A stretch of 64,000 nucleotides of DNA from NCBI RefSeq assembly GCF_000022325.1, contig NC_012034.1, forward strand, positions 2,045,501 to 2,109,500. Reading direction: 5' to 3'. Under the pieces are notes generated by a model that saw only the letters and a program-made list of their open reading frames with translations, did no database searches and had not been told where the DNA came from. Source of the DNA: Caldicellulosiruptor bescii DSM 6725. Lineage in GTDB: Bacteria > Bacillota > Thermoanaerobacteria > Caldicellulosiruptorales > Caldicellulosiruptoraceae. Within the stretch, counting starts at the first letter, position 1; each line of letters begins with the position of its first letter. Below, one piece after another: positions 1 to 64,000 of this stretch. Position numbers and translations under genes: made by a program.

Positions 1-1191
1 TATTCTATCTCTGTCGCTATGTGCTGAAAGCCCATACTTTTCAACCCTGCACTTTACTTCATATTCTTTGCCATTTAGCTCAATCTTTCTCTCATTCTCC
101 GGAAGTTCGGCAAGTTCAAGAAGTTTTCTTCCAGGCGCTTCTTCGTCTTGATACCCTGTTATTGCAATCAGCGCATTTTGACTCTGTACAATCTTTTCAG
201 CATAAAAAACAGAAGGTCCTCCTGTGAGCATACCCGAGCTTGAGATTATAACACATGGGTCTGAAGAAGAAATTATTTCCTCTCTTTGTTTTTTGTCAGA
301 TACAACATTTATATTATCTGCGAAAAATATTTCTTCTCCTTTTAACACTCTCTTGTAATATCGCGAAGACAAATAAGTAGGGTTATTTCTATAAACTCTT
401 ATAACTTCCCTTACCATTCCATCAATGAAAACATTAAAACTGACCTTTCTTTTTTTCATATAGTTTCTGAGGATAAGAATAATCTCCTGAGCTCTTCCAA
501 TCGCAAAAGCAGGAATTAAAACCTTTCCACCTTGAGATATAACCTCTGCTACTGTGTTAAAAAGCCTTTCTTCTTCAAAATTTCTGTTTGTGTGAAGCCT
601 GTCACCATAGGTTGATTCACATATGACAACATCAGGTCTAATTTTGGGAACTGAAGCTTTGTCAACAGTCAACTGTCTGTCTGCTGAAAAGTCGCCTGTG
701 TAAAGTATGCTGCCTTCTTGAGTCTGAATAAATATCATGGAAGCACCAAGGATATGGCCTGCCGGGAAAAATGTTACCTTAATCCCTTCAATGGGTTCAA
801 ATGTATAGTTAAATCCATAGGTAAGGGTTCTATCAAGCAAATCTTCTACATTTTTCTCAGCATAAATAGGTATTTCATCCTCTGCAATCTCCATTATCCT
901 CAAGCTATCATACAAAAGTACCTTTATCAAATCTTTTGTTGGCTGATTTGCATAAAAGAAAATATGAGGATACTCTCTTGCAATTAGAGGAAGGCTTCCT
1001 ATATGGTCAAGGTGAGCATGCGAAATAAGACAAACATCAACACCGCCAAGCTCGCGAAGAAGTTGCAAGTTTGGGAGCTTGTCTTCTTTCATTCTTATAC
1101 CAGAGTCAATTAAGATGTTCTTGCCACCAGCTTTTATTAAAACACAAGACGCACCAACCTCTTTAGCACCACCTAAGAAAACTATCTCCAT
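1..1191 (-). CDS. MBL-fold / beta-CASP RNA-processing exonuclease (3' end cut by window edge)
   Basis: The minus-strand frame opens with ATG at 1189-1191 (MEIVFLGGAKEVGASCVL) and runs off the window, so only about 397 N-terminal residues are visible. It carries the metallo-beta-lactamase motif HAHLDH (near 1007-1030), a later GHILGAS histidine motif, an STYGDR segment and the beta-CASP ending LSAHSDRD near the edge. Proteins of this build are zinc-dependent RNases of the CPSF/RNase J superfamily that act on RNA in the cytoplasm. The family is clear; the exact substrate cannot be read from sequence. The gene just upstream (EamA) ends 3 bp away and is co-directional. Confidence 0.85.
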   Translation of the reverse strand, partial: MEIVFLGGAKEVGASCVLIKAGGKNILIDSGIRMKEDKLPNLQLLRELGGVDVCLISHAHLDHIGSLPLIAREYPHIFFYANQPTKDLIKVLLYDSLRIMEIAEDEIPIYAEKNVEDLLDRTLTYGFNYTFEPIEGIKVTFFPAGHILGASMIFIQTQEGSILYTGDFSADRQLTVDKASVPKIRPDVVICESTYGDRLHTNRNFEEERLFNTVAEVISQGGKVLIPAFAIGRAQEIILILRNYMKKRKVSFNVFIDGMVREVIRVYRNNPTYLSSRYYKRVLKGEEIFFADNINVVSDKKQREEIISSSDPCVIISSSGMLTGGPSVFYAEKIVQSQNALIAITGYQDEEAPGRKLLELAELPENERKIELNGKEYEVKCRVEKYGLSAHSDRDRI

Positions 1192-1194
1192 TTT

Positions 1195-2106
1195 TTAACT
1201 CAACTCCATATCAAGATTTTTGTCAAAGTTCAGTTCAGCTACAACCATCCCAATTAAGATTAAACCACATCCTACATAAGAAATCAAAGGTAAAATCTCA
1301 GTTGTGTTGTTTGGTCCAGACGGTATTATGGCAGAAAAAATTGCACCAAAAACAGGCTCAGCAGAAAAAATGAGTGCTGTATGAGTGGGTGTTGTGTATT
1401 TCTGGACAAACACTTGAGCAGTAAACGCCAACGCTGTCCCTAAAATACCTGTTATCAAAATAGTAACAATAGCTATTAGATTTATTTTAATATTTGTAAG
1501 GTTGAGACCAAATATCATTGAAAATATTATATATAAAAAAGCTGCGCTCATCAGCTGAAAAATTGCAATGTTTATTGTATTTATATTATCTTTTGCGGTG
1601 AATATGTCAATAAAGATAATTTGAAACACAAACCCAAGGTCAGCAAGAAGGGTAAGAAAATCACCAAAATTAAAATTTGAAAACTTTGCACCGCTTAAAA
1701 GCCAAAGTCCAGCAAAAGCCAATATTACACCAACTGTTACGTTAATTTTGGGTATCTTTTTCTCAATCAGAGCTACAAATACAGGAACCAAGATGACAGT
1801 CAGCCCAGTTACAAAAGCTGATTTTGACGCATATGTAAACTTTAAGCCTATAACCTGCAATAACATCCCAGCAAATAGAAAAAATCCAATGATACTACCA
1901 TAAAGAACTTCCCTTAATTTCAACTCTCTTAGATTTTTCCAGAATATTGCTAAAACTATCAGCCAGGCAAGTGTAAATCTTATAGCCAAAAATGCCACTG
2001 GGTTCATATCTAAAACTGTGTTTTTCATGAGTACAAACGAACTTCCCCATACCATTGTAACAAAAAGCAAAATGGCATCTGCTAAAATCTTTCGTTTCCC
2101 ACTCAA
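1195..2106 (-). CDS. EamA-family (DMT) transporter
   Basis: About 303 residues with ten hydrophobic segments in two EamA repeats. The first repeat begins with AILLFVTMVWGSSFVLMKN, the typical start of drug/metabolite exporters. I chose a TTG start at 2104-2106, preceded by AGAAAGGAAG at good spacing. A longer frame opening at 2226 exists, but it would run through a rho-independent terminator (2153-2184) that ends the upstream ABC operon, and it lacks a ribosome site. It probably exports small metabolites or amino acids across the membrane; the substrate is unknown. Confidence 0.82.
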   Translation of the reverse strand: MSGKRKILADAILLFVTMVWGSSFVLMKNTVLDMNPVAFLAIRFTLAWLIVLAIFWKNLRELKLREVLYGSIIGFFLFAGMLLQVIGLKFTYASKSAFVTGLTVILVPVFVALIEKKIPKINVTVGVILAFAGLWLLSGAKFSNFNFGDFLTLLADLGFVFQIIFIDIFTAKDNINTINIAIFQLMSAAFLYIIFSMIFGLNLTNIKINLIAIVTILITGILGTALAFTAQVFVQKYTTPTHTALIFSAEPVFGAIFSAIIPSGPNNTTEILPLISYVGCGLILIGMVVAELNFDKNLDMELS

Positions 2107-2152
2107 GTTTTTTCTTCCTTTCTGTATAAAAATCTTTTCTATCAAGCTAAAA

Positions 2153-2184
2153 AGGGCTGCCACTAAAACACAAAAGACAGCCCT
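2153..2184 (-). terminator. Rho-independent terminator of the amino-acid ABC operon
   Basis: On the minus strand AGGGCTG and CAGCCCT pair around an 18-nt loop and are followed by TTTTT. It lies 45 bp downstream of the glnQ-like stop codon and ahead of the TTG start of the EamA gene, so the two genes are likely separate transcripts. Confidence 0.75.
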
Positions 2185-2228
2185 CTTATTATTTCTATCA
2201 AATTTAAAACATTTTAACCAAACCACAA

Positions 2229-3020
2229 TTACAGTATCTTTTGTAAAAACTGTTTTGTCCTCTCTTGTTTTGGATTTGTGAAAATTTCTTCAGGCAATCC
2301 TTCTTCCACAATCTTCCCTTTATCCATAAAAACAACTCGATCTGCAACCTCTCTTGCAAATCCCATCTCATGAGTCACAACAAGCATTGTCATACCTTCC
2401 CTTGCTAGCTCTTTCATAACATTCAAAACCTCACCCACAAGTTCAGGGTCAAGTGCAGATGTCGGTTCATCAAACAGCATTACTTTTGGCTTCATAGCTA
2501 AAGCTCTGGCAATTGCAACTCTTTGCTGCTGTCCACCAGAAAGCTGCGAAGGGTATGAATTTGCCTTGTCCTTGAGCCCCACCTTTTCAAGAAGCTCAAG
2601 CCCAAGCTCCACTGCCTCTTCTTTTTTCATTTTATTTACAACAACAGGTCCAACTATCACGTTCTCAAGTGCTGTCATGTGAGGAAACAGGTTAAATCTT
2701 TGAAATACCATACCTATTTGTGAACAAAATCTTGCTATCTCTTTTGAGCTATGTTTTTTGTGTTTTTCATGCAGCCCCTTGTCTTCGATGACAAACCCGT
2801 CAATTTCAATATACCCTGAATTGATTCTCTCTAAATGGTTAAGACAGCGCAAGAAAGTGCTCTTGCCAGACCCCGATGGTCCTATTATAACCACAACTTC
2901 TCCTCTGTTTACCTCCAAGGACACCTTGTCCAGCACAAGATTGTGCCCGAAATATTTAACAATCTCTTTTGCAATTATTATCTTTTTACTATTGTTATTT
3001 ACTGCATTACCGTTGTTCAT
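2229..3020 (-). CDS. glnQ: Polar amino-acid ABC transporter, ATP-binding protein
   Basis: About 263 residues. Visible motifs are Walker [11 protein letters not shown]-loop [12 protein letters not shown], signature [15 protein letters not shown], Walker [15 protein letters not shown] and the H-loop VVTHEMGFA, all matching the GlnQ/HisP group. It energises uptake with the permease and binding protein encoded just upstream. The ATG at 3018-3020 follows AGAGG; a TTG seven codons earlier (3041) is an alternative. It overlaps the permease gene's 3' end, which suggests translational coupling. The amino acid transported is not certain. Confidence 0.9.
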
Positions 3021-3669
3021 ACTTTCCCAGCCTCTTTTCAAGCCAATTAAATATTGTAGAAAAAACTGTGGTAAGAGCCAAATATATCACAAGCGCAGCT
3101 ATATAAATCTCTGCATCCCTTCCTGTTGCAGACGCTTTTAGCTGTGCAGCGCGCATAAGCTCAACCATTCCTATTGTTGACACAAGTGAAGAGTCTTTCA
3201 AAAGCGCAATAAACTCATTGCCAATTGGCGGTATTAACCTTTTGTACGTTTGAGGAACAATTACATATCTCATGGTCTGAAGGTAAGTCATGCCAAGAGC
3301 CTTTGCCGCTTCGTACTGGCCTCTGTCAATTGACAAAATTGCTGCCCTTATTATTTCTGCAGTGTAAGCACCTGAGTTGATAATAAGAGCAATTGCACCT
3401 GCCAAAAACGCCGGCAGTGTCAGAGCAGGTATAATTTTGGGAAGACCATAGTAAATAAAGAATATCTGCAAAAGCAGTGGTGTGCCTCTGAAAAGCCATA
3501 CATAAAAGCTGCCAATATAATTCAAAAGCTTTATTTTAGAAATTCTAAAAAGAGCTGCAACCAGTCCAAACACAAGCCCAATTGTAACTGCAATCGCAGT
3601 AAGTTCAATTGTAACAACACTTGCTTTCAAAAGAACAGGAAAGTATTTTATTATGACTACTTCTGTCAA
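3007..3669 (-). CDS. Polar amino-acid ABC transporter, permease
   Basis: 220 residues with about five membrane segments. The family EAA loop is visible as [24 protein letters not shown], followed by a proline-rich IPPIGNEF segment. Length and motif fit the HisM/GlnP family, which forms a homodimeric or heterodimeric channel with the adjacent ATPase. The start is TTG at 3667-3669, preceded by AGAGGTGG. It lies between the binding-protein gene (17 bp upstream) and the ATPase gene (overlapping downstream). Confidence 0.9.
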
Positions 3670-3686
3670 CTCATGCCACCTCTATT

Positions 3687-4487
3687 TTACTTTGTAATGT
3701 CTTCTCCAAACCATTTTTCAGATATTTTCGCAATAGTCCCGTCCTTTTTTAACTGGTCTAAAATCTTTTGAATTTCGTTGTACAGGTCCTTGTCCTCTTT
3801 TCTGAGAGCTATTCCCACAGGTTCTCTTTCAAGCTGTGCAGGTGCTATGTCAAACTTTTCAGGATTTTGTTTTTTATAATAGTAAGCAACAACACTGTCT
3901 ATCACAACTGCTTTTATTCTCCCAATGTCAAGGTCGTTGAAAGCATCAGTTATTCTTTCGTATCGTGTGACATCCTTTTCATAGTTTATAAATTTCATCT
4001 TTTGAACAGCATTGTCACCTGTTGTGTTTGCTTGAACGCCTATCTTAATCCCTTTTAAATCTTCAAAACTTTTGATTGAGCTGTCGCCCTTTTTCACAGC
4101 AATAACCTGACGAATGTAAAGATATGGCCCCGCTAAATTGAAAGCTTTCTTTCTCTCATCTGTTATACTAAAGCATGAAATAATAGCATCAAACTTTTTG
4201 GACTTTAAAGCGCTCTGGATTCCACTCCAGTCAACAGCAACAATCTTTAGCTTTGCACCAAGCTTTTTTGCTATTTCGTTTGCTAAGTCCACATCAAATC
4301 CCACTGTGTTGTTGTTATCATCAGTAAATTCCATTGGTGGAAATGTGTTGTCCATACCAACAACAAACTCTTTTGTCTTTTTTATCTTTTCTAAGGTTGT
4401 CATGTTTTGGTCATTTGAAGTACATCCGCTTAAAAACGGGATAAAAAGTGCTATTAGCAAAACCAAAGCTATAACCTTTTTATACAT
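3687..4487 (-). CDS. Polar amino-acid ABC transporter, substrate-binding lipoprotein
   Basis: 266 residues. The N-terminus is a lipoprotein signal with lipobox LSGC (Cys near residue 22), so the protein is anchored outside the membrane. The mature part is a type II periplasmic-binding fold: VGMDNTFPPMEFTDDNN near the N-terminus, GFDVDLANEIAKKLG, then AIISCFSITDERKKAF, and a C-terminal KISEKWFGED. These are family-3 solute-binding features for Gln, Glu, Arg or Cys-type ligands. It is the first gene of a three-gene uptake operon with a good promoter at 4534-4561. Confidence 0.92.
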   Translation of the reverse strand: MYKKVIALVLLIALFIPFLSGCTSNDQNMTTLEKIKKTKEFVVGMDNTFPPMEFTDDNNNTVGFDVDLANEIAKKLGAKLKIVAVDWSGIQSALKSKKFDAIISCFSITDERKKAFNLAGPYLYIRQVIAVKKGDSSIKSFEDLKGIKIGVQANTTGDNAVQKMKFINYEKDVTRYERITDAFNDLDIGRIKAVVIDSVVAYYYKKQNPEKFDIAPAQLEREPVGIALRKEDKDLYNEIQKILDQLKKDGTIAKISEKWFGEDITK

Positions 4488-4533
4488 ATAAATATCCCCT
4501 TTCGTTGGTTTAATTTATAAACATACCTTAATA

Positions 4534-4561
4534 ATTATACACCCATTTTGAATTTTATCAA
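4534..4561 (-). promoter_or_regulatory. Sigma-A-type promoter of the amino-acid ABC operon
   Basis: On the minus strand TTGATA (4556-4561) and TATAAT (4534-4539) are separated by 16 bp. The -10 lies about 47 bp upstream of the binding-protein ATG, which has AAAGGGG as ribosome site. Confidence 0.6.
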
Positions 4562-4588
4562 TATCAAAATTATGCAAAGTTACTGTTT

Positions 4589-5422
4589 CTACTTAAATAC
4601 AGCCTTGCTCAAAATGTATGCAACCCACTCTCTTGTTGCAAAACTATTTAATTTTAAACCTTTTATCTCGTCGGCATTTATAAGTCGATTGTCCACAAAA
4701 GCATTTATATACTGATTTGCCCACGACTTATAATCATTTTTTGAGGTAGATTTAAGTTTAAGATACCTTGCCAAAATTGCAAATGCCTGCTCATAAGTGA
4801 CCCCATCGTTCGGCTTGAAAACGAGCCTATTTTGTTTATCTTTTATCCCTGTGATAATTCCCATCTTATAAAGAGTTTCTATCTCAGATTTTGCCCAGCA
4901 GTTTTGAATATCTGAAAAAGAATACTTTCTGATGTTCTTTTCTATTTTTATATCAAATACATTTACAAAAAACTTTACAAACTCCTGACGGGTAACAATA
5001 TTTTTCGGTTTGAAAGTGCCATCTTTATATCCATCAATCTTTCCAATGCTTGCAAGAAAAAGAATGTGGTCTTTGTACGGTGAATTTTTAATGTCACTAA
5101 ACAGCAAAGAACCATCAGAAGGCATAAGAATTACTCTAACCGGCAGGATAAACATGCTCTGCGGAATCAAAACCGAATTTGACTCAGACGAAAAAGTTTT
5201 TTTGTCAGAAAAATAAACTGTTAGCTGTCTGTCTGAATCTCTTGTAAATCCCTTTACATAGTAGCTCTTGTTTGTCTTTGAATATAGCACAACTTGCATA
5301 TTGTTCGTTCCATTAACGTAGTATTCAACCTTACAAAATACATCTGCTGCAAACACTTTTTGTTGCCATAAAATGACCACTGCTAAAATCAAACAAATAA
5401 GAGCTTTTCGAAAACCTTTCAT
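4589..5422 (-). CDS. Secreted SLH-domain protein
   Basis: 277 residues with a signal peptide (hydrophobic stretch at residues 8-25, ending near FAADV). Residues about 28-107 form an unrecognised beta-rich region. SLH modules follow: FSDIKNSPYKDHILFLASIG with GYKDGTFKP, then FSDIQNCWAKSEIETLYKMG with KPNDGVTYEQAFAILARYL, and a degenerate third copy to the C-terminus. SLH modules bind pyruvylated secondary cell-wall polymer. The gene lies 37 bp after two giant FN3 proteins and is probably in the same transcript. Confidence 0.85.
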   Translation of the reverse strand: MKGFRKALICLILAVVILWQQKVFAADVFCKVEYYVNGTNNMQVVLYSKTNKSYYVKGFTRDSDRQLTVYFSDKKTFSSESNSVLIPQSMFILPVRVILMPSDGSLLFSDIKNSPYKDHILFLASIGKIDGYKDGTFKPKNIVTRQEFVKFFVNVFDIKIEKNIRKYSFSDIQNCWAKSEIETLYKMGIITGIKDKQNRLVFKPNDGVTYEQAFAILARYLKLKSTSKNDYKSWANQYINAFVDNRLINADEIKGLKLNSFATREWVAYILSKAVFK

Positions 5423-5459
5423 CTTGATCTCTTCACCTTCTTATCCACAAAATTTCTTA

Positions 5460-8400
5460 TCATATATTCGAAACAACATGATAGAAGAATGCTAAAACAT
5501 ATTCTCTTGTTGCTGTCTCTTTGGGATTGAACGTAACATAATCAAAAAGCCAACCCATCTTGTATGCTTTTTTCAAAGACAACAAGTATCTGTCATCAGC
5601 AGAAAGTTTTGTCCATGCAACATCGTCTACTGAGATTTCATTGCCAGTGTAAATCTCATAAAACTTTACCATCATATCTACAGCGGCTTCTTTTGTAAGA
5701 ACAGAATTGTCCTGAGTATTTTCAATTAGTCCTGCCTTGTACGCTTTTTTAATATACTCATCAATTATCTCAAACCTGTAGAGTCTCTTCTTCTCTGCAA
5801 AATATACCAAAAAAGAGGCAAGTTCCTGTTTTGAGACAGCGTTTTTTATTCCTATTGTATCGCTTGTATCATCGCTGGCAATAGTCTTAAAAAGATTGTA
5901 AAGTTTTGTTGCATAGCTGCTTGAAATTATATCTTTGTAAAAGCCTTTTCTTACAATCACAACTGCCTGAGGTGTTTGCAAATTAAAAGTTACACTTTTA
6001 TTGTCACTTGCAAACACAGCGTTTTCTGGTTCTTTCCAAGAAAGAGAGGTCAAATCAAAAACATATGGTATTGCGACTGACCACGGTTCTCTGTTTATTA
6101 GCGAAATTTTAACTGGCGTTTGAAAATATGATATTCCTACTTGCTTTGTAAAGCTTGAAGCTGTGCACCTGATATCATACACTTCAGAGATAGCATCTTT
6201 TACATTATATTTGTCAGATGCTCTTATAAATGTCAGTTCAGTATAAATACTTGATGGTGATACGCCAAACACTGTCAGTTTATCTATGTCGCTACTGTCG
6301 ATGGCAGCAAAATTGAACTGCGAAGTTGCTCCATCTAATGTGACAATGCAATCTTTATTGAGCTTAACCAGCGCTTTTAAAACATCGTATCTTATTTTTA
6401 TCACAAACTGAAAAATAGATGAACTTGTTCTCTTTGTAAAATCAATTAAAACAGGCTTTGAGTCCAAAGACTCATTGACATATCTATAGGTAATCTCTAT
6501 TATCATCCTGCCACTTGCAGGGTCTTCTACAGTTATAAAAGGCAGAGTTGTATCCTGAACAGAATCGAACACACCTGTATACTCGCTTATATCCTTTTTA
6601 GTAACAAAAGAGATAATCTCTGTCGACTGAGATAGCTGACCATCAGAAGCTATAGCAAAAAGTCTTGCCCAATACCTTGTATTGGGTTTCAAGCCGATTA
6701 CTTTATATTCAGTTGTATCTGGGCCGGTTGTGTACTTCTGGGAGTTTGAAAATGAAATATTGTCAGCTACCTCAATAACATATCTTCTTCCCGTCTCGGC
6801 AATCTCCCAAACAAAAATGGCGTAGTCTTTCCCGTAGTCTTTTATACCAAAAGCTACTGGAGTTTTCGGTGGAGGAACCTTTTGTGTTCTGCCAAAAACA
6901 GGACTGCTAAACTCTGAATACACTTTCTGATTGTCTTTGATGATATATGCCCTAACCCTAAAATAGTAGAGCGTATCAGGTTTTAAGTTTTGAACTGTGA
7001 AATAACAAAGGCCGGTGGTATAATCAATCTCTTTTAAAGAAGGTTTAAAACTGTCAGATGCAATCTGCCATGCATTTGAGTTTTTAATGTCTTCTGATAA
7101 CTGAACTTCAAAATATACATTCTCTATATAGCTCCATGAAAGCAGAGCAGAATTATACGTTGTTGTCACAACGCTCAAATTTTCAACAACTGGAACAGAA
7201 GAAGGTAGCGGCACCTCATATTTTATCAGCGTTGTTGCCATTACAACATTGGATGGTAATGAATAGTATACACTACTGTCAATCTTTCTCACAGCTCTTA
7301 TAAAAAATACATACCTTGTGTTTGGCAAGAGACTGCTTACCCTGAAAACTATCTTGCCTGATTGATCTACCTGATAGTCAGAAAGTGATATCTTTTGGAA
7401 ACTTGCTATATCAAGATTTTCTGGATTAGTTATATCCATTCCAACCTGGTACACTGCAAAGTTGACCTCATAGAAGATGCTCCTGTCTACAGTCGGCGGC
7501 TGGATACCTGCAATAGTTACAGGCTGCCATGACAAAACTACAGAATCGTAAGTTGTATATACAACAGACAAAAGTGTTGGAGTGGTTGGCGGAGTTATGT
7601 CGCCAGAAGTAGTATATGAAATTGTCAAAGCAGGGGTTGATTCCTTGTAAATGTATGTCCCCTGTTCATAATCATAAAACCTCTTCTTCACCACAACCTT
7701 TAAAACATAAACAGTGTTTTTTTCAAGACCTGTGATGTCAAACCTATAATATCCTGTGGGAAGATTGTTCTCGTCCTTTTCCTCATCAGAACTTTTCATC
7801 TGATAATTGGATACAAAAAGAGTAAAATCAACATTGCTATCCGAATATTTTTTGTAATAAAAATCATACACAACATCTTTATCTGTTGGTATTTTAAATC
7901 TTAAAGAGATTGTATCTTGAGACTTCGGAAAAGCAGTCAAATTTTCTGCCGCAGGTGGTGCAAAAGGCAGTGTATATGGATGAACATACAAGTCTTTTGA
8001 TCTGATAGACACCTTTCTGCCAAAACTATCAAAAACATCAACCTGTATTCTGAAAAACACATCATCTGTGATACTAACAACAGCAAAAAACTCGTTCGCC
8101 GAAACTGTACCAATTAAAGTAGGTATCTGATCTTTACTACCTTTGTAAATTTCATATTCGTTTTCGGCAATTGATACCTTTGCCCACCTTAACCACACAA
8201 CATTGTCAGCAATTCTCTGAGCCTCCGCCTGAATGTATGTTGCCGCCTCACCGATTACCTTAATATTTGGTGGTGTGTATGTCTGTGGGTCACGCCAGAT
8301 AACTTCTTGAGGCAAATTTCTCGGCAAAACTTTTACATAGTAAAGGCTACTTGGCGAAAGTCCTGCTGCTGTATATTTGAGTTTCCTGCCTGGCAGAATT

Positions 8401-9065
8401 TCAACTCTTCCACCCGGTTTTTGGCTCTGAAGTAAGGTTATCCTGTCACCATCTATCTGATACTTCGTTGGAGTTGTAAAGCTTATGTCTTTTGACACAT
8501 ATATGTCATAATCTATTCTTTTGCCAGAATAGTAAACATCATCCCACACTATATCAATGGCATCTTCAGCATTTGTATAACATTCAACAAAAATAGGTGT
8601 CAAAAACACAATTGTATTTGAATACGAAGAGTAATAAACAACATTTCCTGTCTGTTCCTGTAAAACTCTCACACTTCTTACCTTGGCATAAAAAATTGTT
8701 CCGCTTGGAATCTTTTGCCCATTCGGAAGACTCTGAACTTTATAAGTATAATTGCCATTTGAAACTGTGAGGTTTGGGTCATTTTTGTATATGGTATATC
8801 CATAAGGAAATCTTGTGGGGTCATCACCAAGATACAGCTCAAAGTAATCAAAGTCAGAATAACTGTATTGCCAAGAAAAATAAAGTGTTATAGTTCCATC
8901 CTGAGCTACTTCCATCCTCGGAAGATTATTTACAACTGCTATATTCAAACCCTGAGGTGCAGGAAGAACAATTGCAGGCTGTGCTATTAGATTTTGGGGA
9001 ACCAAAGCAATCAAAAAAGATATTAAAAGGAAAATCGAAACTATTTTAATTGCGATGGATTTCAT
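5460..9065 (-). CDS. Giant fibronectin type III protein with C-terminal SLH-like region
   Basis: About 1201 residues. A signal peptide ends near IAQPA. At least five FN3 modules are recognisable by their final strands, such as TVYVLKVVVKK, TRYVFFIRAVRK, TLYYFRVRAYI and TRYWARLFAIA. The last about 160 residues look like divergent SLH modules, with AVSKQELASFLVYFAEKK, LTKEAAVDMMVKFYEIY and ETATREYVLAFFYHV. An extracellular, wall-anchored structural or adhesion role is inferred; no catalytic domain is visible. I prefer the ATG at 9063-9065, after GGGTGAG, over a GTG at 9077. It forms a pair with the next gene upstream. Confidence 0.82.
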   Translation of the reverse strand: MKSIAIKIVSIFLLISFLIALVPQNLIAQPAIVLPAPQGLNIAVVNNLPRMEVAQDGTITLYFSWQYSYSDFDYFELYLGDDPTRFPYGYTIYKNDPNLTVSNGNYTYKVQSLPNGQKIPSGTIFYAKVRSVRVLQEQTGNVVYYSSYSNTIVFLTPIFVECYTNAEDAIDIVWDDVYYSGKRIDYDIYVSKDISFTTPTKYQIDGDRITLLQSQKPGGRVEILPGRKLKYTAAGLSPSSLYYVKVLPRNLPQEVIWRDPQTYTPPNIKVIGEAATYIQAEAQRIADNVVWLRWAKVSIAENEYEIYKGSKDQIPTLIGTVSANEFFAVVSITDDVFFRIQVDVFDSFGRKVSIRSKDLYVHPYTLPFAPPAAENLTAFPKSQDTISLRFKIPTDKDVVYDFYYKKYSDSNVDFTLFVSNYQMKSSDEEKDENNLPTGYYRFDITGLEKNTVYVLKVVVKKRFYDYEQGTYIYKESTPALTISYTTSGDITPPTTPTLLSVVYTTYDSVVLSWQPVTIAGIQPPTVDRSIFYEVNFAVYQVGMDITNPENLDIASFQKISLSDYQVDQSGKIVFRVSSLLPNTRYVFFIRAVRKIDSSVYYSLPSNVVMATTLIKYEVPLPSSVPVVENLSVVTTTYNSALLSWSYIENVYFEVQLSEDIKNSNAWQIASDSFKPSLKEIDYTTGLCYFTVQNLKPDTLYYFRVRAYIIKDNQKVYSEFSSPVFGRTQKVPPPKTPVAFGIKDYGKDYAIFVWEIAETGRRYVIEVADNISFSNSQKYTTGPDTTEYKVIGLKPNTRYWARLFAIASDGQLSQSTEIISFVTKKDISEYTGVFDSVQDTTLPFITVEDPASGRMIIEITYRYVNESLDSKPVLIDFTKRTSSSIFQFVIKIRYDVLKALVKLNKDCIVTLDGATSQFNFAAIDSSDIDKLTVFGVSPSSIYTELTFIRASDKYNVKDAISEVYDIRCTASSFTKQVGISYFQTPVKISLINREPWSVAIPYVFDLTSLSWKEPENAVFASDNKSVTFNLQTPQAVVIVRKGFYKDIISSSYATKLYNLFKTIASDDTSDTIGIKNAVSKQELASFLVYFAEKKRLYRFEIIDEYIKKAYKAGLIENTQDNSVLTKEAAVDMMVKFYEIYTGNEISVDDVAWTKLSADDRYLLSLKKAYKMGWLFDYVTFNPKETATREYVLAFFYHVVSNI

Positions 9066-9084
9066 CTTTTCACTCACCCGTTTT

Positions 9085-12000
9085 TTAATATTTCAAAATC
9101 TTTTCAAGATTAACTATATAGTGAACAAACTCATCAAGCTTTATTGTCTCATAAGGGTCCAAATCGTTATCTACAATCCCAAGCGACATTATAGCAAGGA
9201 TAAACTTTTTGTACCTCCCATCGGGCACAAAGCTTGTTGACTTTGTAATAACAACGTTGTCAATCGAAGATGATGTCTTCTGTTCATACACCCTCGCCAG
9301 GATATATATCGCTTCTTGCCTTGTCAGATTCCCGTTTCTGACTTTTTCAATATCAATACCAAATACTCTTGTTATGAGTTTGGTTGCATAATCCTGTGAA
9401 AGGTTCTTATTAAAGTCACTGTAAAGCTCATTTAAGTTGTATTTTTGAACAACATATGCTATATCATCTTTGTACTTGCTGAGAGTGTAACTTGACACAG
9501 TCTGAGTTTTCAGCACTCCAAATGTGCCAGGCTTTTCAACATTAAAGGTTATACTGTTTGAAAGACTGTCAATTGAAAAACTGGTTACAAAGCTGCTATT
9601 CGAAAAGTCATATATAGCCCTTGTTTGGTTTGCTTGACCAGACAAACTTGCAAGCTTCAATGTAATATTTACAGGTTTTGCAAAGCTTGATACAACTTGT
9701 TCATCATTTTGGTAAAATCTGGCAGTTACCTTAAATGTTATCACATCAGAGTCAATGTCATACCCATATGAAGGTGGCAAAGCAGAAACTGAAGAAAGTT
9801 CTATTAAAATCATCACCAATCCTTTGTCAATTCCATATCTTTTTGAAATATTCTCAACCTCAGAAACATTCAAAGCACCCGGTGGAAGTTTTAACATACT
9901 ACTTTTGTATTTCAAAACAAAACTTTTCTGTAACTTCTCAAGTGCATCTGCCACCTTGTAAGAAAATAAAACCTGTCCTTTAGCAGTAGAGTAAATAGCT
10001 TTTGTAAAGTCTATAACAAACTCGTTCGAATTGATTCGCTGAATTTCATCCAAAGCATTTTGGTCATTGATATAAAGATAGTACTTATCAGAACTATTTT
10101 CAAGTACAATAGTAACCTGTTTCTGATTTTGAATATCCCTTATTCTGTTTTGTTCTTCTTCTTTGAGCTTTTGCTGCTGATTTTCAAAGTCGCTTTGGTT
10201 AAAAACTGTTCGCGCTAAAACCTCTGCAAAAATTGAAACCTTTCCAGTCGGAATATGAATGCTTCTCACCCTGACGTAATACAGGGTATTTGAACTTAAA
10301 TTCCCAATGTAATATTTATATACAGCAACTTTTGACGACACTACAGAAGCAGGCGAAATTGAACCAGAATATACCAAGGTATACACAGTACTATTTTCTT
10401 GCCTTACAAAAATCTGATATCCGTAATTTGGATTGCCGTTCCACTGGATTGTAAGTCCGTGTCCGCTCGAATCTCTTGATATTACTATCAAATTTTCAGG
10501 CTTTTCAATTGATGATGTTGTCACGGCAATGCTTCCCCAAAGCGACTCTCTGCCATTTTCTATAGCTTTTATAGAAAAATAGTATAGTGTGTTTGGAGCA
10601 AGGTTTTTAAATGTCACAGGAGATGTGACATCAATATATATCCTTGCACCAACAGGAGAGTTTTGCGAATACACGTCATATACAACCTCTTCGACTACAA
10701 AAGTTGAATCAGATACCTGCCTGTAGATTTCAACCTTTTGTCTGAGTGTTTTGACAAAGTGATCCTTGACCTCATCTACGCTGAGTTTATTGCTCTCTAA
10801 CGTTCTTGAAGTTTGCAAAATGACATATGACTGACCTGGTTTTGTATCCCATCTGAGCTTCACAGAGGTCTGGGTCACTGCATCATCCTCAGGTGCAATC
10901 ATGAAATTTTTAGGAATCTCTGGCTGTGAAATAGTAGGTGGCACCTGTTGAGGTTTTGTTAAAGCAACATATGCCTTACTAAATTCTGAAAGATAGTCTT
11001 TGTCAAGATAAACTCTTACTTTAAACCTGATATAATAAGGAGTATTGCTTTTAAGATTTGATATATCAATATAATTCGAAATATTCTCTGATGGAAGTTC
11101 AAAGTAAACCTTTACATTCTTTTCATCCCAAGAGGACTCACAAACATATACCTGATAGTATACCTTTTCAGAAACTGTCAAGCTCCCAGAAAAGTAAGCT
11201 GATTGCGATACATAATCTACTATCGCTTGATGAATCTTTGAGAGTAGATCGTCCTGATACACGTAAATCCTTATACCTGTCTCAGAAGGTACAATCTGTC
11301 TTACAAAATTGTCATCAACAGGTGGCACATTTAAAATGGCAATAGGTTTTGTTGTCCCAACAAATACAAGCGAAAAGTCAGATTTTTTCTGATTAGTAGT
11401 GTTTATTATTCTAATCTTGAAATAGTAAACTGTATTTGGTAGAAGATTTGATATTTTATATCTATACCTTGTGCCATCTAAAATTAAATCACTTGGCAAA
11501 AGACCATCTGTGTTTGGATTATATGTAGAAGAACTATAAACAAGCTTGTACACAGTAGGATTTCCATTTGCATCAAGAACATCTTTATATTCTGTTGAAA
11601 TCCAAATCTGATATACATAACTTGAGTCGTCTGAAACGGGTTTATCAAACGAAACCTCAATCTCTGTCTGTGAAATAGTTTCAGCTCTGCAGTTTTTAGG
11701 TGTTGGTGGAATATCACCAAGCTCTGTAACAGAAACTTTTATGAGAGCAGAAGGAATTCTTGTACCATCTGCAAAAATGGCTTCTACTCTTATGAAATAG
11801 TATTTTGTGGTCATAGAAAGACCAGGAATGTATGCTTCGTTCTGGTTATATGAGGTTGTTGCAAATATGTTTTGTGGTGGAAGGTTGTCCCTCGGAAGCT
11901 CATTCGCGCTTGTCGCATAATATGCACGATATCTTATCTCATCTTGTTTGTAGTTTCCAGGGTCAACACCTCGCCACTGAACTCTTACTAAAGCTAAAGT

Positions 12001-12882
12001 CTTCCCATCTTTTTCTATCTCACCTATCTTTGCAGCACTGACTTGCATAAGCGTAGGACATGCAATGTTTGTAAGAGGCTTGTAAATCACTTTTGTACTA
12101 TCCATTTTCGGATTCATAAGAATGTAATATATTGTACCTGGCACAAGTTCATATGTGTCAATTCCATCATACTTGTCATAAACAGTCATATTTACTGTTT
12201 GGTTGATTTCCTGCGCAAACTGCTGAACACCTTCTTTATAAAGCTTTATAGGAATTGTAATATTGTTTTCCTTTTGATACTTGTAAATTTCATTTGTATT
12301 ATTATCAACATAATACTGATTAGCATCTGATGCTGTTTGGCTTTTTCCTACAAAAACGTTGTAACCCCTAAATCCAATGTCTGGTTGAAAATCATCCGAT
12401 ACATTGATTTTGTTAAAGGTTATTAAAAGTTTTGGATGTTCACCGCCTGAGCCAAGAGGTATATCCTCTTCTTTTTCTGGGTCTGGTTCTGGCTGAGCAT
12501 AAAGTTTAAACTCTGTTATAACATAAATTGATTGCGAAGTTATAATCTGTTCATCTTCATTTTTGGCAACTACAGTTATTTTATACACTGTGGCGCTTTT
12601 GAGCCCTGTTATATCGCAGTATGTATTCTGGGTTACCGTTTGAAAATCTACCTGGGAATTTGAAGATGCAGCGTAAACTTCATATAATACTGCATCTTCA
12701 ATGGGATTCCATATTATAGAAATAGAATTTCTTGTTATTTTATAAACTCCACTATTATCTCTTTGCACAGTTATATTTAAAGATGTTGAAAGGGTTTGTG
12801 AAAATGATTGAATGTTAAAGTTGGAAAATAAAAATGAAATCAAAATTAAAATAGAAACCACTCTTTTTATGTTTTTAAACAT
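9085..12882 (-). CDS. Giant fibronectin type III protein with C-terminal SLH-like region
   Basis: 1265 residues. An N-terminal signal (VSILILISFLFSNFN) precedes at least six FN3 modules, seen in TVYKITVVAKNE, TKYYFIRVEAIF, TVYYFKIRIINT, TLYYFSIKAIEN and TLYYVRVRSIHI. A Gln/Glu-rich linker (QQQKLKEEEQNRIRDIQNQK) separates these from a beta-rich part and a degenerate SLH C-terminus (NLTRQEAIYILARVYEQ). The order matches the downstream paralogue, so the two probably arose by duplication and then diverged. The start follows AAGGTGGGA. Role in envelope structure is inferred. Confidence 0.82.
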   Translation of the reverse strand: MFKNIKRVVSILILISFLFSNFNIQSFSQTLSTSLNITVQRDNSGVYKITRNSISIIWNPIEDAVLYEVYAASSNSQVDFQTVTQNTYCDITGLKSATVYKITVVAKNEDEQIITSQSIYVITEFKLYAQPEPDPEKEEDIPLGSGGEHPKLLITFNKINVSDDFQPDIGFRGYNVFVGKSQTASDANQYYVDNNTNEIYKYQKENNITIPIKLYKEGVQQFAQEINQTVNMTVYDKYDGIDTYELVPGTIYYILMNPKMDSTKVIYKPLTNIACPTLMQVSAAKIGEIEKDGKTLALVRVQWRGVDPGNYKQDEIRYRAYYATSANELPRDNLPPQNIFATTSYNQNEAYIPGLSMTTKYYFIRVEAIFADGTRIPSALIKVSVTELGDIPPTPKNCRAETISQTEIEVSFDKPVSDDSSYVYQIWISTEYKDVLDANGNPTVYKLVYSSSTYNPNTDGLLPSDLILDGTRYRYKISNLLPNTVYYFKIRIINTTNQKKSDFSLVFVGTTKPIAILNVPPVDDNFVRQIVPSETGIRIYVYQDDLLSKIHQAIVDYVSQSAYFSGSLTVSEKVYYQVYVCESSWDEKNVKVYFELPSENISNYIDISNLKSNTPYYIRFKVRVYLDKDYLSEFSKAYVALTKPQQVPPTISQPEIPKNFMIAPEDDAVTQTSVKLRWDTKPGQSYVILQTSRTLESNKLSVDEVKDHFVKTLRQKVEIYRQVSDSTFVVEEVVYDVYSQNSPVGARIYIDVTSPVTFKNLAPNTLYYFSIKAIENGRESLWGSIAVTTSSIEKPENLIVISRDSSGHGLTIQWNGNPNYGYQIFVRQENSTVYTLVYSGSISPASVVSSKVAVYKYYIGNLSSNTLYYVRVRSIHIPTGKVSIFAEVLARTVFNQSDFENQQQKLKEEEQNRIRDIQNQKQVTIVLENSSDKYYLYINDQNALDEIQRINSNEFVIDFTKAIYSTAKGQVLFSYKVADALEKLQKSFVLKYKSSMLKLPPGALNVSEVENISKRYGIDKGLVMILIELSSVSALPPSYGYDIDSDVITFKVTARFYQNDEQVVSSFAKPVNITLKLASLSGQANQTRAIYDFSNSSFVTSFSIDSLSNSITFNVEKPGTFGVLKTQTVSSYTLSKYKDDIAYVVQKYNLNELYSDFNKNLSQDYATKLITRVFGIDIEKVRNGNLTRQEAIYILARVYEQKTSSSIDNVVITKSTSFVPDGRYKKFILAIMSLGIVDNDLDPYETIKLDEFVHYIVNLEKILKY

Positions 12883-12968
12883 TTTTTATCCCACCTTAAA
12901 ACGCGCTTAGAATTTGTGTTTTTCAAAGATATAATCGGCAACAAATTGCCATTTTTAAAGCACATTTC

Positions 12969-14126
12969 TTACACAAACATATCGCTTCCACAAAATTCCT
13001 CAGGTTTTTTACTGCTTTTCCCAAAATAAAATAAAAGTGCTTCTTTTATTCTTTTTGAGGCATTTCCATCACCATAAGGGTTTATAGCTTTTGCCATCTT
13101 AAGATACTCTTCTTCATCTGTTAAGAGTTTTGTAACAATCTGAATTATCCTTTCTTTCTGTGTCCCTGCAACTACAACTGTCTTTGCTAAAACAGCTTCT
13201 GGTCTTTCTGTTGTGTCGCGCAGAACAACAACAGGTTTCCCCAAAGACGGTGCTTCTTCCTGAAGCCCACCAGAGTCTGTTAAAACCAAATAGCTTCTTG
13301 CAATGAGGTTGTGCATATCATCAACGTCAATTGGATTTATCAGTTTTATCCTTGGATGGTCTTTTAAAATCCTGTACGCAACATTCTTGACATTCGGATT
13401 TAGATGTACAGGATATACAAAAACTACATCGTCAAACTCATTTGCAATCTTCAGGACAGCCTCAAAAATATTCTCAAGCGGTTTTCCAAAATTTTCTCTC
13501 CTGTGGGCAGTGAGAAGAATTACTCTCTTTGAAAAATTTATATTGTTTAGACTATCTTCCTTGAACACATAGTCTTCTTTCACAGTAAATTTAAGTGTAT
13601 CAATCACAGTGTTACCAGTCACAAAGATGCTTTCTTCTTTTACTCCTTCTGCCATCAAATTTAACTTCGCCTTTTTTGTGGGGGCAAAATGAAGGTCGCT
13701 CAGCGCTGCCGTAAGCTTTCTGTTCATCTCTTCTGGAAAAGGTGAATATTTATTATATGTTCTCAAACCCGCCTCAACATGTCCTACCTTTGTTTTAAAA
13801 TAAAAACTTGCAAGTGCTGATGCAAATGTGGTTGTTGTGTCGCCATGGACAAGCACAATGTCTGGTCTTTCTTTCTCCAAAACCTTTTCAAATCTCAAAA
13901 GCACATCAGAAGTTATAGAAAATAAGCTTTGGTTGTATTTCATTATGTCAAGGTCATAACCAGGCTTTATATCAAAAATCTCAAGTACCTGGTCAAGCAT
14001 CTGTCTGTGCTGTGCTGTGACACATACTTTAACATCAAAATTAGAATCTTCCTGTAATTCTTTTACAAGTGGTGCCATCTTTATTGCCTCAGGTCTTGTT
14101 CCAAATACAATGAGTGTCTTTATCAT
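12969..14126 (-). CDS. wecB: UDP-N-acetylglucosamine 2-epimerase (non-hydrolysing)
   Basis: 385 residues, the usual length. Family motifs are visible: FGTRPEAIKMAPL at the N-terminus, TAQHRQMLD, HVEAGLRTY with FPEEMNRKL, TAHRRENFG, and TDSGGLQEEAPSLGKPVVVLRDTTERPE. The enzyme interconverts UDP-GlcNAc and UDP-ManNAc in the cytoplasm. UDP-ManNAc is a building block of secondary cell-wall polymers, the ligand of SLH domains, so its place beside three SLH genes is probably meaningful. It ends the envelope cluster on the upstream side. Confidence 0.95.
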   Translation of the reverse strand: MIKTLIVFGTRPEAIKMAPLVKELQEDSNFDVKVCVTAQHRQMLDQVLEIFDIKPGYDLDIMKYNQSLFSITSDVLLRFEKVLEKERPDIVLVHGDTTTTFASALASFYFKTKVGHVEAGLRTYNKYSPFPEEMNRKLTAALSDLHFAPTKKAKLNLMAEGVKEESIFVTGNTVIDTLKFTVKEDYVFKEDSLNNINFSKRVILLTAHRRENFGKPLENIFEAVLKIANEFDDVVFVYPVHLNPNVKNVAYRILKDHPRIKLINPIDVDDMHNLIARSYLVLTDSGGLQEEAPSLGKPVVVLRDTTERPEAVLAKTVVVAGTQKERIIQIVTKLLTDEEEYLKMAKAINPYGDGNASKRIKEALLFYFGKSSKKPEEFCGSDMFV

Positions 14127-14204
14127 TTAGAAGCCCATCCTCTCTTGTAATTTTCATGTGCCTTCCAAGTCAAAATCAGGTGTATACTTGTCTGTTGCCG
14201 TTTC

Positions 14205-15056
14205 TTAATCCTGAATGTATCCATAGTCAAGACCATTTTCCAGCACAAAGTTTACAACCTCTTGATATTCTTTTTTTGTAATCCTTCTTGAAATTTCTTT
14301 AAACTCTTTAGCCCTATACATAGGATAATACTGGCTCATAAGGCTTATCATAACTTTGCCTTTCAAGTTGTCTTTAATCCAGCTCAAAATCATTATAGAA
14401 TCATTTGTGTGCATTGGAAGTACCAAATGGCGAATTATAACACCTCTTTTCATTATACCATTTTCTATTACAACATCTCCAACAAGCTCAAACATTTTTA
14501 ATATTGACTTTGATGCAAATTCAAAATACCGAGGAGCATTGGAATACTTTTTTGCAATCTCATCATCAAAATATTTAAGGTCTGGCAAGAATATGTCCAC
14601 ATATCCTCTCAAAAGCTCTATGGTTTCTGGTTTTTCATATGAAGATGTGTTGTACACAATGGGAATTCTAAGACCCTTTCCCCTTGCAATGTCAATTGCC
14701 TCAATTATATATGGAACGTAAATGGTTGGCGTCACAAGATTTATATTGTGAGCACCTTTTGACTGAAGGTTCAAAAAGATAGTAGCAAGTTTATTTACAT
14801 CTATGAATGCTCCAAACCTCATCTGGCTTATCTCATAATTCTGGCAAAATATACAGCCCATATTGCACCCAGAAAAAAATACTGTGCCAGACCCGTTTTT
14901 GCCGGAGATACATGGCTCTTCCCAGAAATGCAAAAAGGCTTTTGACACCTTTATACCACCTACAATTTTGCAAAAACCAGTCTCGCCCTCAATCCGATTT
15001 ACCCCGCACTCTCGCGGACATATTCTGCAGCTTTTTAAAAGCTGTTGGGAAAGCAA
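14205..15056 (-). CDS. Radical SAM protein, PflA-like / YgiQ-unrelated single-domain type
   Basis: About 284 residues. It has an N-terminal CRICPRECGVNR motif and the radical SAM cluster motif GCNMGCIFCQNYEIS (C-x3-C-x2-C). It resembles the uncharacterised proteins annotated as putative pyruvate formate-lyase activating enzymes. No glycyl-radical partner is adjacent, so the substrate is unknown. I chose TTG at 15054-15056, which follows AAAGGGGGAG. A TTG at 15077 would overlap hemZ and has no ribosome site. Confidence 0.8.
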   Translation of the reverse strand: MLSQQLLKSCRICPRECGVNRIEGETGFCKIVGGIKVSKAFLHFWEEPCISGKNGSGTVFFSGCNMGCIFCQNYEISQMRFGAFIDVNKLATIFLNLQSKGAHNINLVTPTIYVPYIIEAIDIARGKGLRIPIVYNTSSYEKPETIELLRGYVDIFLPDLKYFDDEIAKKYSNAPRYFEFASKSILKMFELVGDVVIENGIMKRGVIIRHLVLPMHTNDSIMILSWIKDNLKGKVMISLMSQYYPMYRAKEFKEISRRITKKEYQEVVNFVLENGLDYGYIQD

Positions 15057-15073
15057 AAAGCCACTCCCCCTTT

Positions 15074-16489
15074 TCAAACATCAACATTCAGAATCCTTGA
15101 AATGTAGAGCTTTATGTCAGCAGGATTAAAAATCCTTTCAATCCTGTCGTCTTCATACACAAATTTTGACACAGCTTTTGCACCACATGCATAGATATTG
15201 TGCTTTTCCTGCATTATCATCACATTGTAAAGCCCTTCAAATCCCCTTTTGCAGTATCCAACGTTTTCAAAGTTTCCTATCATATTCTTCTGCCTGTACA
15301 TGTAGTATGGAATGTAGCCGTGCTCCTCCAAGATATATTGTGTCCAATTAAGAAGGTTATTTACAGTCTCCTCATCCATAAACTCATATTCATTCCATTT
15401 GAATCTTAAAAGGCTTGCCCTTTTTATGGAAAGTGTGTGAACGGTAATTGAAGCAGGAGAAAGCTTTAAAACATCCTCAATTGTCTTTTTATAATCATTC
15501 TCATCTTCACCAGGAAGCCCTAATATCACATCACTGTTTATATTTTTAAATCCATATTCTTTAGCCAACGCAAATGCCCTTTTTATATCCTCAAATGTGT
15601 GGTTCCTGCCTATTATTTTCAAAGTGTTGTCATTTGAACTTTGAGGATTTATGCAAAGCCTGATATTTAGCTCTTTGCTTTGATCTGCTAAAAGTTCAAG
15701 CAGTGATACATCAATTGTGTCCGGCCTTCCTGCCTCAAATGTGATTTCTCGAATATGGTCTTTTTCAAGATTCTCAAATAGATTTGTGAAAATCTTTTTT
15801 ATATTCTCTATGCCCAGCACTGCAGGACTTCCACCGCCAAAATAAATTGCAACAATCTTATTTCTGTTTTCCTCTATCTTTTGATATGTTTTTTCAAGTT
15901 CACAAATGAGGCTATCTGTATACATTCCTAATAAACTTTTTACCTGCCTTGTCATCTCGTGGCATGAAAAAGAACAGTAAAGACACTTAGTCGGGCATAT
16001 TGGAATACCTATGTACAAACAAGCCGAAAAAGGATCAAGCCTGTTTAAAACGCTCATTTCATTCTTTGCAACCTTTAAAAGAAGTTTTGATTTTTTCTCA
16101 GAAATATAATATCCTTCTTGCAAGAACTTGTATATCTCTTCCTCTTTCAGACCCTGCTCCAACAAGGGGTACACAATCTTTGTAGGTCTTATTCCTGTTA
16201 AAATCCCCCAGGGAAGCTCTCTTTTTGTCTCATCCTTTAAAAGGTCATAAATGTTTCTCCCAAATATTTTTTTTGACTCATGTTCATCATCAACGAGCAG
16301 AAAATCTTTTTGAATAGTCTTATTCCCTTTTTGAAGCTTCAGAAAGACTTTCATTTCCTCAAAATATGCCTCAAAATGAATATCCCCACCATGTCCAAAC
16401 TTTACTTCAGCACTAGGATAGAATGCTCTTATTATGTGTTGAAAATCATACAAAAACTTTTGGCTGTTTGAAAAATATGTTATTCTCAA
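15074..16489 (-). CDS. hemZ: Coproporphyrinogen III oxidase-like radical SAM protein HemZ
   Basis: About 471 residues. The radical SAM motif reads IPICPTKCLYCSF (C-x3-C-x2-C), with VAIYFGGGSPAVL following, typical of the HemN/HemZ family; the roughly 160-residue N-terminal region is characteristic of HemZ. Such proteins oxidise coproporphyrinogen III without oxygen or bind heme. I chose TTG at 16487-16489 (protein begins RITYFSNSQKF after the start), preceded by AAAGGGG. A TTG at 16531 lies directly in the T-run of the upstream terminator. The next gene follows without a gap. Confidence 0.85.
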   Translation of the reverse strand: MRITYFSNSQKFLYDFQHIIRAFYPSAEVKFGHGGDIHFEAYFEEMKVFLKLQKGNKTIQKDFLLVDDEHESKKIFGRNIYDLLKDETKRELPWGILTGIRPTKIVYPLLEQGLKEEEIYKFLQEGYYISEKKSKLLLKVAKNEMSVLNRLDPFSACLYIGIPICPTKCLYCSFSCHEMTRQVKSLLGMYTDSLICELEKTYQKIEENRNKIVAIYFGGGSPAVLGIENIKKIFTNLFENLEKDHIREITFEAGRPDTIDVSLLELLADQSKELNIRLCINPQSSNDNTLKIIGRNHTFEDIKRAFALAKEYGFKNINSDVILGLPGEDENDYKKTIEDVLKLSPASITVHTLSIKRASLLRFKWNEYEFMDEETVNNLLNWTQYILEEHGYIPYYMYRQKNMIGNFENVGYCKRGFEGLYNVMIMQEKHNIYACGAKAVSKFVYEDDRIERIFNPADIKLYISRILNVDV

Positions 16490-16549
16490 ATTGTGTTCTA
16501 CCCCTTTAGCAAAAAATGATTTTTTGTGCAATAAAAATAAAAAACTTAT

Positions 16550-16570
16550 AGCATTATTTTGTGCTATAAG
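16550..16570 (-). terminator. Rho-independent terminator after the MBL hydrolase gene
   Basis: CTTATAGCA and TGCTATAAG pair with a 3-nt core loop. On the minus strand the hairpin is followed by TTTTTTATTTTT. It separates the hydrolase gene from hemZ. Confidence 0.7.
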
Positions 16571-16583
16571 TCAGCATATGTAT

Positions 16584-17180
16584 TTAAAAATTCTTAAGCT
16601 CATCACCAATGGTAGTTGGCACACCGTGCCCAGGATAAACCTTTGTGTTCCTTGGAAGCACCAAAAGCTTTTCTTTTATAGACTCAAAGATCTGTCTTTC
16701 ATCCCCAAGTGGAAGGTCACACCTGCCAAAAGAGTCTTTAAATAGCGTGTCACCAGAAAACAAAATGTTATCATACAAAAAACAGCTCGAACCAGGTGTG
16801 TGGCCAGGGGTGTGTAACACTTTCAATGAAAAATCGGCAAACTCAAGTACATCTCCATCCTCAAAGTACCCATCACAGTTTATCTTTACTTCTGAACCAA
16901 TTAGATACGACAGGTTATATGCTGGATTTGATAGGATCTCCTTTTCGACCCTGTGCGCGTAAATTGGCAGTTTAAACCTCTGTTTTAGATAGCTGCAGCC
17001 CAAAAAATGGTCAAAATGTCCATGCGTCAAAAGTATAGCTCGTGGAATAAGGTCATTTTCAACAATAATGTTTTCAATTTTTGTTGCATCATCTCCTGGG
17101 TCAATAATGACAACCTCTTTTTTTCCAAATACATAACAGTTTGTCACCACATCCCCAACTTCAATACATTTTAAAAACAT
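16584..17180 (-). CDS. MBL-fold metallohydrolase, glyoxalase II-like
   Basis: About 198 residues, with the zinc motif THGHFDH, then HTPGHTPGSSCF, FSGDTLF and the C-terminal VYPGHG. This is the short, single-domain form common in Firmicutes and assigned to hydroxyacylglutathione hydrolase-like proteins; in organisms without glutathione the thioester substrate is unknown. The ATG at 17178-17180 follows AGAGGGGG. It sits downstream of dtd and rel in the same direction, a common arrangement in clostridia. Confidence 0.88.
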   Translation of the reverse strand: MFLKCIEVGDVVTNCYVFGKKEVVIIDPGDDATKIENIIVENDLIPRAILLTHGHFDHFLGCSYLKQRFKLPIYAHRVEKEILSNPAYNLSYLIGSEVKINCDGYFEDGDVLEFADFSLKVLHTPGHTPGSSCFLYDNILFSGDTLFKDSFGRCDLPLGDERQIFESIKEKLLVLPRNTKVYPGHGVPTTIGDELKNF

Positions 17181-17219
17181 CAAGTTCTTTACCCCCTCTA
17201 CTTTCTCGAAAAAACCTGC

Positions 17220-17669
17220 TCAGAAAATCTTCTTACTGTCGAGTAAAACTGTCACAGGCCCGTCATTTAATATACTTACCTCCATGTGTGCTTGAAAAAC
17301 TCCACATTCAACCTTTCGTACTTTCTGTTTGAGCTTTTCAACAAAATAGTTATACAACCTCTCTGCCTTTTCTTTTTCTGCTGCAAACATGAAATTTGGT
17401 CTTCTTCCCTTTCTTGCATCGCCCATTACTGTAAAGTTTGAGATAACCAAAACTTCACCGCCTACGTCCATCAAAGAAAGGTTAAACTTCGAGGTTTCAT
17501 CCTCAAATATTCTAAGGTTTGCAACCTTTTCACAAAGATAATCAGCATCCTCTTCTGTATCATCCTGTGCAACCCCAACAAGCAAACAAAGACCTCTTTG
17601 AATTCTTCCAACCTCTTTGCCGTCAACTATTACAAAAGCTTCTTTTACTCTTTGAACAACAGCTCTCAA
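17220..17669 (-). CDS. dtd: D-aminoacyl-tRNA deacylase
   Basis: 149 residues, full length. Signature segments: MRAVVQRVKEAFVIVDGK at the N-terminus, SNFTVMGDARKGRRPNF (the active-site region, with the variant SNFTV for the usual SQFTL), and the C-terminal NDGPVTVLLDS carrying the conserved G-P. It removes D-amino acids mischarged on tRNA. The TTG start follows GGAGG that overlaps the rel stop codon, so the two genes are coupled. Confidence 0.95.
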   Translation of the reverse strand: MRAVVQRVKEAFVIVDGKEVGRIQRGLCLLVGVAQDDTEEDADYLCEKVANLRIFEDETSKFNLSLMDVGGEVLVISNFTVMGDARKGRRPNFMFAAEKEKAERLYNYFVEKLKQKVRKVECGVFQAHMEVSILNDGPVTVLLDSKKIF

Positions 17670-17674
17670 ATTCT

Positions 17675-19855
17675 TTAGCCTCCTTTTACACGCTGGACCT
17701 CAAATACACTGTCAATTTTCCTCAGCTTTCTAATAATCTTCTCAAGCTGCTCTGTTGAACTTATTTCAACAGTAAGATTGATATTGGCAATCCTGTCTCG
17801 TGTGGTCCTTCCCTGAATAGCCTTAACCGAAATCTTGTTCTCACCAAGCAAGTTTGTTATGTCCATCAGTATTCCTGTCCTGTCGTTTGCAAGAACGTTT
17901 ATTGTAGCGTCAAACTTTGCATCTTTCGTAACGTTCCACTCAGCCTCAACAATCCTCTCTGGCTCTTTTAAATACTGTTCAACATTTGGACAGTCACGCC
18001 TGTGGATTGAAACGCCTCTTCCCCTTGTGATGTATCCTATAACTTTATCGCCAGGTACCGGGTTGCAACATTTTGCAAACCTCACAAGAACATTTTCAAC
18101 ACCTTTTACAAGTATTCCGTTATTTGAAGAAGCCTTCGCAGGTTTTGGCTTTTCAATCTGAAATTCTTTTTGCTCATCTTCTTTAATGTATTTTTTTATC
18201 TCCTCTTTTATCCTCAGTGCTATTTTAGTAGCTGTAATACCACCATACCCAAGTGCAGCAAACATGTCCTCAGGGGTTCTATAGCCATATCTTTGCGAAA
18301 CCGCCTGCAGCACATCCTCTTTTAGAGCAAATTGTAAAGGAAGGTTGAGTTTTTTGAGTTCCTTTTCCAATATATCTTTGCCTTTTTGAATATTCTCTTC
18401 TTTTCTCTCTTTTTTAAACCATGCGTTTATTTTGCTTTTTGCCTGAGGACTTTTGACAATCTTGAGCCAGTCCTGGCTTGGACCATGGACATTGGGTGAT
18501 GTAATAATCTCAACAATATCACCATTTTTGAGCTCATAATCAATGGGGACAAGCTTGCCGTTTACTTTTGCTCCTGCCATTTTGTTGCCTATCTCACTGT
18601 GAATTGCATATGCAAAGTCTATCGGCGTTGAACCCTGTGGTAGACTTATAACATCGCCTTTCGGAGTAAATACAAAAACCTCATCAGAAAACAGGTTTAT
18701 TTTTAACGACTCCATAAACTCTTTTGCATCTTTGAGCTCTTTCTGCCACTCCAGAAGTTCTCTAAGCCAAGCAAACTTCTCATCTTCATCAGTTGATTTA
18801 ATTCTTCCTTCTTTGTACTTCCAGTGAGCAGCAATACCATACTCGGCTGTCCTATGCATATCAAATGTTCTTATCTGTACTTCAAAAGGCTCACCTTCAG
18901 GTCCTATCACGGTTGTGTGAAGTGACTGGTACATGTTCGGTTTTGGCATTGCAATGTAGTCTTTAAACCTGCCAGGCATGGGTTTGAACAATGTATGAAT
19001 TATTCCCAGAACTCCATAACAATCTTTTACTGAATTTACAATGATTCTAATAGCAAAAAGGTCATAAATCTCTTCTAAAGTTTTACCTTGCTCTTTCATT
19101 TTACGATAGATGCTGTAAAAATGTTTTGGTCTTCCGTCTATCTGACCAACCTCAATGTTTGCCTCTTTGAGTTTTTCTGAAATAAGCGAAATAATTTTCT
19201 TTATATACTCTTCCCTTTCTACCCTCTTTTTTGCAATCTTTTCAACAAGATCATAATAGCCTTCAGGGTCAAGATAGCGCAGGGACAAATCTTCAAGCTC
19301 CCACTTTATCTTTGAAATTCCAAGTCTGTGGGCAAGCGGAGCATATATGTCAATTGTTTCCTGAGCTTTTTGTCTCTGTTTTTCAGGAGGAAGGTACTTG
19401 AGGGTTCGCATATTGTGGAGCCTGTCTGCAAGTTTTATCAAAATGACCCTTATATCCTTTGCCATTGCAATAAGCATCTTGCGGTAGTTTTCTGCCTGTC
19501 TTTCAAGCTTACTGGTAAATTCAAGCTTGCCAAGTTTTGTGACACCATCCACAAGCTCAGCTATTTCCTTTCCAAACTCTCTCTCTACATCTTCTAAAGA
19601 CGCAGAAGTATCCTCCACCACATCATGCAATAGTCCAGCAACAATTGATGCAATGTCAAGCTCTAAATCTGCCAAAATCAGTGCAACCTCAAGAGGATGC
19701 ACTATATATGGCTCGCCAGAGTTTCTTGACTGTCCATCATGATGCTTTTGTGCAAATTCAAATGCTTTTTTAATAAGATTTATATCTTCTTCTGATGCAT
19801 ACTTTTTTACCCTTTCTATAAGCTCATTTAACTTGTCGCTCAAATCTAAATTCAC
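17675..19855 (-). CDS. rel: RelA/SpoT bifunctional (p)ppGpp synthetase/hydrolase
   Basis: 726 residues with the full domain order. The HD hydrolase comes first (GEPYIVHPLEVALIL, HDVVEDT), then the synthetase (YSIYRKMKEQGKTLEEIYDLFAIRII, YQSLHTTVIGPEG), TGS domain (FVFTPKGDVISLPQGSTPIDFAYAIH), a zinc-finger-like CCNPVPGD region and a C-terminal ACT domain. It controls the stringent response by making and degrading ppGpp. The GTG at 19855 is used; a TTG at 19843 with GAGGTGA upstream is a possible start. apt is 31 bp upstream, the usual neighbour. Confidence 0.96.
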   Translation of the reverse strand: MNLDLSDKLNELIERVKKYASEEDINLIKKAFEFAQKHHDGQSRNSGEPYIVHPLEVALILADLELDIASIVAGLLHDVVEDTSASLEDVEREFGKEIAELVDGVTKLGKLEFTSKLERQAENYRKMLIAMAKDIRVILIKLADRLHNMRTLKYLPPEKQRQKAQETIDIYAPLAHRLGISKIKWELEDLSLRYLDPEGYYDLVEKIAKKRVEREEYIKKIISLISEKLKEANIEVGQIDGRPKHFYSIYRKMKEQGKTLEEIYDLFAIRIIVNSVKDCYGVLGIIHTLFKPMPGRFKDYIAMPKPNMYQSLHTTVIGPEGEPFEVQIRTFDMHRTAEYGIAAHWKYKEGRIKSTDEDEKFAWLRELLEWQKELKDAKEFMESLKINLFSDEVFVFTPKGDVISLPQGSTPIDFAYAIHSEIGNKMAGAKVNGKLVPIDYELKNGDIVEIITSPNVHGPSQDWLKIVKSPQAKSKINAWFKKERKEENIQKGKDILEKELKKLNLPLQFALKEDVLQAVSQRYGYRTPEDMFAALGYGGITATKIALRIKEEIKKYIKEDEQKEFQIEKPKPAKASSNNGILVKGVENVLVRFAKCCNPVPGDKVIGYITRGRGVSIHRRDCPNVEQYLKEPERIVEAEWNVTKDAKFDATINVLANDRTGILMDITNLLGENKISVKAIQGRTTRDRIANINLTVEISSTEQLEKIIRKLRKIDSVFEVQRVKGG

Positions 19856-19886
19856 CTCGATGGACCTCTATTTAGGTCCACTTGTT

Positions 19887-20414
19887 TTATATCAAAGAAG
19901 ATTCAAACTGTACAACAGACCTGACATCGTATCCTTTTAAATTCTCTCTTCCACCCAAGTATGTGAGTTCAACAAGGTATGCAATACCCACAACCTCACC
20001 ACCAAGTTTCTCAACAAGCTTTATGTTTGAAAGTGTTGTACCACCTGTTGCCAAAAGGTCGTCAATTATCACAACCTTCTGACCAGGTTTTATAGCATCA
20101 ATGTGCATCTCAAGTACATCTTTTCCATATTCAAGCTCATATTCAACAGAGACTGTTTTGTAAGGAAGTTTACCTTTTTTTCTAACAAGAACAAGCCCTT
20201 TGTTCAGCACATACGCAACAGGCGCACCAAATATAAACCCTCTTGATTCAGGTCCAACAATAAGTTCAAAGTCAAGGTCTTTGACCAAATTTACTAAAGA
20301 GTCTATAGCGTATTTGAACGCGTCCTTGTCCTGCAAAACTGTTGTTATGTCAATAAAATCTATACCCTCTTTGGGAAAGTTCAAAACATGTCTGAATTTC
20401 TCTTTCAGGTTCAT
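19887..20414 (-). CDS. apt: Adenine phosphoribosyltransferase
   Basis: 175 residues, standard size. The PRPP-binding motif VVIIDDLLATGGTT and the GPESRGFIFGAPVAY segment are characteristic. It salvages adenine to AMP using PRPP in the cytoplasm. The ATG is preceded by AGGAGGAAG. The gene lies directly upstream of rel, an order conserved in many Firmicutes, linking purine salvage and ppGpp metabolism. Confidence 0.96.
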   Translation of the reverse strand: MNLKEKFRHVLNFPKEGIDFIDITTVLQDKDAFKYAIDSLVNLVKDLDFELIVGPESRGFIFGAPVAYVLNKGLVLVRKKGKLPYKTVSVEYELEYGKDVLEMHIDAIKPGQKVVIIDDLLATGGTTLSNIKLVEKLGGEVVGIAYLVELTYLGGRENLKGYDVRSVVQFESSLI

Positions 20415-20512
20415 TAAATCTTCCTCCTATTACTTTGAGATTTTTGATTATTACGTTATTAAGTATATCAAAAAAGACTATATTTTTTAAATACTCTAAA
20501 TGTCAAAAAATA

Positions 20513-20560
20513 AAAAGCTCCTTCAGCAAGCTTTCAAAAAGCTTTGCCAAAAGAGCTTTC
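20513..20560 (-). terminator. Rho-independent terminator of spoIIR
   Basis: On the minus strand AAAGCTC pairs with GAGCTTT around a second inner hairpin (AAGCTTT/AAGCTT), followed by TTTTATTTTTT. It ends the spoIIR transcript. Confidence 0.7.
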
Positions 20561-20591
20561 CGAAATACTATATAATACTGTAATCTGAATT

Positions 20592-21284
20592 CTATATACT
20601 TCTAAAGATTCGTTTAAACCATGCCTCTTTGTAAAATTTTGTTTTTAAAATCTCATATATTTTGAGTCTCAGCTTTACAGGCATCTTATCTATGCTTCCA
20701 TAACTTGTTGCAATCAAATACTCTTTTCTGGAAAGTGAACTTTTGAGCTCTTTTTTAGCCTCAGTTGGAAACTCTAACTTTGCCTCGTCTACTATGCAAA
20801 GAGGCGGAAATATAACACACCACCAGTTCTTTCCTTTACCGTTGCCTATAAAAACTCTAACACAGTCATATATGCCAGAGGGGAAAAGAAAATTGCTATA
20901 AACCCTATTTGGAAACAGATCTCTTTGAATACTTACCTTCACATCATAATTTTTCCCTCTTTCCTTTATAGTCTTATCAAGGTAATCTTCAATCTGCAAC
21001 TTTTTATTACTGATTTGTTTTATAACCTCATATTTACTCTTTGAAAAATCAATATTTCTTGACAAAAATTCTACAAGTTTATCCCGCACATAAATCTTTA
21101 GTTTCTGGTCTTCTTTTGAGTTACTGTTTGCTAAGATATGAAGTCTTAAAACTGATTTTGATAGATTTCTTTGTAAACCATCAATTTGTTCAAAGCTCAA
21201 ATATCCATAAATTATTGTAAATATTATTATTGAAAAAATTATAGGCAAAATATAATGTTTAGAAAAGAAAATTCTTTTTGACAT
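20592..21284 (-). CDS. spoIIR: Stage II sporulation protein R
   Basis: 230 residues. An N-terminal membrane/signal segment (IIFSIIIFTIIYGYLSF) is followed by the family motif VLRLHILANSNSKEDQKLK and the C-terminal GKGKNWWCVIFPPLC. SpoIIR is made in the forespore under sigma-F and signals across the septum to trigger SpoIIGA-dependent processing of pro-sigma-E. The start follows GAGAGAGG. The gene stands just after the germination operon, in the same direction. Confidence 0.93.
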   Translation of the reverse strand: MSKRIFFSKHYILPIIFSIIIFTIIYGYLSFEQIDGLQRNLSKSVLRLHILANSNSKEDQKLKIYVRDKLVEFLSRNIDFSKSKYEVIKQISNKKLQIEDYLDKTIKERGKNYDVKVSIQRDLFPNRVYSNFLFPSGIYDCVRVFIGNGKGKNWWCVIFPPLCIVDEAKLEFPTEAKKELKSSLSRKEYLIATSYGSIDKMPVKLRLKIYEILKTKFYKEAWFKRIFRSI

Positions 21285-21355
21285 ATATTCTTACCTCTCT
21301 CAGTTTTATTTCTATTTTTAGCATTTACTCTAAAAACACTTTTTATACACAAAAA

Positions 21356-22651
21356 TTAAAATACTGTTCCACTTCTTCTAAGTCTCACATCCGGTATGAC
21401 TTCTATTTTAATTTTCTTTAGCTCAGTATCCCAGTTTTTCTTTAGCTTTTCCCATTCTTTTGGTCTGTGTTTAGATATGAAATCACCTATTGCCAATACA
21501 TCTGCATTGTATTTTACATTTAACATATAACATAGTTGTTGTGACCTTTGTTTTATTATTCTATTCAGTTCAGTTTGTATATACCTTCTCATAGGATCAT
21601 CCAAAACTTTATAATCACTTTTGAAAACAAATTCAGGAACCTCACCTTCTATTCGTAAGTTGTATATAACCCTTAATTTGCCTTTATCTTCCTTTATTTT
21701 TTTCTTTACCTGTATCTCTGTTGTCACAAACGGAATATAGGAAGATTTGTATTTTAAATCGTCAATAAATGTATGCTTAGCTTTTCCCATCAGAAGCTTA
21801 TAGACTTGAAGCTGCTTTTCATTCATCCACCCTACAAATTTAAAGTTTTTAAATACAGCGGCACCAGCTATTTTCAATGTTTCAATTCCAGGCTCTACTC
21901 TTGAGATAACTGCACAGTTTGAATTTATAAAACTATTTACAACTTGACTCAATGGGGTATCAATAACCCTACCATAAATTGAAGCGCTTTTTGATATCTC
22001 AAAAAGATGAATACCAGTTACAGGTTGGACAAGTGGCATGGTATTAAGGATATCCCTTGCTGTTGTTTCAGAAACAAGTAAAAATGTGTTCTGTGGAATA
22101 TCACTTTCTCTATTAAGTCCATCTAAAGCCTCTCTTACAAGTGCAGGGTCTTTAGCAAGGTCTTTTCCAAAAACAACTACTTTTAAATATCCATAATATA
22201 GCCTTTTGTTTATCTCTCTCTCAAGATAGTTTCTAATTCCAACAACATTATTTGTAGGTCTTACAAATAAAAATCTCATTTGTTCATCTTGCTTTGAATC
22301 CTTTCCTATAGTTCTGAGGTTTGGGAAAAGTACTGTCACTGCAAACTTGTATTGATTTTTACTACTTGGAAGAGGGGGTTTTACCTTTCTTTTTGTTTGT
22401 GGGTCAATACCCTTCTGGTTAGTTTTTATATCTGGCTTTTTTTGTTCTGGAGAAAATTTTTGAGTGTTTCTGTCAAGATTAATATATTCACTTGTTTCGT
22501 ACTTGTTCAAATCACTTGGGTCATATTTGTCAACACCAAGTGCAAGAATATAACCTCTGTCTTCTATCTCAACCCTATCCCAGCAACCTGACAAAAAAAG
22601 TATTGAAAATATTATTAAAGTACCTAATACCGCTTTTTTGCTATGTTTCAT
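21356..22651 (-). CDS. gerKC: Ger(x)C family germination lipoprotein
   Basis: 431 residues. Signal with lipobox LSGC followed by WDRVEIEDRGYILALGVDKY, the classic start of GerAC/GerKC proteins. The central segment NVVGIRNYLEREINKRLYYGYLKVVVFG and the C-terminal part also fit. Asp/Lys/Gln-rich insertion at about residues 55-95. It is the lipoprotein C-subunit of a nutrient germinant receptor in the spore inner membrane. Its start overlaps the end of the permease gene. Confidence 0.92.
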   Translation of the reverse strand: MKHSKKAVLGTLIIFSILFLSGCWDRVEIEDRGYILALGVDKYDPSDLNKYETSEYINLDRNTQKFSPEQKKPDIKTNQKGIDPQTKRKVKPPLPSSKNQYKFAVTVLFPNLRTIGKDSKQDEQMRFLFVRPTNNVVGIRNYLEREINKRLYYGYLKVVVFGKDLAKDPALVREALDGLNRESDIPQNTFLLVSETTARDILNTMPLVQPVTGIHLFEISKSASIYGRVIDTPLSQVVNSFINSNCAVISRVEPGIETLKIAGAAVFKNFKFVGWMNEKQLQVYKLLMGKAKHTFIDDLKYKSSYIPFVTTEIQVKKKIKEDKGKLRVIYNLRIEGEVPEFVFKSDYKVLDDPMRRYIQTELNRIIKQRSQQLCYMLNVKYNADVLAIGDFISKHRPKEWEKLKKNWDTELKKIKIEVIPDVRLRRSGTVF

Positions 22652-23747
22652 ATTTTTTCACCTTCTTTTTGATTGAGAGAGTAACGAAAGTTATTAAAGG
22701 TAATAACAATACAGTAAAAGACGCAAAAAAGTAGCTAAAATAATCCATAAATCTTTGTGTCTCTACTATATTTTGTGGTATCAATGATAATATATAAATA
22801 AATGGCAGCTGAATGAATACAAAGAAATTATGTTCTTTCGTGTTAAAAATCCTTGCCAAAATCAACCCTGTTGTCATTAAAAATATAATCTCTGTGGTGT
22901 AGGTTGTAATCATCCATAGGGAAACAACAATACTTTCAGGTCTTTCAATAACTATTTCCAAAACTGTCACATCTCTAAAAAGATTCAGTGTCGGCCATAC
23001 CATGGTTTGTACTACTTTTGAACCAAAATCAGCTGTCGCAAAGATTACTATAACCTCGTAGAGCAAAATCGTAACAAGAAATCCAAAAAAAGCACTCTTG
23101 ATTAGCTTGTCCTTTCGCCTCACATATGGCATAAAAAATAAAAATACTTCAAAACCAAGAAAGCTAAAAATTGTTGTACCAATACCCTTAATAAGTTTTG
23201 TAAAAGGAATGTTTAAAACAGGAAGAAGATTTGAAAAGTCAAGCCTTTGGTATACAAAAAAGCTCAAAACAATAATTATAAGCACAATCCCCGGCATTAA
23301 AACTTCACACATGCGTGCAATTACTTCTATTCCATATCTTGAAATATAAGCACAAGTAAAAAGAAATGAAATAATCAAAACTTCATTCGGTGTGAGTGTA
23401 AATAAAAATTCCTTGGCTGTCTCTGCAATAAGCCTTGTTTCAAAAGCAGAAAATATTACAAAGTAAACTACATATATAAATGAAAGTACAGTTCCCAAAA
23501 TCTTCCCAAACGCTTTATTTAAAAGTTCAATAATAGTCAAATCAGGGTTTATCATAGTAACTCTAAATATTAGAAGAAAAACTAAAAAAGATAATATTCC
23601 ACCAAGCATCACAACAAACCATCCATTTTGTTCTGATGCTTTTGCAACAGACGCAGGCATAAACATTATACCAATTCCTATCATGACAGATACCAACAAC
23701 ACAAAACACTGGAAACTGGAAATTTTGTCATTGTCGTTTATTATCAT
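22641..23747 (-). CDS. gerKB: Spore germination permease, GerB family
   Basis: 368 residues with about ten membrane helices. The N-terminal KISSFQCFVLLVSVMIGIGIMFMPASVAK is typical of the APC-superfamily GerAB/GerKB proteins. It is the B subunit of the germinant receptor and likely senses or passes the nutrient. The coding ends overlap both neighbours, so A, B and C are translationally coupled. The start follows GGTGAAG. Confidence 0.92.
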   Translation of the reverse strand: MIINDNDKISSFQCFVLLVSVMIGIGIMFMPASVAKASEQNGWFVVMLGGILSFLVFLLIFRVTMINPDLTIIELLNKAFGKILGTVLSFIYVVYFVIFSAFETRLIAETAKEFLFTLTPNEVLIISFLFTCAYISRYGIEVIARMCEVLMPGIVLIIIVLSFFVYQRLDFSNLLPVLNIPFTKLIKGIGTTIFSFLGFEVFLFFMPYVRRKDKLIKSAFFGFLVTILLYEVIVIFATADFGSKVVQTMVWPTLNLFRDVTVLEIVIERPESIVVSLWMITTYTTEIIFLMTTGLILARIFNTKEHNFFVFIQLPFIYILSLIPQNIVETQRFMDYFSYFFASFTVLLLPLITFVTLSIKKKVKKYET

Positions 23748-25351
23748 CTTTTATCTTCACCTGCCGATGCATAATCTGGGGTTCTTTCATAAAGCATCCT
23801 TATTTTTTGCTGAGTTGAGGCAAATATTGGTCTTGACCAAAGATATCTTGTTGGAAGTCTTACAATAGCGTCCTTGTAATCCATAATCTCAAATGAGACA
23901 AAAGGTGATAAATATGGAATTCCAAAACTTTTTGTTTTTACTAAATTACCAATAATTATTAAGCTCAATAGTATGAATCCATAAAGTCCCAAAGCGGCGC
24001 AGACAAGAATATAAACAAATTTAAAAAGCCTTAGGGAAATAGAAAAATTATATGCCGGGATAGCAAACGATGCAATTGCAGTTGTTGCAACAAGTATAAC
24101 CATTATAGGCGAAATAATTCCTGCTTGCACAGCAGCTTGTCCTATTATAAGCCCACCTACAATGCCTATTGTCTGTCCTATTGGTCCTGGAAGTCTCAAG
24201 CCTGCTTCTCTTAGAAGTTCAAGCATAAACTCCAAAAAAAGTGCCTCTAAAAATACTGGTATTGGCACACCTTCTCTTGTGGCTGCAATAAACAGACCTA
24301 AGTCAGGTGGTATCATACTTGGGGTAAATGAGGATATCGATATATAAAACCCTTGTAATGTCATGGCTAAGACTGCTGCAAAAACCCTTAAAATTCGTAT
24401 AACTGTTGCAATATGCCATCTTTCATAGTAATCCTCAGAATGTTGTATAAATGTAGCAAATGTCGCGGGAACAATAAGTGCTAAGTTTGTATTGTCAGTT
24501 AAAATTACAATCCTTCCTTCATAAAGAGCAGCAACTGCTGTATCAACTCTTTCTGTGTGTTGAATTGTTGGGAATAAGCAAAATATGTCGTCTTCTATAA
24601 GTTGTTCTATCATCCCAGACTCCATTATTGCATCAATATCAATTTTTGAAAGTCTTTGGTTTACCTCATTTAAAATTTCCCTGTCCACAATGTCATCTAC
24701 ATATATAAGATACACATCAGTTTTCGACCTTCTCCCCAGTTTTAAATTCTTTACCCTAAGCCTTGTATCTCTTACTCTTCTTCGGATAAGAGCTGTCGAA
24801 AATCTCACAACCTCATTAAAACTATCTCGAGGTCCTCTTACTGCATTTTCAGATATTGGTTGTTGAATTCCTCTATTTGGAAAATTACGTGTTGAAATTC
24901 TAATTATTTTGTCAGATTTGTCAATAAACAGTAGCGTCTCTCCACATAAAAGGTCTAAAATAGCATCTTTAAAACTTGTTACCTCTTTAATATCAGATGT
25001 AGCAAGAAGGGTATTTAGTATCTTACTGTAGGCTTCATTCTGAGAAATATTTTTATCAAATAATTGTACCTCTACCATAAGATGCTTTATCACATCTCTG
25101 TCTATAATTTCCCTTTTAACAAGCCCATCGATAAACACAGTTGCACATTTTATATCACCTGCAAAAAATTCTCTTATAACAATATCATCATTATCAATGA
25201 GTACCTCTCTTAAATAATTTAGGTTATCATCAATAGATATATAAATTTTTTCCTGCGCGCAAATATATTCCTTTGTCTCTTTCTTTTGGCTATTTCTAAC
25301 CCTTTCCTTTCTTCGTTTTATTATCTCAATAAACCCCATTACTCTCACCAC
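23744..25351 (-). CDS. gerKA: Spore germination protein, GerKA family
   Basis: 535 residues. The soluble N-terminal half contains the conserved SDVTSF-like stretch and EVNQRLSKIDIDAIMESGMIEQLIED. The C-terminal half has membrane helices with PTIQHTERVD, GRIVILTDN and REGVPIPVFLEALFLEFMLELLREAGLRLP, all standard for GerA-type A subunits. A GTG at 25351 and an ATG at 25339 (after GGTGAG) are both possible starts. It heads the gerA-type tricistron. Confidence 0.92.
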   Translation of the reverse strand: MVRVMGFIEIIKRRKERVRNSQKKETKEYICAQEKIYISIDDNLNYLREVLIDNDDIVIREFFAGDIKCATVFIDGLVKREIIDRDVIKHLMVEVQLFDKNISQNEAYSKILNTLLATSDIKEVTSFKDAILDLLCGETLLFIDKSDKIIRISTRNFPNRGIQQPISENAVRGPRDSFNEVVRFSTALIRRRVRDTRLRVKNLKLGRRSKTDVYLIYVDDIVDREILNEVNQRLSKIDIDAIMESGMIEQLIEDDIFCLFPTIQHTERVDTAVAALYEGRIVILTDNTNLALIVPATFATFIQHSEDYYERWHIATVIRILRVFAAVLAMTLQGFYISISSFTPSMIPPDLGLFIAATREGVPIPVFLEALFLEFMLELLREAGLRLPGPIGQTIGIVGGLIIGQAAVQAGIISPIMVILVATTAIASFAIPAYNFSISLRLFKFVYILVCAALGLYGFILLSLIIIGNLVKTKSFGIPYLSPFVSFEIMDYKDAIVRLPTRYLWSRPIFASTQQKIRMLYERTPDYASAGEDKR

Positions 25352-25353
25352 TT

Positions 25354-25557
25354 TCAGATAAAAACTCTTACTATAAACATCAAAATTCCTATAGTTATCA
25401 AAATTACTGCTGTTGTTTTAGCAAGCTTGACTTCTCTTTGTAAATTTTTTGATTTTAACTCTTTTAAGTCAAGTACAAATATTAAGATACCACTGAGCAC
25501 AAACATCAAAATGCTATATTTCGTTATTATATCTGAAAGCTTTATCATCTTATCCAT
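25354..25557 (-). CDS. Small two-helix membrane protein ahead of the ger operon
   Basis: 67 residues with two hydrophobic helices (YSILMFVLSGILIFVLDL and TTAVILITIGILMFIVRVFI) joined by a Lys/Glu-rich loop. It ends 2 bp before the GerKA start, so it is probably the first gene of the operon. Short proteins of this form occur beside germination genes in other clostridia (the CLC_0170-type family); this assignment is from memory of the family and is tentative. Confidence 0.6.
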   Translation of the reverse strand: MDKMIKLSDIITKYSILMFVLSGILIFVLDLKELKSKNLQREVKLAKTTAVILITIGILMFIVRVFI

Positions 25558-25677
25558 ATTCTCCTTTCTAAAAGTTAATATGCAAAATAAATTTTATTTT
25601 TATACTTGAATTTTTTAAAAGCATATGTTAAAATCCATTCCATAAAAACATTTGTCTTTTATAGGTGAACAACAATT

Positions 25678-26130
25678 ATGTTAAAGAAAGATGCCACGTA
25701 TTATATAGTTGAAGAAAGTGTTCTGCCAGAAGTTTTTTTGAAAGTTGTCAAGGCAAAAGAATTATTAGAAAAGGGTGAAGTGAAGGCTGTAAATGAAGCT
25801 GTAAAAATGGTTGGTATTTCAAGAAGTGCTTTTTACAAATATAAAGACTGTATATTTCCATTTTTTGAAAGCTCACGTGGCAAAATTATAACTCTTGCTC
25901 TTGTTTTAAAAGACATCCCTGGGATTTTGTCTAAGATATTAAACATTATTTCTGAGACGAATGCAAACATTCTTACAATCAATCAAAACATCCCTCTTGG
26001 CGGGATTGCAACTGTCTCAATTTCTATCAGAACATCTGGGATGACAAAGTCTGTTAAAGATTTGATCCTTGAGATTGAAAAGGTTGATGGTGTTAAAAAA
26101 ATTGAGATTTTGGGAAGAGAAGAGTATTAA
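25678..26130 (+). CDS. ACT-domain protein (PheB/UPF0735 type)
   Basis: 150 residues. The N-terminal half looks like a helix-turn-helix (EAVKMVGISRSAFYKYKDCIFPF) and the C-terminal half is an ACT domain (ITLALVLKDIPGILSKILNIISETNANILTINQ, split here: begins ITLALVLKDIPGI). Proteins of this length and build are the UPF0735/PheB group, thought to sense amino acids. It sits 28 bp ahead of hom, so a regulatory role in threonine or methionine synthesis is inferred. The start follows AGGTGAAC. Confidence 0.88.
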   Translation: MLKKDATYYIVEESVLPEVFLKVVKAKELLEKGEVKAVNEAVKMVGISRSAFYKYKDCIFPFFESSRGKIITLALVLKDIPGILSKILNIISETNANILTINQNIPLGGIATVSISIRTSGMTKSVKDLILEIEKVDGVKKIEILGREEY

Positions 26131-26158
26131 AAGGTTTTGAAAAAGGAGGGAAAAAGAG

Positions 26159-27415
26159 TTGGCAAAGGTTGCAATAATGGGATTTGGCGTTGTTGGATCA
26201 GGTGTTTGGGAAGTTTTAACAAAAAATGCATCATCAATTGCAAAAAGGGCAGGAGAAGAAATATCGGTAAAATACATTCTTGACATTCGTGATTTCCCTG
26301 ACCACCCTGCAAAAGATTTGATGATAAAAGATTTTGACATCATATTGAACGACCCCGAAGTTTCAATTGTTGTTGAGACAATAGGCGGGCTTGAACCTGC
26401 ATACACTTATACAAAAAAGCTACTTTTGAATGGTAAACACGTTGTAACATCTAACAAAGAACTTGTTGCAAAGTACGGTCCAGAACTTTTGAAGATTGCA
26501 AAAGAGAACAATATAAACTACTTTTTTGAAGCAAGTGTTGGTGGAGGAATTCCCATTATAAGACCTCTTCAAAACTGTTTAGCAGGAAATCAAATTACAG
26601 AAATTGCAGGAATTTTAAACGGTACAACAAACTATATTCTCACTCAGATGAAAAAGTATTCACTTTCGTTTGAAGATACTCTAAAAGAAGCTCAGGAAAA
26701 AGGATACGCAGAAAGAAATCCGAGCAACGATATAGAAGGTCATGATGCATGTAGAAAGATTGCAATTCTATCATCTATTGCATACTCCCATTATGTAAAC
26801 TATGAAAACATTTATACAGAAGGGATATCCAAGATAACAAAAGAGGATATGGAGTATGCTGAAGAGCTTGGATGTACAATAAAGCTCATTGCAATGAGTA
26901 AAAAGATTGACGACAAAAAAGTATTTGCAAGAGTTTCGCCCCTTATGATATCTTACAAAAGCCCGTTTGCAAATGTGGATGATGTGTTCAATGCAATTTT
27001 AGTAAAAGGCGATGCAATTGGTGATGTGATGTTTTACGGCCAAGGCGCCGGAAAGCTTCCAACAGCGAGTGCTGTTGTTGGCGACATCATAGACATTGTA
27101 AAACACATTGATAAGTCTTATGTCTACACATGGGCAATCTCTGGGGATATTGAAGTTGTGGACATTGAAAATACATCCTGCAGATTCTTTGTAAGAGTCA
27201 AATACAAAGACTACACCAAGGCAAAAGATGCTGTTTCTCTCATATTCAATGACTGCATGATAGTAAACACACATAGACCGATAGGCACAAACGAATTTGC
27301 GTTTGTAACACATGAGATGAAAGAAAGTGAGTTCAAAGAAAAGATTTCTCAGCTTGAAAAGATTTCTGTTGTAGAAAAGGTCTTGTCTATTATTAGATAT
27401 GATGAAAACATATAA
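26159..27415 (+). CDS. hom: Homoserine dehydrogenase
   Basis: 418 residues. N-terminal NAD(P)-binding site AIMGFGVVGSGVWEVL, then TSNKELVAKYG, the substrate motif ASVGGGIPIIRPLQ and GILNGTTNYILTQM, followed by EAQEKGYAERNPSNDIEGHDA. A C-terminal ACT domain from about residue 340 likely mediates threonine feedback. It reduces aspartate semialdehyde to homoserine. The start is TTG, preceded by AAAGGAGGG. It is in an operon with the ACT protein and thrB. Confidence 0.95.
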   Translation: MAKVAIMGFGVVGSGVWEVLTKNASSIAKRAGEEISVKYILDIRDFPDHPAKDLMIKDFDIILNDPEVSIVVETIGGLEPAYTYTKKLLLNGKHVVTSNKELVAKYGPELLKIAKENNINYFFEASVGGGIPIIRPLQNCLAGNQITEIAGILNGTTNYILTQMKKYSLSFEDTLKEAQEKGYAERNPSNDIEGHDACRKIAILSSIAYSHYVNYENIYTEGISKITKEDMEYAEELGCTIKLIAMSKKIDDKKVFARVSPLMISYKSPFANVDDVFNAILVKGDAIGDVMFYGQGAGKLPTASAVVGDIIDIVKHIDKSYVYTWAISGDIEVVDIENTSCRFFVRVKYKDYTKAKDAVSLIFNDCMIVNTHRPIGTNEFAFVTHEMKESEFKEKISQLEKISVVEKVLSIIRYDENI

Positions 27416-27444
27416 GCTAAAATGTCTGGAGGTAAGTTGAAAAA

Positions 27445-28368
27445 ATGATTTCTGTAAAGGTTCCGGCATCGTCGGCAAACCTTGGTGCCGGATTTGACTG
27501 TATGGGTGTTGCTCTCAAGCTTTACAACATCATTGAAGTTGAAGAGATTGAAAAAGGACTTATAATTACTTCATCACCGGATGACCCATCAATTGCAAAG
27601 GATGAAAACAACCTTGTGTTCAGAGCTATGAAGACAGTGTTTGATGAGGTTGGTTGGTATCCCAGAGGGCTTAGGATAAACCTTATAAACGAAATTCCAC
27701 TAACGCGCGGACTTGGTTCTTCTGCCGCTTGTATCTCAGGCGGAATCTATGCTGCAAATTTACTGTGCGGCGGAAAACTTTCTGAAGAAGAGATGATTTA
27801 TTTGGCTGCAAAGATGGAGGGGCATCCGGACAACTCAACACCAGCAATGATTGGTGGACTTGTGTTTGCAGTACTGGAAGATAAAAAGGTAAACTATATC
27901 AAGTTTGTTGTGCCAGCAAGACTCAAGTTTGCAGTGTTTATTCCTGATTTTCAGCTATCAACAGAATATGCAAGAAATATTCTGCCAAAATACATTGAGT
28001 TCAAAGATGCCGTGTTTAACATTGGCAGAGCAACGCTTTTTGCAAGTGCAATCACAACAGGAAACTATGAGCTTTTACCGGCTGCAACACAGGATAGGCT
28101 TCACCAGCCGTACAGAAAAAAGCTCATTCCTGACTTTGATAAAATTGTTAACCTGTCTTTAGAAGCTGGCGCAAAAGGAGCGTTCTTGTCTGGCGCAGGA
28201 CCTTCTATAATCGCTCTTGTTGATGAGAATTATGAAATCTTTGAACAGAACGTCAAAAATGCACTTGCCAGCATGGATCTTGTGGCTAACTGGGACTTTA
28301 TGATTTTGGAAGCTGACAATAGCGGTGCAACAGTTTTTTCTGTTCAGAGCACAAGCTTAAAAAGATAA
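27445..28368 (+). CDS. thrB: Homoserine kinase
   Basis: 307 residues of the GHMP kinase superfamily. N-terminal KVPASSANLGAGFDCMGVAL, ATP-binding loop PLTRGLGSSAACISGGI, and the C-terminal GAFLSGAGPSIIAL. It phosphorylates homoserine on the way to threonine. The start follows GGAGG, 29 bp after the hom stop. No thrC is seen in the window. Confidence 0.95.
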   Translation: MISVKVPASSANLGAGFDCMGVALKLYNIIEVEEIEKGLIITSSPDDPSIAKDENNLVFRAMKTVFDEVGWYPRGLRINLINEIPLTRGLGSSAACISGGIYAANLLCGGKLSEEEMIYLAAKMEGHPDNSTPAMIGGLVFAVLEDKKVNYIKFVVPARLKFAVFIPDFQLSTEYARNILPKYIEFKDAVFNIGRATLFASAITTGNYELLPAATQDRLHQPYRKKLIPDFDKIVNLSLEAGAKGAFLSGAGPSIIALVDENYEIFEQNVKNALASMDLVANWDFMILEADNSGATVFSVQSTSLKR

Positions 28369-28460
28369 AGCAAACTACTCAAAAGTGTAATATAATAGTA
28401 TCAAAATGGTATTGATAAGTTTCATTTTAAACCATTGATTTCACAAGGGAGGGAAATATC

Positions 28461-29690
28461 TTGGGAATAGTTGTCCAAAAGTATGGTGGAACATCTGTTG
28501 CAGACAAAGAAAGAATATTTAGAGCAGCAAAGCGGGCAATTAGCGAGTATGAAAAAGGAAACAAGGTTGTGGTTGTTGTCTCAGCTCAAGGCGATACAAC
28601 AGATGAGCTTATTGAAAAGGCAAAAGAGATAAACGAAAATCCTTCAAAAAGAGAGATGGATGTGCTCCTTTCTACCGGTGAACAGATTTCGATTGCACTT
28701 ATGGCAATGGCAATTGAAAAGCTTGGGTATCCTGTCATTTCGCTGACTGGTTGGCAGGCAGGAATAAAGACAGATAGCCATTATTCAAATGCAAGAATCA
28801 TTGAAATTGACACAGAAAGGCTCCAAAGAGAGCTTGATAAAAGGAACATAGTTGTTGTTGCAGGTTTTCAGGGAATAAATAAGTATGATGATATAACCAC
28901 GCTGGGGCGTGGAGGATCTGATACAACAGCTGTAGCTTTGGCTGCAGCTTTGAAAGCTGATAAGTGCGAAATATATACAGATGTTGACGGTGTTTATACA
29001 GCAGACCCAAGAATTGTTCCAAACGCATCAAAGCTCAAAGAAATTTCTTATGATGAGATGTTAGAGCTTGCCACACTTGGTGCAAAGGTACTTCATAACA
29101 GGTCTGTTGAGCTTGCAAAAAAATACAATATTCCCCTTGTTGTTAGGTCATCTTTCAACGACAATGAAGGAACAATTGTAAAGGAGGTAAATTCGGTGGA
29201 AAAGCTTTTAGTATCCGGTGTTGCGTGTGACAAGGATATTGCAAGGGTTGCAGTGATTGGAGTTGAAAATATTCCGGGCAAGGCATTTCAGATATTTTCA
29301 CTTTTGGCAAAAGAAAATATAAATGTTGATATAATTTTGCAGTCAATTGGAAGAGAAAAAACAAAGGATATATCGTTTACAGTATCAAAGAGCAACTTGA
29401 AGCAGACACTTGATGTTTTGACAAAGAATCTGCACATAATTGGCGCAAAGGATATAACATATGCTGACAATGTTGCAAAGGTCTCTATAGTTGGTGCTGG
29501 AATGGTCAACAATCCAGGCGTTGCTGCAATGATGTTTGAAGCTCTTTATGATGCAGGTATCAACATCGAGATGATTTCGACATCCGAGATAAAGATATCA
29601 GTCTTGATTGACGAAAAGGATGCTGAAAAAGCAGTCAGAGCTATACATGACAAGTTCAAACTTCATCTTTTGAACAGTAATGGTAAATAA
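28461..29690 (+). CDS. lysC: Aspartate kinase
   Basis: 409 residues. N-terminal VQKYGGTSVADKERIF, the catalytic FQGINKYDDITTLGRGGSDTTAVALAAAL region (split; key part TTLGRGGSDTTAVAL), then two ACT domains with IPGKAFQIFSLLAKENINVD and NPGVAAMMFEALYDAGINIEMIS. It makes beta-aspartyl phosphate, the entry to Lys/Thr/Met synthesis. The TTG start follows AAGGGAGGG. A 92-bp gap from thrB holds a possible TATAAT at about 28392, so it may have its own promoter. Confidence 0.95.
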   Translation: MGIVVQKYGGTSVADKERIFRAAKRAISEYEKGNKVVVVVSAQGDTTDELIEKAKEINENPSKREMDVLLSTGEQISIALMAMAIEKLGYPVISLTGWQAGIKTDSHYSNARIIEIDTERLQRELDKRNIVVVAGFQGINKYDDITTLGRGGSDTTAVALAAALKADKCEIYTDVDGVYTADPRIVPNASKLKEISYDEMLELATLGAKVLHNRSVELAKKYNIPLVVRSSFNDNEGTIVKEVNSVEKLLVSGVACDKDIARVAVIGVENIPGKAFQIFSLLAKENINVDIILQSIGREKTKDISFTVSKSNLKQTLDVLTKNLHIIGAKDITYADNVAKVSIVGAGMVNNPGVAAMMFEALYDAGINIEMISTSEIKISVLIDEKDAEKAVRAIHDKFKLHLLNSNGK

Positions 29691-29699
29691 AATAAGCAA

Positions 29700-29734
29700 G
29701 AGGGGCTGTCCAAAAAAGTTATGGATAGCCCCTT
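29700..29734. terminator. Bidirectional terminator between lysC and the RiPP operon
   Basis: AGGGGCTGTCC (29701-29711) pairs with GGATAGCCCCTT (29723-29734) with one mismatch. The two converging operons end on each side of it, 10 and 15 bp away. Confidence 0.75.
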
Positions 29735-29748
29735 GATTAGTTACATCT

Positions 29749-31440
29749 TCAAATTTCTACAATACTTCCATTCTGAAACCTTAAAATTTTATCTGCTATT
29801 GATAACGTAGAAGCTTTATGAGTTATTACAAGAATTAATGAATTTTTCTGTTTTAATTTAACGATTGAGTTCAGAATTATTTCTTCTGTCTCAGGATCAA
29901 GGAAAGATGTCGGCTCATCTAGTATTACAATTTTAGGTTTTCTTAGTAATATTCTTGCAAGTGCTATACGTTGAGCCTCACCTAAGGATATTTGTGCTCC
30001 GCGAATACCAATATCAATATTTAGCCCCTTTGGATCTCTAGCAATTAAATCAGTAAGTCCAGCTTCAGCAATAACTTTTTTTACATCATCTAATGAGTAA
30101 TTGTCATTTCCAAGGGTTACATTTTCATATAATGTACCATTAATTATAAATGCATTTTGTAGTAAAAATCCAACATTTTTTCTGAAGTCTTCTATGTTAA
30201 TTTCTTCGATATTAACTCCATCTATCAAAATTTCCCCCACTTGAGGTTTGAGTAATCTTGAAACAATTCTTGCAAATGTGCTTTTACCTGAACCACTCTT
30301 TCCTGTTAATGCAACAATACATCCTGGTTTAAGAATTAGATTTACATTATTAAGAACTGGATAATTGTTTTCATAAGCAAAAAAAACATTTCGCATTTCT
30401 AAAGTTTCCTCAAATCTAAATGGCTTATTACCACCTTTTTCTATTAAAACAAACGGACTTTTATAATACTCTTCAAATCTTAGATAAGCAACTTTCAATT
30501 CTTGGCAGCTTAACACAATACCGGTCATTGAGACGATTGGTTGATATAAAAGTCCTGCAAGTATATAAAATCCCATAAAGGTTCCAACAGTTATCTTACC
30601 TGAAAATACAAGATTTGCCCCAAACCATAAAGTACCAAATGACCACAATTGGTTCAACAAACTGGTTCCTGTTTGATACATTGATTGAATAAATACTAAT
30701 TTAACGATAGCATAAATAAGATTCTTCATATTGTGGCTTACCCTTTCAAAAGCTATTTTTTCTAAACTTAAAGTTTTAATTAACTCTATTGCATTGAAAT
30801 GCTCGTTAATTTCTGAAACAGTATTTTGTTCTATATTTTTTTTATTAAATACTGCTTTCTTTACTGGTTCTCTAAACCTCACTATAAGTATGACCTGGAA
30901 CATAAATACTATTACTACTAATGACATTAAAATAGGTGACCACTTATACATTAAATACAAAATCAATACTACCCAAATTGTATACATTGGCATATTAATA
31001 ATCAATTTCAAAAAATAATCTACCATAAATTCGGTATCATAAAACATTCTGTACTGGATTTCACCACTTTTTTTAGACATATGAAATACCAATGATGTGT
31101 GTTGAAGTTTATTAAAAAAATCCATTTTGATTCTGTAATTTAAAAAAGCAGTTAATCTTGCCATTAAATAGCTATTTAAAAGGTTTATAGTTGCAATTAT
31201 AACAAATGCTAAGCTCATTAAAATTAACAATCTTATTAATAAATTCTTGTCGTGAGCAGCAAATATTCTATCAACAAGCATTTTACTTATTGTTGGAGAT
31301 ATTAGATTCGATATTGCTAATAAAGATGAAAACAACAATACTAAAAAGATCTGAAACTTATATCCCTTAACATAAGGAAACATAGTTTTTAAATATTCAA
31401 CAAAAACTTTTTTAGCTAATTTTTCTCCAATACATCTCAT
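29749..31440 (-). CDS. ABC exporter (membrane plus ATPase fused), likely RiPP export
   Basis: About 563 residues: six membrane helices (residues 15-310) and a nucleotide-binding domain with Walker A GKSGSGKST, Q-loop FLLQNAFIINGT, Walker B IVILDEPTSFLDPE and H-loop VITHKAST. The signature is ISLGEAQRIALARILL, in which the usual LSGGQ is replaced by SLGEAQ. No C39 peptidase domain is present, so leader removal must be done by another protein. It is the last gene of the RiPP-like operon; I take ATG at 31438-31440 (after GAGTGAG), with TTG at 31446 as alternative. Peptide export is inferred from context. Confidence 0.85.
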   Translation of the reverse strand: MRCIGEKLAKKVFVEYLKTMFPYVKGYKFQIFLVLLFSSLLAISNLISPTISKMLVDRIFAAHDKNLLIRLLILMSLAFVIIATINLLNSYLMARLTAFLNYRIKMDFFNKLQHTSLVFHMSKKSGEIQYRMFYDTEFMVDYFLKLIINMPMYTIWVVLILYLMYKWSPILMSLVVIVFMFQVILIVRFREPVKKAVFNKKNIEQNTVSEINEHFNAIELIKTLSLEKIAFERVSHNMKNLIYAIVKLVFIQSMYQTGTSLLNQLWSFGTLWFGANLVFSGKITVGTFMGFYILAGLLYQPIVSMTGIVLSCQELKVAYLRFEEYYKSPFVLIEKGGNKPFRFEETLEMRNVFFAYENNYPVLNNVNLILKPGCIVALTGKSGSGKSTFARIVSRLLKPQVGEILIDGVNIEEINIEDFRKNVGFLLQNAFIINGTLYENVTLGNDNYSLDDVKKVIAEAGLTDLIARDPKGLNIDIGIRGAQISLGEAQRIALARILLRKPKIVILDEPTSFLDPETEEIILNSIVKLKQKNSLILVITHKASTLSIADKILRFQNGSIVEI

Positions 31441-31442
31441 AT

Positions 31443-32018
31443 TCAACTCACTCTTTCTATAACTGTTTTCCCATCAGTATAGTAAATTAAAGAGTAATCA
31501 TCTTTACTATATTCGCAAATTGTGTAATAAGGTTGCCAGAGATAATATTTTAAAAATTTGCAATTATTTGCACTCGATGTTTTGACTATAATTTGACCAA
31601 TAGTAAACATTTCTGGAATAAATATATACAATCTTTTCATATTACATGAAGTTAAATTTTCGTATAAATTCTTTAATAAAAATAAGATCTGAAGCTTATC
31701 ATATACCTTACCTGTAAACCACAAACACTTTTCTTTATAATAATTCTCTTCTACTAAAATCTTGCCTGGCGTCGTATAAGTAATATTAATTATTTTTTTA
31801 TCCTGTCCATATTCTTTTTTAGTATGAGCTGAAAGAGGCAAATAATTATTCCCATTTATAATTAACCTTGTTTCTTCGATACCTAAAAGAGTTTCAATCT
31901 TTGAATCAAAAAATATATGTTGATCATTTTGAAACTTGAGGTTAATAAATTGTCTACCAATTTTATGTCCTTGATTATAGATTATATAATTGTAACTTAC
32001 ATTTCTCAAAAGTATCAC
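31443..32018 (-). CDS. Unrecognised protein of the RiPP-like operon
   Basis: 191 residues, no family recognised. It is rich in Tyr, Ile, Asn and Lys, has no clear signal peptide or membrane helix, and looks beta-rich (RLIINGNNYLPLSAHTKKEYG; IINITYTTPGKILVEENYYK). The GTG start overlaps the stop of the protease gene (GTGA), and its end nearly touches the exporter gene, so coupled translation is likely. Possible accessory, immunity or binding role; function is unknown. Confidence 0.6.
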   Translation of the reverse strand: MILLRNVSYNYIIYNQGHKIGRQFINLKFQNDQHIFFDSKIETLLGIEETRLIINGNNYLPLSAHTKKEYGQDKKIINITYTTPGKILVEENYYKEKCLWFTGKVYDKLQILFLLKNLYENLTSCNMKRLYIFIPEMFTIGQIIVKTSSANNCKFLKYYLWQPYYTICEYSKDDYSLIYYTDGKTVIERVS

Positions 32019-32740
32019 CCCAAAGTTCGTATTTTATTAAGTATAATATTTACAAATAAAATTACAAATATTGCAGGCCAAAACATTAATAAAAATTCAT
32101 CCATTTTCTCATTTATTATGCGAATCTTCAGCTGATACAAAAAAGCACTTATGTTCACTGCTGTATGTAACAAAATAGCAAAAACTAAATTTAAAAAAGA
32201 AAAACTTTTTATATCTTTCTTCAAGCCAGTTAGTGCTACAACTGTGAGTCCAGTATGAATTATAACACAAAGAAACATCTCAGTTGCAAAACCACCAAAA
32301 TAATAAAACGAATATCCTGCCATAGAAGGATTTTTTGAAATACCAAAGGCAATATACCATATCTCACCAATACCAAATCCAAAACCTAAAATATAGGCAA
32401 TCCTTAGTAAAGTTTTTGAATCAACATTATAAAGTTTTAGAAAAAAAGAAGGTAGAATTTTTATTATTTCTTCTGTTATACTTGGGAGAAATAGGAAAAT
32501 TATTAGATATCCAACGGGAGCTTTTAAAGTTGTATTTCCATGAACATTAAAAACCTCTTTTAAAATCTTAAGTAATGGAGCTTTCACTAATAAATTTACA
32601 ATTGGACAACTCAAAGCACTTATTACACCTAAAAAAATATATTTATCAAGTTTTTCAAAAAAGTAATAGTAAATAAACCCACCCCAAAATACAAAAGCCA
32701 TTAATGTAGAGATAAAAGCTGCAATATAAATGGAATACAC
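32015..32740 (-). CDS. PrsW-like intramembrane protease
   Basis: 241 residues with about seven membrane helices. The diagnostic glutamate pair is seen at residues 90-91 (FLPSITEEIIKILPSFF), followed by ILGFGFGIGEIWYIAFG and later histidines in IIHTGLTVVALTG and AILLHTAVNISAF. These E..., E and H positions match the PrsW/CPBP-type glutamic intramembrane proteases. In this operon it may cut the leader from the modified peptide or confer immunity, as membrane proteases do in the YydF system. The GTG start follows GGAGGAATAGGA. Confidence 0.72.
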   Translation of the reverse strand: MYSIYIAAFISTLMAFVFWGGFIYYYFFEKLDKYIFLGVISALSCPIVNLLVKAPLLKILKEVFNVHGNTTLKAPVGYLIIFLFLPSITEEIIKILPSFFLKLYNVDSKTLLRIAYILGFGFGIGEIWYIAFGISKNPSMAGYSFYYFGGFATEMFLCVIIHTGLTVVALTGLKKDIKSFSFLNLVFAILLHTAVNISAFLYQLKIRIINEKMDEFLLMFWPAIFVILFVNIILNKIRTLG

Positions 32741-32752
32741 TCCTATTCCTCC

Positions 32753-33295
32753 CTAATTCAAACCTGCCTTTTCAATTAAAATATTTTTAAATTCTTCCAA
32801 ATTCTTGGGAGTAATCCCTACCTTCTCACCGTTTTTTAAATAGATTACCAAAATATTTTTGTTTACTCTTGTTGCACACATATATATATAACCCATACCA
32901 AAATAATACACTTTACCTATTGCATAGCCTGGCACTTTAAAAACACTTTGAGTATCTGCAAGAAAATTGGCTTTTAAATTTTCAATAGTTACTTTTTCTA
33001 TTTGGTTATAATAAATTGTTTTTTTGTGCCATCCACATTTTAATATTAACTGGTCTGGATTTAATTTATAATTCATAGTGAAGAAAAAAATAGTATATAA
33101 TATTCCTAAGACTGCAATCAAACAACTTAATATAGATGTGATTAATACTGACACAAAAATATAAGTCTTTTGAGGTAGTCCCTTTACTATAAGTAGGTAT
33201 ACGCATAATAAAAACACAAAAAATGTCAACATGAAAATATGGAAAGGGAATAACCATCCCCATGAATATGAAGGTTTCATTTTTATATAATTCAT
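32753..33295 (-). CDS. Membrane protein with bacterial PH domain
   Basis: 180 residues. Two N-terminal membrane helices (FPFHIFMLTFFVFLLCVYLLIV and TYIFVSVLITSILSCLIAVLG-type) precede a domain of about 100 residues: MNYKLNPDQLILKCGWHKKTI, then YNQIEKVTIENLKAN, and the C-terminal NILVIYLKNGEKVGITPKNLEEF. The ending is typical of bacterial PH domains of the bPH type. Role in the RiPP operon is unknown; immunity or membrane scaffolding is possible. The ATG has AGGAGG 11 bp upstream. Confidence 0.7.
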   Translation of the reverse strand: MNYIKMKPSYSWGWLFPFHIFMLTFFVFLLCVYLLIVKGLPQKTYIFVSVLITSILSCLIAVLGILYTIFFFTMNYKLNPDQLILKCGWHKKTIYYNQIEKVTIENLKANFLADTQSVFKVPGYAIGKVYYFGMGYIYMCATRVNKNILVIYLKNGEKVGITPKNLEEFKNILIEKAGLN

Positions 33296-33451
33296 TGTTC
33301 CAATTATCCTCCTATACTTTTTATTTTTATTAATTACAGAAACTGCTACTTTGAATTTTTAAAAGAAAAATTCTAAAAGTACTTCAAACAAAGATTTTCT
33401 TCGTATAAAAAATTAAATGGCCGACATACTCCTTTTGCTTCTTTTGTAATA

Positions 33452-33685
33452 TCAACATTTGTGTGAAACATTAACATAGTAAGCCGCATTTACTACGGCA
33501 GCCGCATTTACTACGGCAGCTGCATTTACAGCCAATCCTGCATTATTTTGTACAAAAACAGCAGTAAAATAAACTGCCACAAATCCGGCAGCTACTGCTA
33601 AAATAGGTGCAGTTACTACACAAGTCATTGTAGGTTGAACATCTGAGGCTGGCGAAATTGTAGGTGATTCATATACTTTATTCAT
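33452..33685 (-). CDS. Putative RiPP precursor peptide with Asn-every-six core
   Basis: 77 residues. The leader MNKVYESPTISPASDVQPT holds Y5-x-x-P8-x-I10, the YxxP pattern that RRE domains recognise in lasso-peptide leaders. Residues 20-77 are almost only Ala, Val, Asn, Phe, Tyr. Asn occurs at 48, 54, 60, 66 and 72, exactly six apart, and NAAAVV is repeated. Cys22 and the C-terminal Cys77 flank the core. The ribosome site GAGGGGGG is strong, which fits high expression. It follows the RRE gene by 18 bp. The peptide's chemical fate is inferred, not shown. Confidence 0.8.
   Translation of the reverse strand: MNKVYESPTISPASDVQPTMTCVVTAPILAVAAGFVAVYFTAVFVQNNAGLAVNAAAVVNAAAVVNAAYYVNVSHKC
33483..33536 (-). 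repeat. 18-bp tandem repeats encoding the NAAAVV units
   Basis: Two identical 18-bp units (33483-33500 and 33501-33518) and a third diverged copy (33519-33536) lie in frame in the precursor gene. Each unit encodes six residues, so repeat number changes the length of the core without a frameshift. Confidence 0.85.
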
Positions 33686-33703
33686 GATTTTTACCCCCCT
33701 CTC

Positions 33704-34540
33704 TTACTTTTTGATATCAAAGTGAAAAATTATAATATCAGGAGTATGTCGGCCGAGTTCTTCTTTTAAGATACCAGCATATCTGAAATTCCATTTTTCA
33801 AGTTTTTCAAATAATATTTCATTGTCATTTTTTAAGCAAAAGAACAATCTTCTAATATCACGCAGGAGATAATTAATTTCACTCATTTTTTTAACACACC
33901 ATTGAAGAAATTTCATAATTATTTCTAATTCAACGGAATAATCTTCACAATAAAAATATCCAACTGTAGCTGAATTAACTTCTACTTTTAAAAGAGGAGA
34001 AAATGAAATAGTTAAAACATTCTTTCCATCCACAGTTAACGAAAAAAACATTTCCATAAACATAAACACTCTCTGTCGTAGTAACATCTCAGCATAATAT
34101 ACATTTTCGTCAATATAAGGATTAACAAAGTGTGGTGACTCTCTTAATCTTTGCAATACATCTATTACTTCATCTTCATATAACATTTTAAAAACACAAT
34201 TTTCACATCTTTCTTGATAAAAAAGATTAAGTAGAGGGTTTTCATTGAGCCATCTTATTAGACCAAATCTCCATAAACTGTGCAATATGTTAATAACATC
34301 TTCTATCACTCTTTCTTTGGTTGCACCTTTATATTCTTTTAATATTTCGTTCACAATTTCACCTATAGTATGATAACCATCACATTTGTCTAAAATAAAT
34401 CTTGCTGTTTCATTTAGCTTCATTTGCTGAGTTTCTGGATGCTTTTTGCTCAAAAATGTAAGACTACCATCTTGTTCTAACCTTTTATAAAGAAGATTCT
34501 GCTCATCAAACTTCGGAATACTTTTCATAATATCTATCAT
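33704..34540 (-). CDS. PqqD/RRE-domain protein (RiPP recognition)
   Basis: 278 residues. Residues about 18-100 look like a PqqD-like RRE winged-helix: GSLTFLSKKHPETQQMKLNE, TARFILDKCDGYHTIGEIV, then NILHSLWRFGLIRW. The rest is unrecognised, with an ERCENC pair of cysteines near residue 116. RRE domains bind the leader of RiPP precursors and deliver it to the modifying enzyme. The gene lies between the radical SAM gene (2-bp gap) and the precursor. The ATG follows AAGGAGGAG. Confidence 0.75.
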   Translation of the reverse strand: MIDIMKSIPKFDEQNLLYKRLEQDGSLTFLSKKHPETQQMKLNETARFILDKCDGYHTIGEIVNEILKEYKGATKERVIEDVINILHSLWRFGLIRWLNENPLLNLFYQERCENCVFKMLYEDEVIDVLQRLRESPHFVNPYIDENVYYAEMLLRQRVFMFMEMFFSLTVDGKNVLTISFSPLLKVEVNSATVGYFYCEDYSVELEIIMKFLQWCVKKMSEINYLLRDIRRLFFCLKNDNEILFEKLEKWNFRYAGILKEELGRHTPDIIIFHFDIKK

Positions 34541-34542
34541 CT

Positions 34543-35934
34543 TTAGCTCCTCCTTACCATAATAAAATTATCAAACACTAACGGCTCAATAAAATTTAGT
34601 AACATCTCGTAATTTTTAAAATCATATAACAATTCCTTTAAGCTTATCTCTTTAAAATTAAAAATTTTCTGCAAAGCATTAATCTGCAATGGCTCAAGTT
34701 CATATTCTTTTCTGTATACTCCACCTTGTTCATAATACCTTGCTAAAGATACTTTTTGATTTTGAATCGTCAACAATGTATTATCTCTAATTGAAAGATA
34801 ATACTCATCAAAATGTCTTCTAATCAAATTAAATATTTCTTTTATTTTTCCCTTAGCTCTTGAACACCTTATTGAGATTTCTTCCTTAAATTGCTGTTGT
34901 ATAATGTTTACTGGACAAGGCCTACAATCCTCTTTGTAATAACATTCACGACAAACATGAGGCCTATTTTCTTTTATCAAATTTTCTAACTGAATTTTAA
35001 AGTTTTCCAACTTGTTGATTTTCTCTTCATTCAAAATTTTATCAAGAATATTTATACGTGGAAATTCTCCAACATCATTTATCTTGTCTAAAAGAGCTAC
35101 ACAAGGAACTATATCGCCATTTGGCAAAAGAGAGTAGTGTTCTTTTAATATACCGCATTTTGGTATTACTGGACAAAAGTCAGAGCCAAACAAGCAATTA
35201 TAGTACACTGCCTCAGTTGGAAATAACGATTTAGATGTAAGATAATATTTTTTATCTTTTAATTTTAAATAATTTTCTAATATTACATCCCATATCTGTA
35301 TGAATTCATCCGAAGATAGTAATAAATCACTATTGTTTTTTGCATTCCCATCTAAAGAAAGTCCACCAATCACAAGAATATCAATTGGCAGACGATTAAA
35401 AAATTCAGGTACGTGAGCAGCTTCATTTTTATTCTTTCTATTTAGTGACATTTGAATTCCAATGATAATTTGCCTTTTATATTCCATTATATTTTTCAGA
35501 TTACCTAATGCTCTTAATACCTGATCTAAGTTTCCTTCACCCCTAATGTAATCGTTTGAATCTTTCGTAATACCTTCTATGCTAATACTGATAGTCCCAA
35601 CACCACTAGATACAATTTTTTCAGCAAACAAAGTATTTTGTAATAATGTTCCATTAGTGACCAATTCCGTATGTATTCCTTTCACATTACAATAAAAAAT
35701 AAGCTTATCAATATCTTTATACATTAAAGGTTCTTTCGATGAAAAAATTATTTCTTTTATTCCGCAATCACTTAATATATCAACAACAACTTTAGCTGTC
35801 TCAAAATCCATTTCCTTATATTTATCTAACTTTGATCCTACAAAACAATGACGACAATTTAGATTACATTTTGGTTCTATTTCCCATCTGATATTTGTAA
35901 TTTGTATTTTTCCATCCATACTTGTCACCTTCAA
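34543..35934 (-). CDS. Radical SAM/SPASM peptide maturase
   Basis: 463 residues. The N-terminal CNLNCRHCF motif (Cys23, 27, 30) binds the SAM iron-sulfur cluster. A SPASM region follows with LLPNGDIVPCVALL and the cysteine-rich CRECYYKEDCRPCP, suggesting auxiliary clusters. Residues about 385-463 form an extra C-terminal domain (YELEPLQINALQKIFNFKE) that may be another winged-helix/RRE. SPASM enzymes modify ribosomal peptides by thioether, C-C or epimerisation chemistry; which applies is not known. The start overlaps the GNAT gene's stop by 4 bp. Confidence 0.85.
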   Translation of the reverse strand: MKVTSMDGKIQITNIRWEIEPKCNLNCRHCFVGSKLDKYKEMDFETAKVVVDILSDCGIKEIIFSSKEPLMYKDIDKLIFYCNVKGIHTELVTNGTLLQNTLFAEKIVSSGVGTISISIEGITKDSNDYIRGEGNLDQVLRALGNLKNIMEYKRQIIIGIQMSLNRKNKNEAAHVPEFFNRLPIDILVIGGLSLDGNAKNNSDLLLSSDEFIQIWDVILENYLKLKDKKYYLTSKSLFPTEAVYYNCLFGSDFCPVIPKCGILKEHYSLLPNGDIVPCVALLDKINDVGEFPRINILDKILNEEKINKLENFKIQLENLIKENRPHVCRECYYKEDCRPCPVNIIQQQFKEEISIRCSRAKGKIKEIFNLIRRHFDEYYLSIRDNTLLTIQNQKVSLARYYEQGGVYRKEYELEPLQINALQKIFNFKEISLKELLYDFKNYEMLLNFIEPLVFDNFIMVRRS

Positions 35935-36428
35935 TTTATAAAATACGAATATATTAATAAGTCCGCATCATCGAACTCTTCTTTTAATTCAATTTCTTTC
36001 TTAAATCCAATATCATTCATCAATTTTAACAACGATTTTAAATTTGACATATTACTTTTTATATTGATTTTAATTTTACTTATATCAGGAAATACCTTTG
36101 TCAAGTTCAAGATTGAATTATATAAAAACATATTTATTGGTGTGCTTGTATTCTCACATCCTAACAAATACAATGTCGCACTCTTTGACAAAGTTGCTAC
36201 ATCAGGTAATTGATAATATGCAATTTTACTCAGTTTTTCGTCAATAAACTCACCATATACAAAAATTGTACAATTGAAAAAACTTTCTCTTAATATGAGT
36301 TCATTAAATGTGTGTTTGCTTATGAAAGGATTCAAATAATTAAAATTCTCTTCAAAGTTTACTCTCCTGAGAATCTCAATTATTTCATTGATATCAGAAT
36401 CAGTAAGAATTCTTTCTTGAATTTTCAT
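35931..36428 (-). CDS. GNAT-like protein of the RiPP operon
   Basis: About 165 residues from the ATG at 36426-36428, which follows GGAGGG. The shape fits a GNAT acetyltransferase: N-terminal MKIQERILTDSDINEIIEIL and a C-terminal LMNDIGFKKEIELKEEF followed by DADLLIYSY, as in the last strands of the fold. The acetyl-CoA loop is weak, so catalysis is uncertain. It could acylate the peptide or act as an immunity factor. A longer frame to 36515 overlaps the radical SAM gene and has no ribosome site. Confidence 0.6.
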   Translation of the reverse strand: MKIQERILTDSDINEIIEILRRVNFEENFNYLNPFISKHTFNELILRESFFNCTIFVYGEFIDEKLSKIAYYQLPDVATLSKSATLYLLGCENTSTPINMFLYNSILNLTKVFPDISKIKINIKSNMSNLKSLLKLMNDIGFKKEIELKEEFDDADLLIYSYFIN

Positions 36429-36453
36429 CTTTATTTTGTCCCTCCAAAAATTA

Positions 36454-37494
36454 CTAATTTTTTGCGAAAAATTGTTCTGGCTTAACTTCTGAAATATAAT
36501 CTTCAATAAGGTCAATATCTACACTCTTTTCCCAATAAACCTCTTTAAATCCTTTGGAAGAAAGATCCAAATCTTCTGTAGCTCTAATTTGCTTCGAAAT
36601 CCACTTAACAATTGGTAAACTCCAAACATTTGACAAACCACTATTCCAATACTCTAAAATTGTATGTCTTCTTATATTTCCAAAAGTCAATGGTAAATAA
36701 GGAGATATTCTCAAATATCCATATGCATCTATTCCTATAAATGGATTATAACCACTTTCTCTATAGTTCGATCTTATAAGGTGATCTACCGGATCTCCCC
36801 ATTCTACATTCATTCCTTTCTTTGCTATTTGTTGCATTTGTAACTGTTTTAGCTTTGTTGCAAGAATTTGATAATCTCTATAGGTTGGAATATACCCATT
36901 TAAATTTCTCTTCGCTCTTCCCATTACCATTAGAGGCTGAACGCGAAATTCACAAACACCTAATTGCTCGCATAATTTTATCGCTTCATCAATTTCTGGA
37001 ATATTTTTTAAAGTTGGTGTATAAGCAACACCAACGTATAACCCAGCTTCCACAAGACTTTTTATAGCATTGACAGCCTTGTTAAAACTTCCTATCTTAT
37101 TTCGAAGCCAATCATGTGTTTCAGGTTTTGCACCATCAAGGCTAACCTGAACAAGATTAAATCCGGCTTTCCGTAAATTTCTTGCTACCTCATTATTTAC
37201 TAATTCACCATTTGTAACTACATTCACTTTTGTATATCCATTTGTTCTCTTGACTATTTTTTCACAACACAAATAGAGAATTTCTCTTCTAATAAGTGGT
37301 TCACCACCACAAAAACAAATGACATTGGGCATTATATCAACAATTTGATCTGCTAAATAAAGTAATTCTTCATCTGTTAATTCTGGTTCTAATTCATTTT
37401 CATTACTTCCGTTGAAACAATGTAAACACCTCATCGTACACTTGTAGGTAACATCGATTGACATTATTAACGGTTTAGGTACATTACAATTCAC
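36454..37494 (-). CDS. Radical SAM enzyme, SPASM-like C-terminus without cysteine ligands
   Basis: About 346 residues from GTG at 37492-37494 (after AAAGGAG). The cluster motif is YKCTMRCLHCF (Cys19, 23, 26), then CFCGGEPLIRREI and VSLDGAKPETHDWLR. At the position of a SPASM domain it reads GYLRISPYLPLTFGNIRR: the GNI segment is kept but the usual cysteines are absent. It is the first gene of the RiPP operon. Peptide epimerases of the PoyD/YydG type also belong to radical SAM families; that this enzyme makes D-residues is inference from the precursor pattern. Confidence 0.82.
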   Translation of the reverse strand: MNCNVPKPLIMSIDVTYKCTMRCLHCFNGSNENELEPELTDEELLYLADQIVDIMPNVICFCGGEPLIRREILYLCCEKIVKRTNGYTKVNVVTNGELVNNEVARNLRKAGFNLVQVSLDGAKPETHDWLRNKIGSFNKAVNAIKSLVEAGLYVGVAYTPTLKNIPEIDEAIKLCEQLGVCEFRVQPLMVMGRAKRNLNGYIPTYRDYQILATKLKQLQMQQIAKKGMNVEWGDPVDHLIRSNYRESGYNPFIGIDAYGYLRISPYLPLTFGNIRRHTILEYWNSGLSNVWSLPIVKWISKQIRATEDLDLSSKGFKEVYWEKSVDIDLIEDYISEVKPEQFFAKN

Positions 37495-37512
37495 AAAAAT
37501 CTCTCCTTTCCT

Positions 37513-37532
37513 CACCAAATAATTATTTGGTG
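37513..37532. promoter_or_regulatory. Perfect 20-bp palindrome upstream of the RiPP operon
   Basis: CACCAAATAA followed directly by its reverse complement TTATTTGGTG, ending 3-10 bp before the ribosome site of the first gene. It can be an operator for a dimeric repressor, or an mRNA hairpin touching the AAAGGAG site. Confidence 0.6.
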
Positions 37533-38513
37533 ATAAACTTAAAGTACTTAGAAGTATAAATAATAACGACCCAGATTAACTTTCCCTATTTCACAGAAAG
37601 AAAACAGATTTCTTTATTTTTTGCCTTTCTCAATAAAAATAAAGTTAATTTGCCAAAACTCCAAAATACTCTAAATAAAAATATTTACTTTAAATGCTGG
37701 TTATATTTGTGAAAAAAAATGTAGAATTTTAAAGCTGCTAAAATTGCAAATCCTCCTTCTGACCATTAATCTTTATTTGAACACATTCATTCAACTATCA
37801 GTAAAAGAATCACATGAGAAGAAAGTAAGAGTAAAAATGGATAGTCGATAAAAAAATATATTTTCTCAACATGAGAATTGTTGTTAAGATTTTTATTACT
37901 GACAAAAAAATTATTTAGGTGGTTGCTTTACTGCAATCAATGAATGCTTATATGGAAATAGAAGAATTAGAAATTGAAAATAAAAATGGGGTAATTTGCG
38001 ATAATACTCAATCATTGAATTTTTCAATTTTATTATTTTCGTTACGAAAAGAAATATAAAGCTCTTCTCAAATCTCCCTCACTGTGCTATTCTAAATAAT
38101 AGAAGCTCTCTTTCATTAATTTACATTTTATCGCCTCCAAGCGTAGCGAAGTTCTATTTATTGTAATTCAATACTGTAAATATGTAAATTTCTATTTTTT
38201 CAACTCAGTTTAGCCTTATTTTATTTTTTTTTTATTCTCGTGTCAAAGTCTTTTTTTTTTTTCTTTACTCAATAATTGTTGATTTTTGAAAATAAACTTG
38301 TTTTTTCTCTTAATATCTTAATCTTTCTTTAATTTTCTTAAATTTTTAAAGTAACTTTCTATGCAAAAAGACGTAAGCACAATCTTCCTGATAATTTACT
38401 AAAATTTAAGTAATTTTTGCAATTTTGTTTTGTTAAATCTTCTAACACTTTATTTAAAACCTGGTTTCTTTTTCAAAAGGAAAATACACTTCAGAAATTA
38501 ACCTAAAACAAAA
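37533..38513. other. About 1 kb AT-rich non-coding region upstream of the RiPP operon
   Basis: No convincing gene was found. The sequence is very AT-rich with long T and A tracts, especially 38220-38350. A weak palindrome TTCTCA-aca-TGAGAA lies near 37862-37876. The operon promoter must lie in the right-hand part (37533-37700), but no clear -35/-10 pair was seen. A 39-codon frame at 37940-38059 has no ribosome site. Confidence 0.5.
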
Positions 38514-38560
38514 ACCTCCTTCTTAAAGCCTTTATTTTTGGGCTTTTGTAAGGAGGCTTT
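38514..38560. terminator. Terminator after the isomerase gene
   Basis: CCTCCTT/AAGGAGG and inner AAAGCC/GGCTTT form a strong hairpin, with T-rich tails on both strands. It lies 15 bp after the minus-strand isomerase stop and shields the AT-rich region. Confidence 0.75.
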
Positions 38561-38574
38561 TATTTTTTATTTTA

Positions 38575-39372
38575 CTATTTTCTTATCTTATCTATAAACT
38601 CCAAAAATACAATTCCTGGCTCTTCAAGGTCAGAAAACCATCTTTTCACCCACTCAAAAGAAAGATAACCGCTATAGCCATGTCGCAAAAGAAGATTTAT
38701 CGCCTTTTCAATAGGCACATCACCCTCGCCTATCATCTTAAACACAAGCTTGCCATTTTCAACTTTTGAGTCTTTCACGTGAACATGCTTTATAAAATCT
38801 TTCAAGTTGTTAACGGTTTTCTCAACATCCTCATTAAAAAACCTATAAGGATGGTGAATGTCCCACACAACACCAACATTTTGATATGGCACCTTTTCAA
38901 GCAAATCAGCAAGCCTTTTTGACTCTGCCCAAACGCCATTTGTCTCAATTAAAATGTCAACATCATACTCCTTTGCCATGTCGCACAATGTACAAAGCAT
39001 GTCTTTTACAAATTCTCTATCGACATCCTCCCCAGGTGTTATCCATCTATCTCCCAGAACTCTTATGTATTTGCAAGAAAGCTCCTTTGCAAGTTTTATG
39101 TGCGCTTTTGCAGACTTTAAGGTATTTTCCTGGTAAGATTTATCGAATATATAACATGATGTTGCCAAACATGAAATCTCCAAATTCAGTTCTTTTAACC
39201 TCTTTTTTGTCAGTTGCAAGTTTTCAAGAGCAAAAGGTTCTGCCCTATATATTTCAAGTTCATCTCCAAGTCCTCTCAGTTCAATACCGTCATATCCAAA
39301 ATCTTTGGCAGCAGCTAAGATCTCATCCCAGGTAAAGTTAGGACATCCTACTGTTGAAAAGCTAATCTTCAT
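38575..39372 (-). CDS. Sugar phosphate isomerase/epimerase (xylose isomerase-like TIM barrel)
   Basis: About 265 residues, AP endonuclease family 2 / IolE type. Visible: MKISFSTVGCPNFTWDEI, GYDGIELRGLGDELE, ILIETNGVW, VVWDIHHPYRF, HVHVKDSK with a metal-binding DxH, and SFEWVKRW at the C-terminus. Glu, Asp, His and Glu metal ligands are in place. Converts or epimerises a sugar or sugar derivative; substrate unknown. The start ATG at 39370-39372 follows AAGGAGG; a GTG-like start upstream at 39396 is less likely. Confidence 0.88.
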   Translation of the reverse strand: MKISFSTVGCPNFTWDEILAAAKDFGYDGIELRGLGDELEIYRAEPFALENLQLTKKRLKELNLEISCLATSCYIFDKSYQENTLKSAKAHIKLAKELSCKYIRVLGDRWITPGEDVDREFVKDMLCTLCDMAKEYDVDILIETNGVWAESKRLADLLEKVPYQNVGVVWDIHHPYRFFNEDVEKTVNNLKDFIKHVHVKDSKVENGKLVFKMIGEGDVPIEKAINLLLRHGYSGYLSFEWVKRWFSDLEEPGIVFLEFIDKIRK

Positions 39373-39520
39373 TAAATGGTATTTCCTCCTTCGCAAAAAT
39401 GCTGTTTTTAATATTTTACTACTTTGTTTTTGTTATGAAAAGCCATCTTTAAAATTCTATTGACATTTGATTTTGAAGAAATTTATAATTAAACTAAAGT
39501 TGTTTTTTTAGGAGTGAAAA

Positions 39521-39919
39521 ATGTTGAAGGATATCTTCATAGACGATTTCCAATATGTGGTTGATGAACTTTTGATACGAAACAAAAGTATACTTGACAG
39601 CCTCACAAAGTTTTCCGAATCAGCAGCACGTGTCAATAGAAGCATAATAAAATCGGTCACAAACTGTGGATGCATAAGAATAAATGCTAAAAAACAGGAA
39701 ATTCCTATAGATGTGAGCTTGAAAGAAGCAAAAAAGTACCTCAAAACACATGTTGAAGGACAGCTTTGTGAAAACTGTAGAGATTTGATTGAAAAAGAAA
39801 TTGGAAGCACATTGTTTTATTTAGCCTCAATCTGCAACACTTTAGATTTGAACCTGTATGATATCATAATCAAAGAAATTGAGAGAATGAAAACACTGGG
39901 AGAATTTAATTTAAGGTAA
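39521..39919 (+). CDS. Conserved small protein with MazG-like C-terminal helix pattern
   Basis: 132 residues, no enzyme family certain. The N-terminal part has SESAARVNRSIIKSVTNCGC and KKQEIPID; the C-terminal part CENCRDLIEKEIGSTLFYLASICNTLDLNLYDIIIKEIE resembles the MazG helical E-x-G-x-x-L-x-Y-L pattern (here split for length). Cysteines C-G-C and C-E-N-C could bind metal. Proteins of this kind are conserved in clostridia next to DUF4364 genes. Function unknown; nucleotide pyrophosphohydrolase-like folding is a guess. Confidence 0.7.
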   Translation: MLKDIFIDDFQYVVDELLIRNKSILDSLTKFSESAARVNRSIIKSVTNCGCIRINAKKQEIPIDVSLKEAKKYLKTHVEGQLCENCRDLIEKEIGSTLFYLASICNTLDLNLYDIIIKEIERMKTLGEFNLR

Positions 39920-39951
39920 GATGCCAGTTTTTAAAAAGAACAAAAATATAC

Positions 39952-39988
39952 AAGCCGCCATATTTTCAAACACAATATGGCGGCTTTA
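39952..39988 (+). terminator. Terminator between the MazG-like gene and DUF4364 gene
   Basis: AAGCCGCCATATT (39952-39964) pairs perfectly with AATATGGCGGCTT (39974-39986), then TAAAA. It is a 13-bp stem located before the DUF4364 ribosome site, so the frame that seems to start at 39977 is artefactual upstream of 40013. Confidence 0.75.
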
Positions 39989-40012
39989 AAAGTAAAAAAG
40001 GAGTGGAAAAAG

Positions 40013-40576
40013 ATGTCTGATGAATTTAACGAAATACATACCCTTGCCCAAAATAAGCTCATACTTTTACTTTTTTTGAGCAAGATAAACATCCCCATTC
40101 CTGTCCAGCAGCTTGACGAGTTTGTCATTTCAACAAAATACATGAACTTTTTTGAATACCAACAGTATCTTAAAGAACTTGAGGCTCAAAAGCTAATTCA
40201 TAAATACGATGACGAGATTAGAACTTACATCGAGATATCACAAACTGGCAGAGATGTTTTAAACATTCTTTTAGATTTGCTTCCAAAAGCTACAGCCGAA
40301 GAAGTAGAAGAATACATAAAGAAGAATTATAGAAAGATCAAACTTAATACAGAAATCTATTCTGATTACAAAATACTTAGCTCTACCGAATACATAGTTA
40401 TATGCTCTCTGCGTGAAGGAAATAGTATTTTGTTCGAAATAAAAGTAAATGTACCACATGTTGAAATTGCAAAGAGGATCTGTAAAAATTGGAGTAAAAA
40501 TGCTGAGACGGTATACAGACTGCTTTTTGAAAACTTAGCTCGAAATCATGAAGAGCATGAAAAAAATCAAGAATAA
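40013..40576 (+). CDS. DUF4364 family protein
   Basis: 187 residues from the ATG that follows AAAGGAGTGG. N-terminal LAQNKLILLLFLSKINIPIP with a winged-helix pattern (YLKELEAQKLIHKYDDEI; EISQTGRDVL), then a charged C-terminal half ending in HEEHEKNQE. The family is a PadR-like winged-helix group of unknown function in clostridia. The tRNA genes lie downstream on the opposite strand. Confidence 0.8.
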   Translation: MSDEFNEIHTLAQNKLILLLFLSKINIPIPVQQLDEFVISTKYMNFFEYQQYLKELEAQKLIHKYDDEIRTYIEISQTGRDVLNILLDLLPKATAEEVEEYIKKNYRKIKLNTEIYSDYKILSSTEYIVICSLREGNSILFEIKVNVPHVEIAKRICKNWSKNAETVYRLLFENLARNHEEHEKNQE

Positions 40577-40583
40577 AACAAAA

Positions 40584-40612
40584 AAAGCAAGTCTTTAAAA
40601 GACTTGCTTTTT
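40584..40612. terminator. Terminator shared by DUF4364 gene and the tRNA pair
   Basis: AAAGCAAGTC (40584-40593) and GACTTGCTTT (40601-40610) pair with a 7-nt loop. T-rich on the plus side and A-rich (T on minus) on the other, so it can act in both directions. Confidence 0.75.
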
Positions 40613-40623
40613 ATTTTTGAAAT

Positions 40624-40699
40624 TGGTGGGCCCTTAGGGATTCGAACCCCAGACCAACCGGTTATGAGCCGGCCGCTCTACCAGCTGAGCTAAAGGCCC
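40624..40699 (-). tRNA. tRNA-Met (CAT)
   Basis: 76 nt with encoded CCA. Acceptor GGGCCTT pairs with AGGGCCC, the T-arm is TGGGG-TTCGAAT-CCCTA, and the anticodon loop reads CTCATAA, anticodon CAT. The CTCATAA loop also fits tRNA-Ile2 whose C34 is changed to lysidine, so elongator Met is likely but not certain. Confidence 0.85.
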
Positions 40700-40709
40700 T
40701 TAATAAAAT

Positions 40710-40784
40710 TGGCTCCCCGGGTAGGATTCGAACCTACGACCCTCCGGTTAACAGCCGGATGCTCCACCGCTGAGCTACCGAGGA
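40710..40784 (-). tRNA. tRNA-Asn (GTT)
   Basis: 75 nt with encoded CCA. Acceptor TCCTCGG pairs with CCGGGGA (G-T wobble), the anticodon loop is CTGTTAA and the T-arm is GTAGGTTCGAATCCTAC. It precedes tRNA-Met by 10 bp on the same transcript. Confidence 0.93.
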
Positions 40785-40839
40785 ACCTCTCTTTCTTTTT
40801 GTCTTCGGCATCTTCTGTCTCCCGCCGTCGACATTATTT

Positions 40840-40867
40840 ATTATACTTATAAAAGATTTTTTGTCAA
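40840..40867 (-). promoter_or_regulatory. Near-consensus promoter of the tRNA-Asn/tRNA-Met operon
   Basis: Minus strand TTGACA (40862-40867) and TATAAT (40840-40845), spacer 16 bp, about 55 bp before tRNA-Asn. The IS insertion at 40872 starts only 4 bp beyond the -35. Confidence 0.7.
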
Positions 40868-40886
40868 TATCCTTTTTAAAAAATTT

Positions 40887-42153
40887 CTCGAATAGGTGTA
40901 GAGATATTTACCACAGCGAAAGAATGTGCGAAAATAGTGAGGAGAAACTCATAAAAAGAATTGAGGCTGCCTCCATCCTGACATGAATATTAATTAAAAA
41001 GTGTAATCTCCCATTCAAAAGAAAAATCAAAAAACTACCAGGATGGGAGGACAGCCTACTATGAATATTATATCATATCATGAAATGAGAAAAATATCTC
41101 CCGAAAAAGCAAGGGAATTAATCCGAAAAGTGTTTGAAAATAATAACAAAAACGTATCAAGAACTGCTAAAATATTAGGTGTATCAAGACATACTGTCAG
41201 AAGAGCAATATATGGTCCCCTTGAGGATAAATCAAGAAAACCTAAAACTTGCCCCAGAAAACTTTCTACTGAACTTGAAAATCTCATTATCGAGGAATCT
41301 AAAAGAACTGGCTTCAGATACAGACGTTTGTCTCTTTACCTGCTCAGAAAATATGGTATTAAAATAAGCGAAAATACAATAAAGTCTATTCTCAAAAGAA
41401 ATGCTATACCAAAAAAATCAAGAAAGACAAAAAAGGGTGAAAGAAGTTTGTACGATTATGAAGCCCTCATTCCATTTTCTGAATTTCAACTTGATACAAA
41501 ACATCTTTTAGATAAAGACAGTCTTCCTGAAGAGGTATATGAACATATGAAAAAACACAATTTACCTTGCTATGAGTGGAACATGATAGACATTGCAACA
41601 AGAGCAAGATTTACAGCCTACTCCTATGAACTTTCATCTGCTTTTGGCTTTATGTTTATATCCTTGGTGGCTTTATGGCTAAGAACGCATAATGTAAGAA
41701 ACCCAATAAAAATCCGATTGGACAATGGAGAAGAATTTTGCGGAGGAAGTGAAAGAAAGCTAAAGGAGTGGAATGAGATGTTTTCTATTTTGGGTGTAGA
41801 ACTAAATCCTATTCCACCAAGAGCAAAACATCTTATGGGGGTAATTGAAAATTCACATAGAGCAGATGACGAATATTTTTTAATGATTCATGCCGAAAGA
41901 TGTAAAAACAAAGATGACTTTATTCAACGAGCTCAAAGGTGGCAGGATACGTGGAACTTTTTTAGACCTCATAATGGTAAAGGTATGAATGGGAGGACAC
42001 CATTTGAAAAATTCATAGATTCTAAAACTCTGGTCTCCTCCCATGTGTTTCAGTTCCCTACTTTACTTCTTGAAGACTTATTAAAGAAAGTAGGAACTTT
42101 TTATTCTCTATTCTGTAATAAATTAGGTGGTAAATATGTCTTCACCACGTGCC
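40887..42153 (+). mobile_element. 1267-bp insertion sequence, copy 1
   Basis: The ends are imperfect inverted repeats: GGTGTAGAGATATTTACCAC near the left and the complement of GGTGAAGACATATTTACCAC at the right (18 of 20 match). A 15-bp direct repeat CTTTTTAAAAAATTT flanks it at 40872-40886 and 42154-42168. It is nearly identical to copy 2 in inverted orientation. Confidence 0.9.
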
Positions 42154-42161
42154 CTTTTTAA
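41061..42161 (+). CDS. DDE transposase (IS481-like integrase core), copy 1
   Basis: About 366 residues. An N-terminal HTH (NVSRTAKILGVSRHTVRRAI) and a second HTH precede an rve-type core with catalytic-like residues D in FQLDTKHLLD, D in RLDNGEEF and E in GVIENSHRADDEYF. ATG at 41061 follows GGGAGG. The frame continues past the right end of the element into the target: the codons for Pro, Phe and the TAA stop are in flanking DNA. Differs from copy 2 by a K/R substitution and by this tail. Family placement is approximate. Confidence 0.88.
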   Translation: MNIISYHEMRKISPEKARELIRKVFENNNKNVSRTAKILGVSRHTVRRAIYGPLEDKSRKPKTCPRKLSTELENLIIEESKRTGFRYRRLSLYLLRKYGIKISENTIKSILKRNAIPKKSRKTKKGERSLYDYEALIPFSEFQLDTKHLLDKDSLPEEVYEHMKKHNLPCYEWNMIDIATRARFTAYSYELSSAFGFMFISLVALWLRTHNVRNPIKIRLDNGEEFCGGSERKLKEWNEMFSILGVELNPIPPRAKHLMGVIENSHRADDEYFLMIHAERCKNKDDFIQRAQRWQDTWNFFRPHNGKGMNGRTPFEKFIDSKTLVSSHVFQFPTLLLEDLLKKVGTFYSLFCNKLGGKYVFTTCPF

Positions 42162-42306
42162 AAAATTTTTTCTGTAATATTTTGGAAAGCAACCCCTACA
42201 AAACTCTTATTTTTCTTTCTTTCTTCTTTAAAAACGGGTATAATTTATATAACAACGCAGCAAATCATTATTAAAAAGATTTATTATTTTCAGCAAGGTG
42301 AGTCAT

Positions 42307-42924
42307 ATGATAAGATGTGCAAAGCTTTCTGACCTTCCTCAAATCGCACAAATTTTCAGAGAAGCTTTTTCTGACAGCATTGAATTCTATTTTGAGAACA
42401 AAATCAAAAACTCTGCTATAGAAGACATATTCAAAGTGGTGCTCATTGCAGAGCCTCATGGTTTTTTGGTCTATGAAGATGAAGAAAATAAAAAGATTGC
42501 AGGGTATATATGTGTTGTCAGAGACATCAAAAGGGTGTGGATAGCTGCAATCTTAACCCTTTCGTTTTTAAAGTGGACCATCAAATGGCTTTTAGGACTG
42601 TATGGTTTTGGCATAAGACCTATATGGAAAATTCTTTCTAACAAGCTTGACTTTTTCAGATTTCAAACAAGATATGCAAGTGAAATCTCTGCACAAATTC
42701 TTTCTATTGGAACATTAAAAAGCTATAGAGGAAAAAGTATAGGGAAAAAACTTGTTGAAGCAGGACTTGAATTTTTAAAATCAAAAGGAGTAAAAGAAGT
42801 AAAATTAGAAGTCAGACCAGATAATCTACCTGCGATAAAACTTTATAAAAAATTTGGATTCTATCAAATTGGAATGTCACAAGACCCTCAAGGTAAATGG
42901 ATTGTCATGAAAAAAAGTTTTTAA
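42307..42924 (+). CDS. GNAT family N-acetyltransferase
   Basis: About 205 residues. N-terminal IRCAKLSDLPQIAQIFREAFSDS, the acetyl-CoA motif LSIGTLKSYRGKSIGKKLVEAG and the C-terminal VKLEVRPDNLPAIKLYKKFGFYQIG are typical. Resembles a RimI/ribosomal-type acetyltransferase; substrate unknown. The ATG at 42307 follows AAGGTGAG; a GTG three codons earlier is possible. Confidence 0.87.
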   Translation: MIRCAKLSDLPQIAQIFREAFSDSIEFYFENKIKNSAIEDIFKVVLIAEPHGFLVYEDEENKKIAGYICVVRDIKRVWIAAILTLSFLKWTIKWLLGLYGFGIRPIWKILSNKLDFFRFQTRYASEISAQILSIGTLKSYRGKSIGKKLVEAGLEFLKSKGVKEVKLEVRPDNLPAIKLYKKFGFYQIGMSQDPQGKWIVMKKSF

Positions 42925-42932
42925 AAATTCAA

Positions 42933-42972
42933 AAAGGGCAGACTTTGGAAAATACTTGCAGGTCTGCCCTTT
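42933..42972. terminator. Bidirectional terminator
   Basis: AAAGGGCAGAC (42933-42943) pairs perfectly with GTCTGCCCTTT (42962-42972), between the convergent GNAT and coat-protein genes. Confidence 0.78.
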
Positions 42973-42984
42973 AAACGAGTTTTT

Positions 42985-43266
42985 TTACATCGAGACCATT
43001 TGGATATTGTTCTGAATTGTTTGAACATCCCTTTGAGCCTTTGTAATATCCTCTTGCTTTGCCATCTCAACAGGGTACCAGCCCTTTTGCGAGAGAAAGT
43101 CAAAAATCTGTTTTTGATGGTCAAATACTCTGGTCAAAACTGACATAGCTTCTCTTCTGAGGGCATTGTTTGTGCTCTCCAAAACTAAGTTTGTTAAAGC
43201 TGTTGCCTGAAGCTTTAAAGAGTTCAAAAGCGAAAAAGCAATATCTCTGTCTGAAAGTGTCTTCAT
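42985..43266 (-). CDS. Spore coat protein, CotF-like
   Basis: About 93 residues, all helical: SDRDIAFSLLNSLKLQATALTNLVLE, then REAMSVLTRVFDHQKQIFDFLSQKGWYP and EDITKAQRDVQTIQ. The pattern is the CotF-domain of clostridial coat proteins. Start ATG at 43264-43266 after GGGAGTGAT. It is 20 bp downstream of another small helical gene, probably co-transcribed in the mother cell. Confidence 0.8.
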   Translation of the reverse strand: MKTLSDRDIAFSLLNSLKLQATALTNLVLESTNNALRREAMSVLTRVFDHQKQIFDFLSQKGWYPVEMAKQEDITKAQRDVQTIQNNIQMVSM

Positions 43267-43286
43267 GACTATCACTCCCTTTTTTG

Positions 43287-43487
43287 TTATTGAATGTTTG
43301 GATTTTCAATAAATCTTGACAATATGTTTATGTCACTTTTGTAGTGGTTTACACATTGCTGGCACAGGTTCTTTAAAGATACATCTGTAATCTGATCAGA
43401 AACTCCTGCAATAAAGTTGATAGAATTTTGCATCATCTTAATATTGTCTTCTAAAAACATGAGCTCTTTTGAGGTAATATTAGCCAT
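43287..43487 (-). CDS. Small helical protein paired with CotF-like gene
   Basis: 66 residues: KELMFLEDNIKMMQNSINFIAGVSDQ, then TDVSLKNLCQQCVNHYKSDINILSRF. It looks like half of a ferritin-like or CotF-type helix bundle. Similar short proteins are found beside coat genes in clostridia, so a coat-associated role is inferred. Strong ribosome site AAAGGGAGG upstream. Confidence 0.65.
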   Translation of the reverse strand: MANITSKELMFLEDNIKMMQNSINFIAGVSDQITDVSLKNLCQQCVNHYKSDINILSRFIENPNIQ

Positions 43488-43572
43488 TTTCTTTAAACCT
43501 CCCTTTTTTTTAAGTTTTACATCTTTGTGTTTTAAAATCTACACAGATTATTTTTTTATTTTTAAGCCCCTT

Positions 43573-44244
43573 TTATTCAAATAAATAAAAACCCATTTTT
43601 CTTAGCAAATAAGGTGTAATTTTGTTAGTCACAGGAAGCTTGTTTTTCTTCTGAAATAAATTAATTGCATACTCCAGTGTAGGTCCGTATTTGCCATCAA
43701 TATCGCCATAGTAAATACCAAGTTCTTTAAGCCTTCTTTGAACTGCCATAACATCCACGCCAGTATCACCAGGGTAAATTGTTCTAAAACCGTTTCTAAA
43801 CTCTCCATATATACCTTCTGAAATTACTACTGTTGTTCCAATAGGAATATATAAAAAGAGTTCCTTTACATCCTTATTCAGCATTCTGATACAGCCTTTG
43901 CTTACATGAGCTCCTATGTAACTTTCATATATTGTTCCATGAATTCCATATTTGCCATAGGGAACATTTAGCCCCATCCACCTTCCTCCAAATCCCTCTC
44001 CCCAATAGTCTTTTGATACTATTTTAAATGTACCAATTGGAGTGGGAGTTGAAGGTTTTCCAGGTGAAACTGGATATGATTTGTATAAAATTCCATTTTT
44101 AAAGACATACAGTCTGCTGTCATCAATTGAAACATATATAAGATAAGGATTTTTATTGTGGTTTGATATACCTGAAATGGTTATTAAAGGCATCAGAATA
44201 ACAAAAATTGAGACTATAACCTTGAGTGGATTTCTTCTTTTCAT
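43573..44244 (-). CDS. L,D-transpeptidase with peptidoglycan-binding domain
   Basis: 223 residues. A membrane/signal segment (VIVSIFVILMPLITISG) is followed by a YkuD domain with YGIHGTIYESYIGAHVSKG and CIRM, holding the active His and Cys. The C-terminus is a PG-binding-1 domain (VDVMAVQRRLKELGIYYGDIDGKYGP). It crosslinks or modifies peptidoglycan outside the membrane, likely during envelope or cortex building. Confidence 0.9.
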   Translation of the reverse strand: MKRRNPLKVIVSIFVILMPLITISGISNHNKNPYLIYVSIDDSRLYVFKNGILYKSYPVSPGKPSTPTPIGTFKIVSKDYWGEGFGGRWMGLNVPYGKYGIHGTIYESYIGAHVSKGCIRMLNKDVKELFLYIPIGTTVVISEGIYGEFRNGFRTIYPGDTGVDVMAVQRRLKELGIYYGDIDGKYGPTLEYAINLFQKKNKLPVTNKITPYLLRKMGFYLFE

Positions 44245-44316
44245 TCTTACATTTTCAATTTTAGCACTTCAATAGATATAGTTTATGCAAAAAACAGAAA
44301 TTTTATTAAAAAATAA

Positions 44317-44352
44317 AGGTGGGGATTGAAAAATTTGTTTTTCCCCCCACCT
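44317..44352 (-). terminator. Terminator of the panBCD operon
   Basis: AGGTGGGG (44317-44324) and CCCCACCT (44345-44352) pair; on the minus strand the stem is followed by TTATTTTTTAA. It lies 18 bp after the panD stop. Confidence 0.72.
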
Positions 44353-44369
44353 CTGCAATTTAAAATTAA

Positions 44370-44756
44370 TTAACAAATACATTCAGAGTGCTCTTCTTTA
44401 TCCGAAAGTCTTACAATTTTGTTTTCATCATCTACAAACACAATCCTTGGTTTGTGATTATAATACTCTTCCATGGTAAGAAGACAGTATGCCATTATAA
44501 TTATCTTATCGCCCACCTGCACAAGACGTGCTGCTGCTCCATTTAGGCAAATGGTTCCGCTACCTTTTTCCCCTTTTATCACATAAGTTTCAAATCTTTC
44601 ACCGTTGTTTATATTCACAACCTGCACTTTTTCATTTTCATATATTCCAGCTGCTTTCATCAATTCCTCATCAATTGTGATACTACCCACATAGTTTAGA
44701 TTTGCCTCTGTAACGGTTGCTCTGTGAATCTTAGACTTTAAAACTTCAATGAACAT
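44370..44756 (-). CDS. panD: Aspartate 1-decarboxylase
   Basis: 128 residues. [21 protein letters not shown] followed by [12 protein letters not shown]: the Gly-Ser bond is where the proenzyme self-cleaves to form the pyruvoyl cofactor. Also [19 protein letters not shown]. It makes beta-alanine for pantothenate. Last gene of the pan operon, 5 bp after panC. Confidence 0.95.
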
Positions 44757-44761
44757 CTTTT

Positions 44762-45610
44762 CTATTTCGCCTCCACCACAATGTTGTCTATAAGTCTTGC
44801 CTTTCCAACAAAGACTGCAAGAGCTATCAAAACCTTTCCCTCAACTTTTGAGATTATCTCAAACGTATCATTGTTTACAAACTCAATGTAATCAATCTTT
44901 GTGTATTTCTCCTTTAAAATCATCTCTTCCATAGCCCTTTTTATGCTTGATACATCCTTTTGGCCTTTTTCAATCATCTCTTTTGCCAAATTCAAAGCTC
45001 TGTACAAAACGGTTGCAGATTTTCTCTCCTCTTCAGAAAGATATACATTTCTTGAGCTCATTGCAAGACCATCTTGTTCACGCACAATCGGACATGGAAC
45101 TATCTCAACGTCAAGATTTAAGTCTTTTACCATCTGCTTTATGACTGCAAGCTGCTGAGCATCCTTTTGACCAAAGTATGCTCTGTCTGGATTTACAATG
45201 TTAAACAGCTTTAATACGACTGTTGCAACACCGTCAAAATGACCCGGCCTTGATTTTCCGCACATTATTTCTGTTATTTTTTTCACTGACACAACTGTCT
45301 TAAAATCTTCTGGATACATCTCTTCTACCGACGGATAAAATATATAGTCAACACCCTCTTTTTCGGCAAGGCTTTTATCTCTTTCAAAGTCGCGCGGGTA
45401 TCTGTCATAATCCTCATTGGGTCCAAATTGAATAGGATTTACAAATATGCTCATAATGGTAATATCGTTTTGCTGTTTAGAAAGCCTTACTAAGCTCAAA
45501 TGTCCTTCGTGCAGATACCCCATTGTTGGAACAAAACCTATTGATTTGCCTTCTTTTTTGAGTTTTTTTGCAATCTCTTTCATCTCCTGAATTTTTTGCA
45601 CAACAACCAT
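44762..45610 (-). CDS. panC: Pantothenate synthetase
   Basis: 282 residues. [20 protein letters not shown] (ATP-binding HxGH), [46 protein letters not shown] and MSSRNVYLS. It joins pantoate and beta-alanine. The ATG overlaps the panB stop by one base (TGATG). Confidence 0.96.
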
Positions 45611-46404
45611 CAGTAACTGTGCTCCTTTCCTGGAAATTCTCCTTTTTTAACCTCTTCAATGTACCTTGTCACAGCATCTTTGATCATATTCCCCACTTCA
45701 GCATATCTTTTTACAAACTTTGGCTTGAAATCTTCATACATGCCAAGCATGTCATAGCACACAAGCACCTGACCATCACAGTATGGTCCTGCCCCTATCC
45801 CAATTACAGGGACGTTTAAGCTTCTTTGAACCTCTTTTGCAACATGAGATGGTACCTTTTCAAGCACAATTGCAAATACCCCAGCTTTCTCAAGCTTTTT
45901 AGCATCTTCCACAAGTTTTTTGGCTTCAGCTTCTTCCTTTGCTCGAAGGTCATAGCCTCCAAAGATGTTCACAGACTGAGGTGTCAGCCCCAAATGTCCC
46001 ATAACAGGTATCTGGGCCTTTATGACAGCTTCTATCTTATCATATACATCGTCGCAGCCTTCCATCTTGACTGCATATGCCCCTGCACGAATTAACCTTC
46101 CTGCATTTTTCACAGCTTCTTCAATTGTCGTGTGGTATGACAAAAACGGCATGTCAGCAACAACCATAGAATATTTTGCACCTCTGCTAACCGCTCTTAC
46201 ATGATGCTCCATATCATCCATAGTAACAGGAATTGTAGAGTCATAGCCAAGGATCACCATACCGAGAGAGTCACCAACAAGTAGGATATCTACAGAGCAG
46301 CTATCAAATATTTTGGCAAATGTATAGTCATAAGCAGTAATCATGGTGATCTTTTCGCCCTTTTGCTTTTTTTCAAAAAGCGTCTTGGTTGTCACCTTAT
46401 TCAT
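45610..46404 (-). CDS. panB: 3-methyl-2-oxobutanoate hydroxymethyltransferase
   Basis: 264 residues. KKQKGEKITMITAYDYTFAKIFD, VDILLVGDSLGMVILGYDST, AVKMEGCDDV, VMGHLGLTPQSVNIFGGY and IGIGAGPYCDGQVLVCYDMLGM. It makes ketopantoate. Overlaps the DUF2520 gene by 4 bp. Confidence 0.96.
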   Translation of the reverse strand: MNKVTTKTLFEKKQKGEKITMITAYDYTFAKIFDSCSVDILLVGDSLGMVILGYDSTIPVTMDDMEHHVRAVSRGAKYSMVVADMPFLSYHTTIEEAVKNAGRLIRAGAYAVKMEGCDDVYDKIEAVIKAQIPVMGHLGLTPQSVNIFGGYDLRAKEEAEAKKLVEDAKKLEKAGVFAIVLEKVPSHVAKEVQRSLNVPVIGIGAGPYCDGQVLVCYDMLGMYEDFKPKFVKRYAEVGNMIKDAVTRYIEEVKKGEFPGKEHSY

Positions 46405-47249
46405 TTTTTTTCACCACCTTTTACATTTATAAATTGTTGAAGTTTTTCGCAGACACTTTTATCTCCCTTTTCAAATATCAGATCTGCCGCAAGCTTTAAA
46501 AGTTCTAAAAAAGTAGTTTTCTTTTCATCTGGCAAAGCATTGTAGTGTTTTTGAAGTGTCAAAATATCGCCTCTTGCGGCAGGTCCTGTCAAACAGTTAA
46601 GTCTATCCTTTAAAAAATTTTCAAGTGATGCAGAAGAAAGAGGCTTTATTATAGAAAAAATGACCTCATCTTCAAGTCCAATTTTTTTATAAAGCAAATA
46701 CGAAAAGTTCAAAAGAGCTATAAGGTAATTTGAAGCAACTGTTGCTGCAAGATGATAAACTACTTTGTCCTCTTTTTTGAGCTCTATATATTTATTCCCT
46801 ATTTTCTGCAAAATTATCTTGGCAATCTTTTCGCCTTCATCATCCCCTTCTAAAGAAAATACTGCTTTTTTTAAGAGCTGAACATCTTCAGGCTGCCCTC
46901 TTAGAGTCTGAATAGGATGAAGAGAAAATTTCCCTCTGCACTTGGCTTTAATAGCATCTGAGGTCAGTGCACCTGACAAGTGACCAATCACCTTTTGTGA
47001 CAAATGCGGTGAATAAAGGTTTTTAGAAACTTCTTCTATGAATGTATCAGAAATGGCTATAAAAATCACATCAGAAGCCTCTACAAGATCTTCAGGACTT
47101 TCAAATACCTGCGTTTTTGTCATGGAAGAAGCTTTTGAGGCTTTTTCATATGTTCTGTTATAAAACCCTGTAATCTCAAGCCCATGCTCTTTGAAATAAA
47201 GCGCAAGAGAAATTCCAGCTTTAGATGCCCCATAAAAACCTATTTTCAC
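46401..47249 (-). CDS. DUF2520/Rossmann-like dehydrogenase in the pan operon
   Basis: About 283 residues from a GTG at 47247-47249 after GGAGGT. N-terminal KIGFYGASKAGISLALYFKEHG Rossmann fold, FSLHPIQTLRG, GDDEGEKIAKIILQKIGNKY, and the C-terminal DUF2520 helices (AATVASNYLIALLNFSYLLYKKIG). In many bacteria this gene type sits with panBC, and it has been thought to act as ketopantoate reductase or in a related step; no panE is present here, so that role is plausible but unproven. A longer frame to 47336 would read through the leader hairpin. Confidence 0.85.
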   Translation of the reverse strand: MKIGFYGASKAGISLALYFKEHGLEITGFYNRTYEKASKASSMTKTQVFESPEDLVEASDVIFIAISDTFIEEVSKNLYSPHLSQKVIGHLSGALTSDAIKAKCRGKFSLHPIQTLRGQPEDVQLLKKAVFSLEGDDEGEKIAKIILQKIGNKYIELKKEDKVVYHLAATVASNYLIALLNFSYLLYKKIGLEDEVIFSIIKPLSSASLENFLKDRLNCLTGPAARGDILTLQKHYNALPDEKKTTFLELLKLAADLIFEKGDKSVCEKLQQFINVKGGEKK

Positions 47250-47274
47250 TTCAAAATACCTCCACATAAAACTA

Positions 47275-47301
47275 AAAAAGGCAGAACAGAGTCTGCCTTT
47301 T
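47275..47301 (-). terminator. Attenuator-like hairpin in the pan leader
   Basis: AAAGGCAGA and TCTGCCTTT pair with a 6-nt loop and are followed on the minus strand by TTTTTTAG. It lies about 30 bp before the DUF2520 start, inside the leader, so it can act as a regulated terminator. Confidence 0.6.
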
Positions 47302-47470
47302 CTTTGCTTGAAAAAAATTTTGTTTCCCAAGCTCATATGCAGTCCCTGTTCTTTAAAAATCAGGGCAGCTTTTTAATTTTTTCAGTTTTAAACTTTTAAA
47401 TTTTAAGAATCTTAAAAGTATGGCTCGACTATTTTGTCGATGCCATCTTTTTATATTAATTATACCACAT
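47302..47470 (-). ncRNA. Structured leader RNA of the pantothenate operon (possible pan motif)
   Basis: Downstream of a TGTGGTATAAT-like -10 near 47457-47464, the leader can form ATGGC-a-TCGAC/GTCGA-GCCAT, a 10-bp stem with a bulged A, and later CCCTG/CAGGG inside AAGCT/AGCTT. These sit before the attenuator hairpin. The pan RNA motif upstream of panB has bulged A residues in a stem; the match here is suggestive only. Confidence 0.35.
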
Positions 47471-47561
47471 GTTAGCGAAAAATATAGTGTTATTTTTTAT
47501 ATTTGAAAGGGTATTAATATGACTGTAAATCAAAATTTAAAATATGAGAGGTGCAGTCCAG

Positions 47562-48080
47562 ATGAGAAGTGAAAAAATCCTTGAGATGTTAAATGAACAG
47601 TTAAACAGAGAACTATTCTCAGCATACTTTTATACAGCAATGGAAGCATATTTTGCTTCACAAAATTTAGACGGTTTTGCTCACTTTTTCATGGTCCAAA
47701 CAAAAGAAGAGCTTGACCATGCAAGATTGATATTTAACTATATAAACAAAATAGGTGGAAGAGTAATTTTAAAAGAACTCAAGCAACCAAAGATAGACTA
47801 TTCATCACCTACAGAAGTTTTTGAACTTGCACTTTCACATGAACGGTTTATAACCTCTTCCATTCATGAGATTGCAAAGGCAGCTTTGGATGAAAAAGAC
47901 CTAACCACCCACAATTTTTTGCAATGGTTTATAAACGAACAAGCTGAGGAAGAAGAAACAATGGACAAGATTTTAAGAAAGCTAAAATTCATAAAAGAAG
48001 ACCCAAGCGGACTTCTGTTTTTGGACAAAGAACTTTCAACAAGAGTGTATACACCGCCATCTATTATGCAGGAAAATTAA
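47562..48080 (+). CDS. ftn: Ferritin
   Basis: About 172 residues of the non-heme ferritin family. MLNEQLNRELFSAYFYTAMEAYF and TKEELDHARLIFNYINKIGG carry the ferroxidase Glu, Glu and His; later ITSSIHEIAKAALDEKD and FLQWFINEQAEEEETMDKIL. It oxidises and stores iron in the cytoplasm. Start ATG at 47562 after GAGGTG. The IS copy 2 lies 5 bp after its target duplication following the stop. Confidence 0.93.
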   Translation: MRSEKILEMLNEQLNRELFSAYFYTAMEAYFASQNLDGFAHFFMVQTKEELDHARLIFNYINKIGGRVILKELKQPKIDYSSPTEVFELALSHERFITSSIHEIAKAALDEKDLTTHNFLQWFINEQAEEEETMDKILRKLKFIKEDPSGLLFLDKELSTRVYTPPSIMQEN

Positions 48081-48094
48081 AATACATCCAGTTT

Positions 48095-49192
48095 TTAGTG
48101 GCACGTGGTGAAGACATATTTACCACCTAATTTATTACAGAATAGAGAATAAAAAGTTCCTACTTTCTTTAATAAGTCTTCAAGAAGTAAAGTAGGGAAC
48201 TGAAACACATGGGAGGAGACCAGAGTTTTAGAATCTATGAATTTTTCAAATGGTGTCCTCCCATTCATACCTTTACCATTATGAGGTCTAAAAAAGTTCC
48301 ACGTATCCTGCCACCTTTGAGCTCGTTGAATAAAGTCATCTTTGTTTTTACATCTTTCGGCATGAATCATTAAAAAATATTCGTCATCTGCTCTATGTGA
48401 ATTTTCAATTACCCCCATAAGATGTTTTGCTCTTGGTGGAATAGGATTTAGTTCTACACCCAAAATAGAAAACATCTCATTCCACTCCTTTAGCTTTCTT
48501 TCACTTCCTCCGCAAAATTCTTCTCCATTGTCCAATCGGATTTTTATTGGGTTTCTTACATTATGCGTTCTTAGCCATAAAGCCACCAAGGATATAAACA
48601 TAAAGCCAAAAGCAGATGAAAGTTCATAGGAGTAGGCTGTAAATCTTGCTCTTGTTGCAATGTCTATCATGTTCCACTCATAGCAAGGTAAATTGTGTTT
48701 TTTCATATGTTCATATACCTCTTCAGGAAGACTGTCTTTATCTAAAAGATGTTTTGTATCAAGTTGAAATTCAGAAAATGGAATGAGGGCTTCATAATCG
48801 TACAAACTTCTTTCACCCTTTTTTGTCTTTCTTGATTTTCTTGGTATAGCATTTCTTTTGAGAATAGACTTTATTGTATTTTCGCTTATTTTAATACCAT
48901 ATTTTCTGAGCAGGTAAAGAGACAAACGTCTGTATCTGAAGCCAGTTCTTTTAGATTCCTCGATAATGAGATTTTCAAGTTCAGTAGAAAGTTTTCTGGG
49001 GCAAGTTTTAGGTTTTCTTGATTTATCCTCAAGGGGACCATATATTGCTCTTCTGACAGTATGTCTTGATACACCTAATATTTTAGCAGTTCTTGATACG
49101 TTTTTGTTATTATTTTCAAACACTTTTCGGATTAATTCCCTTGCTTTTTCGGGAGATATTTTTCTCATTTCATGATATGATATAATATTCAT
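48095..49192 (-). CDS. DDE transposase (IS481-like integrase core), copy 2
   Basis: About 365 residues, identical to copy 1 except NAIPRKSRK for NAIPKKSRK and the last residues. Here too the stop codon is outside the element: the codon after TGC is CAC, then TAA, both from the target duplication. HTH, D, D and E positions are as in copy 1. Start by analogy at 49192. Confidence 0.88.
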   Translation of the reverse strand: MNIISYHEMRKISPEKARELIRKVFENNNKNVSRTAKILGVSRHTVRRAIYGPLEDKSRKPKTCPRKLSTELENLIIEESKRTGFRYRRLSLYLLRKYGIKISENTIKSILKRNAIPRKSRKTKKGERSLYDYEALIPFSEFQLDTKHLLDKDSLPEEVYEHMKKHNLPCYEWNMIDIATRARFTAYSYELSSAFGFMFISLVALWLRTHNVRNPIKIRLDNGEEFCGGSERKLKEWNEMFSILGVELNPIPPRAKHLMGVIENSHRADDEYFLMIHAERCKNKDDFIQRAQRWQDTWNFFRPHNGKGMNGRTPFEKFIDSKTLVSSHVFQFPTLLLEDLLKKVGTFYSLFCNKLGGKYVFTTCH

Positions 49193-49366
49193 AGTAGGCT
49201 GTCCTCCCATCCTGGTAGTTTTTTGATTTTTCTTTTGAATGGGAGATTACACTTTTTAATTAATATTCATGTCAGGATGGAGGCAGCCTCAATTCTTTTT
49301 ATGAGTTTCTCCTCACTATTTTCGCACATTCTTTCGCTGTGGTAAATATCTCTACACCTATTCGAG
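48100..49366 (-). mobile_element. 1267-bp insertion sequence, copy 2 (inverted relative to copy 1)
   Basis: Same length and ends as copy 1, in opposite direction. The 15-bp direct repeat CATCCAGTTTTTAGT is at 48085-48099 and 49367-49381. The pair flanks about 5.9 kb holding coat, L,D-transpeptidase, pan and ferritin genes. Confidence 0.9.
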
Positions 49367-49456
49367 CATCCAGTTTTTAGTCCTATTGATTTTAGAGCAC
49401 TTTTGCACTATACTATATTAGATGATAAAAATTTTTGAATGAAGGTGACCAAAGAG

Positions 49457-49678
49457 ATGTTTTACACATTCGTTTGCAACAGCTGCCAAGAAGTTTTTGA
49501 AATAAGAGCGTCCATTTCAGAAATCTCTAATGGTCTTAAAATCAGTTGTCCAAAATGTGCGTCAAATGATGTCACAAGAGATTATTCAAAAATAAACATT
49601 GGGCTATCCGCAGGAAGCGGTGCAAAAAGTAGCAGTTGTAGCACCTGTTCAGGCTCAAGAGGTTGTTGTGGAAGTTAA
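49457..49678 (+). CDS. FmdB-type zinc ribbon protein with Cys/Ser-rich tail
   Basis: About 73 residues. A zinc ribbon with CNSC and CPKC pairs (FVCNSCQEVFEI; LKISCPKCASNDV) resembles FmdB/regulator zinc ribbons. The tail SSSCSTCSGSRGCCGS is unusual, with five cysteines. Start ATG at 49457 after AAGGTGA. Function unknown. Confidence 0.7.
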   Translation: MFYTFVCNSCQEVFEIRASISEISNGLKISCPKCASNDVTRDYSKINIGLSAGSGAKSSSCSTCSGSRGCCGS

Positions 49679-49791
49679 AGATACATCCCAACTCTGCAAA
49701 GCGGCTGAGTAAAGTACAGAGCAAATTTGAAAAATGTTATTGACAAACTCAAAAGAGCTCTTTATAATATATATTGCAAAGTCAATGAGGT

Positions 49792-49879
49792 GCCGAGATG
49801 GTGGAATTGGCAGACACGCTACTTTGAGGGGGTAGTGGGCGTTATGCCCGTGCGAGTTCGAGTCTCGCTCTCGGCACCA
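49792..49879 (+). tRNA. tRNA-Leu (GAG)
   Basis: 88 nt with CCA. Acceptor GCCGAGA/TCTCGGC, long variable arm (TGGGCGTTATGCCCGT region), anticodon stem CTACT/GGTAG with loop TTGAGGG, anticodon GAG. Confidence 0.93.
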
Positions 49880-49947
49880 GTTAAAAAGCAAATAAGGCCC
49901 TGTAAAAAAGGGCTTTATTTTTTATTTAACAATTGAAAAGCAGATGC

Positions 49948-50024
49948 GCGCCCATAGCTCAATTGGATAGAGCATCAGACTACGGATCTGAGGGTTGGGG
50001 GTTCGAGTCCTCCTGGGCGCGCCA
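49948..50024 (+). tRNA. tRNA-Arg (ACG), candidate integration site
   Basis: 77 nt with CCA. Acceptor GCGCCCA/TGGGCGC, anticodon stem TCAGA/TCTGA with loop CTACGGA, anticodon ACG. The island of excisionase, toxin-antitoxin and helicase genes begins right after its 3' end. Confidence 0.93.
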
Positions 50025-50070
50025 GATAAATCAAAGGTTCTGAGACTTGAGAAAAATTTACAAATAGCAT

Positions 50071-50092
50071 TTTGACACCTATTTGACACCTA
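50071..50092. repeat. 11-bp tandem direct repeat near the tRNA-Arg attachment region
   Basis: TTTGACACCTA occurs twice back to back. Such direct repeats next to a tRNA 3' end are like integrase or excisionase arm sites; no integrase gene is present. Confidence 0.55.
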
Positions 50093-50170
50093 CACGAAAT
50101 AAGTTTTGGATTAACTAAAACTAGCATGAAGATAGCCGAATGTGTATGGAATTAATCATGCATAAACAAA

Positions 50171-50198
50171 AAGGGAAGGTTACAATAAGCCTTCCCTT
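50171..50198 (-). terminator. Terminator of the excisionase gene
   Basis: AAGGGAAGG and CCTTCCCTT pair with a 10-nt loop, followed on minus by TTTTTG. It overlaps the stop codon of the excisionase gene. Confidence 0.65.
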
Positions 50199-50412
50199 AA
50201 ATTTTTATCTCAGGATTGTTTTTTAACCACTCCCAGAACAAGTCCTTTGGAATAAGGATTCTACGGCCTATCTGGATTTTTGGGAATCCTTTGGAATGAA
50301 CAAGTTTTGAAGCCAACTTATAACTCACTCCCAGCAGTTTTGCAACTTCTTCTATGCTATAAGTAGCTCTTTTGATTTTTTCTCTTTGTTTCTGAAGATT
50401 TATTATTTCCAT
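50197..50412 (-). CDS. Excisionase-like DNA-binding protein
   Basis: 71 residues. KRATYSIEEVAKLLGVSYKLASKLVHSKGFPKIQIG, then RRILIPKDLFWEWLKNNP: a winged helix-turn-helix of the excisionase / helix_turn_helix-17 type. The ATG at 50410-50412 follows GGAGGG. Such proteins accompany tyrosine integrases of mobile elements at tRNA genes. A degraded paralogue lies 500 bp upstream (50911-51133). Confidence 0.8.
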   Translation of the reverse strand: MEIINLQKQREKIKRATYSIEEVAKLLGVSYKLASKLVHSKGFPKIQIGRRILIPKDLFWEWLKNNPEIKI

Positions 50413-50852
50413 AAATATCCCTCCTTTGAAGATTTTATTTAAAATCTGAGACAAACCCGCTAAAAGTGCAATATGCTTCATTCATTCAGACACAAAAAAG
50501 TAAATAGTCCGCGAACCCACTTGTTAAGCCTGTAACCATATAAAAACGCCAGTTTGGCAAGTACGACAACCATGAAAAGCTTCCTAAACTAGTTGCTTCT
50601 GAAAATCTTCTCTCCTGTAACATCACTTACAAATTTATTTGAAAATTGATTTTGAATTTTTTGGAATTCCTCAAGAAGTGTGATGAGAAAAAGTTAATTT
50701 GGGTGGGTGTCTCTCTCAGAATACAGACCTTTGCTTTTGAGATGATTTTTTTACAATAACTTTGAAACACTAAAAATGAGAATAAATTCATTTATCAATA
50801 TGTACCAGCAGATTATTCTCAACTTAATTTGTGTTTTTTCCTAAAAAAAATA
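50413..50852. other. Non-coding remnant between two excisionase genes
   Basis: No gene recognised. AT-rich, without ORFs that look real. It holds upstream sequences of the excisionase gene. Confidence 0.4.
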
Positions 50853-50876
50853 AATGGGAGAGTTTTCCCTCCCATT
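50853..50876 (-). terminator. Terminator after the excisionase pseudogene
   Basis: AATGGGAG and CTCCCATT pair, followed on minus by TATTTTTTTT. Confidence 0.65.
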
Positions 50877-50910
50877 CCCTTGATTCAAAAGCTTCTGGAG
50901 CAATTGCACT

Positions 50911-51133
50911 TTATATTTTTACTTCTGGATTGTTTTTTAGCCAGTCCCAAAATGATTGTTTTGGAATAACCATACGACGTCCAATTTGGATTTTTGGAAA
51001 AGTTTTCGTATGAACTAATCTTGCTGCCAATTTGCAACTTATTCCTAATATTTCAGCAATTTCCTTTATGGTGTATGGTGTAAGTTACTCTTTCAATTTC
51101 TTCTTTTTGATGTTGAATATCTCTCATTTCCAT
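50911..51133 (-). pseudogene. Frameshifted excisionase paralogue
   Basis: Reading from ATG at 51131-51133, the protein MEMRDIQHQKEEIERVTYTI matches the first excisionase, then shifts frame. A tandem 7-bp duplication (ATGGTGT twice at 51068-51081 on plus) causes the shift. Removing one copy gives TIKEIAEILGISCKLAARLV, then HTKTFPKIQIGRRMVIPKQ and FWDWLKNNPEVKI, which matches the intact paralogue throughout. Confidence 0.8.
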
Positions 51134-51178
51134 TACTTCTCTACCTCCAGTAGGAAATACAGTTTCTAAAAATAAAAA

Positions 51179-51212
51179 AAGAGAAGTCTCTTCAAAAGGA
51201 GCTTCTCTTCTC
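51179..51212. terminator. Possible terminator upstream of the excisionase pseudogene
   Basis: AAGAGAAG-t-CTC pairs with GAG-CTTCTCTT around an 8-nt loop, A-rich on one side. Confidence 0.45.
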
Positions 51213-51797
51213 GATTCGTACAGACCTTCTTTCCCACCTGGAGTTCTTGTTACTTATGCGTTTTTTATTCATTTACTAAATCTTTTCAATAATCAAGCAA
51301 AAAATTGGGTAAAGCATCATTAAACCACCCTGTTATCTTTAAAAAAGTTTTACTTCGTTTAAACTGTTCTGCAACCTTTTCATCCGTTTATACCTGGAAC
51401 TTAATATCTTCCGGTATATTTGAATAGAGCACATAATTTGCTTGCACCTAAAATAAATCTGTCAAAAAAATAAAGAGCCCCAAAGGATTGTTTTCCTTTG
51501 GAGCTTCTATGCTGCTTTGCCCTAATTTACTTCACAAAATACCGAACAAAAATGAACTTTTTGTATTAACAATCAGATGGGCACAATAAGGCTTGTTAAT
51601 AATATAGCACATCTTAATCCTCCCTGTCAAGTATCGTTAGTCGTTGGATAGTGTCAAGAGTTTGTAGGGAAATTTTTTTAAAATACGATTGCATTTAAGA
51701 GATCTCCAGAACTTAAGGTTTTTAATACTCTAAACAACAAATCAATTTTTCCTCTCTCCAGAATTGGTATATTACTCCTTGTCTCCTCAACCTGCTT
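51213..51797. other. Non-coding island remnant
   Basis: No gene recognised. One hairpin CCCCAAAGGA/TCCTTTGGAG is near 51480-51505. Likely decayed mobile-element sequence. Confidence 0.4.
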
Positions 51798-52075
51798 CTA
51801 TACCCTCTTAATATTTTTTTTCATAATCTCTTTCACCACTCTTTCCCTTTTGTCTCTCTTTTCTGCTTTCTGACAAATCTCATTTAAATATTCCTCTCTT
51901 AAGTTTACACCATTATACTTCAAGCTCAATAACTTTATCATTACCTCTGCTCCTTCTTCGCTCCATCCTCCTGGTCTTGAACTCATCTTATCAGCTAATA
52001 CATGGCTCACATGCCTTTCTTCACCAGATCCTTTTGTAATTCTATTATCTATCTCAGGAGTTAAAATAAATTAGT
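51798..52075 (-). pseudogene. ISLre2 (UPF0236) transposase C-terminal fragment
   Basis: The frame reads PEIDNRITKGSGEERHVSHV, then LADKMSSRPGGWSEEGAEVM and IKLLSLKYNGVNLREEYL. The HVSHVLADKMSSRP-GWS segment is the hallmark of ISLre2 transposases near the C-terminus. Only about 90 residues remain, so the element is dead. Confidence 0.75.
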
Positions 52076-52212
52076 GTCCACTATATAATCAGTATTGAAA
52101 AATCACCAAAATGGGCTCACGATTTTAAAGAAAAACGAAATTTTTGAAACCATTAAAAATAAGGCTATCAAACAAGTACTAAAGGAGTTAATTCTATGGA
52201 AAACATTTCTCA

Positions 52213-52629
52213 CTATTCTTGATCTGTACTCAAAATTTCTACGTCAAGTCGTGAAAAATGTTTCTTATCAAAAGTGAATATCTTGTTGTTCCCCAACTTT
52301 GCCATGTGATGAGAAAGATATGCATCAATGAAATCAACATTGCTTTCTCTGTAACTTTTGAGTGCAAAAAGAACAACATCCCCTTCCTCTGCTTCAATAC
52401 TATCAGAGCATATGAAAGCACTTAGAACATCAGCTATCTCCCTCCTTGGTGTCTTATAAAACGACTCAAGAGTCCATACAACCTCTGCAATCGTGATTGG
52501 GGCAACAAGCAGTTTTAACTTCCCCTGCTCCGCTTCAAGCATAATCTTCTGAGCTTTTCGAAAAAACTCCTCGTGGTCCTTCAGAAGATATCTCAAAATA
52601 ATATTTGCATCAATCCAAACTTTTTTCAT
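52213..52629 (-). CDS. vapC: PIN-domain toxin, VapC-like
   Basis: 138 residues from ATG at 52627-52629 after AAAGGGG. MKKVWIDANIILRYLLKD holds the first Asp, ITIAEVVWTLESF the Glu, VDFIDAYLSHHM a second Asp and IFTFDKKHF a third acidic group, as in PIN nucleases. It is paired with an AbrB-type antitoxin that overlaps it. VapC toxins cleave tRNA or rRNA; the target is unknown. Confidence 0.85.
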   Translation of the reverse strand: MKKVWIDANIILRYLLKDHEEFFRKAQKIMLEAEQGKLKLLVAPITIAEVVWTLESFYKTPRREIADVLSAFICSDSIEAEEGDVVLFALKSYRESNVDFIDAYLSHHMAKLGNNKIFTFDKKHFSRLDVEILSTDQE

Positions 52630-52895
52630 TACTGCGTCCCCTTTACTCTTTTGTTTACCCACATTTCTTTTGTGCTATTTGCTTCATGTTCCAAGTCCGT
52701 GAATGCAACTGATGACTTCAGAGAACCGCCCAACTCTGATAGTTTTCGCCTCTTTATCACTTCAATTACAACTTTGCCATCGTCCTGCATCGTGAAAAGT
52801 ACGGTGTCCCCTATCTCCCCACCAATAACTTTCCTTATCTCAGCTGGTAGTTGTACCTGACCCCTTCCAGTAATCTTTGACGTTGCCTGTATCAT
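52629..52895 (-). CDS. vapB: AbrB/MazE-like antitoxin
   Basis: 88 residues. ATSKITGRGQVQLPAEIRKV and IGDTVLFTMQDDGKVVIE form a swapped-hairpin AbrB DNA-binding fold. The C-terminal tail (residues 45-88) would wrap the toxin. The stop overlaps the toxin start (ATGA), typical of toxin-antitoxin modules. It likely autoregulates. Confidence 0.82.
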   Translation of the reverse strand: MIQATSKITGRGQVQLPAEIRKVIGGEIGDTVLFTMQDDGKVVIEVIKRRKLSELGGSLKSSVAFTDLEHEANSTKEMWVNKRVKGTQ

Positions 52896-53016
52896 CTAAA
52901 ACACCTCTTCGCCAATTACTCTAATCATATTATAATTCATGAAGTTTAAAATTTCAATGAGTAGATACATTATTCAGTGAATACTGAAAAAATTAATAAC
53001 TACAGGAAAAAGAATT

Positions 53017-53136
53017 TTAGTTCTCCTGCCGGACAAATGTCTTAGCGATATTGAGCAACATTTTAATTTTATCGCCATCGAGAGTCTTCACAATTGAGAA
53101 CAATTCGACAGCTTCTGGTGGCAAATCATCATACAT
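53017..53136 (-). CDS. Short protein downstream of the helicase
   Basis: 39 residues: MYDDLPPEAVELFSIVKTLD, then GDKIKMLLNIAKTFVRQEN. The start ATG is 6 bp after the helicase stop and has a weak AGGA. It is amphipathic and could be a small partner. No family recognised. Confidence 0.4.
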   Translation of the reverse strand: MYDDLPPEAVELFSIVKTLDGDKIKMLLNIAKTFVRQEN

Positions 53137-53141
53137 GTTTC

Positions 53142-55580
53142 CTAAGCAAAAATCTTGTTGACCAGATCTTTTTCTGTGGTATACTCAATCACTTTTTCAC
53201 CTAGTTCTTCTAAGAGTGTATCAAAATATTTATGCTTTCCCCACAGGTCTTTATCACCTATTACTATGACTCTATATTTAGCTCTGGTCAGCGCCACATT
53301 TAAAATATTCGGTTCTGAAGATGCCCATCTTACAGCTCCTTCATTACTTTCATCGGCACCAAGGCATATGATTACATTGTTGGCTTGCTTGCCCTGAAAA
53401 CTGTGAATTGTGCCAACTATTTCATTAACTATATTCTCCCATTCTTCTTTCTTTAAATTTGTGTTATACAGAGGCATTCTTTTCAGTATAGAAGATATAC
53501 TACTTTTGACTGCTTTAAAAGGCGAAATGATAAAAAGCTCTTCTGTTAATTTAACCTCATTTTGAGTTGTCAAGGTTCGCTGCAAAAATTCTTGTACGAT
53601 AGCTTTCACTACTTTTCCCTGTTCTCTTACATAATGCTTGTAAACACACTTACCCTTTACATCTACCCAGAAGCTATCTTTAAAAACAGTTTGCAATCCT
53701 TCAGGTTTATTCACATCAAAAATCATAAGGTTTTTATAAGCAATTCTATTCGCTACTGTAAACATTGGTTCCGTACAACGCTTATGTACTCTCAGAGGAC
53801 ACCCAACCCACATATCGCCAATCTTTGCACCGAATTTGTTGGCTCTATCGGCTACAATTTGTACGGAATCAGTTTCAGTTATACGTGGTGTACTGGAATT
53901 ACTGTCTTCCTGTCTCCATTTGAAAATCCCATATGCTTTGAACACATCATTAATAACAAATGGTGGTATTTTAACAACAGGTGGAATTTGTAGAGGGTCT
54001 CCCACTATTATTGCTCTTTTACTTCTGAGGAGTGCGCCGATAAAATGCTGGGGTAGTGCCTGCCCAGCCTCATCAACAATCAGCCAGTCAATGATTTCGT
54101 CGTCAACATCTTTAAACATATTGCTCAGCGACGCAAATGTTGTTGAGACAACTGGAACAATCATAAAGAAAGTATGCCACAGTTCTTTTGCCTTTTCTGC
54201 AGGCAGTGATTCGTTTTTTCTCATATATTTAATGAATTTTTCTAAATTCTCCCCGAACTTCTCTTTGTTTGCAGCAATAGCTGCCTGATGTAACTGAAGA
54301 GCTCTTGCAAAAACTTCATTGCGTATATCATTGAGATACCTGCTCATCCATGGAGATGATTTGTGAATTTCGTGCTCATTTTGGGACCAGAACTCTGAGG
54401 AAGGAAGTTTCATGTCATCGGGAAAATATCTGGCAAAAAATTTTTTTAGGCAAATCTTCCCCGCAGCAGCTATCATACGGGTAAATTTAAACCTGTTTTC
54501 TTCGAGTTTCAGAAAAAGTTCCATAGTCCTGTAAAGTTTCTGGACATGTCTAAACTTCTTGAAGACATGATTGAAACTTCTTTTACACTGTTCCCACTTG
54601 ACTGGCGGTATAGAAGAAAATAATTCATTAATATACTTTTCCAGAGCACTGAAAAACTTTTCTCTGTTTTCTTTTTTACCCAAAACTGCTGAAATCAATG
54701 CCCAGCATTGCTGCCCATTTTCAACTGATACTAAAGATTCAGTTTTCTCACTGCTTTCATTGTTTTCCCCTCTGTAGTCGTATACCAGTTCGGCTCCATC
54801 TTTGAAATAATGGAGTTCATATTTTTCAAGACAGGATTGGTCAACTGAATTTAGAACTGGTATTTCTTTGGTGACATTTTCCACAGCTTTGTTGTTGGCA
54901 GAAGCAACTACAATATTGAAGTTTTTTAAAGCGGAATTGACAGAATTTACATCACCCACGAGCCCTTAAAATAATTCTTCTGGCGAGCGAAACTTAGCAA
55001 GTTCAAGCGCTCTGAGTGTAATGATATTGGCTATGATATCTTTTAGAAGAGTAGTTTTACCGGTACCCGGTGGACCGTTAACTGAAAATATTTTCTCAGT
55101 TTCGATTGTGCTGAAAATGAGGTTAACAGCTATTTGTTGCATAAGGTTCAAATTTATCTTTTCAGGATGTATCCATCTGGCAGGGGTTATATATCTGGCA
55201 GCGGTGTATTTTTTAAGGTTTGATAGTTCTGTAAGGTCTTCTTTTTGCTGTTACTCAGTAAAGAAGCGAAACAAGACAGGGTTTAGATTATCATTCTCAA
55301 GGCGTTTAAGTGCTTCTTCAATGTCTTTTAGATAAAAACTGGCAAAAAGGTCTTGCAGTGGCGTTTCAATTTCTTCCTCTATTTCGTTTTCTATCTCGAC
55401 TTTTCTTCTTTGTTCGTGTTGTTTGCCTTTTTTGGAATTAAGCCATGTAACACCGAATGAATTTGTAAATTCTTTGTTCCTGACTGGATAAATATCGTAA
55501 CAAAATTTCTGGAGTAAATTCATATAGATTTCTCTAATATTTTTCTGATTTTTAATTAACTGTTCAAAAGTATCTTTCAA
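53142..55580 (-). pseudogene. SF1 (UPF1/Dna2-like) helicase interrupted by two in-frame stops
   Basis: One continuous frame of 812 codons from TTG at 55580. Motifs: Walker [18 protein letters not shown], motif II VDEAGQALPQHF with VGDPLQIPPV, motif V/VI IVGTIHSFQGKQANNV and NVALTRAKYRVIVIGD. TAA stops are at 55251-55253 and 54966-54968; all other sequence is in frame and intact. It may be a recent pseudogene, or the stops may be sequencing errors. The order is RHH gene, 158-residue protein, helicase. A defence or mobile-element role is possible. Confidence 0.75.
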
Positions 55581-56053
55581 GTTTTGAGCAAACTCTGTAA
55601 ATTTTTACCAAGATCATAATCTTCAGTTTGCTTTTCTTCATCTTTTTTCTCCGCAGTTTCTGACAGCCTTCTTTTGTTTGTATTTTCCAGTTCCAGTTGT
55701 TTAAGAGCCCACAAAGTTGAAGAAATTTTTAAACTGTCATCTTTATATTTCCCGTTCTCATCAATATCGAAATAGAACCAGTAAAGTTTTTGTTTTCTGT
55801 TTTGTTTTTCATCTTCTTTTTCGGGATGGTCATATTGCTGGTTATAAATTTTTTCAAAAGCCTCTTTTACTTCCTGGTAATCATAAATTCCAAGATAGAC
55901 TCTGCAATCTGTGAAATAGTTAGGACTCCAGATTTCAGTAAAGTCGTTTATAAAAACTCCATTGGGAATAGGAGCAGGCTGCAACAATTCAAGTTTCTGG
56001 TATGCCAGCAGTATTCTTTTCATCTCATCTTTTGCAATTGTATTTATCATCCT
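55577..56053 (-). CDS. Protein upstream of the helicase, unrecognised
   Basis: 158 residues from ATG at 56051-56053 after AAAGGAG. MINTIAKDEMKRILLAYQKL and FTEIWSPNYFTDCRVYLGIY are seen; the C-terminal part is Glu/Lys-rich and probably coiled coil. Its stop overlaps the helicase start (TTGA). No known family; likely partner of the helicase. Confidence 0.6.
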   Translation of the reverse strand, partial: RMINTIAKDEMKRILLAYQKLELLQPAPIPNGVFINDFTEIWSPNYFTDCRVYLGIYDYQEVKEAFEKIYNQQYDHPEKEDEKQNRKQKLYWFYFDIDENGKYKDDSLKISSTLWALKQLELENTNKRRLSETAEKKDEEKQTEDYDLGKNLQSLLKT

Positions 56054-56127
56054 GCCAACTCCTTTCGTTACTTGCAAACTATGATTTTGAATTATTTTTC
56101 TGGTATGCATTATCCGGAAGATAAAAG

Positions 56128-56313
56128 TCATTCAGTATTTTCTTCTTCAATTTTTATCTCACCGTGCTCAGCTTCAAATTCTTCGACACACTGTTGAATC
56201 AAATATTCAATTTGAGCATTAATTGAGCGTTTATTTTTCTCGGCGATTACTCTAATCTTATCAAGCAAAGTTTCATCTATTCGTAATGTATATGCTTTCT
56301 TATAGTCAGCCAT
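56128..56313 (-). CDS. Ribbon-helix-helix (Arc-like) DNA-binding protein
   Basis: 61 residues: YKKAYTLRIDETLLDKIRVI and KRSINAQIEYLIQQCVEEF fit the beta-helix-helix Arc/MetJ fold. Tail GEIKIEEENTE is acidic. Probably the autoregulator of the helicase operon. Starts 75 bp upstream of the next gene. Confidence 0.78.
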   Translation of the reverse strand: MADYKKAYTLRIDETLLDKIRVIAEKNKRSINAQIEYLIQQCVEEFEAEHGEIKIEEENTE

Positions 56314-57371
56314 TTTATCACCTCATATCTATTCTGATATCAAAATTATATCAAAATGCCAACAACATAAAATAGTTGCAATATGACATTAAAATATAGT
56401 TGACTACAAAATAATATCATGCTATAGTCATAAGCAAAGGCTATAAAATGATGTCATTATGCAACCATCAGACAAATAAGCACAACGGGGTGAGTTAAAA
56501 AATGTAGTTACAATATATTACAGCTATACAATATGCGCTATGAAATGGAAACAGAAAATTCTTGACAAGTCTCACCTAAACTAATACATACTCTTACTTT
56601 TGCCTCTTTAGCATTCCTGCAGCTCCTCAAAGGTGTTGAATCTGTAGCACAAACCTTCGTCTCAGGATCCATTTCTCTCACTAAAATCCTTTCTATGCCT
56701 TTTATGTATTTATCTTCAATTATCTTTGCATATTTCGAAAAAATGAATGATCTGTACTTTTCTCTATCACTATCGCTTGTTTAAATTCTTTATCCTCATT
56801 TATCTTGCATTCTAATTCCCTGAAACTGGTTATCCGGTTCTTCCCTTTGGAAACAAAGCAAACTATTATTTGATGTAGCTTGTATTTTTGGGTTTTCCTC
56901 TCTTACTATTTTTTAGTTTTATCCCTGATGTCTTGATTGCTTTCTCTCAATTATCATCAAAATCTTCAAAAATTTTGCTTTTGTGGTTTAATAAAAATGG
57001 TACTTGTCATTTTCCTTATGTCTTCTTTTGGAGTGTTCATCATAATTTTTAACGCAAGGAGGATAGCTTTTTATCTATACTCTATTTATTGTTTATTCTG
57101 TTAATTTATTCTATTCGACAGGCTATATCATTTTTTAATTGCAAATTACAATGTTTTTATGGATACAGACGAGTAAAGAGTTATTTAGGGGTTGCTAGTT
57201 TTTCCGATATTCTCAATTCTAGTTACAGTCCCCTTTATGTTTTTTTGATGCAATTCTTGTTTGGTTGTATAACTTACTTTTTTACTTAGTGATTATTACT
57301 TGCTAAAAATTTTTTATTTCAAGAAGGATTTTTTGAAAAAGTGTCGAATTATTATAAAGAGAAGAAATATT
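56314..57371. other. Decayed mobile DNA and AT-rich spacer
   Basis: Holds a degraded transposase (56560-56890, separate entry). The rest has no real gene. A 66-codon plus-strand frame at 57089-57289 is hydrophobic but without ribosome site or family resemblance. Confidence 0.45.
56560..56890 (-). pseudogene. Degraded DDE transposase fragment
   Basis: Read in shifting frames on the minus strand, it gives SRITSFRELECKINEDKEFK, EKSTDHSFFRNMQ and DSTPLRSCRNAKEAKVRVCI, a pattern like the DST/DS(T)PL region of IS4/IS5-type transposases. Several frameshifts and stops are present. Confidence 0.55.
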
Positions 57372-57400
57372 ACTACTATGCTAACAAAGGAGTAGTAAAT
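57372..57400 (+). promoter_or_regulatory. Inverted repeat at the RpiR-type regulator's ribosome site
   Basis: TTACTACT (57372-57379) and AGTAGTAA (57393-57400) flank AAAGGAG, 6 bp before the ATG at 57406. It could be an operator for the regulator itself or an mRNA hairpin. Confidence 0.5.
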
Positions 57401-57405
57401 TTACG

Positions 57406-58248
57406 ATGGATATATTTACCTTAATAAGAACAAAATATAATACTTTATCTCAAACTCAAAAGAAAATTGCAGATTGGATTTTAGAACATGGAAATGAAAT
57501 TATTTTAATGTCAATAGGCGAAATCGCAGCAAAGTGTTCAACAAGTGAAGCTACTGTAATGAGATTTTTAAGAAAACTTGGTTTTGATTCATATCAGCTC
57601 TTTAAGGTAAAAGTGGCTCAAGATATTGTTGATGTGACTCCCCGAGCCGTTTATGAGGATGTAAGTAGTGAAGATAGTGTTAATGAGATAAAACAGAAAG
57701 TAATTCAATCTACAATTGATGCTATCAGAGATATAGATAAGTTAATTGAAGATAGCACAATAGAAAAAGCTATAGAGATAATGGCTAATGCAAAAAGAAT
57801 CTTTTTCTTTGGAGTGGGAGCATCAGGAGCAATAGCAAAGGACGCATTTCACAAGTTTTTAAGATTAGGCATAAATACCATATATTGTAGTGATTCTCAT
57901 ATTATGAGCATAATGTGTAGCCATATGACAGAAAAAGATGCCGTTTTGGCGATTTCACACTCAGGAGAAAGTCGAGAAATAATTGATGCAATAGAACTTG
58001 CAAAAGAAAACAAAGCAAAAGTAATTTCGTTTACAAGTTACCCGAATTCTACCTTGGCAAAACTTTCAGATGTGGTTTTTCTAAGTGCTACCAAAGAGAC
58101 TAAATTCAGATCTGACGCGATGGTTTCAAGAATTGTGCAATGTGTGATTATAGACATTCTCTATGTTTCTCTAGTTTTAAAGTTAGGAAGTGAAGCAATT
58201 GTAAATGTGAATAAATCAAGATTAGCAGTCGCAAAAAAGAAAAAATAA
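57406..58248 (+). CDS. MurR/RpiR family transcriptional regulator
   Basis: 280 residues. The N-terminal HTH_6 domain: YNTLSQTQKKIADWILEHGN, MSIGEIAAKCSTSEATVMRF and RKLGFDSYQLFKVKVAQDI. A SIS domain from about residue 120 has RIFFFGVGASGAIAKDAFHKF and AISHSGESREIIDAI, for binding a sugar phosphate. It likely controls the catabolic genes downstream in response to a phosphosugar intermediate. First gene of the operon. Confidence 0.92.
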   Translation: MDIFTLIRTKYNTLSQTQKKIADWILEHGNEIILMSIGEIAAKCSTSEATVMRFLRKLGFDSYQLFKVKVAQDIVDVTPRAVYEDVSSEDSVNEIKQKVIQSTIDAIRDIDKLIEDSTIEKAIEIMANAKRIFFFGVGASGAIAKDAFHKFLRLGINTIYCSDSHIMSIMCSHMTEKDAVLAISHSGESREIIDAIELAKENKAKVISFTSYPNSTLAKLSDVVFLSATKETKFRSDAMVSRIVQCVIIDILYVSLVLKLGSEAIVNVNKSRLAVAKKKK

Positions 58249-58258
58249 GAGAAAGTAG

Positions 58259-58288
58259 AGTTTCCATCGGCGTTTCCGTATGGAAACT
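58259..58288 (+). promoter_or_regulatory. Inverted repeat between regulator and dehydrogenase genes
   Basis: AGTTTCCAT and ATGGAAACT are perfect 9-bp arms, 12 bp apart, before an AAAGGAGG ribosome site. It may be a regulator operator or a weak terminator. Confidence 0.5.
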
Positions 58289-58327
58289 TTATATAAAAAA
58301 TAATCATAGCAAAGGAGGTATTTTCAA

Positions 58328-59425
58328 ATGAGTAAAAAAATGAAAATAATGGTAATTGGAGACGCAATGATACCGGGTAAAGATTTTGAATCAGCAGCTA
58401 AAAAATATTTATCTGATTATGTGGAAGAAATAATTACAGGAGATTGGGAAAATAATTGGGACAATTTACAAAGAAGAAGATTGGAAGTAGAAAAGAAAGG
58501 GCCCGAGATTGAGGAAGTAGTTCCTTTAATAAAGGAAAAAGGGCAAGATGTTTCAATGTTGTTTGGTTTATTTGTTCCCATTTCCAAAGAAACATTCAAT
58601 TACTTGCCAAAGGTAAAGATTATTGGGGTTTCGCGAGCAGGCTTAGAAAATGTAAACGTAAAAGAAGCAACCCAACGAGGAGTTTTAGTGTTCAATGTCC
58701 AGGGAAGAAATGCAGAAGCTGTTTCTGACTTTGCAATAGGTTTGCTTTTGGCAGAATGTAGAAACATTGCGAGAGCCCACTATGCAATAAAGAATGGCCA
58801 GTGGCGGAAAGAATTTTCTAATTCTGATTGGATTCCGGAACTAAAAGGCAAAACAGTTGGTATTATTGGTTTTGGATATATTGGTAGACTGGTAGCAAAA
58901 AAACTCTCTGGATTTGAAGTTAGAAGACTTGTGTACGATCCTTATGTAAGTGAAGAGGAAATTAGAGAATGCGGATGTATACCAGTAGACAAAGAGACTT
59001 TGTTCAAAGAAAGTGATTTTATTACTCTCCATGCACGCCTCACAGAAGAGAATAAAAATTTGGTTGGCAAATATGAGATTTCATTGATGAAACCAACAGC
59101 ATACATTATTAACACTGCACGGGCAGGTCTAATTGATAAAGAAGCATTAATAGAGGCTCTAAAGACAAAGAGAATAGCAGGAGCAGCACTGGATGTGTTC
59201 TGGGAAGAACCTATTCCTTCGGACAGTGAGTTGTTAGAATTGGACAATGTTACTCTTACAAGTCATTTAGCAGGAACAACCAAAGAAGCACTTACAAGAT
59301 CACCTGAGCTTTTAATGGAGGATGTCAAGAAGTTTATTGAAGGGCAGAAAGCAAGATTTATTGTGAATCCAGAGGTTTTGGAAAACCAAGAGTTCAAGAA
59401 ATGGCTGGAGGGTGTGAAGAAATGA
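58328..59425 (+). CDS. D-isomer-specific 2-hydroxyacid dehydrogenase
   Basis: 365 residues. NAD-binding GIIGFGYIGRLVAKKLSG, catalytic Arg in INTARAGLIDKEAL, Glu in ARLTEENKNLVG and His in LTSHLAGTTKEAL. It is longer at the N-terminus than typical phosphoglycerate dehydrogenase (about 310). In this operon it may oxidise or reduce a sugar-acid or its phosphate. Substrate is not known. Confidence 0.9.
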   Translation: MSKKMKIMVIGDAMIPGKDFESAAKKYLSDYVEEIITGDWENNWDNLQRRRLEVEKKGPEIEEVVPLIKEKGQDVSMLFGLFVPISKETFNYLPKVKIIGVSRAGLENVNVKEATQRGVLVFNVQGRNAEAVSDFAIGLLLAECRNIARAHYAIKNGQWRKEFSNSDWIPELKGKTVGIIGFGYIGRLVAKKLSGFEVRRLVYDPYVSEEEIRECGCIPVDKETLFKESDFITLHARLTEENKNLVGKYEISLMKPTAYIINTARAGLIDKEALIEALKTKRIAGAALDVFWEEPIPSDSELLELDNVTLTSHLAGTTKEALTRSPELLMEDVKKFIEGQKARFIVNPEVLENQEFKKWLEGVKK

Positions 59426-60267
59426 TGGTTAATCTTAATTCTATTCTTCCCCAGGCTCGAAAAGGCAAATACGCAATAGGTGCTTTCAACGTGTATAATT
59501 ATGAAACGATAAAAGGTGTAATTGATGCTGCTGCAGAGCTAAGAGTTCCTGTAGTTGTTGCATTCGGAGAACGTTATCTTGCCAATATGTCATTTGATGA
59601 AGTCTATTCGTTAGTTAAGGTAATGAGCAAAAATGTAGAAGTGCCTGTAGTTTTGCACCTTGATCATTGCAAGACTTTTGAAAATATAGTAAAAGCTATA
59701 AGAGCAGGATTCACTTCAGTGATGTTTGATGGTTCTAGCCTCCCATTCAAAGAAAATGTTGAAAAAACAAAAGAAGTTGTTAAAATTGCCCATGCGGTAG
59801 GAGTAAGTGTGGAAGCTGAGTTAGGTAGCATAGCAGGAGGAGAAGGAAGTAGTGAAAGTGATAATGAAGAAACAACAATATATACTGACCCTAAAGAAGC
59901 TGAAGAGTTCGTAGAGTTGACTCAAGTTGATGCTTTAGCAGTGTCTATTGGTACTGTTCATGGGTTGTACACGGGAGAACCAAAAATAAACATTGATATC
60001 TTAAAAGAGATTGCATCAAGAGTACAAATACCATTGGTATTGCACGGTGGTTCTGGCACGCCAGAAGAGATATTGAAAGAATGTATAAGAAATGGTATTG
60101 CCAAAATCAATATTAATACTGAGATTTCGATTTACACATTGGATAAAATAGCTGAGATACTCAACGAAAACAAAAATAAAGTTCATTTTTCGAATATTTC
60201 CTTAAAAGTTATTGAATGTGTAAAAGAAGTGACAAAGAAACATATAAAGTTGTTTTATGAAACATAG
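59422..60267 (+). CDS. Class II ketose-bisphosphate aldolase
   Basis: 281 residues. MMVNLNSILPQARKGKYAIG, GAFNVYNYETIKGVIDAA, zinc ligands VLHLDHCK, EAELGSIAGGEGS, GTVHGLYTGEP and VLHGGSGTPEE, plus INTEISIYT. It resembles Fba/GatY/KbaY. Cleaves a phosphorylated keto compound to DHAP or a related product. The ATG pair overlaps the dehydrogenase stop (AAATGATGG), so the two are coupled. Confidence 0.9.
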   Translation: MMVNLNSILPQARKGKYAIGAFNVYNYETIKGVIDAAAELRVPVVVAFGERYLANMSFDEVYSLVKVMSKNVEVPVVLHLDHCKTFENIVKAIRAGFTSVMFDGSSLPFKENVEKTKEVVKIAHAVGVSVEAELGSIAGGEGSSESDNEETTIYTDPKEAEEFVELTQVDALAVSIGTVHGLYTGEPKINIDILKEIASRVQIPLVLHGGSGTPEEILKECIRNGIAKININTEISIYTLDKIAEILNENKNKVHFSNISLKVIECVKEVTKKHIKLFYET

Positions 60268-60558
60268 AATTCATCAGAAAGTAAATTTTGCTTTAAAAAA
60301 AGGCGAGGTGGAGTGACAAAAAGGATTGTTGTATTGCCTAAGCGGCTGAATACTTGGAGATTATGATTTTTCAACGAGTCTCTCCACCTCGACTTATTAC
60401 TAAGCTTGTAGACAGAAGGGAGATGTACGAATTTAATTATACTCTATCCATGAGGAGGAAGGAAGACTTTTTTGAAGTTCTGAAGAGTTTGATAACACTC
60501 ACCTCGAGTGTTTATGCAAAAGGCTAAAAAAAAATAAAGAGTAAAGGAGGAATGGAAA
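60268..60558. other. Structured intergenic region between aldolase and permease genes
   Basis: CGAGGTGGAG (60304-60313) and CTCCACCTCG (60382-60391) pair over a 68-nt loop, and AACACTC/GAGTGTT (60494-60512) forms a small hairpin before the permease. A 26-codon frame at 60450-60527 has no ribosome site. Possible leader or attenuator controlling the second half of the operon. Confidence 0.5.
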
Positions 60559-61917
60559 ATGGTAACTGGACCTATGCTTTTAGTCATCTTCGTTCTTGCG
60601 ATGGCATTTGTGCTCGTCTCAATTATTAAATTTAAGTTAAACCCGTTTTTATCCTTAATTATTACCGGTATTATAACAGCGTGGTTGGTGGGAATGCCTT
60701 TATCACAAACAGCTTCAAACATTGCAGAAGGTTTTGGGAGTACTCTAAAAGGAATAGGCATTGTAATAGGTCTAGGTATAATTTTAGGACAGATTCTTGC
60801 GGAAGCAGGAGCCACTGAACAAATTGCAAATGGACTCATCAAAAAAGTAGGCTCAAAGAATTCTCCATTGGCAGTCAATATAACAGGTTTTCTGGTTTCT
60901 ATCCCTGTTTTCTTTGATGCAGCGTTTGTTATTTTGATATCACTCATCAAGCAAATCTCAAGAAAAACAAAAATTTCCTTTATTACTTTTGTAACAGCTT
61001 TAGCAGTAGGTTTGATAGTTACTCATGCAACTGTTATTCCAACTCCAGGACCAGTAACTGTTGCAAGCAATATGGGTGTTAATATGGGTGTATTTACATT
61101 TTACAGTATCATAGTTGCTCTTCCTGCAGCACTGATCGGAGGGTGGCTGTATGGGCTGTACCTTGGCAAAAAGTATCCTTTCACTGAAGATGAAGTCAAA
61201 GGGGATTTCAGAAATGAGGAACAAATTACTTCAAACGGAAAACAGCCATCATTATTTCTCTCGCTCTTTGTTCTCCTCTTACCTATTGTATTGATCCTTT
61301 TAGGTACTGTTTTGTCAGTCCTTCTTCCGAAGAATTCGGCTATGTCAGTGTTCTTTTCGTTTCTTGGCGATAAGAATATTGCACTTTTAATTGGTGTGAT
61401 AGTAGCAATATTGGCAATGAAACCATATCTCAAAGATTCTATAGAAAATGTTATTTCACGTGCGGCAACATCCGCAGGGATGATTTTGTTAATAACAGGT
61501 GCTGGTGGTTCTTTTGGCAAAATTATAAATGAAAGTGGTATAGGAAATTATGTTGTTGAAACATTCTCACGCATGAATATTCCGATGGTCGTTTTAGCAT
61601 TTGTTTTGAGTCAATTGTTAAGGGCTGCCCAAGGGTCTACTACAGTTGCATTGGTAACCACATCCTCTATACTTGGTCCTCTAGCTGCTAAATTGGGTGT
61701 CTCGCCAGTTTTAGTTGGTCTTGCAATTTGCGCAGGAGGAATAGGTTTATCATTACCAAATGACTCTGGGTTCTGGGTCGTTAACAGATTTTCTAAGTTC
61801 GATATAAAGAAAACTATGGAAGCATGGACAGTAGGTGGCACTATTGCAGGGGTAATAGCGTTTATTATGGTGTTAATACTTAACATATTCGCAAGCAAAT
61901 TGCCTGGTCTACATTAA
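60559..61917 (+). CDS. GntP-family sugar-acid:H+ symporter
   Basis: 452 residues with about 12-13 membrane helices. TGPMLLVIFVLAMAFVLVSI, SQTASNIAEGFGSTLKGIG, LGQILAEAGATEQIANGLI and LRAAQGSTTVALVTTSSIL are GntP hallmarks. It imports gluconate or a related aldonate. The start follows AAAGGAGG. Confidence 0.92.
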   Translation: MVTGPMLLVIFVLAMAFVLVSIIKFKLNPFLSLIITGIITAWLVGMPLSQTASNIAEGFGSTLKGIGIVIGLGIILGQILAEAGATEQIANGLIKKVGSKNSPLAVNITGFLVSIPVFFDAAFVILISLIKQISRKTKISFITFVTALAVGLIVTHATVIPTPGPVTVASNMGVNMGVFTFYSIIVALPAALIGGWLYGLYLGKKYPFTEDEVKGDFRNEEQITSNGKQPSLFLSLFVLLLPIVLILLGTVLSVLLPKNSAMSVFFSFLGDKNIALLIGVIVAILAMKPYLKDSIENVISRAATSAGMILLITGAGGSFGKIINESGIGNYVVETFSRMNIPMVVLAFVLSQLLRAAQGSTTVALVTTSSILGPLAAKLGVSPVLVGLAICAGGIGLSLPNDSGFWVVNRFSKFDIKKTMEAWTVGGTIAGVIAFIMVLILNIFASKLPGLH

Positions 61918-62045
61918 GAGAAGTTTACTTTAATTAGTTTTTATAAATAGTGCCCCAAAGGGGGGTGGTTGTACTCTATTTTTACCTTTTTCTTTCTTTT
62001 TATAAAAATAAAAAGCATCAGATTGAAGCAGGGGGGTAACTGAAA

Positions 62046-63563
62046 TTGGAAGGCATTCTAACAATTGATGTAGGAACTTCGAGTTTAAGAATTATCATCT
62101 ATGACCTTCAGGGTGAAATAAAGTTTAAGGCACAGGAAGAGTATAGTATGGAGTTTTACGACTCACGTGTTGAACAAGACCCTAATACTTGGAAGGAAGC
62201 CTTGTTAAAATGTTTTAAAAAAACCAAAGATTTTCTGAAGGATAACAACTTAGAGATTTTTAGCGTATCAGTCACATCTCAAAGAGCCTCTGTTATTCCA
62301 GTAGATGAAAGATGTGAGCCCCTTTATAAAGCTATCATGTGGCAAGATAAAAGAAGTGTAAAACAGTGCGAGAAAATTGAAAAAGCAATTGGTAAGGAAG
62401 TGATATACAAAAAGACAGGTTTGCGAATAGATCCTTATTTTTCTCTTCCTAAGATGTTATGGTTGAAGGAAAATGTTCCAGAGGTTTTTGAAAAAGCATA
62501 CAAATTGATAGGAGTGCAGGATTATATCGTCTATCAACTTACAAAGAAATTTGTGACAGATTGGACACAAGCTTCTCGTCTTATGATTATGAATATTAAA
62601 GAATTTAAATGGGATGAGGAAATATTGCAAGAAACAGGAATTAGCAAATCTCTTCTCTGTGAGTTGATTCCGCCTGGTACGGTTGCGGGAGCATTGTCTC
62701 AAGACATCGCTGAAATTAGTAATTTGAAAACCGGTACGCCGGTAATCATAGCTGGTGGAGACCAACAATGTGCCGCTTTGGCACTTAATGTTCTTGAGCC
62801 GGGGCATGCTGAAGTAAATACGGGAACGGGATCTTTTATAATTGCATATTCTGATAATCCTGTTTTCGATAAAGAGATTAGAACGCTTTGTAGTGCTTCC
62901 GCAGTTGCTGGAAAGTGGATTTGTGAAGCAGGAATGTTTACAACAGGGTCTATTTACAGATGGTTCAAAGAGCAGTTTTATAGTTGGGCAGGTGAAAAGG
63001 CCTTTGAAGTGATGGACAAAGAGATAGAGAATGTGCCGGTGGGAGCTAATGGAGTTTTGATTTTGCCACATTTTGAGGGAAGTGCAGCTCCATATTGGAA
63101 TCCTTTTGCGAAAGGTGTAATATTTAATCTTACCCTTGGGACAAAAAGGAGTGAAATTGCAAGAGCAATATTAGAAGGTATATGCTTGGAATTGATGGAT
63201 AATATGAAAATCATTGAAGAAAACATAGGTAGCATCCAGAATATTAGTGTAGCAGGCGGTATGACAACGTTTGATTTGTTCAACCAAATGCAAGCAGATG
63301 CTTTTAATAAACGGATAGTCAAGTATCAAAATGTTGAAGCAACTTCCTTGGGAGCAGCAATGAGTGCAGCTGTTTGTATGGGATATTACAAAACGCACAG
63401 GGAAGCCTTTGAGCACATGGCAGGAAAAGTAGAAAAGATATTTGAACCAAATAAAGAAAATGTTTACTTATACGAAAAACTGCTAAGGCGCAAAAATTTA
63501 CTGTATCACGCACTTAATAGCTATCAAGTATATAGCACTTTTGCAGAATCTTTAAAAGGGTAA
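62046..63563 (+). CDS. FGGY-family carbohydrate kinase
   Basis: 505 residues, typical length. N-terminal GILTIDVGTSSLRIIIYD, VSVTSQRASVIPVDE, GGDQQCAALALNV with GTGSFIIAYSDNP, FEGSAAPYWNPFAKGVIFNL and AGGMTTFDLFNQMQADAF. Phosphorylates a sugar or sugar acid; gluconate, xylulose and similar are in the family. TTG start after AGGGGGG. It closes the operon. Confidence 0.92.
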   Translation: MEGILTIDVGTSSLRIIIYDLQGEIKFKAQEEYSMEFYDSRVEQDPNTWKEALLKCFKKTKDFLKDNNLEIFSVSVTSQRASVIPVDERCEPLYKAIMWQDKRSVKQCEKIEKAIGKEVIYKKTGLRIDPYFSLPKMLWLKENVPEVFEKAYKLIGVQDYIVYQLTKKFVTDWTQASRLMIMNIKEFKWDEEILQETGISKSLLCELIPPGTVAGALSQDIAEISNLKTGTPVIIAGGDQQCAALALNVLEPGHAEVNTGTGSFIIAYSDNPVFDKEIRTLCSASAVAGKWICEAGMFTTGSIYRWFKEQFYSWAGEKAFEVMDKEIENVPVGANGVLILPHFEGSAAPYWNPFAKGVIFNLTLGTKRSEIARAILEGICLELMDNMKIIEENIGSIQNISVAGGMTTFDLFNQMQADAFNKRIVKYQNVEATSLGAAMSAAVCMGYYKTHREAFEHMAGKVEKIFEPNKENVYLYEKLLRRKNLLYHALNSYQVYSTFAESLKG

Positions 63564-63712
63564 GAGGACATTCGTAGTAAGTTTTTAAAGAGATATTTTA
63601 TGGCCCAATAGGTGAAGGTATTATGATGTCTATCTTTTTAGTTTCATCTGGCGTGCATTTAATAATATAAATACCACATTTAAGGGAAATTACTAATAAC
63701 CCACTTTCATTC
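63564..63712. other. Spacer between the kinase and the IS256 element
   Basis: No gene, RNA or clear terminator recognised. The left boundary of the IS256 element is uncertain, near 63713. Confidence 0.4.
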
Positions 63713-63857
63713 TGAGGTTGCCCAAAAACAATAATTTTTACGGGTCAAAATCAAGCACTTGATATCATTAAATGTCAATATTGAACCATCCACTAAAAAA
63801 AAGAAAAGAGTTGGCTGGTAATTTGAGAGTTTAAATAATTTTGGGTAAAGTATAAGG

Positions 63858-63910
63858 ACCTCCTTCTTGGTAAGAATCAGAATATAAACAAAAATATCCA
63901 AGAGGGAGGT
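63858..63910 (+). promoter_or_regulatory. Stem that sequesters the transposase ribosome site
   Basis: ACCTCCTTCTTGG (63858-63870) pairs with CCAAGAGGGAGGT (63898-63910); the only non-Watson-Crick pair is T-G. The right arm contains GGGAGG, the ribosome site 8 bp before the ATG. Confidence 0.65.
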
Positions 63911-63918
63911 TTTTTGTT

Positions 63919-64000
63919 ATGGAAAATGTTTTAACAAAAGAACAATTGTTTGAGTTCATAAGGAAAAATAACATCCAGAGTGTAAGTAACATTTACGAAA
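63919..64000 (+). CDS. IS256-family transposase, N-terminal part
   Basis: 27 residues are visible (MENVLTKEQLFEFIRKNN, then IQSVSNIYE) before the window edge. The start matches IS256-like mutator-type transposases in clostridia. Full gene not visible. Confidence 0.72.
   Translation, partial: MENVLTKEQLFEFIRKNNIQSVSNIYE

What the first reader, a model, noticed from the sequence alone, without database searches (positions are those of the whole stretch)
33452..33685. Precursor core with Asn exactly every six residues, as in polytheonamide beta-helices
Seen: Asn48, 54, 60, 66, 72 in an Ala/Val-rich core. Known: in polytheonamide-type peptides alternating D/L residues form a beta-helix of about six residues per turn, and D-Asn residues six apart form a stacked ladder. 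Inferred: this peptide may be epimerised to a pore-forming or membrane-spanning beta-helix. Unlike proteusins, it has no nitrile-hydratase-like leader; it has a short YxxPxI leader instead. This would be a new route to a similar shape.
Basis: partly seen in the sequence, partly recalled or inferred. Interest (0 to 1): 0.88.

Follow-up and report, generated by a model that had tools for sequence, protein, structure and literature searches.

The report
New peptide family with asparagine ladder
A heat-loving bacterium carries genes for a small, greasy, enzyme-modified peptide whose asparagines recur every six residues; distant relatives show the same spacing, and one sits beside an asparagine-methylating enzyme like those that build coiled membrane-channel peptides, which suggests a separate route to such channels.

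Summary
In detail: the minus-strand ORF 33452-33685 encodes a 77-aa peptide with Asn at 48, 54, 60, 66 and 72. Part of the ladder is a recent 18-bp tandem duplication, and the nearest ortholog lacks it.

Homologs nevertheless support the idea. The operon (single-cluster radical SAM enzyme, PqqD-GNAT fusion, YxxP-leader hydrophobic precursor, ABC exporter) defines a RiPP family found in thermophilic Bacillota, Clostridia, Enterococcus, Collinsella and Gracilibacteria. No NCBIfam model covers its precursors. In distant members the six-residue spacing reappears without an exact DNA repeat: Gracilibacteria (4 Asn) and Enterococcus (8 Asn, all one parity). Without the window, lag-6 Asn pairs are 8 observed against 1.9 expected.

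The Enterococcus operon also encodes a methyltransferase whose best solved-structure match is 7RC2 (AerE, I believe: the D-Asn N-methyltransferase of aeronamide). Plasmid homologs of that enzyme sit beside YydG-like epimerases and strictly parity-ruled Asn cores.

Most likely the radical SAM enzyme epimerises alternate residues, giving a membrane-spanning D/L beta-helix. It is not a proteusin: leader and PoyD tests failed. Epimerisation itself is inferred. The reading is much stronger for the Enterococcus member than for the window, whose operon has no methyltransferase.

The parts
33452..33685 (-). Precursor peptide, 77 aa
   Evidence: ORF; ortholog in G006; equivalent hydrophobic YxxP peptides beside the same enzymes in other clusters
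33656..33673 (-). Leader motif YESPTI (YxxPxI), presumed PqqD/RRE recognition sequence
   Evidence: Sequence; YxxP motif in most homologous precursors; YxxP as RRE recognition sequence in PMC12710340
33470..33544 (-). Asn ladder N48-N54-N60-N66-N72
   Evidence: Translation; shuffle test
33482..33520 (-). Exact 18-bp tandem duplication (codons 56-61 = 62-67) that adds one six-residue unit
33704..34540 (-). PqqD (RRE) fused to a GNAT-fold domain, 278 aa; presumed leader-binding partner
   Evidence: Pfam PqqD 1.9e-13; AlphaFold model pLDDT 83.6 with C-terminal domain matching RimJ/RimL GNAT structures
34543..35934 (-). Second radical SAM/SPASM enzyme, 463 aa
   Evidence: Pfam Radical_SAM 1.2e-22, SPASM 4.3e-5; counterpart in G006, G012 and T. 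saccharolyticum
35931..36515 (-). 194-aa protein of unknown family (GNAT-like by eye only)
   Evidence: No Pfam or NCBIfam match; counterparts in G006, G012 and L025
36454..37518 (-). Family-defining radical SAM enzyme, 354 aa, proposed peptide epimerase; only the radical SAM cluster, invariant extra Cys68 and Cys70
   Evidence: Pfam Radical_SAM 2.7e-25; invariant columns over 14 homologs; model pLDDT 80.6; nearest solved folds SkfB, SuiB, PqqE, EpeE
32753..33295 (-). Membrane protein with bacterial PH domain; possible immunity or processing
   Evidence: Pfam bPH_5 1.3e-20
32015..32740 (-). YhfC-type intramembrane metalloprotease; possible leader peptidase
   Evidence: Pfam YhfC 9.6e-7; also in L026
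31443..32018 (-). 191-aa protein of unknown function in the same operon
   Evidence: ORF overlaps of 4 nt with both neighbours
29749..31446 (-). ABC exporter, 565 aa, no C39 peptidase domain reported
   Evidence: Pfam ABC_membrane and ABC_tran
33740..33754 (-). 5' arm of a 15-bp inverted repeat around the precursor gene (inside the end of the PqqD-GNAT gene)
   Evidence: pairing kept in G006 by a compensatory change; RNA folds
33419..33433 (-). 3' arm of the same inverted repeat

Best explanation
The locus is a RiPP operon of a family not described in the sources I could search. The PqqD half of the PqqD-GNAT fusion binds the YxxP leader and presents a 45-57-residue Ala/Val-rich core to the 354-aa radical SAM enzyme. 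That enzyme most likely abstracts alpha-hydrogens and returns them from the other side, with Cys68 or Cys70 as donor, so that alternate residues become D. The matured core would then wind into a beta-helix of about six residues per turn, long enough to span a membrane once. Asn residues six apart stack one above the other along the outside. In some relatives they are probably N-methylated by an AerE-like methyltransferase; in the window they would stay unmethylated. The second radical SAM/SPASM enzyme may tie down the two end cysteines. The peptide is released, perhaps by the YhfC protease, and exported by the ABC transporter as a membrane-active bacteriocin. Shown: operon, family, Asn spacing, methyltransferase and immunity-type neighbours in relatives. 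Inferred: epimerisation, beta-helix, channel activity.
For: (1) The six-residue Asn spacing recurs in homologs fetched by enzyme similarity: L032 (Gracilibacteria) N at i, +6, +12, +18 (3 pairs vs 0.23, P about 1e-4); L033 (Enterococcus) 5 pairs vs 1.26, P 7e-4, all 8 Asn of one parity, P 0.003; seven homologs together without the window 8 vs 1.86, none of 20,000 shuffles, and no pairs at lags 3, 5, 9 or 11, unlike an alpha-helix. (2) L033 has a PF05175 methyltransferase in the operon with NPPF motif whose best solved-structure match is 7RC2-7RC6, E 4e-12; L063 has a homolog beside its rSAM and PqqD-position genes, and Collinsella has one in the same island. PoyE and AerE are PF05175 (PMC9259500). 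(3) Plasmid homologs of that methyltransferase (Klebsiella pmk4, Thermus pTA14) lie with rSAMs whose best NCBIfam match is the YydG peptide epimerase, SdpI proteins and cores with every Asn on one parity. (4) The family rSAM has only C27/C31/C34 plus C68/C70 invariant, and the window protein has no cysteine in its C-terminal part; proteusin epimerases likewise have one cluster and one critical cysteine (PMC8326336). (5) Many family cores have no cysteine, which rules out thioethers as the common product. (6) SdpI, DUF1648 and DUF3784 membrane proteins recur. (7) In polytheonamide B methylated Asn 16, 22 and 28 form an H-bond chain outside the helix, and a six-residue insertion is one turn (PMC11285071).
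Against: No direct evidence of D-residues. Without L032 and L033 the other eight independent homologs show no lag-6 Asn pairs, only a weak polar-residue trend (6 vs 3.0, P 0.057; lag 8 is stronger, 7 vs 2.8, P 0.014). Several members (L028, L062, L025) have almost no Asn. L032's repeat has 13/18 DNA identity between adjacent units, so a decayed duplication is possible there too. The nearest ortholog lost the ladder. The window operon has no methyltransferase, and the rest of the genome was not searched for one. The best structural match of the rSAM is SkfB, a thioether former; EpeE scores lower (Z 17.2 vs 24.4). That 7RC2 is AerE is my recollection; the database names it only 'Methyltransferase family protein'.
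Confidence: 0.58

Rival explanations
1. The Asn spacing in this peptide is only a by-product of 18-bp slippage in an Ala/Val-rich core that tolerates any hydrophobic repeat; the product is an ordinary membrane-active RiPP with no beta-helix.
For: Codons 56-61 and 62-67 identical at 18/18 bases; ladder absent in the nearest ortholog; most family cores have few Asn.
Against: The same spacing recurs in L033 with no DNA repeat (best 9/18) and in L032 (13/18); N48-N54 and N66-N72 of the window are not explained by the exact repeat; the AerE-like methyltransferase in L033.
Confidence: 0.17
2. The radical SAM enzyme makes cross-links (Calpha thioether as in sactipeptides, or C-C/C-O links) in a hydrophobic core; the peptide is a sactipeptide-like or cyclophane bacteriocin.
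For: Best structural match is the sactisynthase SkfB; the window, G006 and T. saccharolyticum cores carry a Cys near each end and their operons hold a second rSAM/SPASM enzyme.
Against: Most family cores have no cysteine; no recurring aromatic-x-x motif across cores by eye; the family enzyme has no conserved auxiliary-cluster cysteines. A thioether made by the second enzyme would be compatible with the best explanation.
Confidence: 0.15
3. All-L transmembrane alpha-helical peptide bacteriocin in which the radical SAM enzyme only makes a minor change.
For: Core length and hydrophobicity suit a membrane helix; SdpI-like proteins are known as immunity to a membrane-active toxin (own knowledge).
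Against: Asn pairs fall at lags 6 and 8 with none at 3, 5 or 11 and no excess at 7, the wrong periods for an alpha-helix.
Confidence: 0.1

Closest known systems
Polytheonamide/aeronamide-type proteusins (PoyD/AerD epimerase, PoyE/AerE Asn N-methyltransferase)
   Same: Hydrophobic core of about 45-57 residues, polar C-terminal half, Asn every six residues (NX5N); single-cluster rSAM as likely epimerase; AerE-like methyltransferase in the Enterococcus relative
   Different: Short YxxP leader instead of a nitrile-hydratase-like leader; PqqD-GNAT fusion; rSAM not matched by the PoyD model; no methyltransferase in the window operon
Epipeptides (YydF/EpeX with epimerase YydG/EpeE)
   Same: Small Gram-positive peptide with rSAM, membrane protease and ABC transporter
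   Different: EpeE has two [4Fe-4S] clusters and makes few epimerisations; the window enzyme has no cysteines for a second cluster and the core is longer
Sactipeptides made by SkfB/AlbA-type enzymes
   Same: Closest solved fold of the rSAM (SkfB, Z 24.4)
   Different: No core cysteines in most members; PqqD is on a separate protein; no SPASM cluster ligands in the family enzyme
Lasso peptides
   Same: YxxP leader motif read by a PqqD-like RRE
   Different: No lasso cyclase or B2 protease in the operon; hydrophobic core without the ring-forming pattern

Membership tests
Proteusin | Nitrile-hydratase-like or Nif11-like long leader | tested here: not met
   Precursor has 0 NCBIfam and 0 Pfam matches at E 0.1 and about 20 residues of leader
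Proteusin | PoyD-family radical SAM epimerase (TIGR04517) | tested here: not met
   Genome search with TIGR04517 gives only an 11-bit match elsewhere in the genome, none at the operon
Polytheonamide-type proteusin | NX5N core motif | tested here: met
   N48, 54, 60, 66, 72, though partly by DNA duplication; the motif is named as the polytheonamide core motif in PMC9259500
Polytheonamide-type proteusin | Asn side-chain N-methyltransferase of the PoyE/AerE kind in the cluster | tested here: not met
   None in the window operon; present in the related L033 and L063 clusters
Polytheonamide-type proteusin | Alternating D/L residues and channel activity | not testable with these tools
   Needs expression, Marfey analysis and membrane assays
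Epipeptide | YydG-family enzyme (TIGR04078) | tested here: inconclusive
   Not among the best 25 of 72 NCBIfam matches of the window enzyme; only those 25 are shown
Epipeptide | Second [4Fe-4S] cluster in the epimerase | tested here: not met
   Only C27, C31, C34, C68 and C70 are invariant in 14 homologs; the window protein has no cysteine in its C-terminal part
Sactipeptide | Core cysteines linked to alpha-carbons by a SPASM rSAM with RRE | tested here: inconclusive
   Window core has two Cys and a second rSAM/SPASM enzyme, but most family members have neither
Lasso peptide | Asparagine-synthetase-like cyclase and B2 protease | tested here: not met
   No such gene among the nine operon proteins

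The most novel reading that the evidence does not exclude
A third, separate biosynthetic route (beside PoyD proteusins and the YydG-like clusters on Klebsiella and Thermus plasmids noticed here) to Asn-laddered D/L beta-helical channel peptides: short YxxP leader, PqqD-GNAT carrier and a new single-cluster radical SAM epimerase, spread sparsely over at least three phyla, with cores that grow one helical turn at a time by 18-bp duplication.
Probability: 0.45. Interest if true: 0.92.

Novelty: new variant of a known kind. Interest (0 to 1): 0.78.

Why it matters
If right, ribosomal beta-helical channel peptides would not be a peculiarity of proteusins but a shape reached by several unrelated leaders and radical SAM enzymes, including in culturable thermophiles and in gut bacteria. 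It would add a new peptide epimerase family without an auxiliary cluster, a compact leader system for making D/L peptides, and a direct test of how ladder spacing and helix pitch evolve: an 18-bp duplication adds exactly one turn.

Tried and rejected
The fused PqqD protein as query found nothing in genome contigs or plasmids; the precursor profile found nothing in viral contigs; single-sequence rSAM queries found no more relatives in viral contigs, and the window rSAM found none in phages. Further genome searches by order or class around G126, G333 and G286 gave no new members. L047 and L049 (G285, G286) passed the profile search weakly; I did not count them because their clusters showed no YxxP hydrophobic precursor. 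The precursor of L063 was not found (the contig begins near its ABC gene), so its methyltransferase cannot be tied to a core. Thioether chemistry as the common reaction was rejected because most cores lack cysteine. A cyclophane reading (aromatic next to Asn in L032 and L033) was rejected because the window ladder NAAAVVN has no aromatic. The poly-cyclopropylglycine RiPP (PMC9062424) was considered as another rSAM fate for Val-rich repeats, but its TVGG motif is absent here. Papers on C. bescii RiPPs (PMC4289311) list a lanthipeptide and a circularin-like cluster, not this one in the passages shown. In the structural comparison EpeE is listed but below SkfB; proteusin epimerases of the PoyD kind are not listed, which proves nothing.

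Full report
What is there. The window lies in a 2.92-Mb chromosome of a genome of three contigs; the size fits Caldicellulosiruptor bescii DSM 6725 from memory, which I did not verify. On the minus strand runs an operon: radical SAM enzyme of 354 aa (36454-37518), 194-aa protein (35931-36515), radical SAM/SPASM enzyme (34543-35934), PqqD-GNAT fusion (33704-34540), the 77-aa precursor (33452-33685), a bPH_5 membrane protein, a YhfC-type intramembrane protease, a 191-aa unknown and an ABC exporter.

Is the ladder more than chance? For the window peptide alone, four lag-6 Asn pairs against 0.47 expected, but codons 56-61 and 62-67 are identical over 18 bases, so the count is inflated by a duplication. 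The ortholog in G006 has enzymes 86-96% identical but a precursor only 62% identical, without the ladder.

The family. Profiles of the enzymes led to homologous clusters in the related genus G012, in G015, G017 and G018, Thermoanaerobacterium saccharolyticum, several Clostridia, Gracilibacteria, Enterococcus sp. PF1-24, two more Bacillota genomes and Collinsella aerofaciens. Where the contig reaches far enough, an Ala/Val-rich peptide, nearly always with a YxxP leader, lies beside the enzyme; one Clostridiales MAG has four in tandem. PqqD-like partners are present in nearly all, and the GNAT fold of the C-terminal domain was seen in the model of the window protein. None of the precursors tested has a significant NCBIfam match.

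Spacing in the homologs. L032 has Asn at i, i+6, i+12, i+18; L033 has eight core Asn, all on one parity, with five lag-6 pairs. Seven homologs without the window give 8 pairs against 1.86 (0 of 20,000 shuffles), and none at lags 3, 5, 9 and 11; three different automatic core definitions over ten homologs give the same result. The signal comes from L032 and L033; without them there is no Asn signal and only a weak one for N, D, Q, H together. L033 has no DNA repeat (best 9 of 18), L032 at most 13 of 18. So the ladder is a recurrent feature of part of the family, not a fixed one.

The methyltransferase link. The L033 operon continues, 22 nt after the PqqD-position gene, with a 463-aa protein with the Pfam domain PF05175. 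Its best solved-structure match by sequence is 7RC2-7RC6 (E 4e-12; next best 2e-6) with an NPPF amide-methyltransferase motif. I recall these entries as AerE; the database shows only a generic name. PoyE and AerE belong to PF05175 (PMC9259500), methylate Asn side chains, and in polytheonamide B the methylated Asn at 16, 22 and 28 form the outer hydrogen-bond chain (PMC11285071). The review states that AerE accepts only one configuration of Asn; the letter is lost in the held text, and D is my knowledge. L063 carries a homolog in the same place (27% identity), also matching 7RC2 best, and Collinsella has one in the same island.

A control from elsewhere. Searching plasmids with this methyltransferase found Klebsiella sp. 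PL-2018 pmk4 and Thermus aquaticus pTA14, each with a radical SAM gene, an SdpI protein, the methyltransferase and a long precursor. Their radical SAM proteins match the YydG peptide-epimerase model best (E about 1e-22, below its cut-off), and their cores have all 9 and all 17 Asn on one parity, with 7 and 13 lag-6 pairs (the core ends were chosen by eye). Thus this kind of methyltransferase travels with likely epimerases and parity-ruled Asn cores, which makes epimerisation the simplest reading of the Enterococcus cluster and, by homology of the enzyme, of the window. Not every homolog of the methyltransferase does so: one on a Rhizobium plasmid has no radical SAM gene annotated nearby.

The enzyme. 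In 14 homologs the only invariant cysteines are the three cluster ligands and C68, C70 just before the GGE motif. There are no conserved C-terminal cluster ligands. The model (pLDDT 80.6) matches SkfB best (Z 24.4), then SuiB, viperin-like enzymes, PqqE, and lower EpeE (Z 17.2); a shared fold does not settle the reaction. The PoyD model finds nothing at the operon. Proteusin epimerases also have one cluster and one essential cysteine (PMC8326336). Clusters that carry the second rSAM/SPASM enzyme (window, G006, T. saccharolyticum) are the ones whose cores have a Cys near each end, so that enzyme may form an additional link (inference; L032 also has end cysteines but its contig is truncated).

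How it would work, and limits. Leader binding by PqqD, epimerisation of alternate residues, folding into a six-per-turn helix, release and export; recurring SdpI, DUF1648 and DUF3784 proteins suggest self-protection against a membrane-active product. Polytheonamide B, 49 residues, is about 45 A long and spans a membrane singly (PMC8183687); the cores here are of similar length. Nothing here shows D-residues, a helix or a channel. The window lacks the methyltransferase, so for this particular peptide the case is weaker than for the Enterococcus one.

Noticed in passing
window 33419-33433 and 33740-33754: A perfect 15-bp inverted repeat encloses the precursor gene; in G006 (L017) both arms changed at the same position so that pairing is kept. 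The folded RNA closes the whole precursor transcript (z -4.9 and -2.7). Possibly an mRNA stability or processing element.
   Followed up: partly
L084 3053-5933 (Klebsiella sp. PL-2018 plasmid pmk4): Cluster with SdpI, long-leader precursor with all core Asn on one parity, YydG-like radical SAM and AerE-like methyltransferase, followed by a predicted lysine acyltransferase and exporter genes.
   Followed up: partly
L085 2302-5777 (Thermus aquaticus plasmid pTA14): Precursor whose core has 17 Asn, all of one parity, with YydG-like radical SAM, SdpI and AerE-like methyltransferase.
   Followed up: partly
L062 8452-9804 (-): B12-binding radical SAM enzyme directly upstream of the precursor in G333, possibly a C-methyltransferase as in polytheonamide clusters.
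   Followed up: partly
L028 9090-9776: Four tandem short YxxP precursors in one Clostridiales MAG, Ala/Val-rich and without Asn in the core.
   Followed up: no
window 34543-35934; L017; L025 10005-11318: Clusters with a second radical SAM/SPASM enzyme have a cysteine near each end of the core; most clusters without it do not.
   Followed up: partly
L066 2896-7050: A family radical SAM gene lies just after two recombinase-like ORFs (by eye) in a contig of the viral collection, which suggests carriage on a mobile element.
   Followed up: no
L076 10430-12545 (Collinsella aerofaciens plasmid 6): A weak radical SAM protein and an AerE-like methyltransferase form a second unit in the same island as the precursor cluster.
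   Followed up: no
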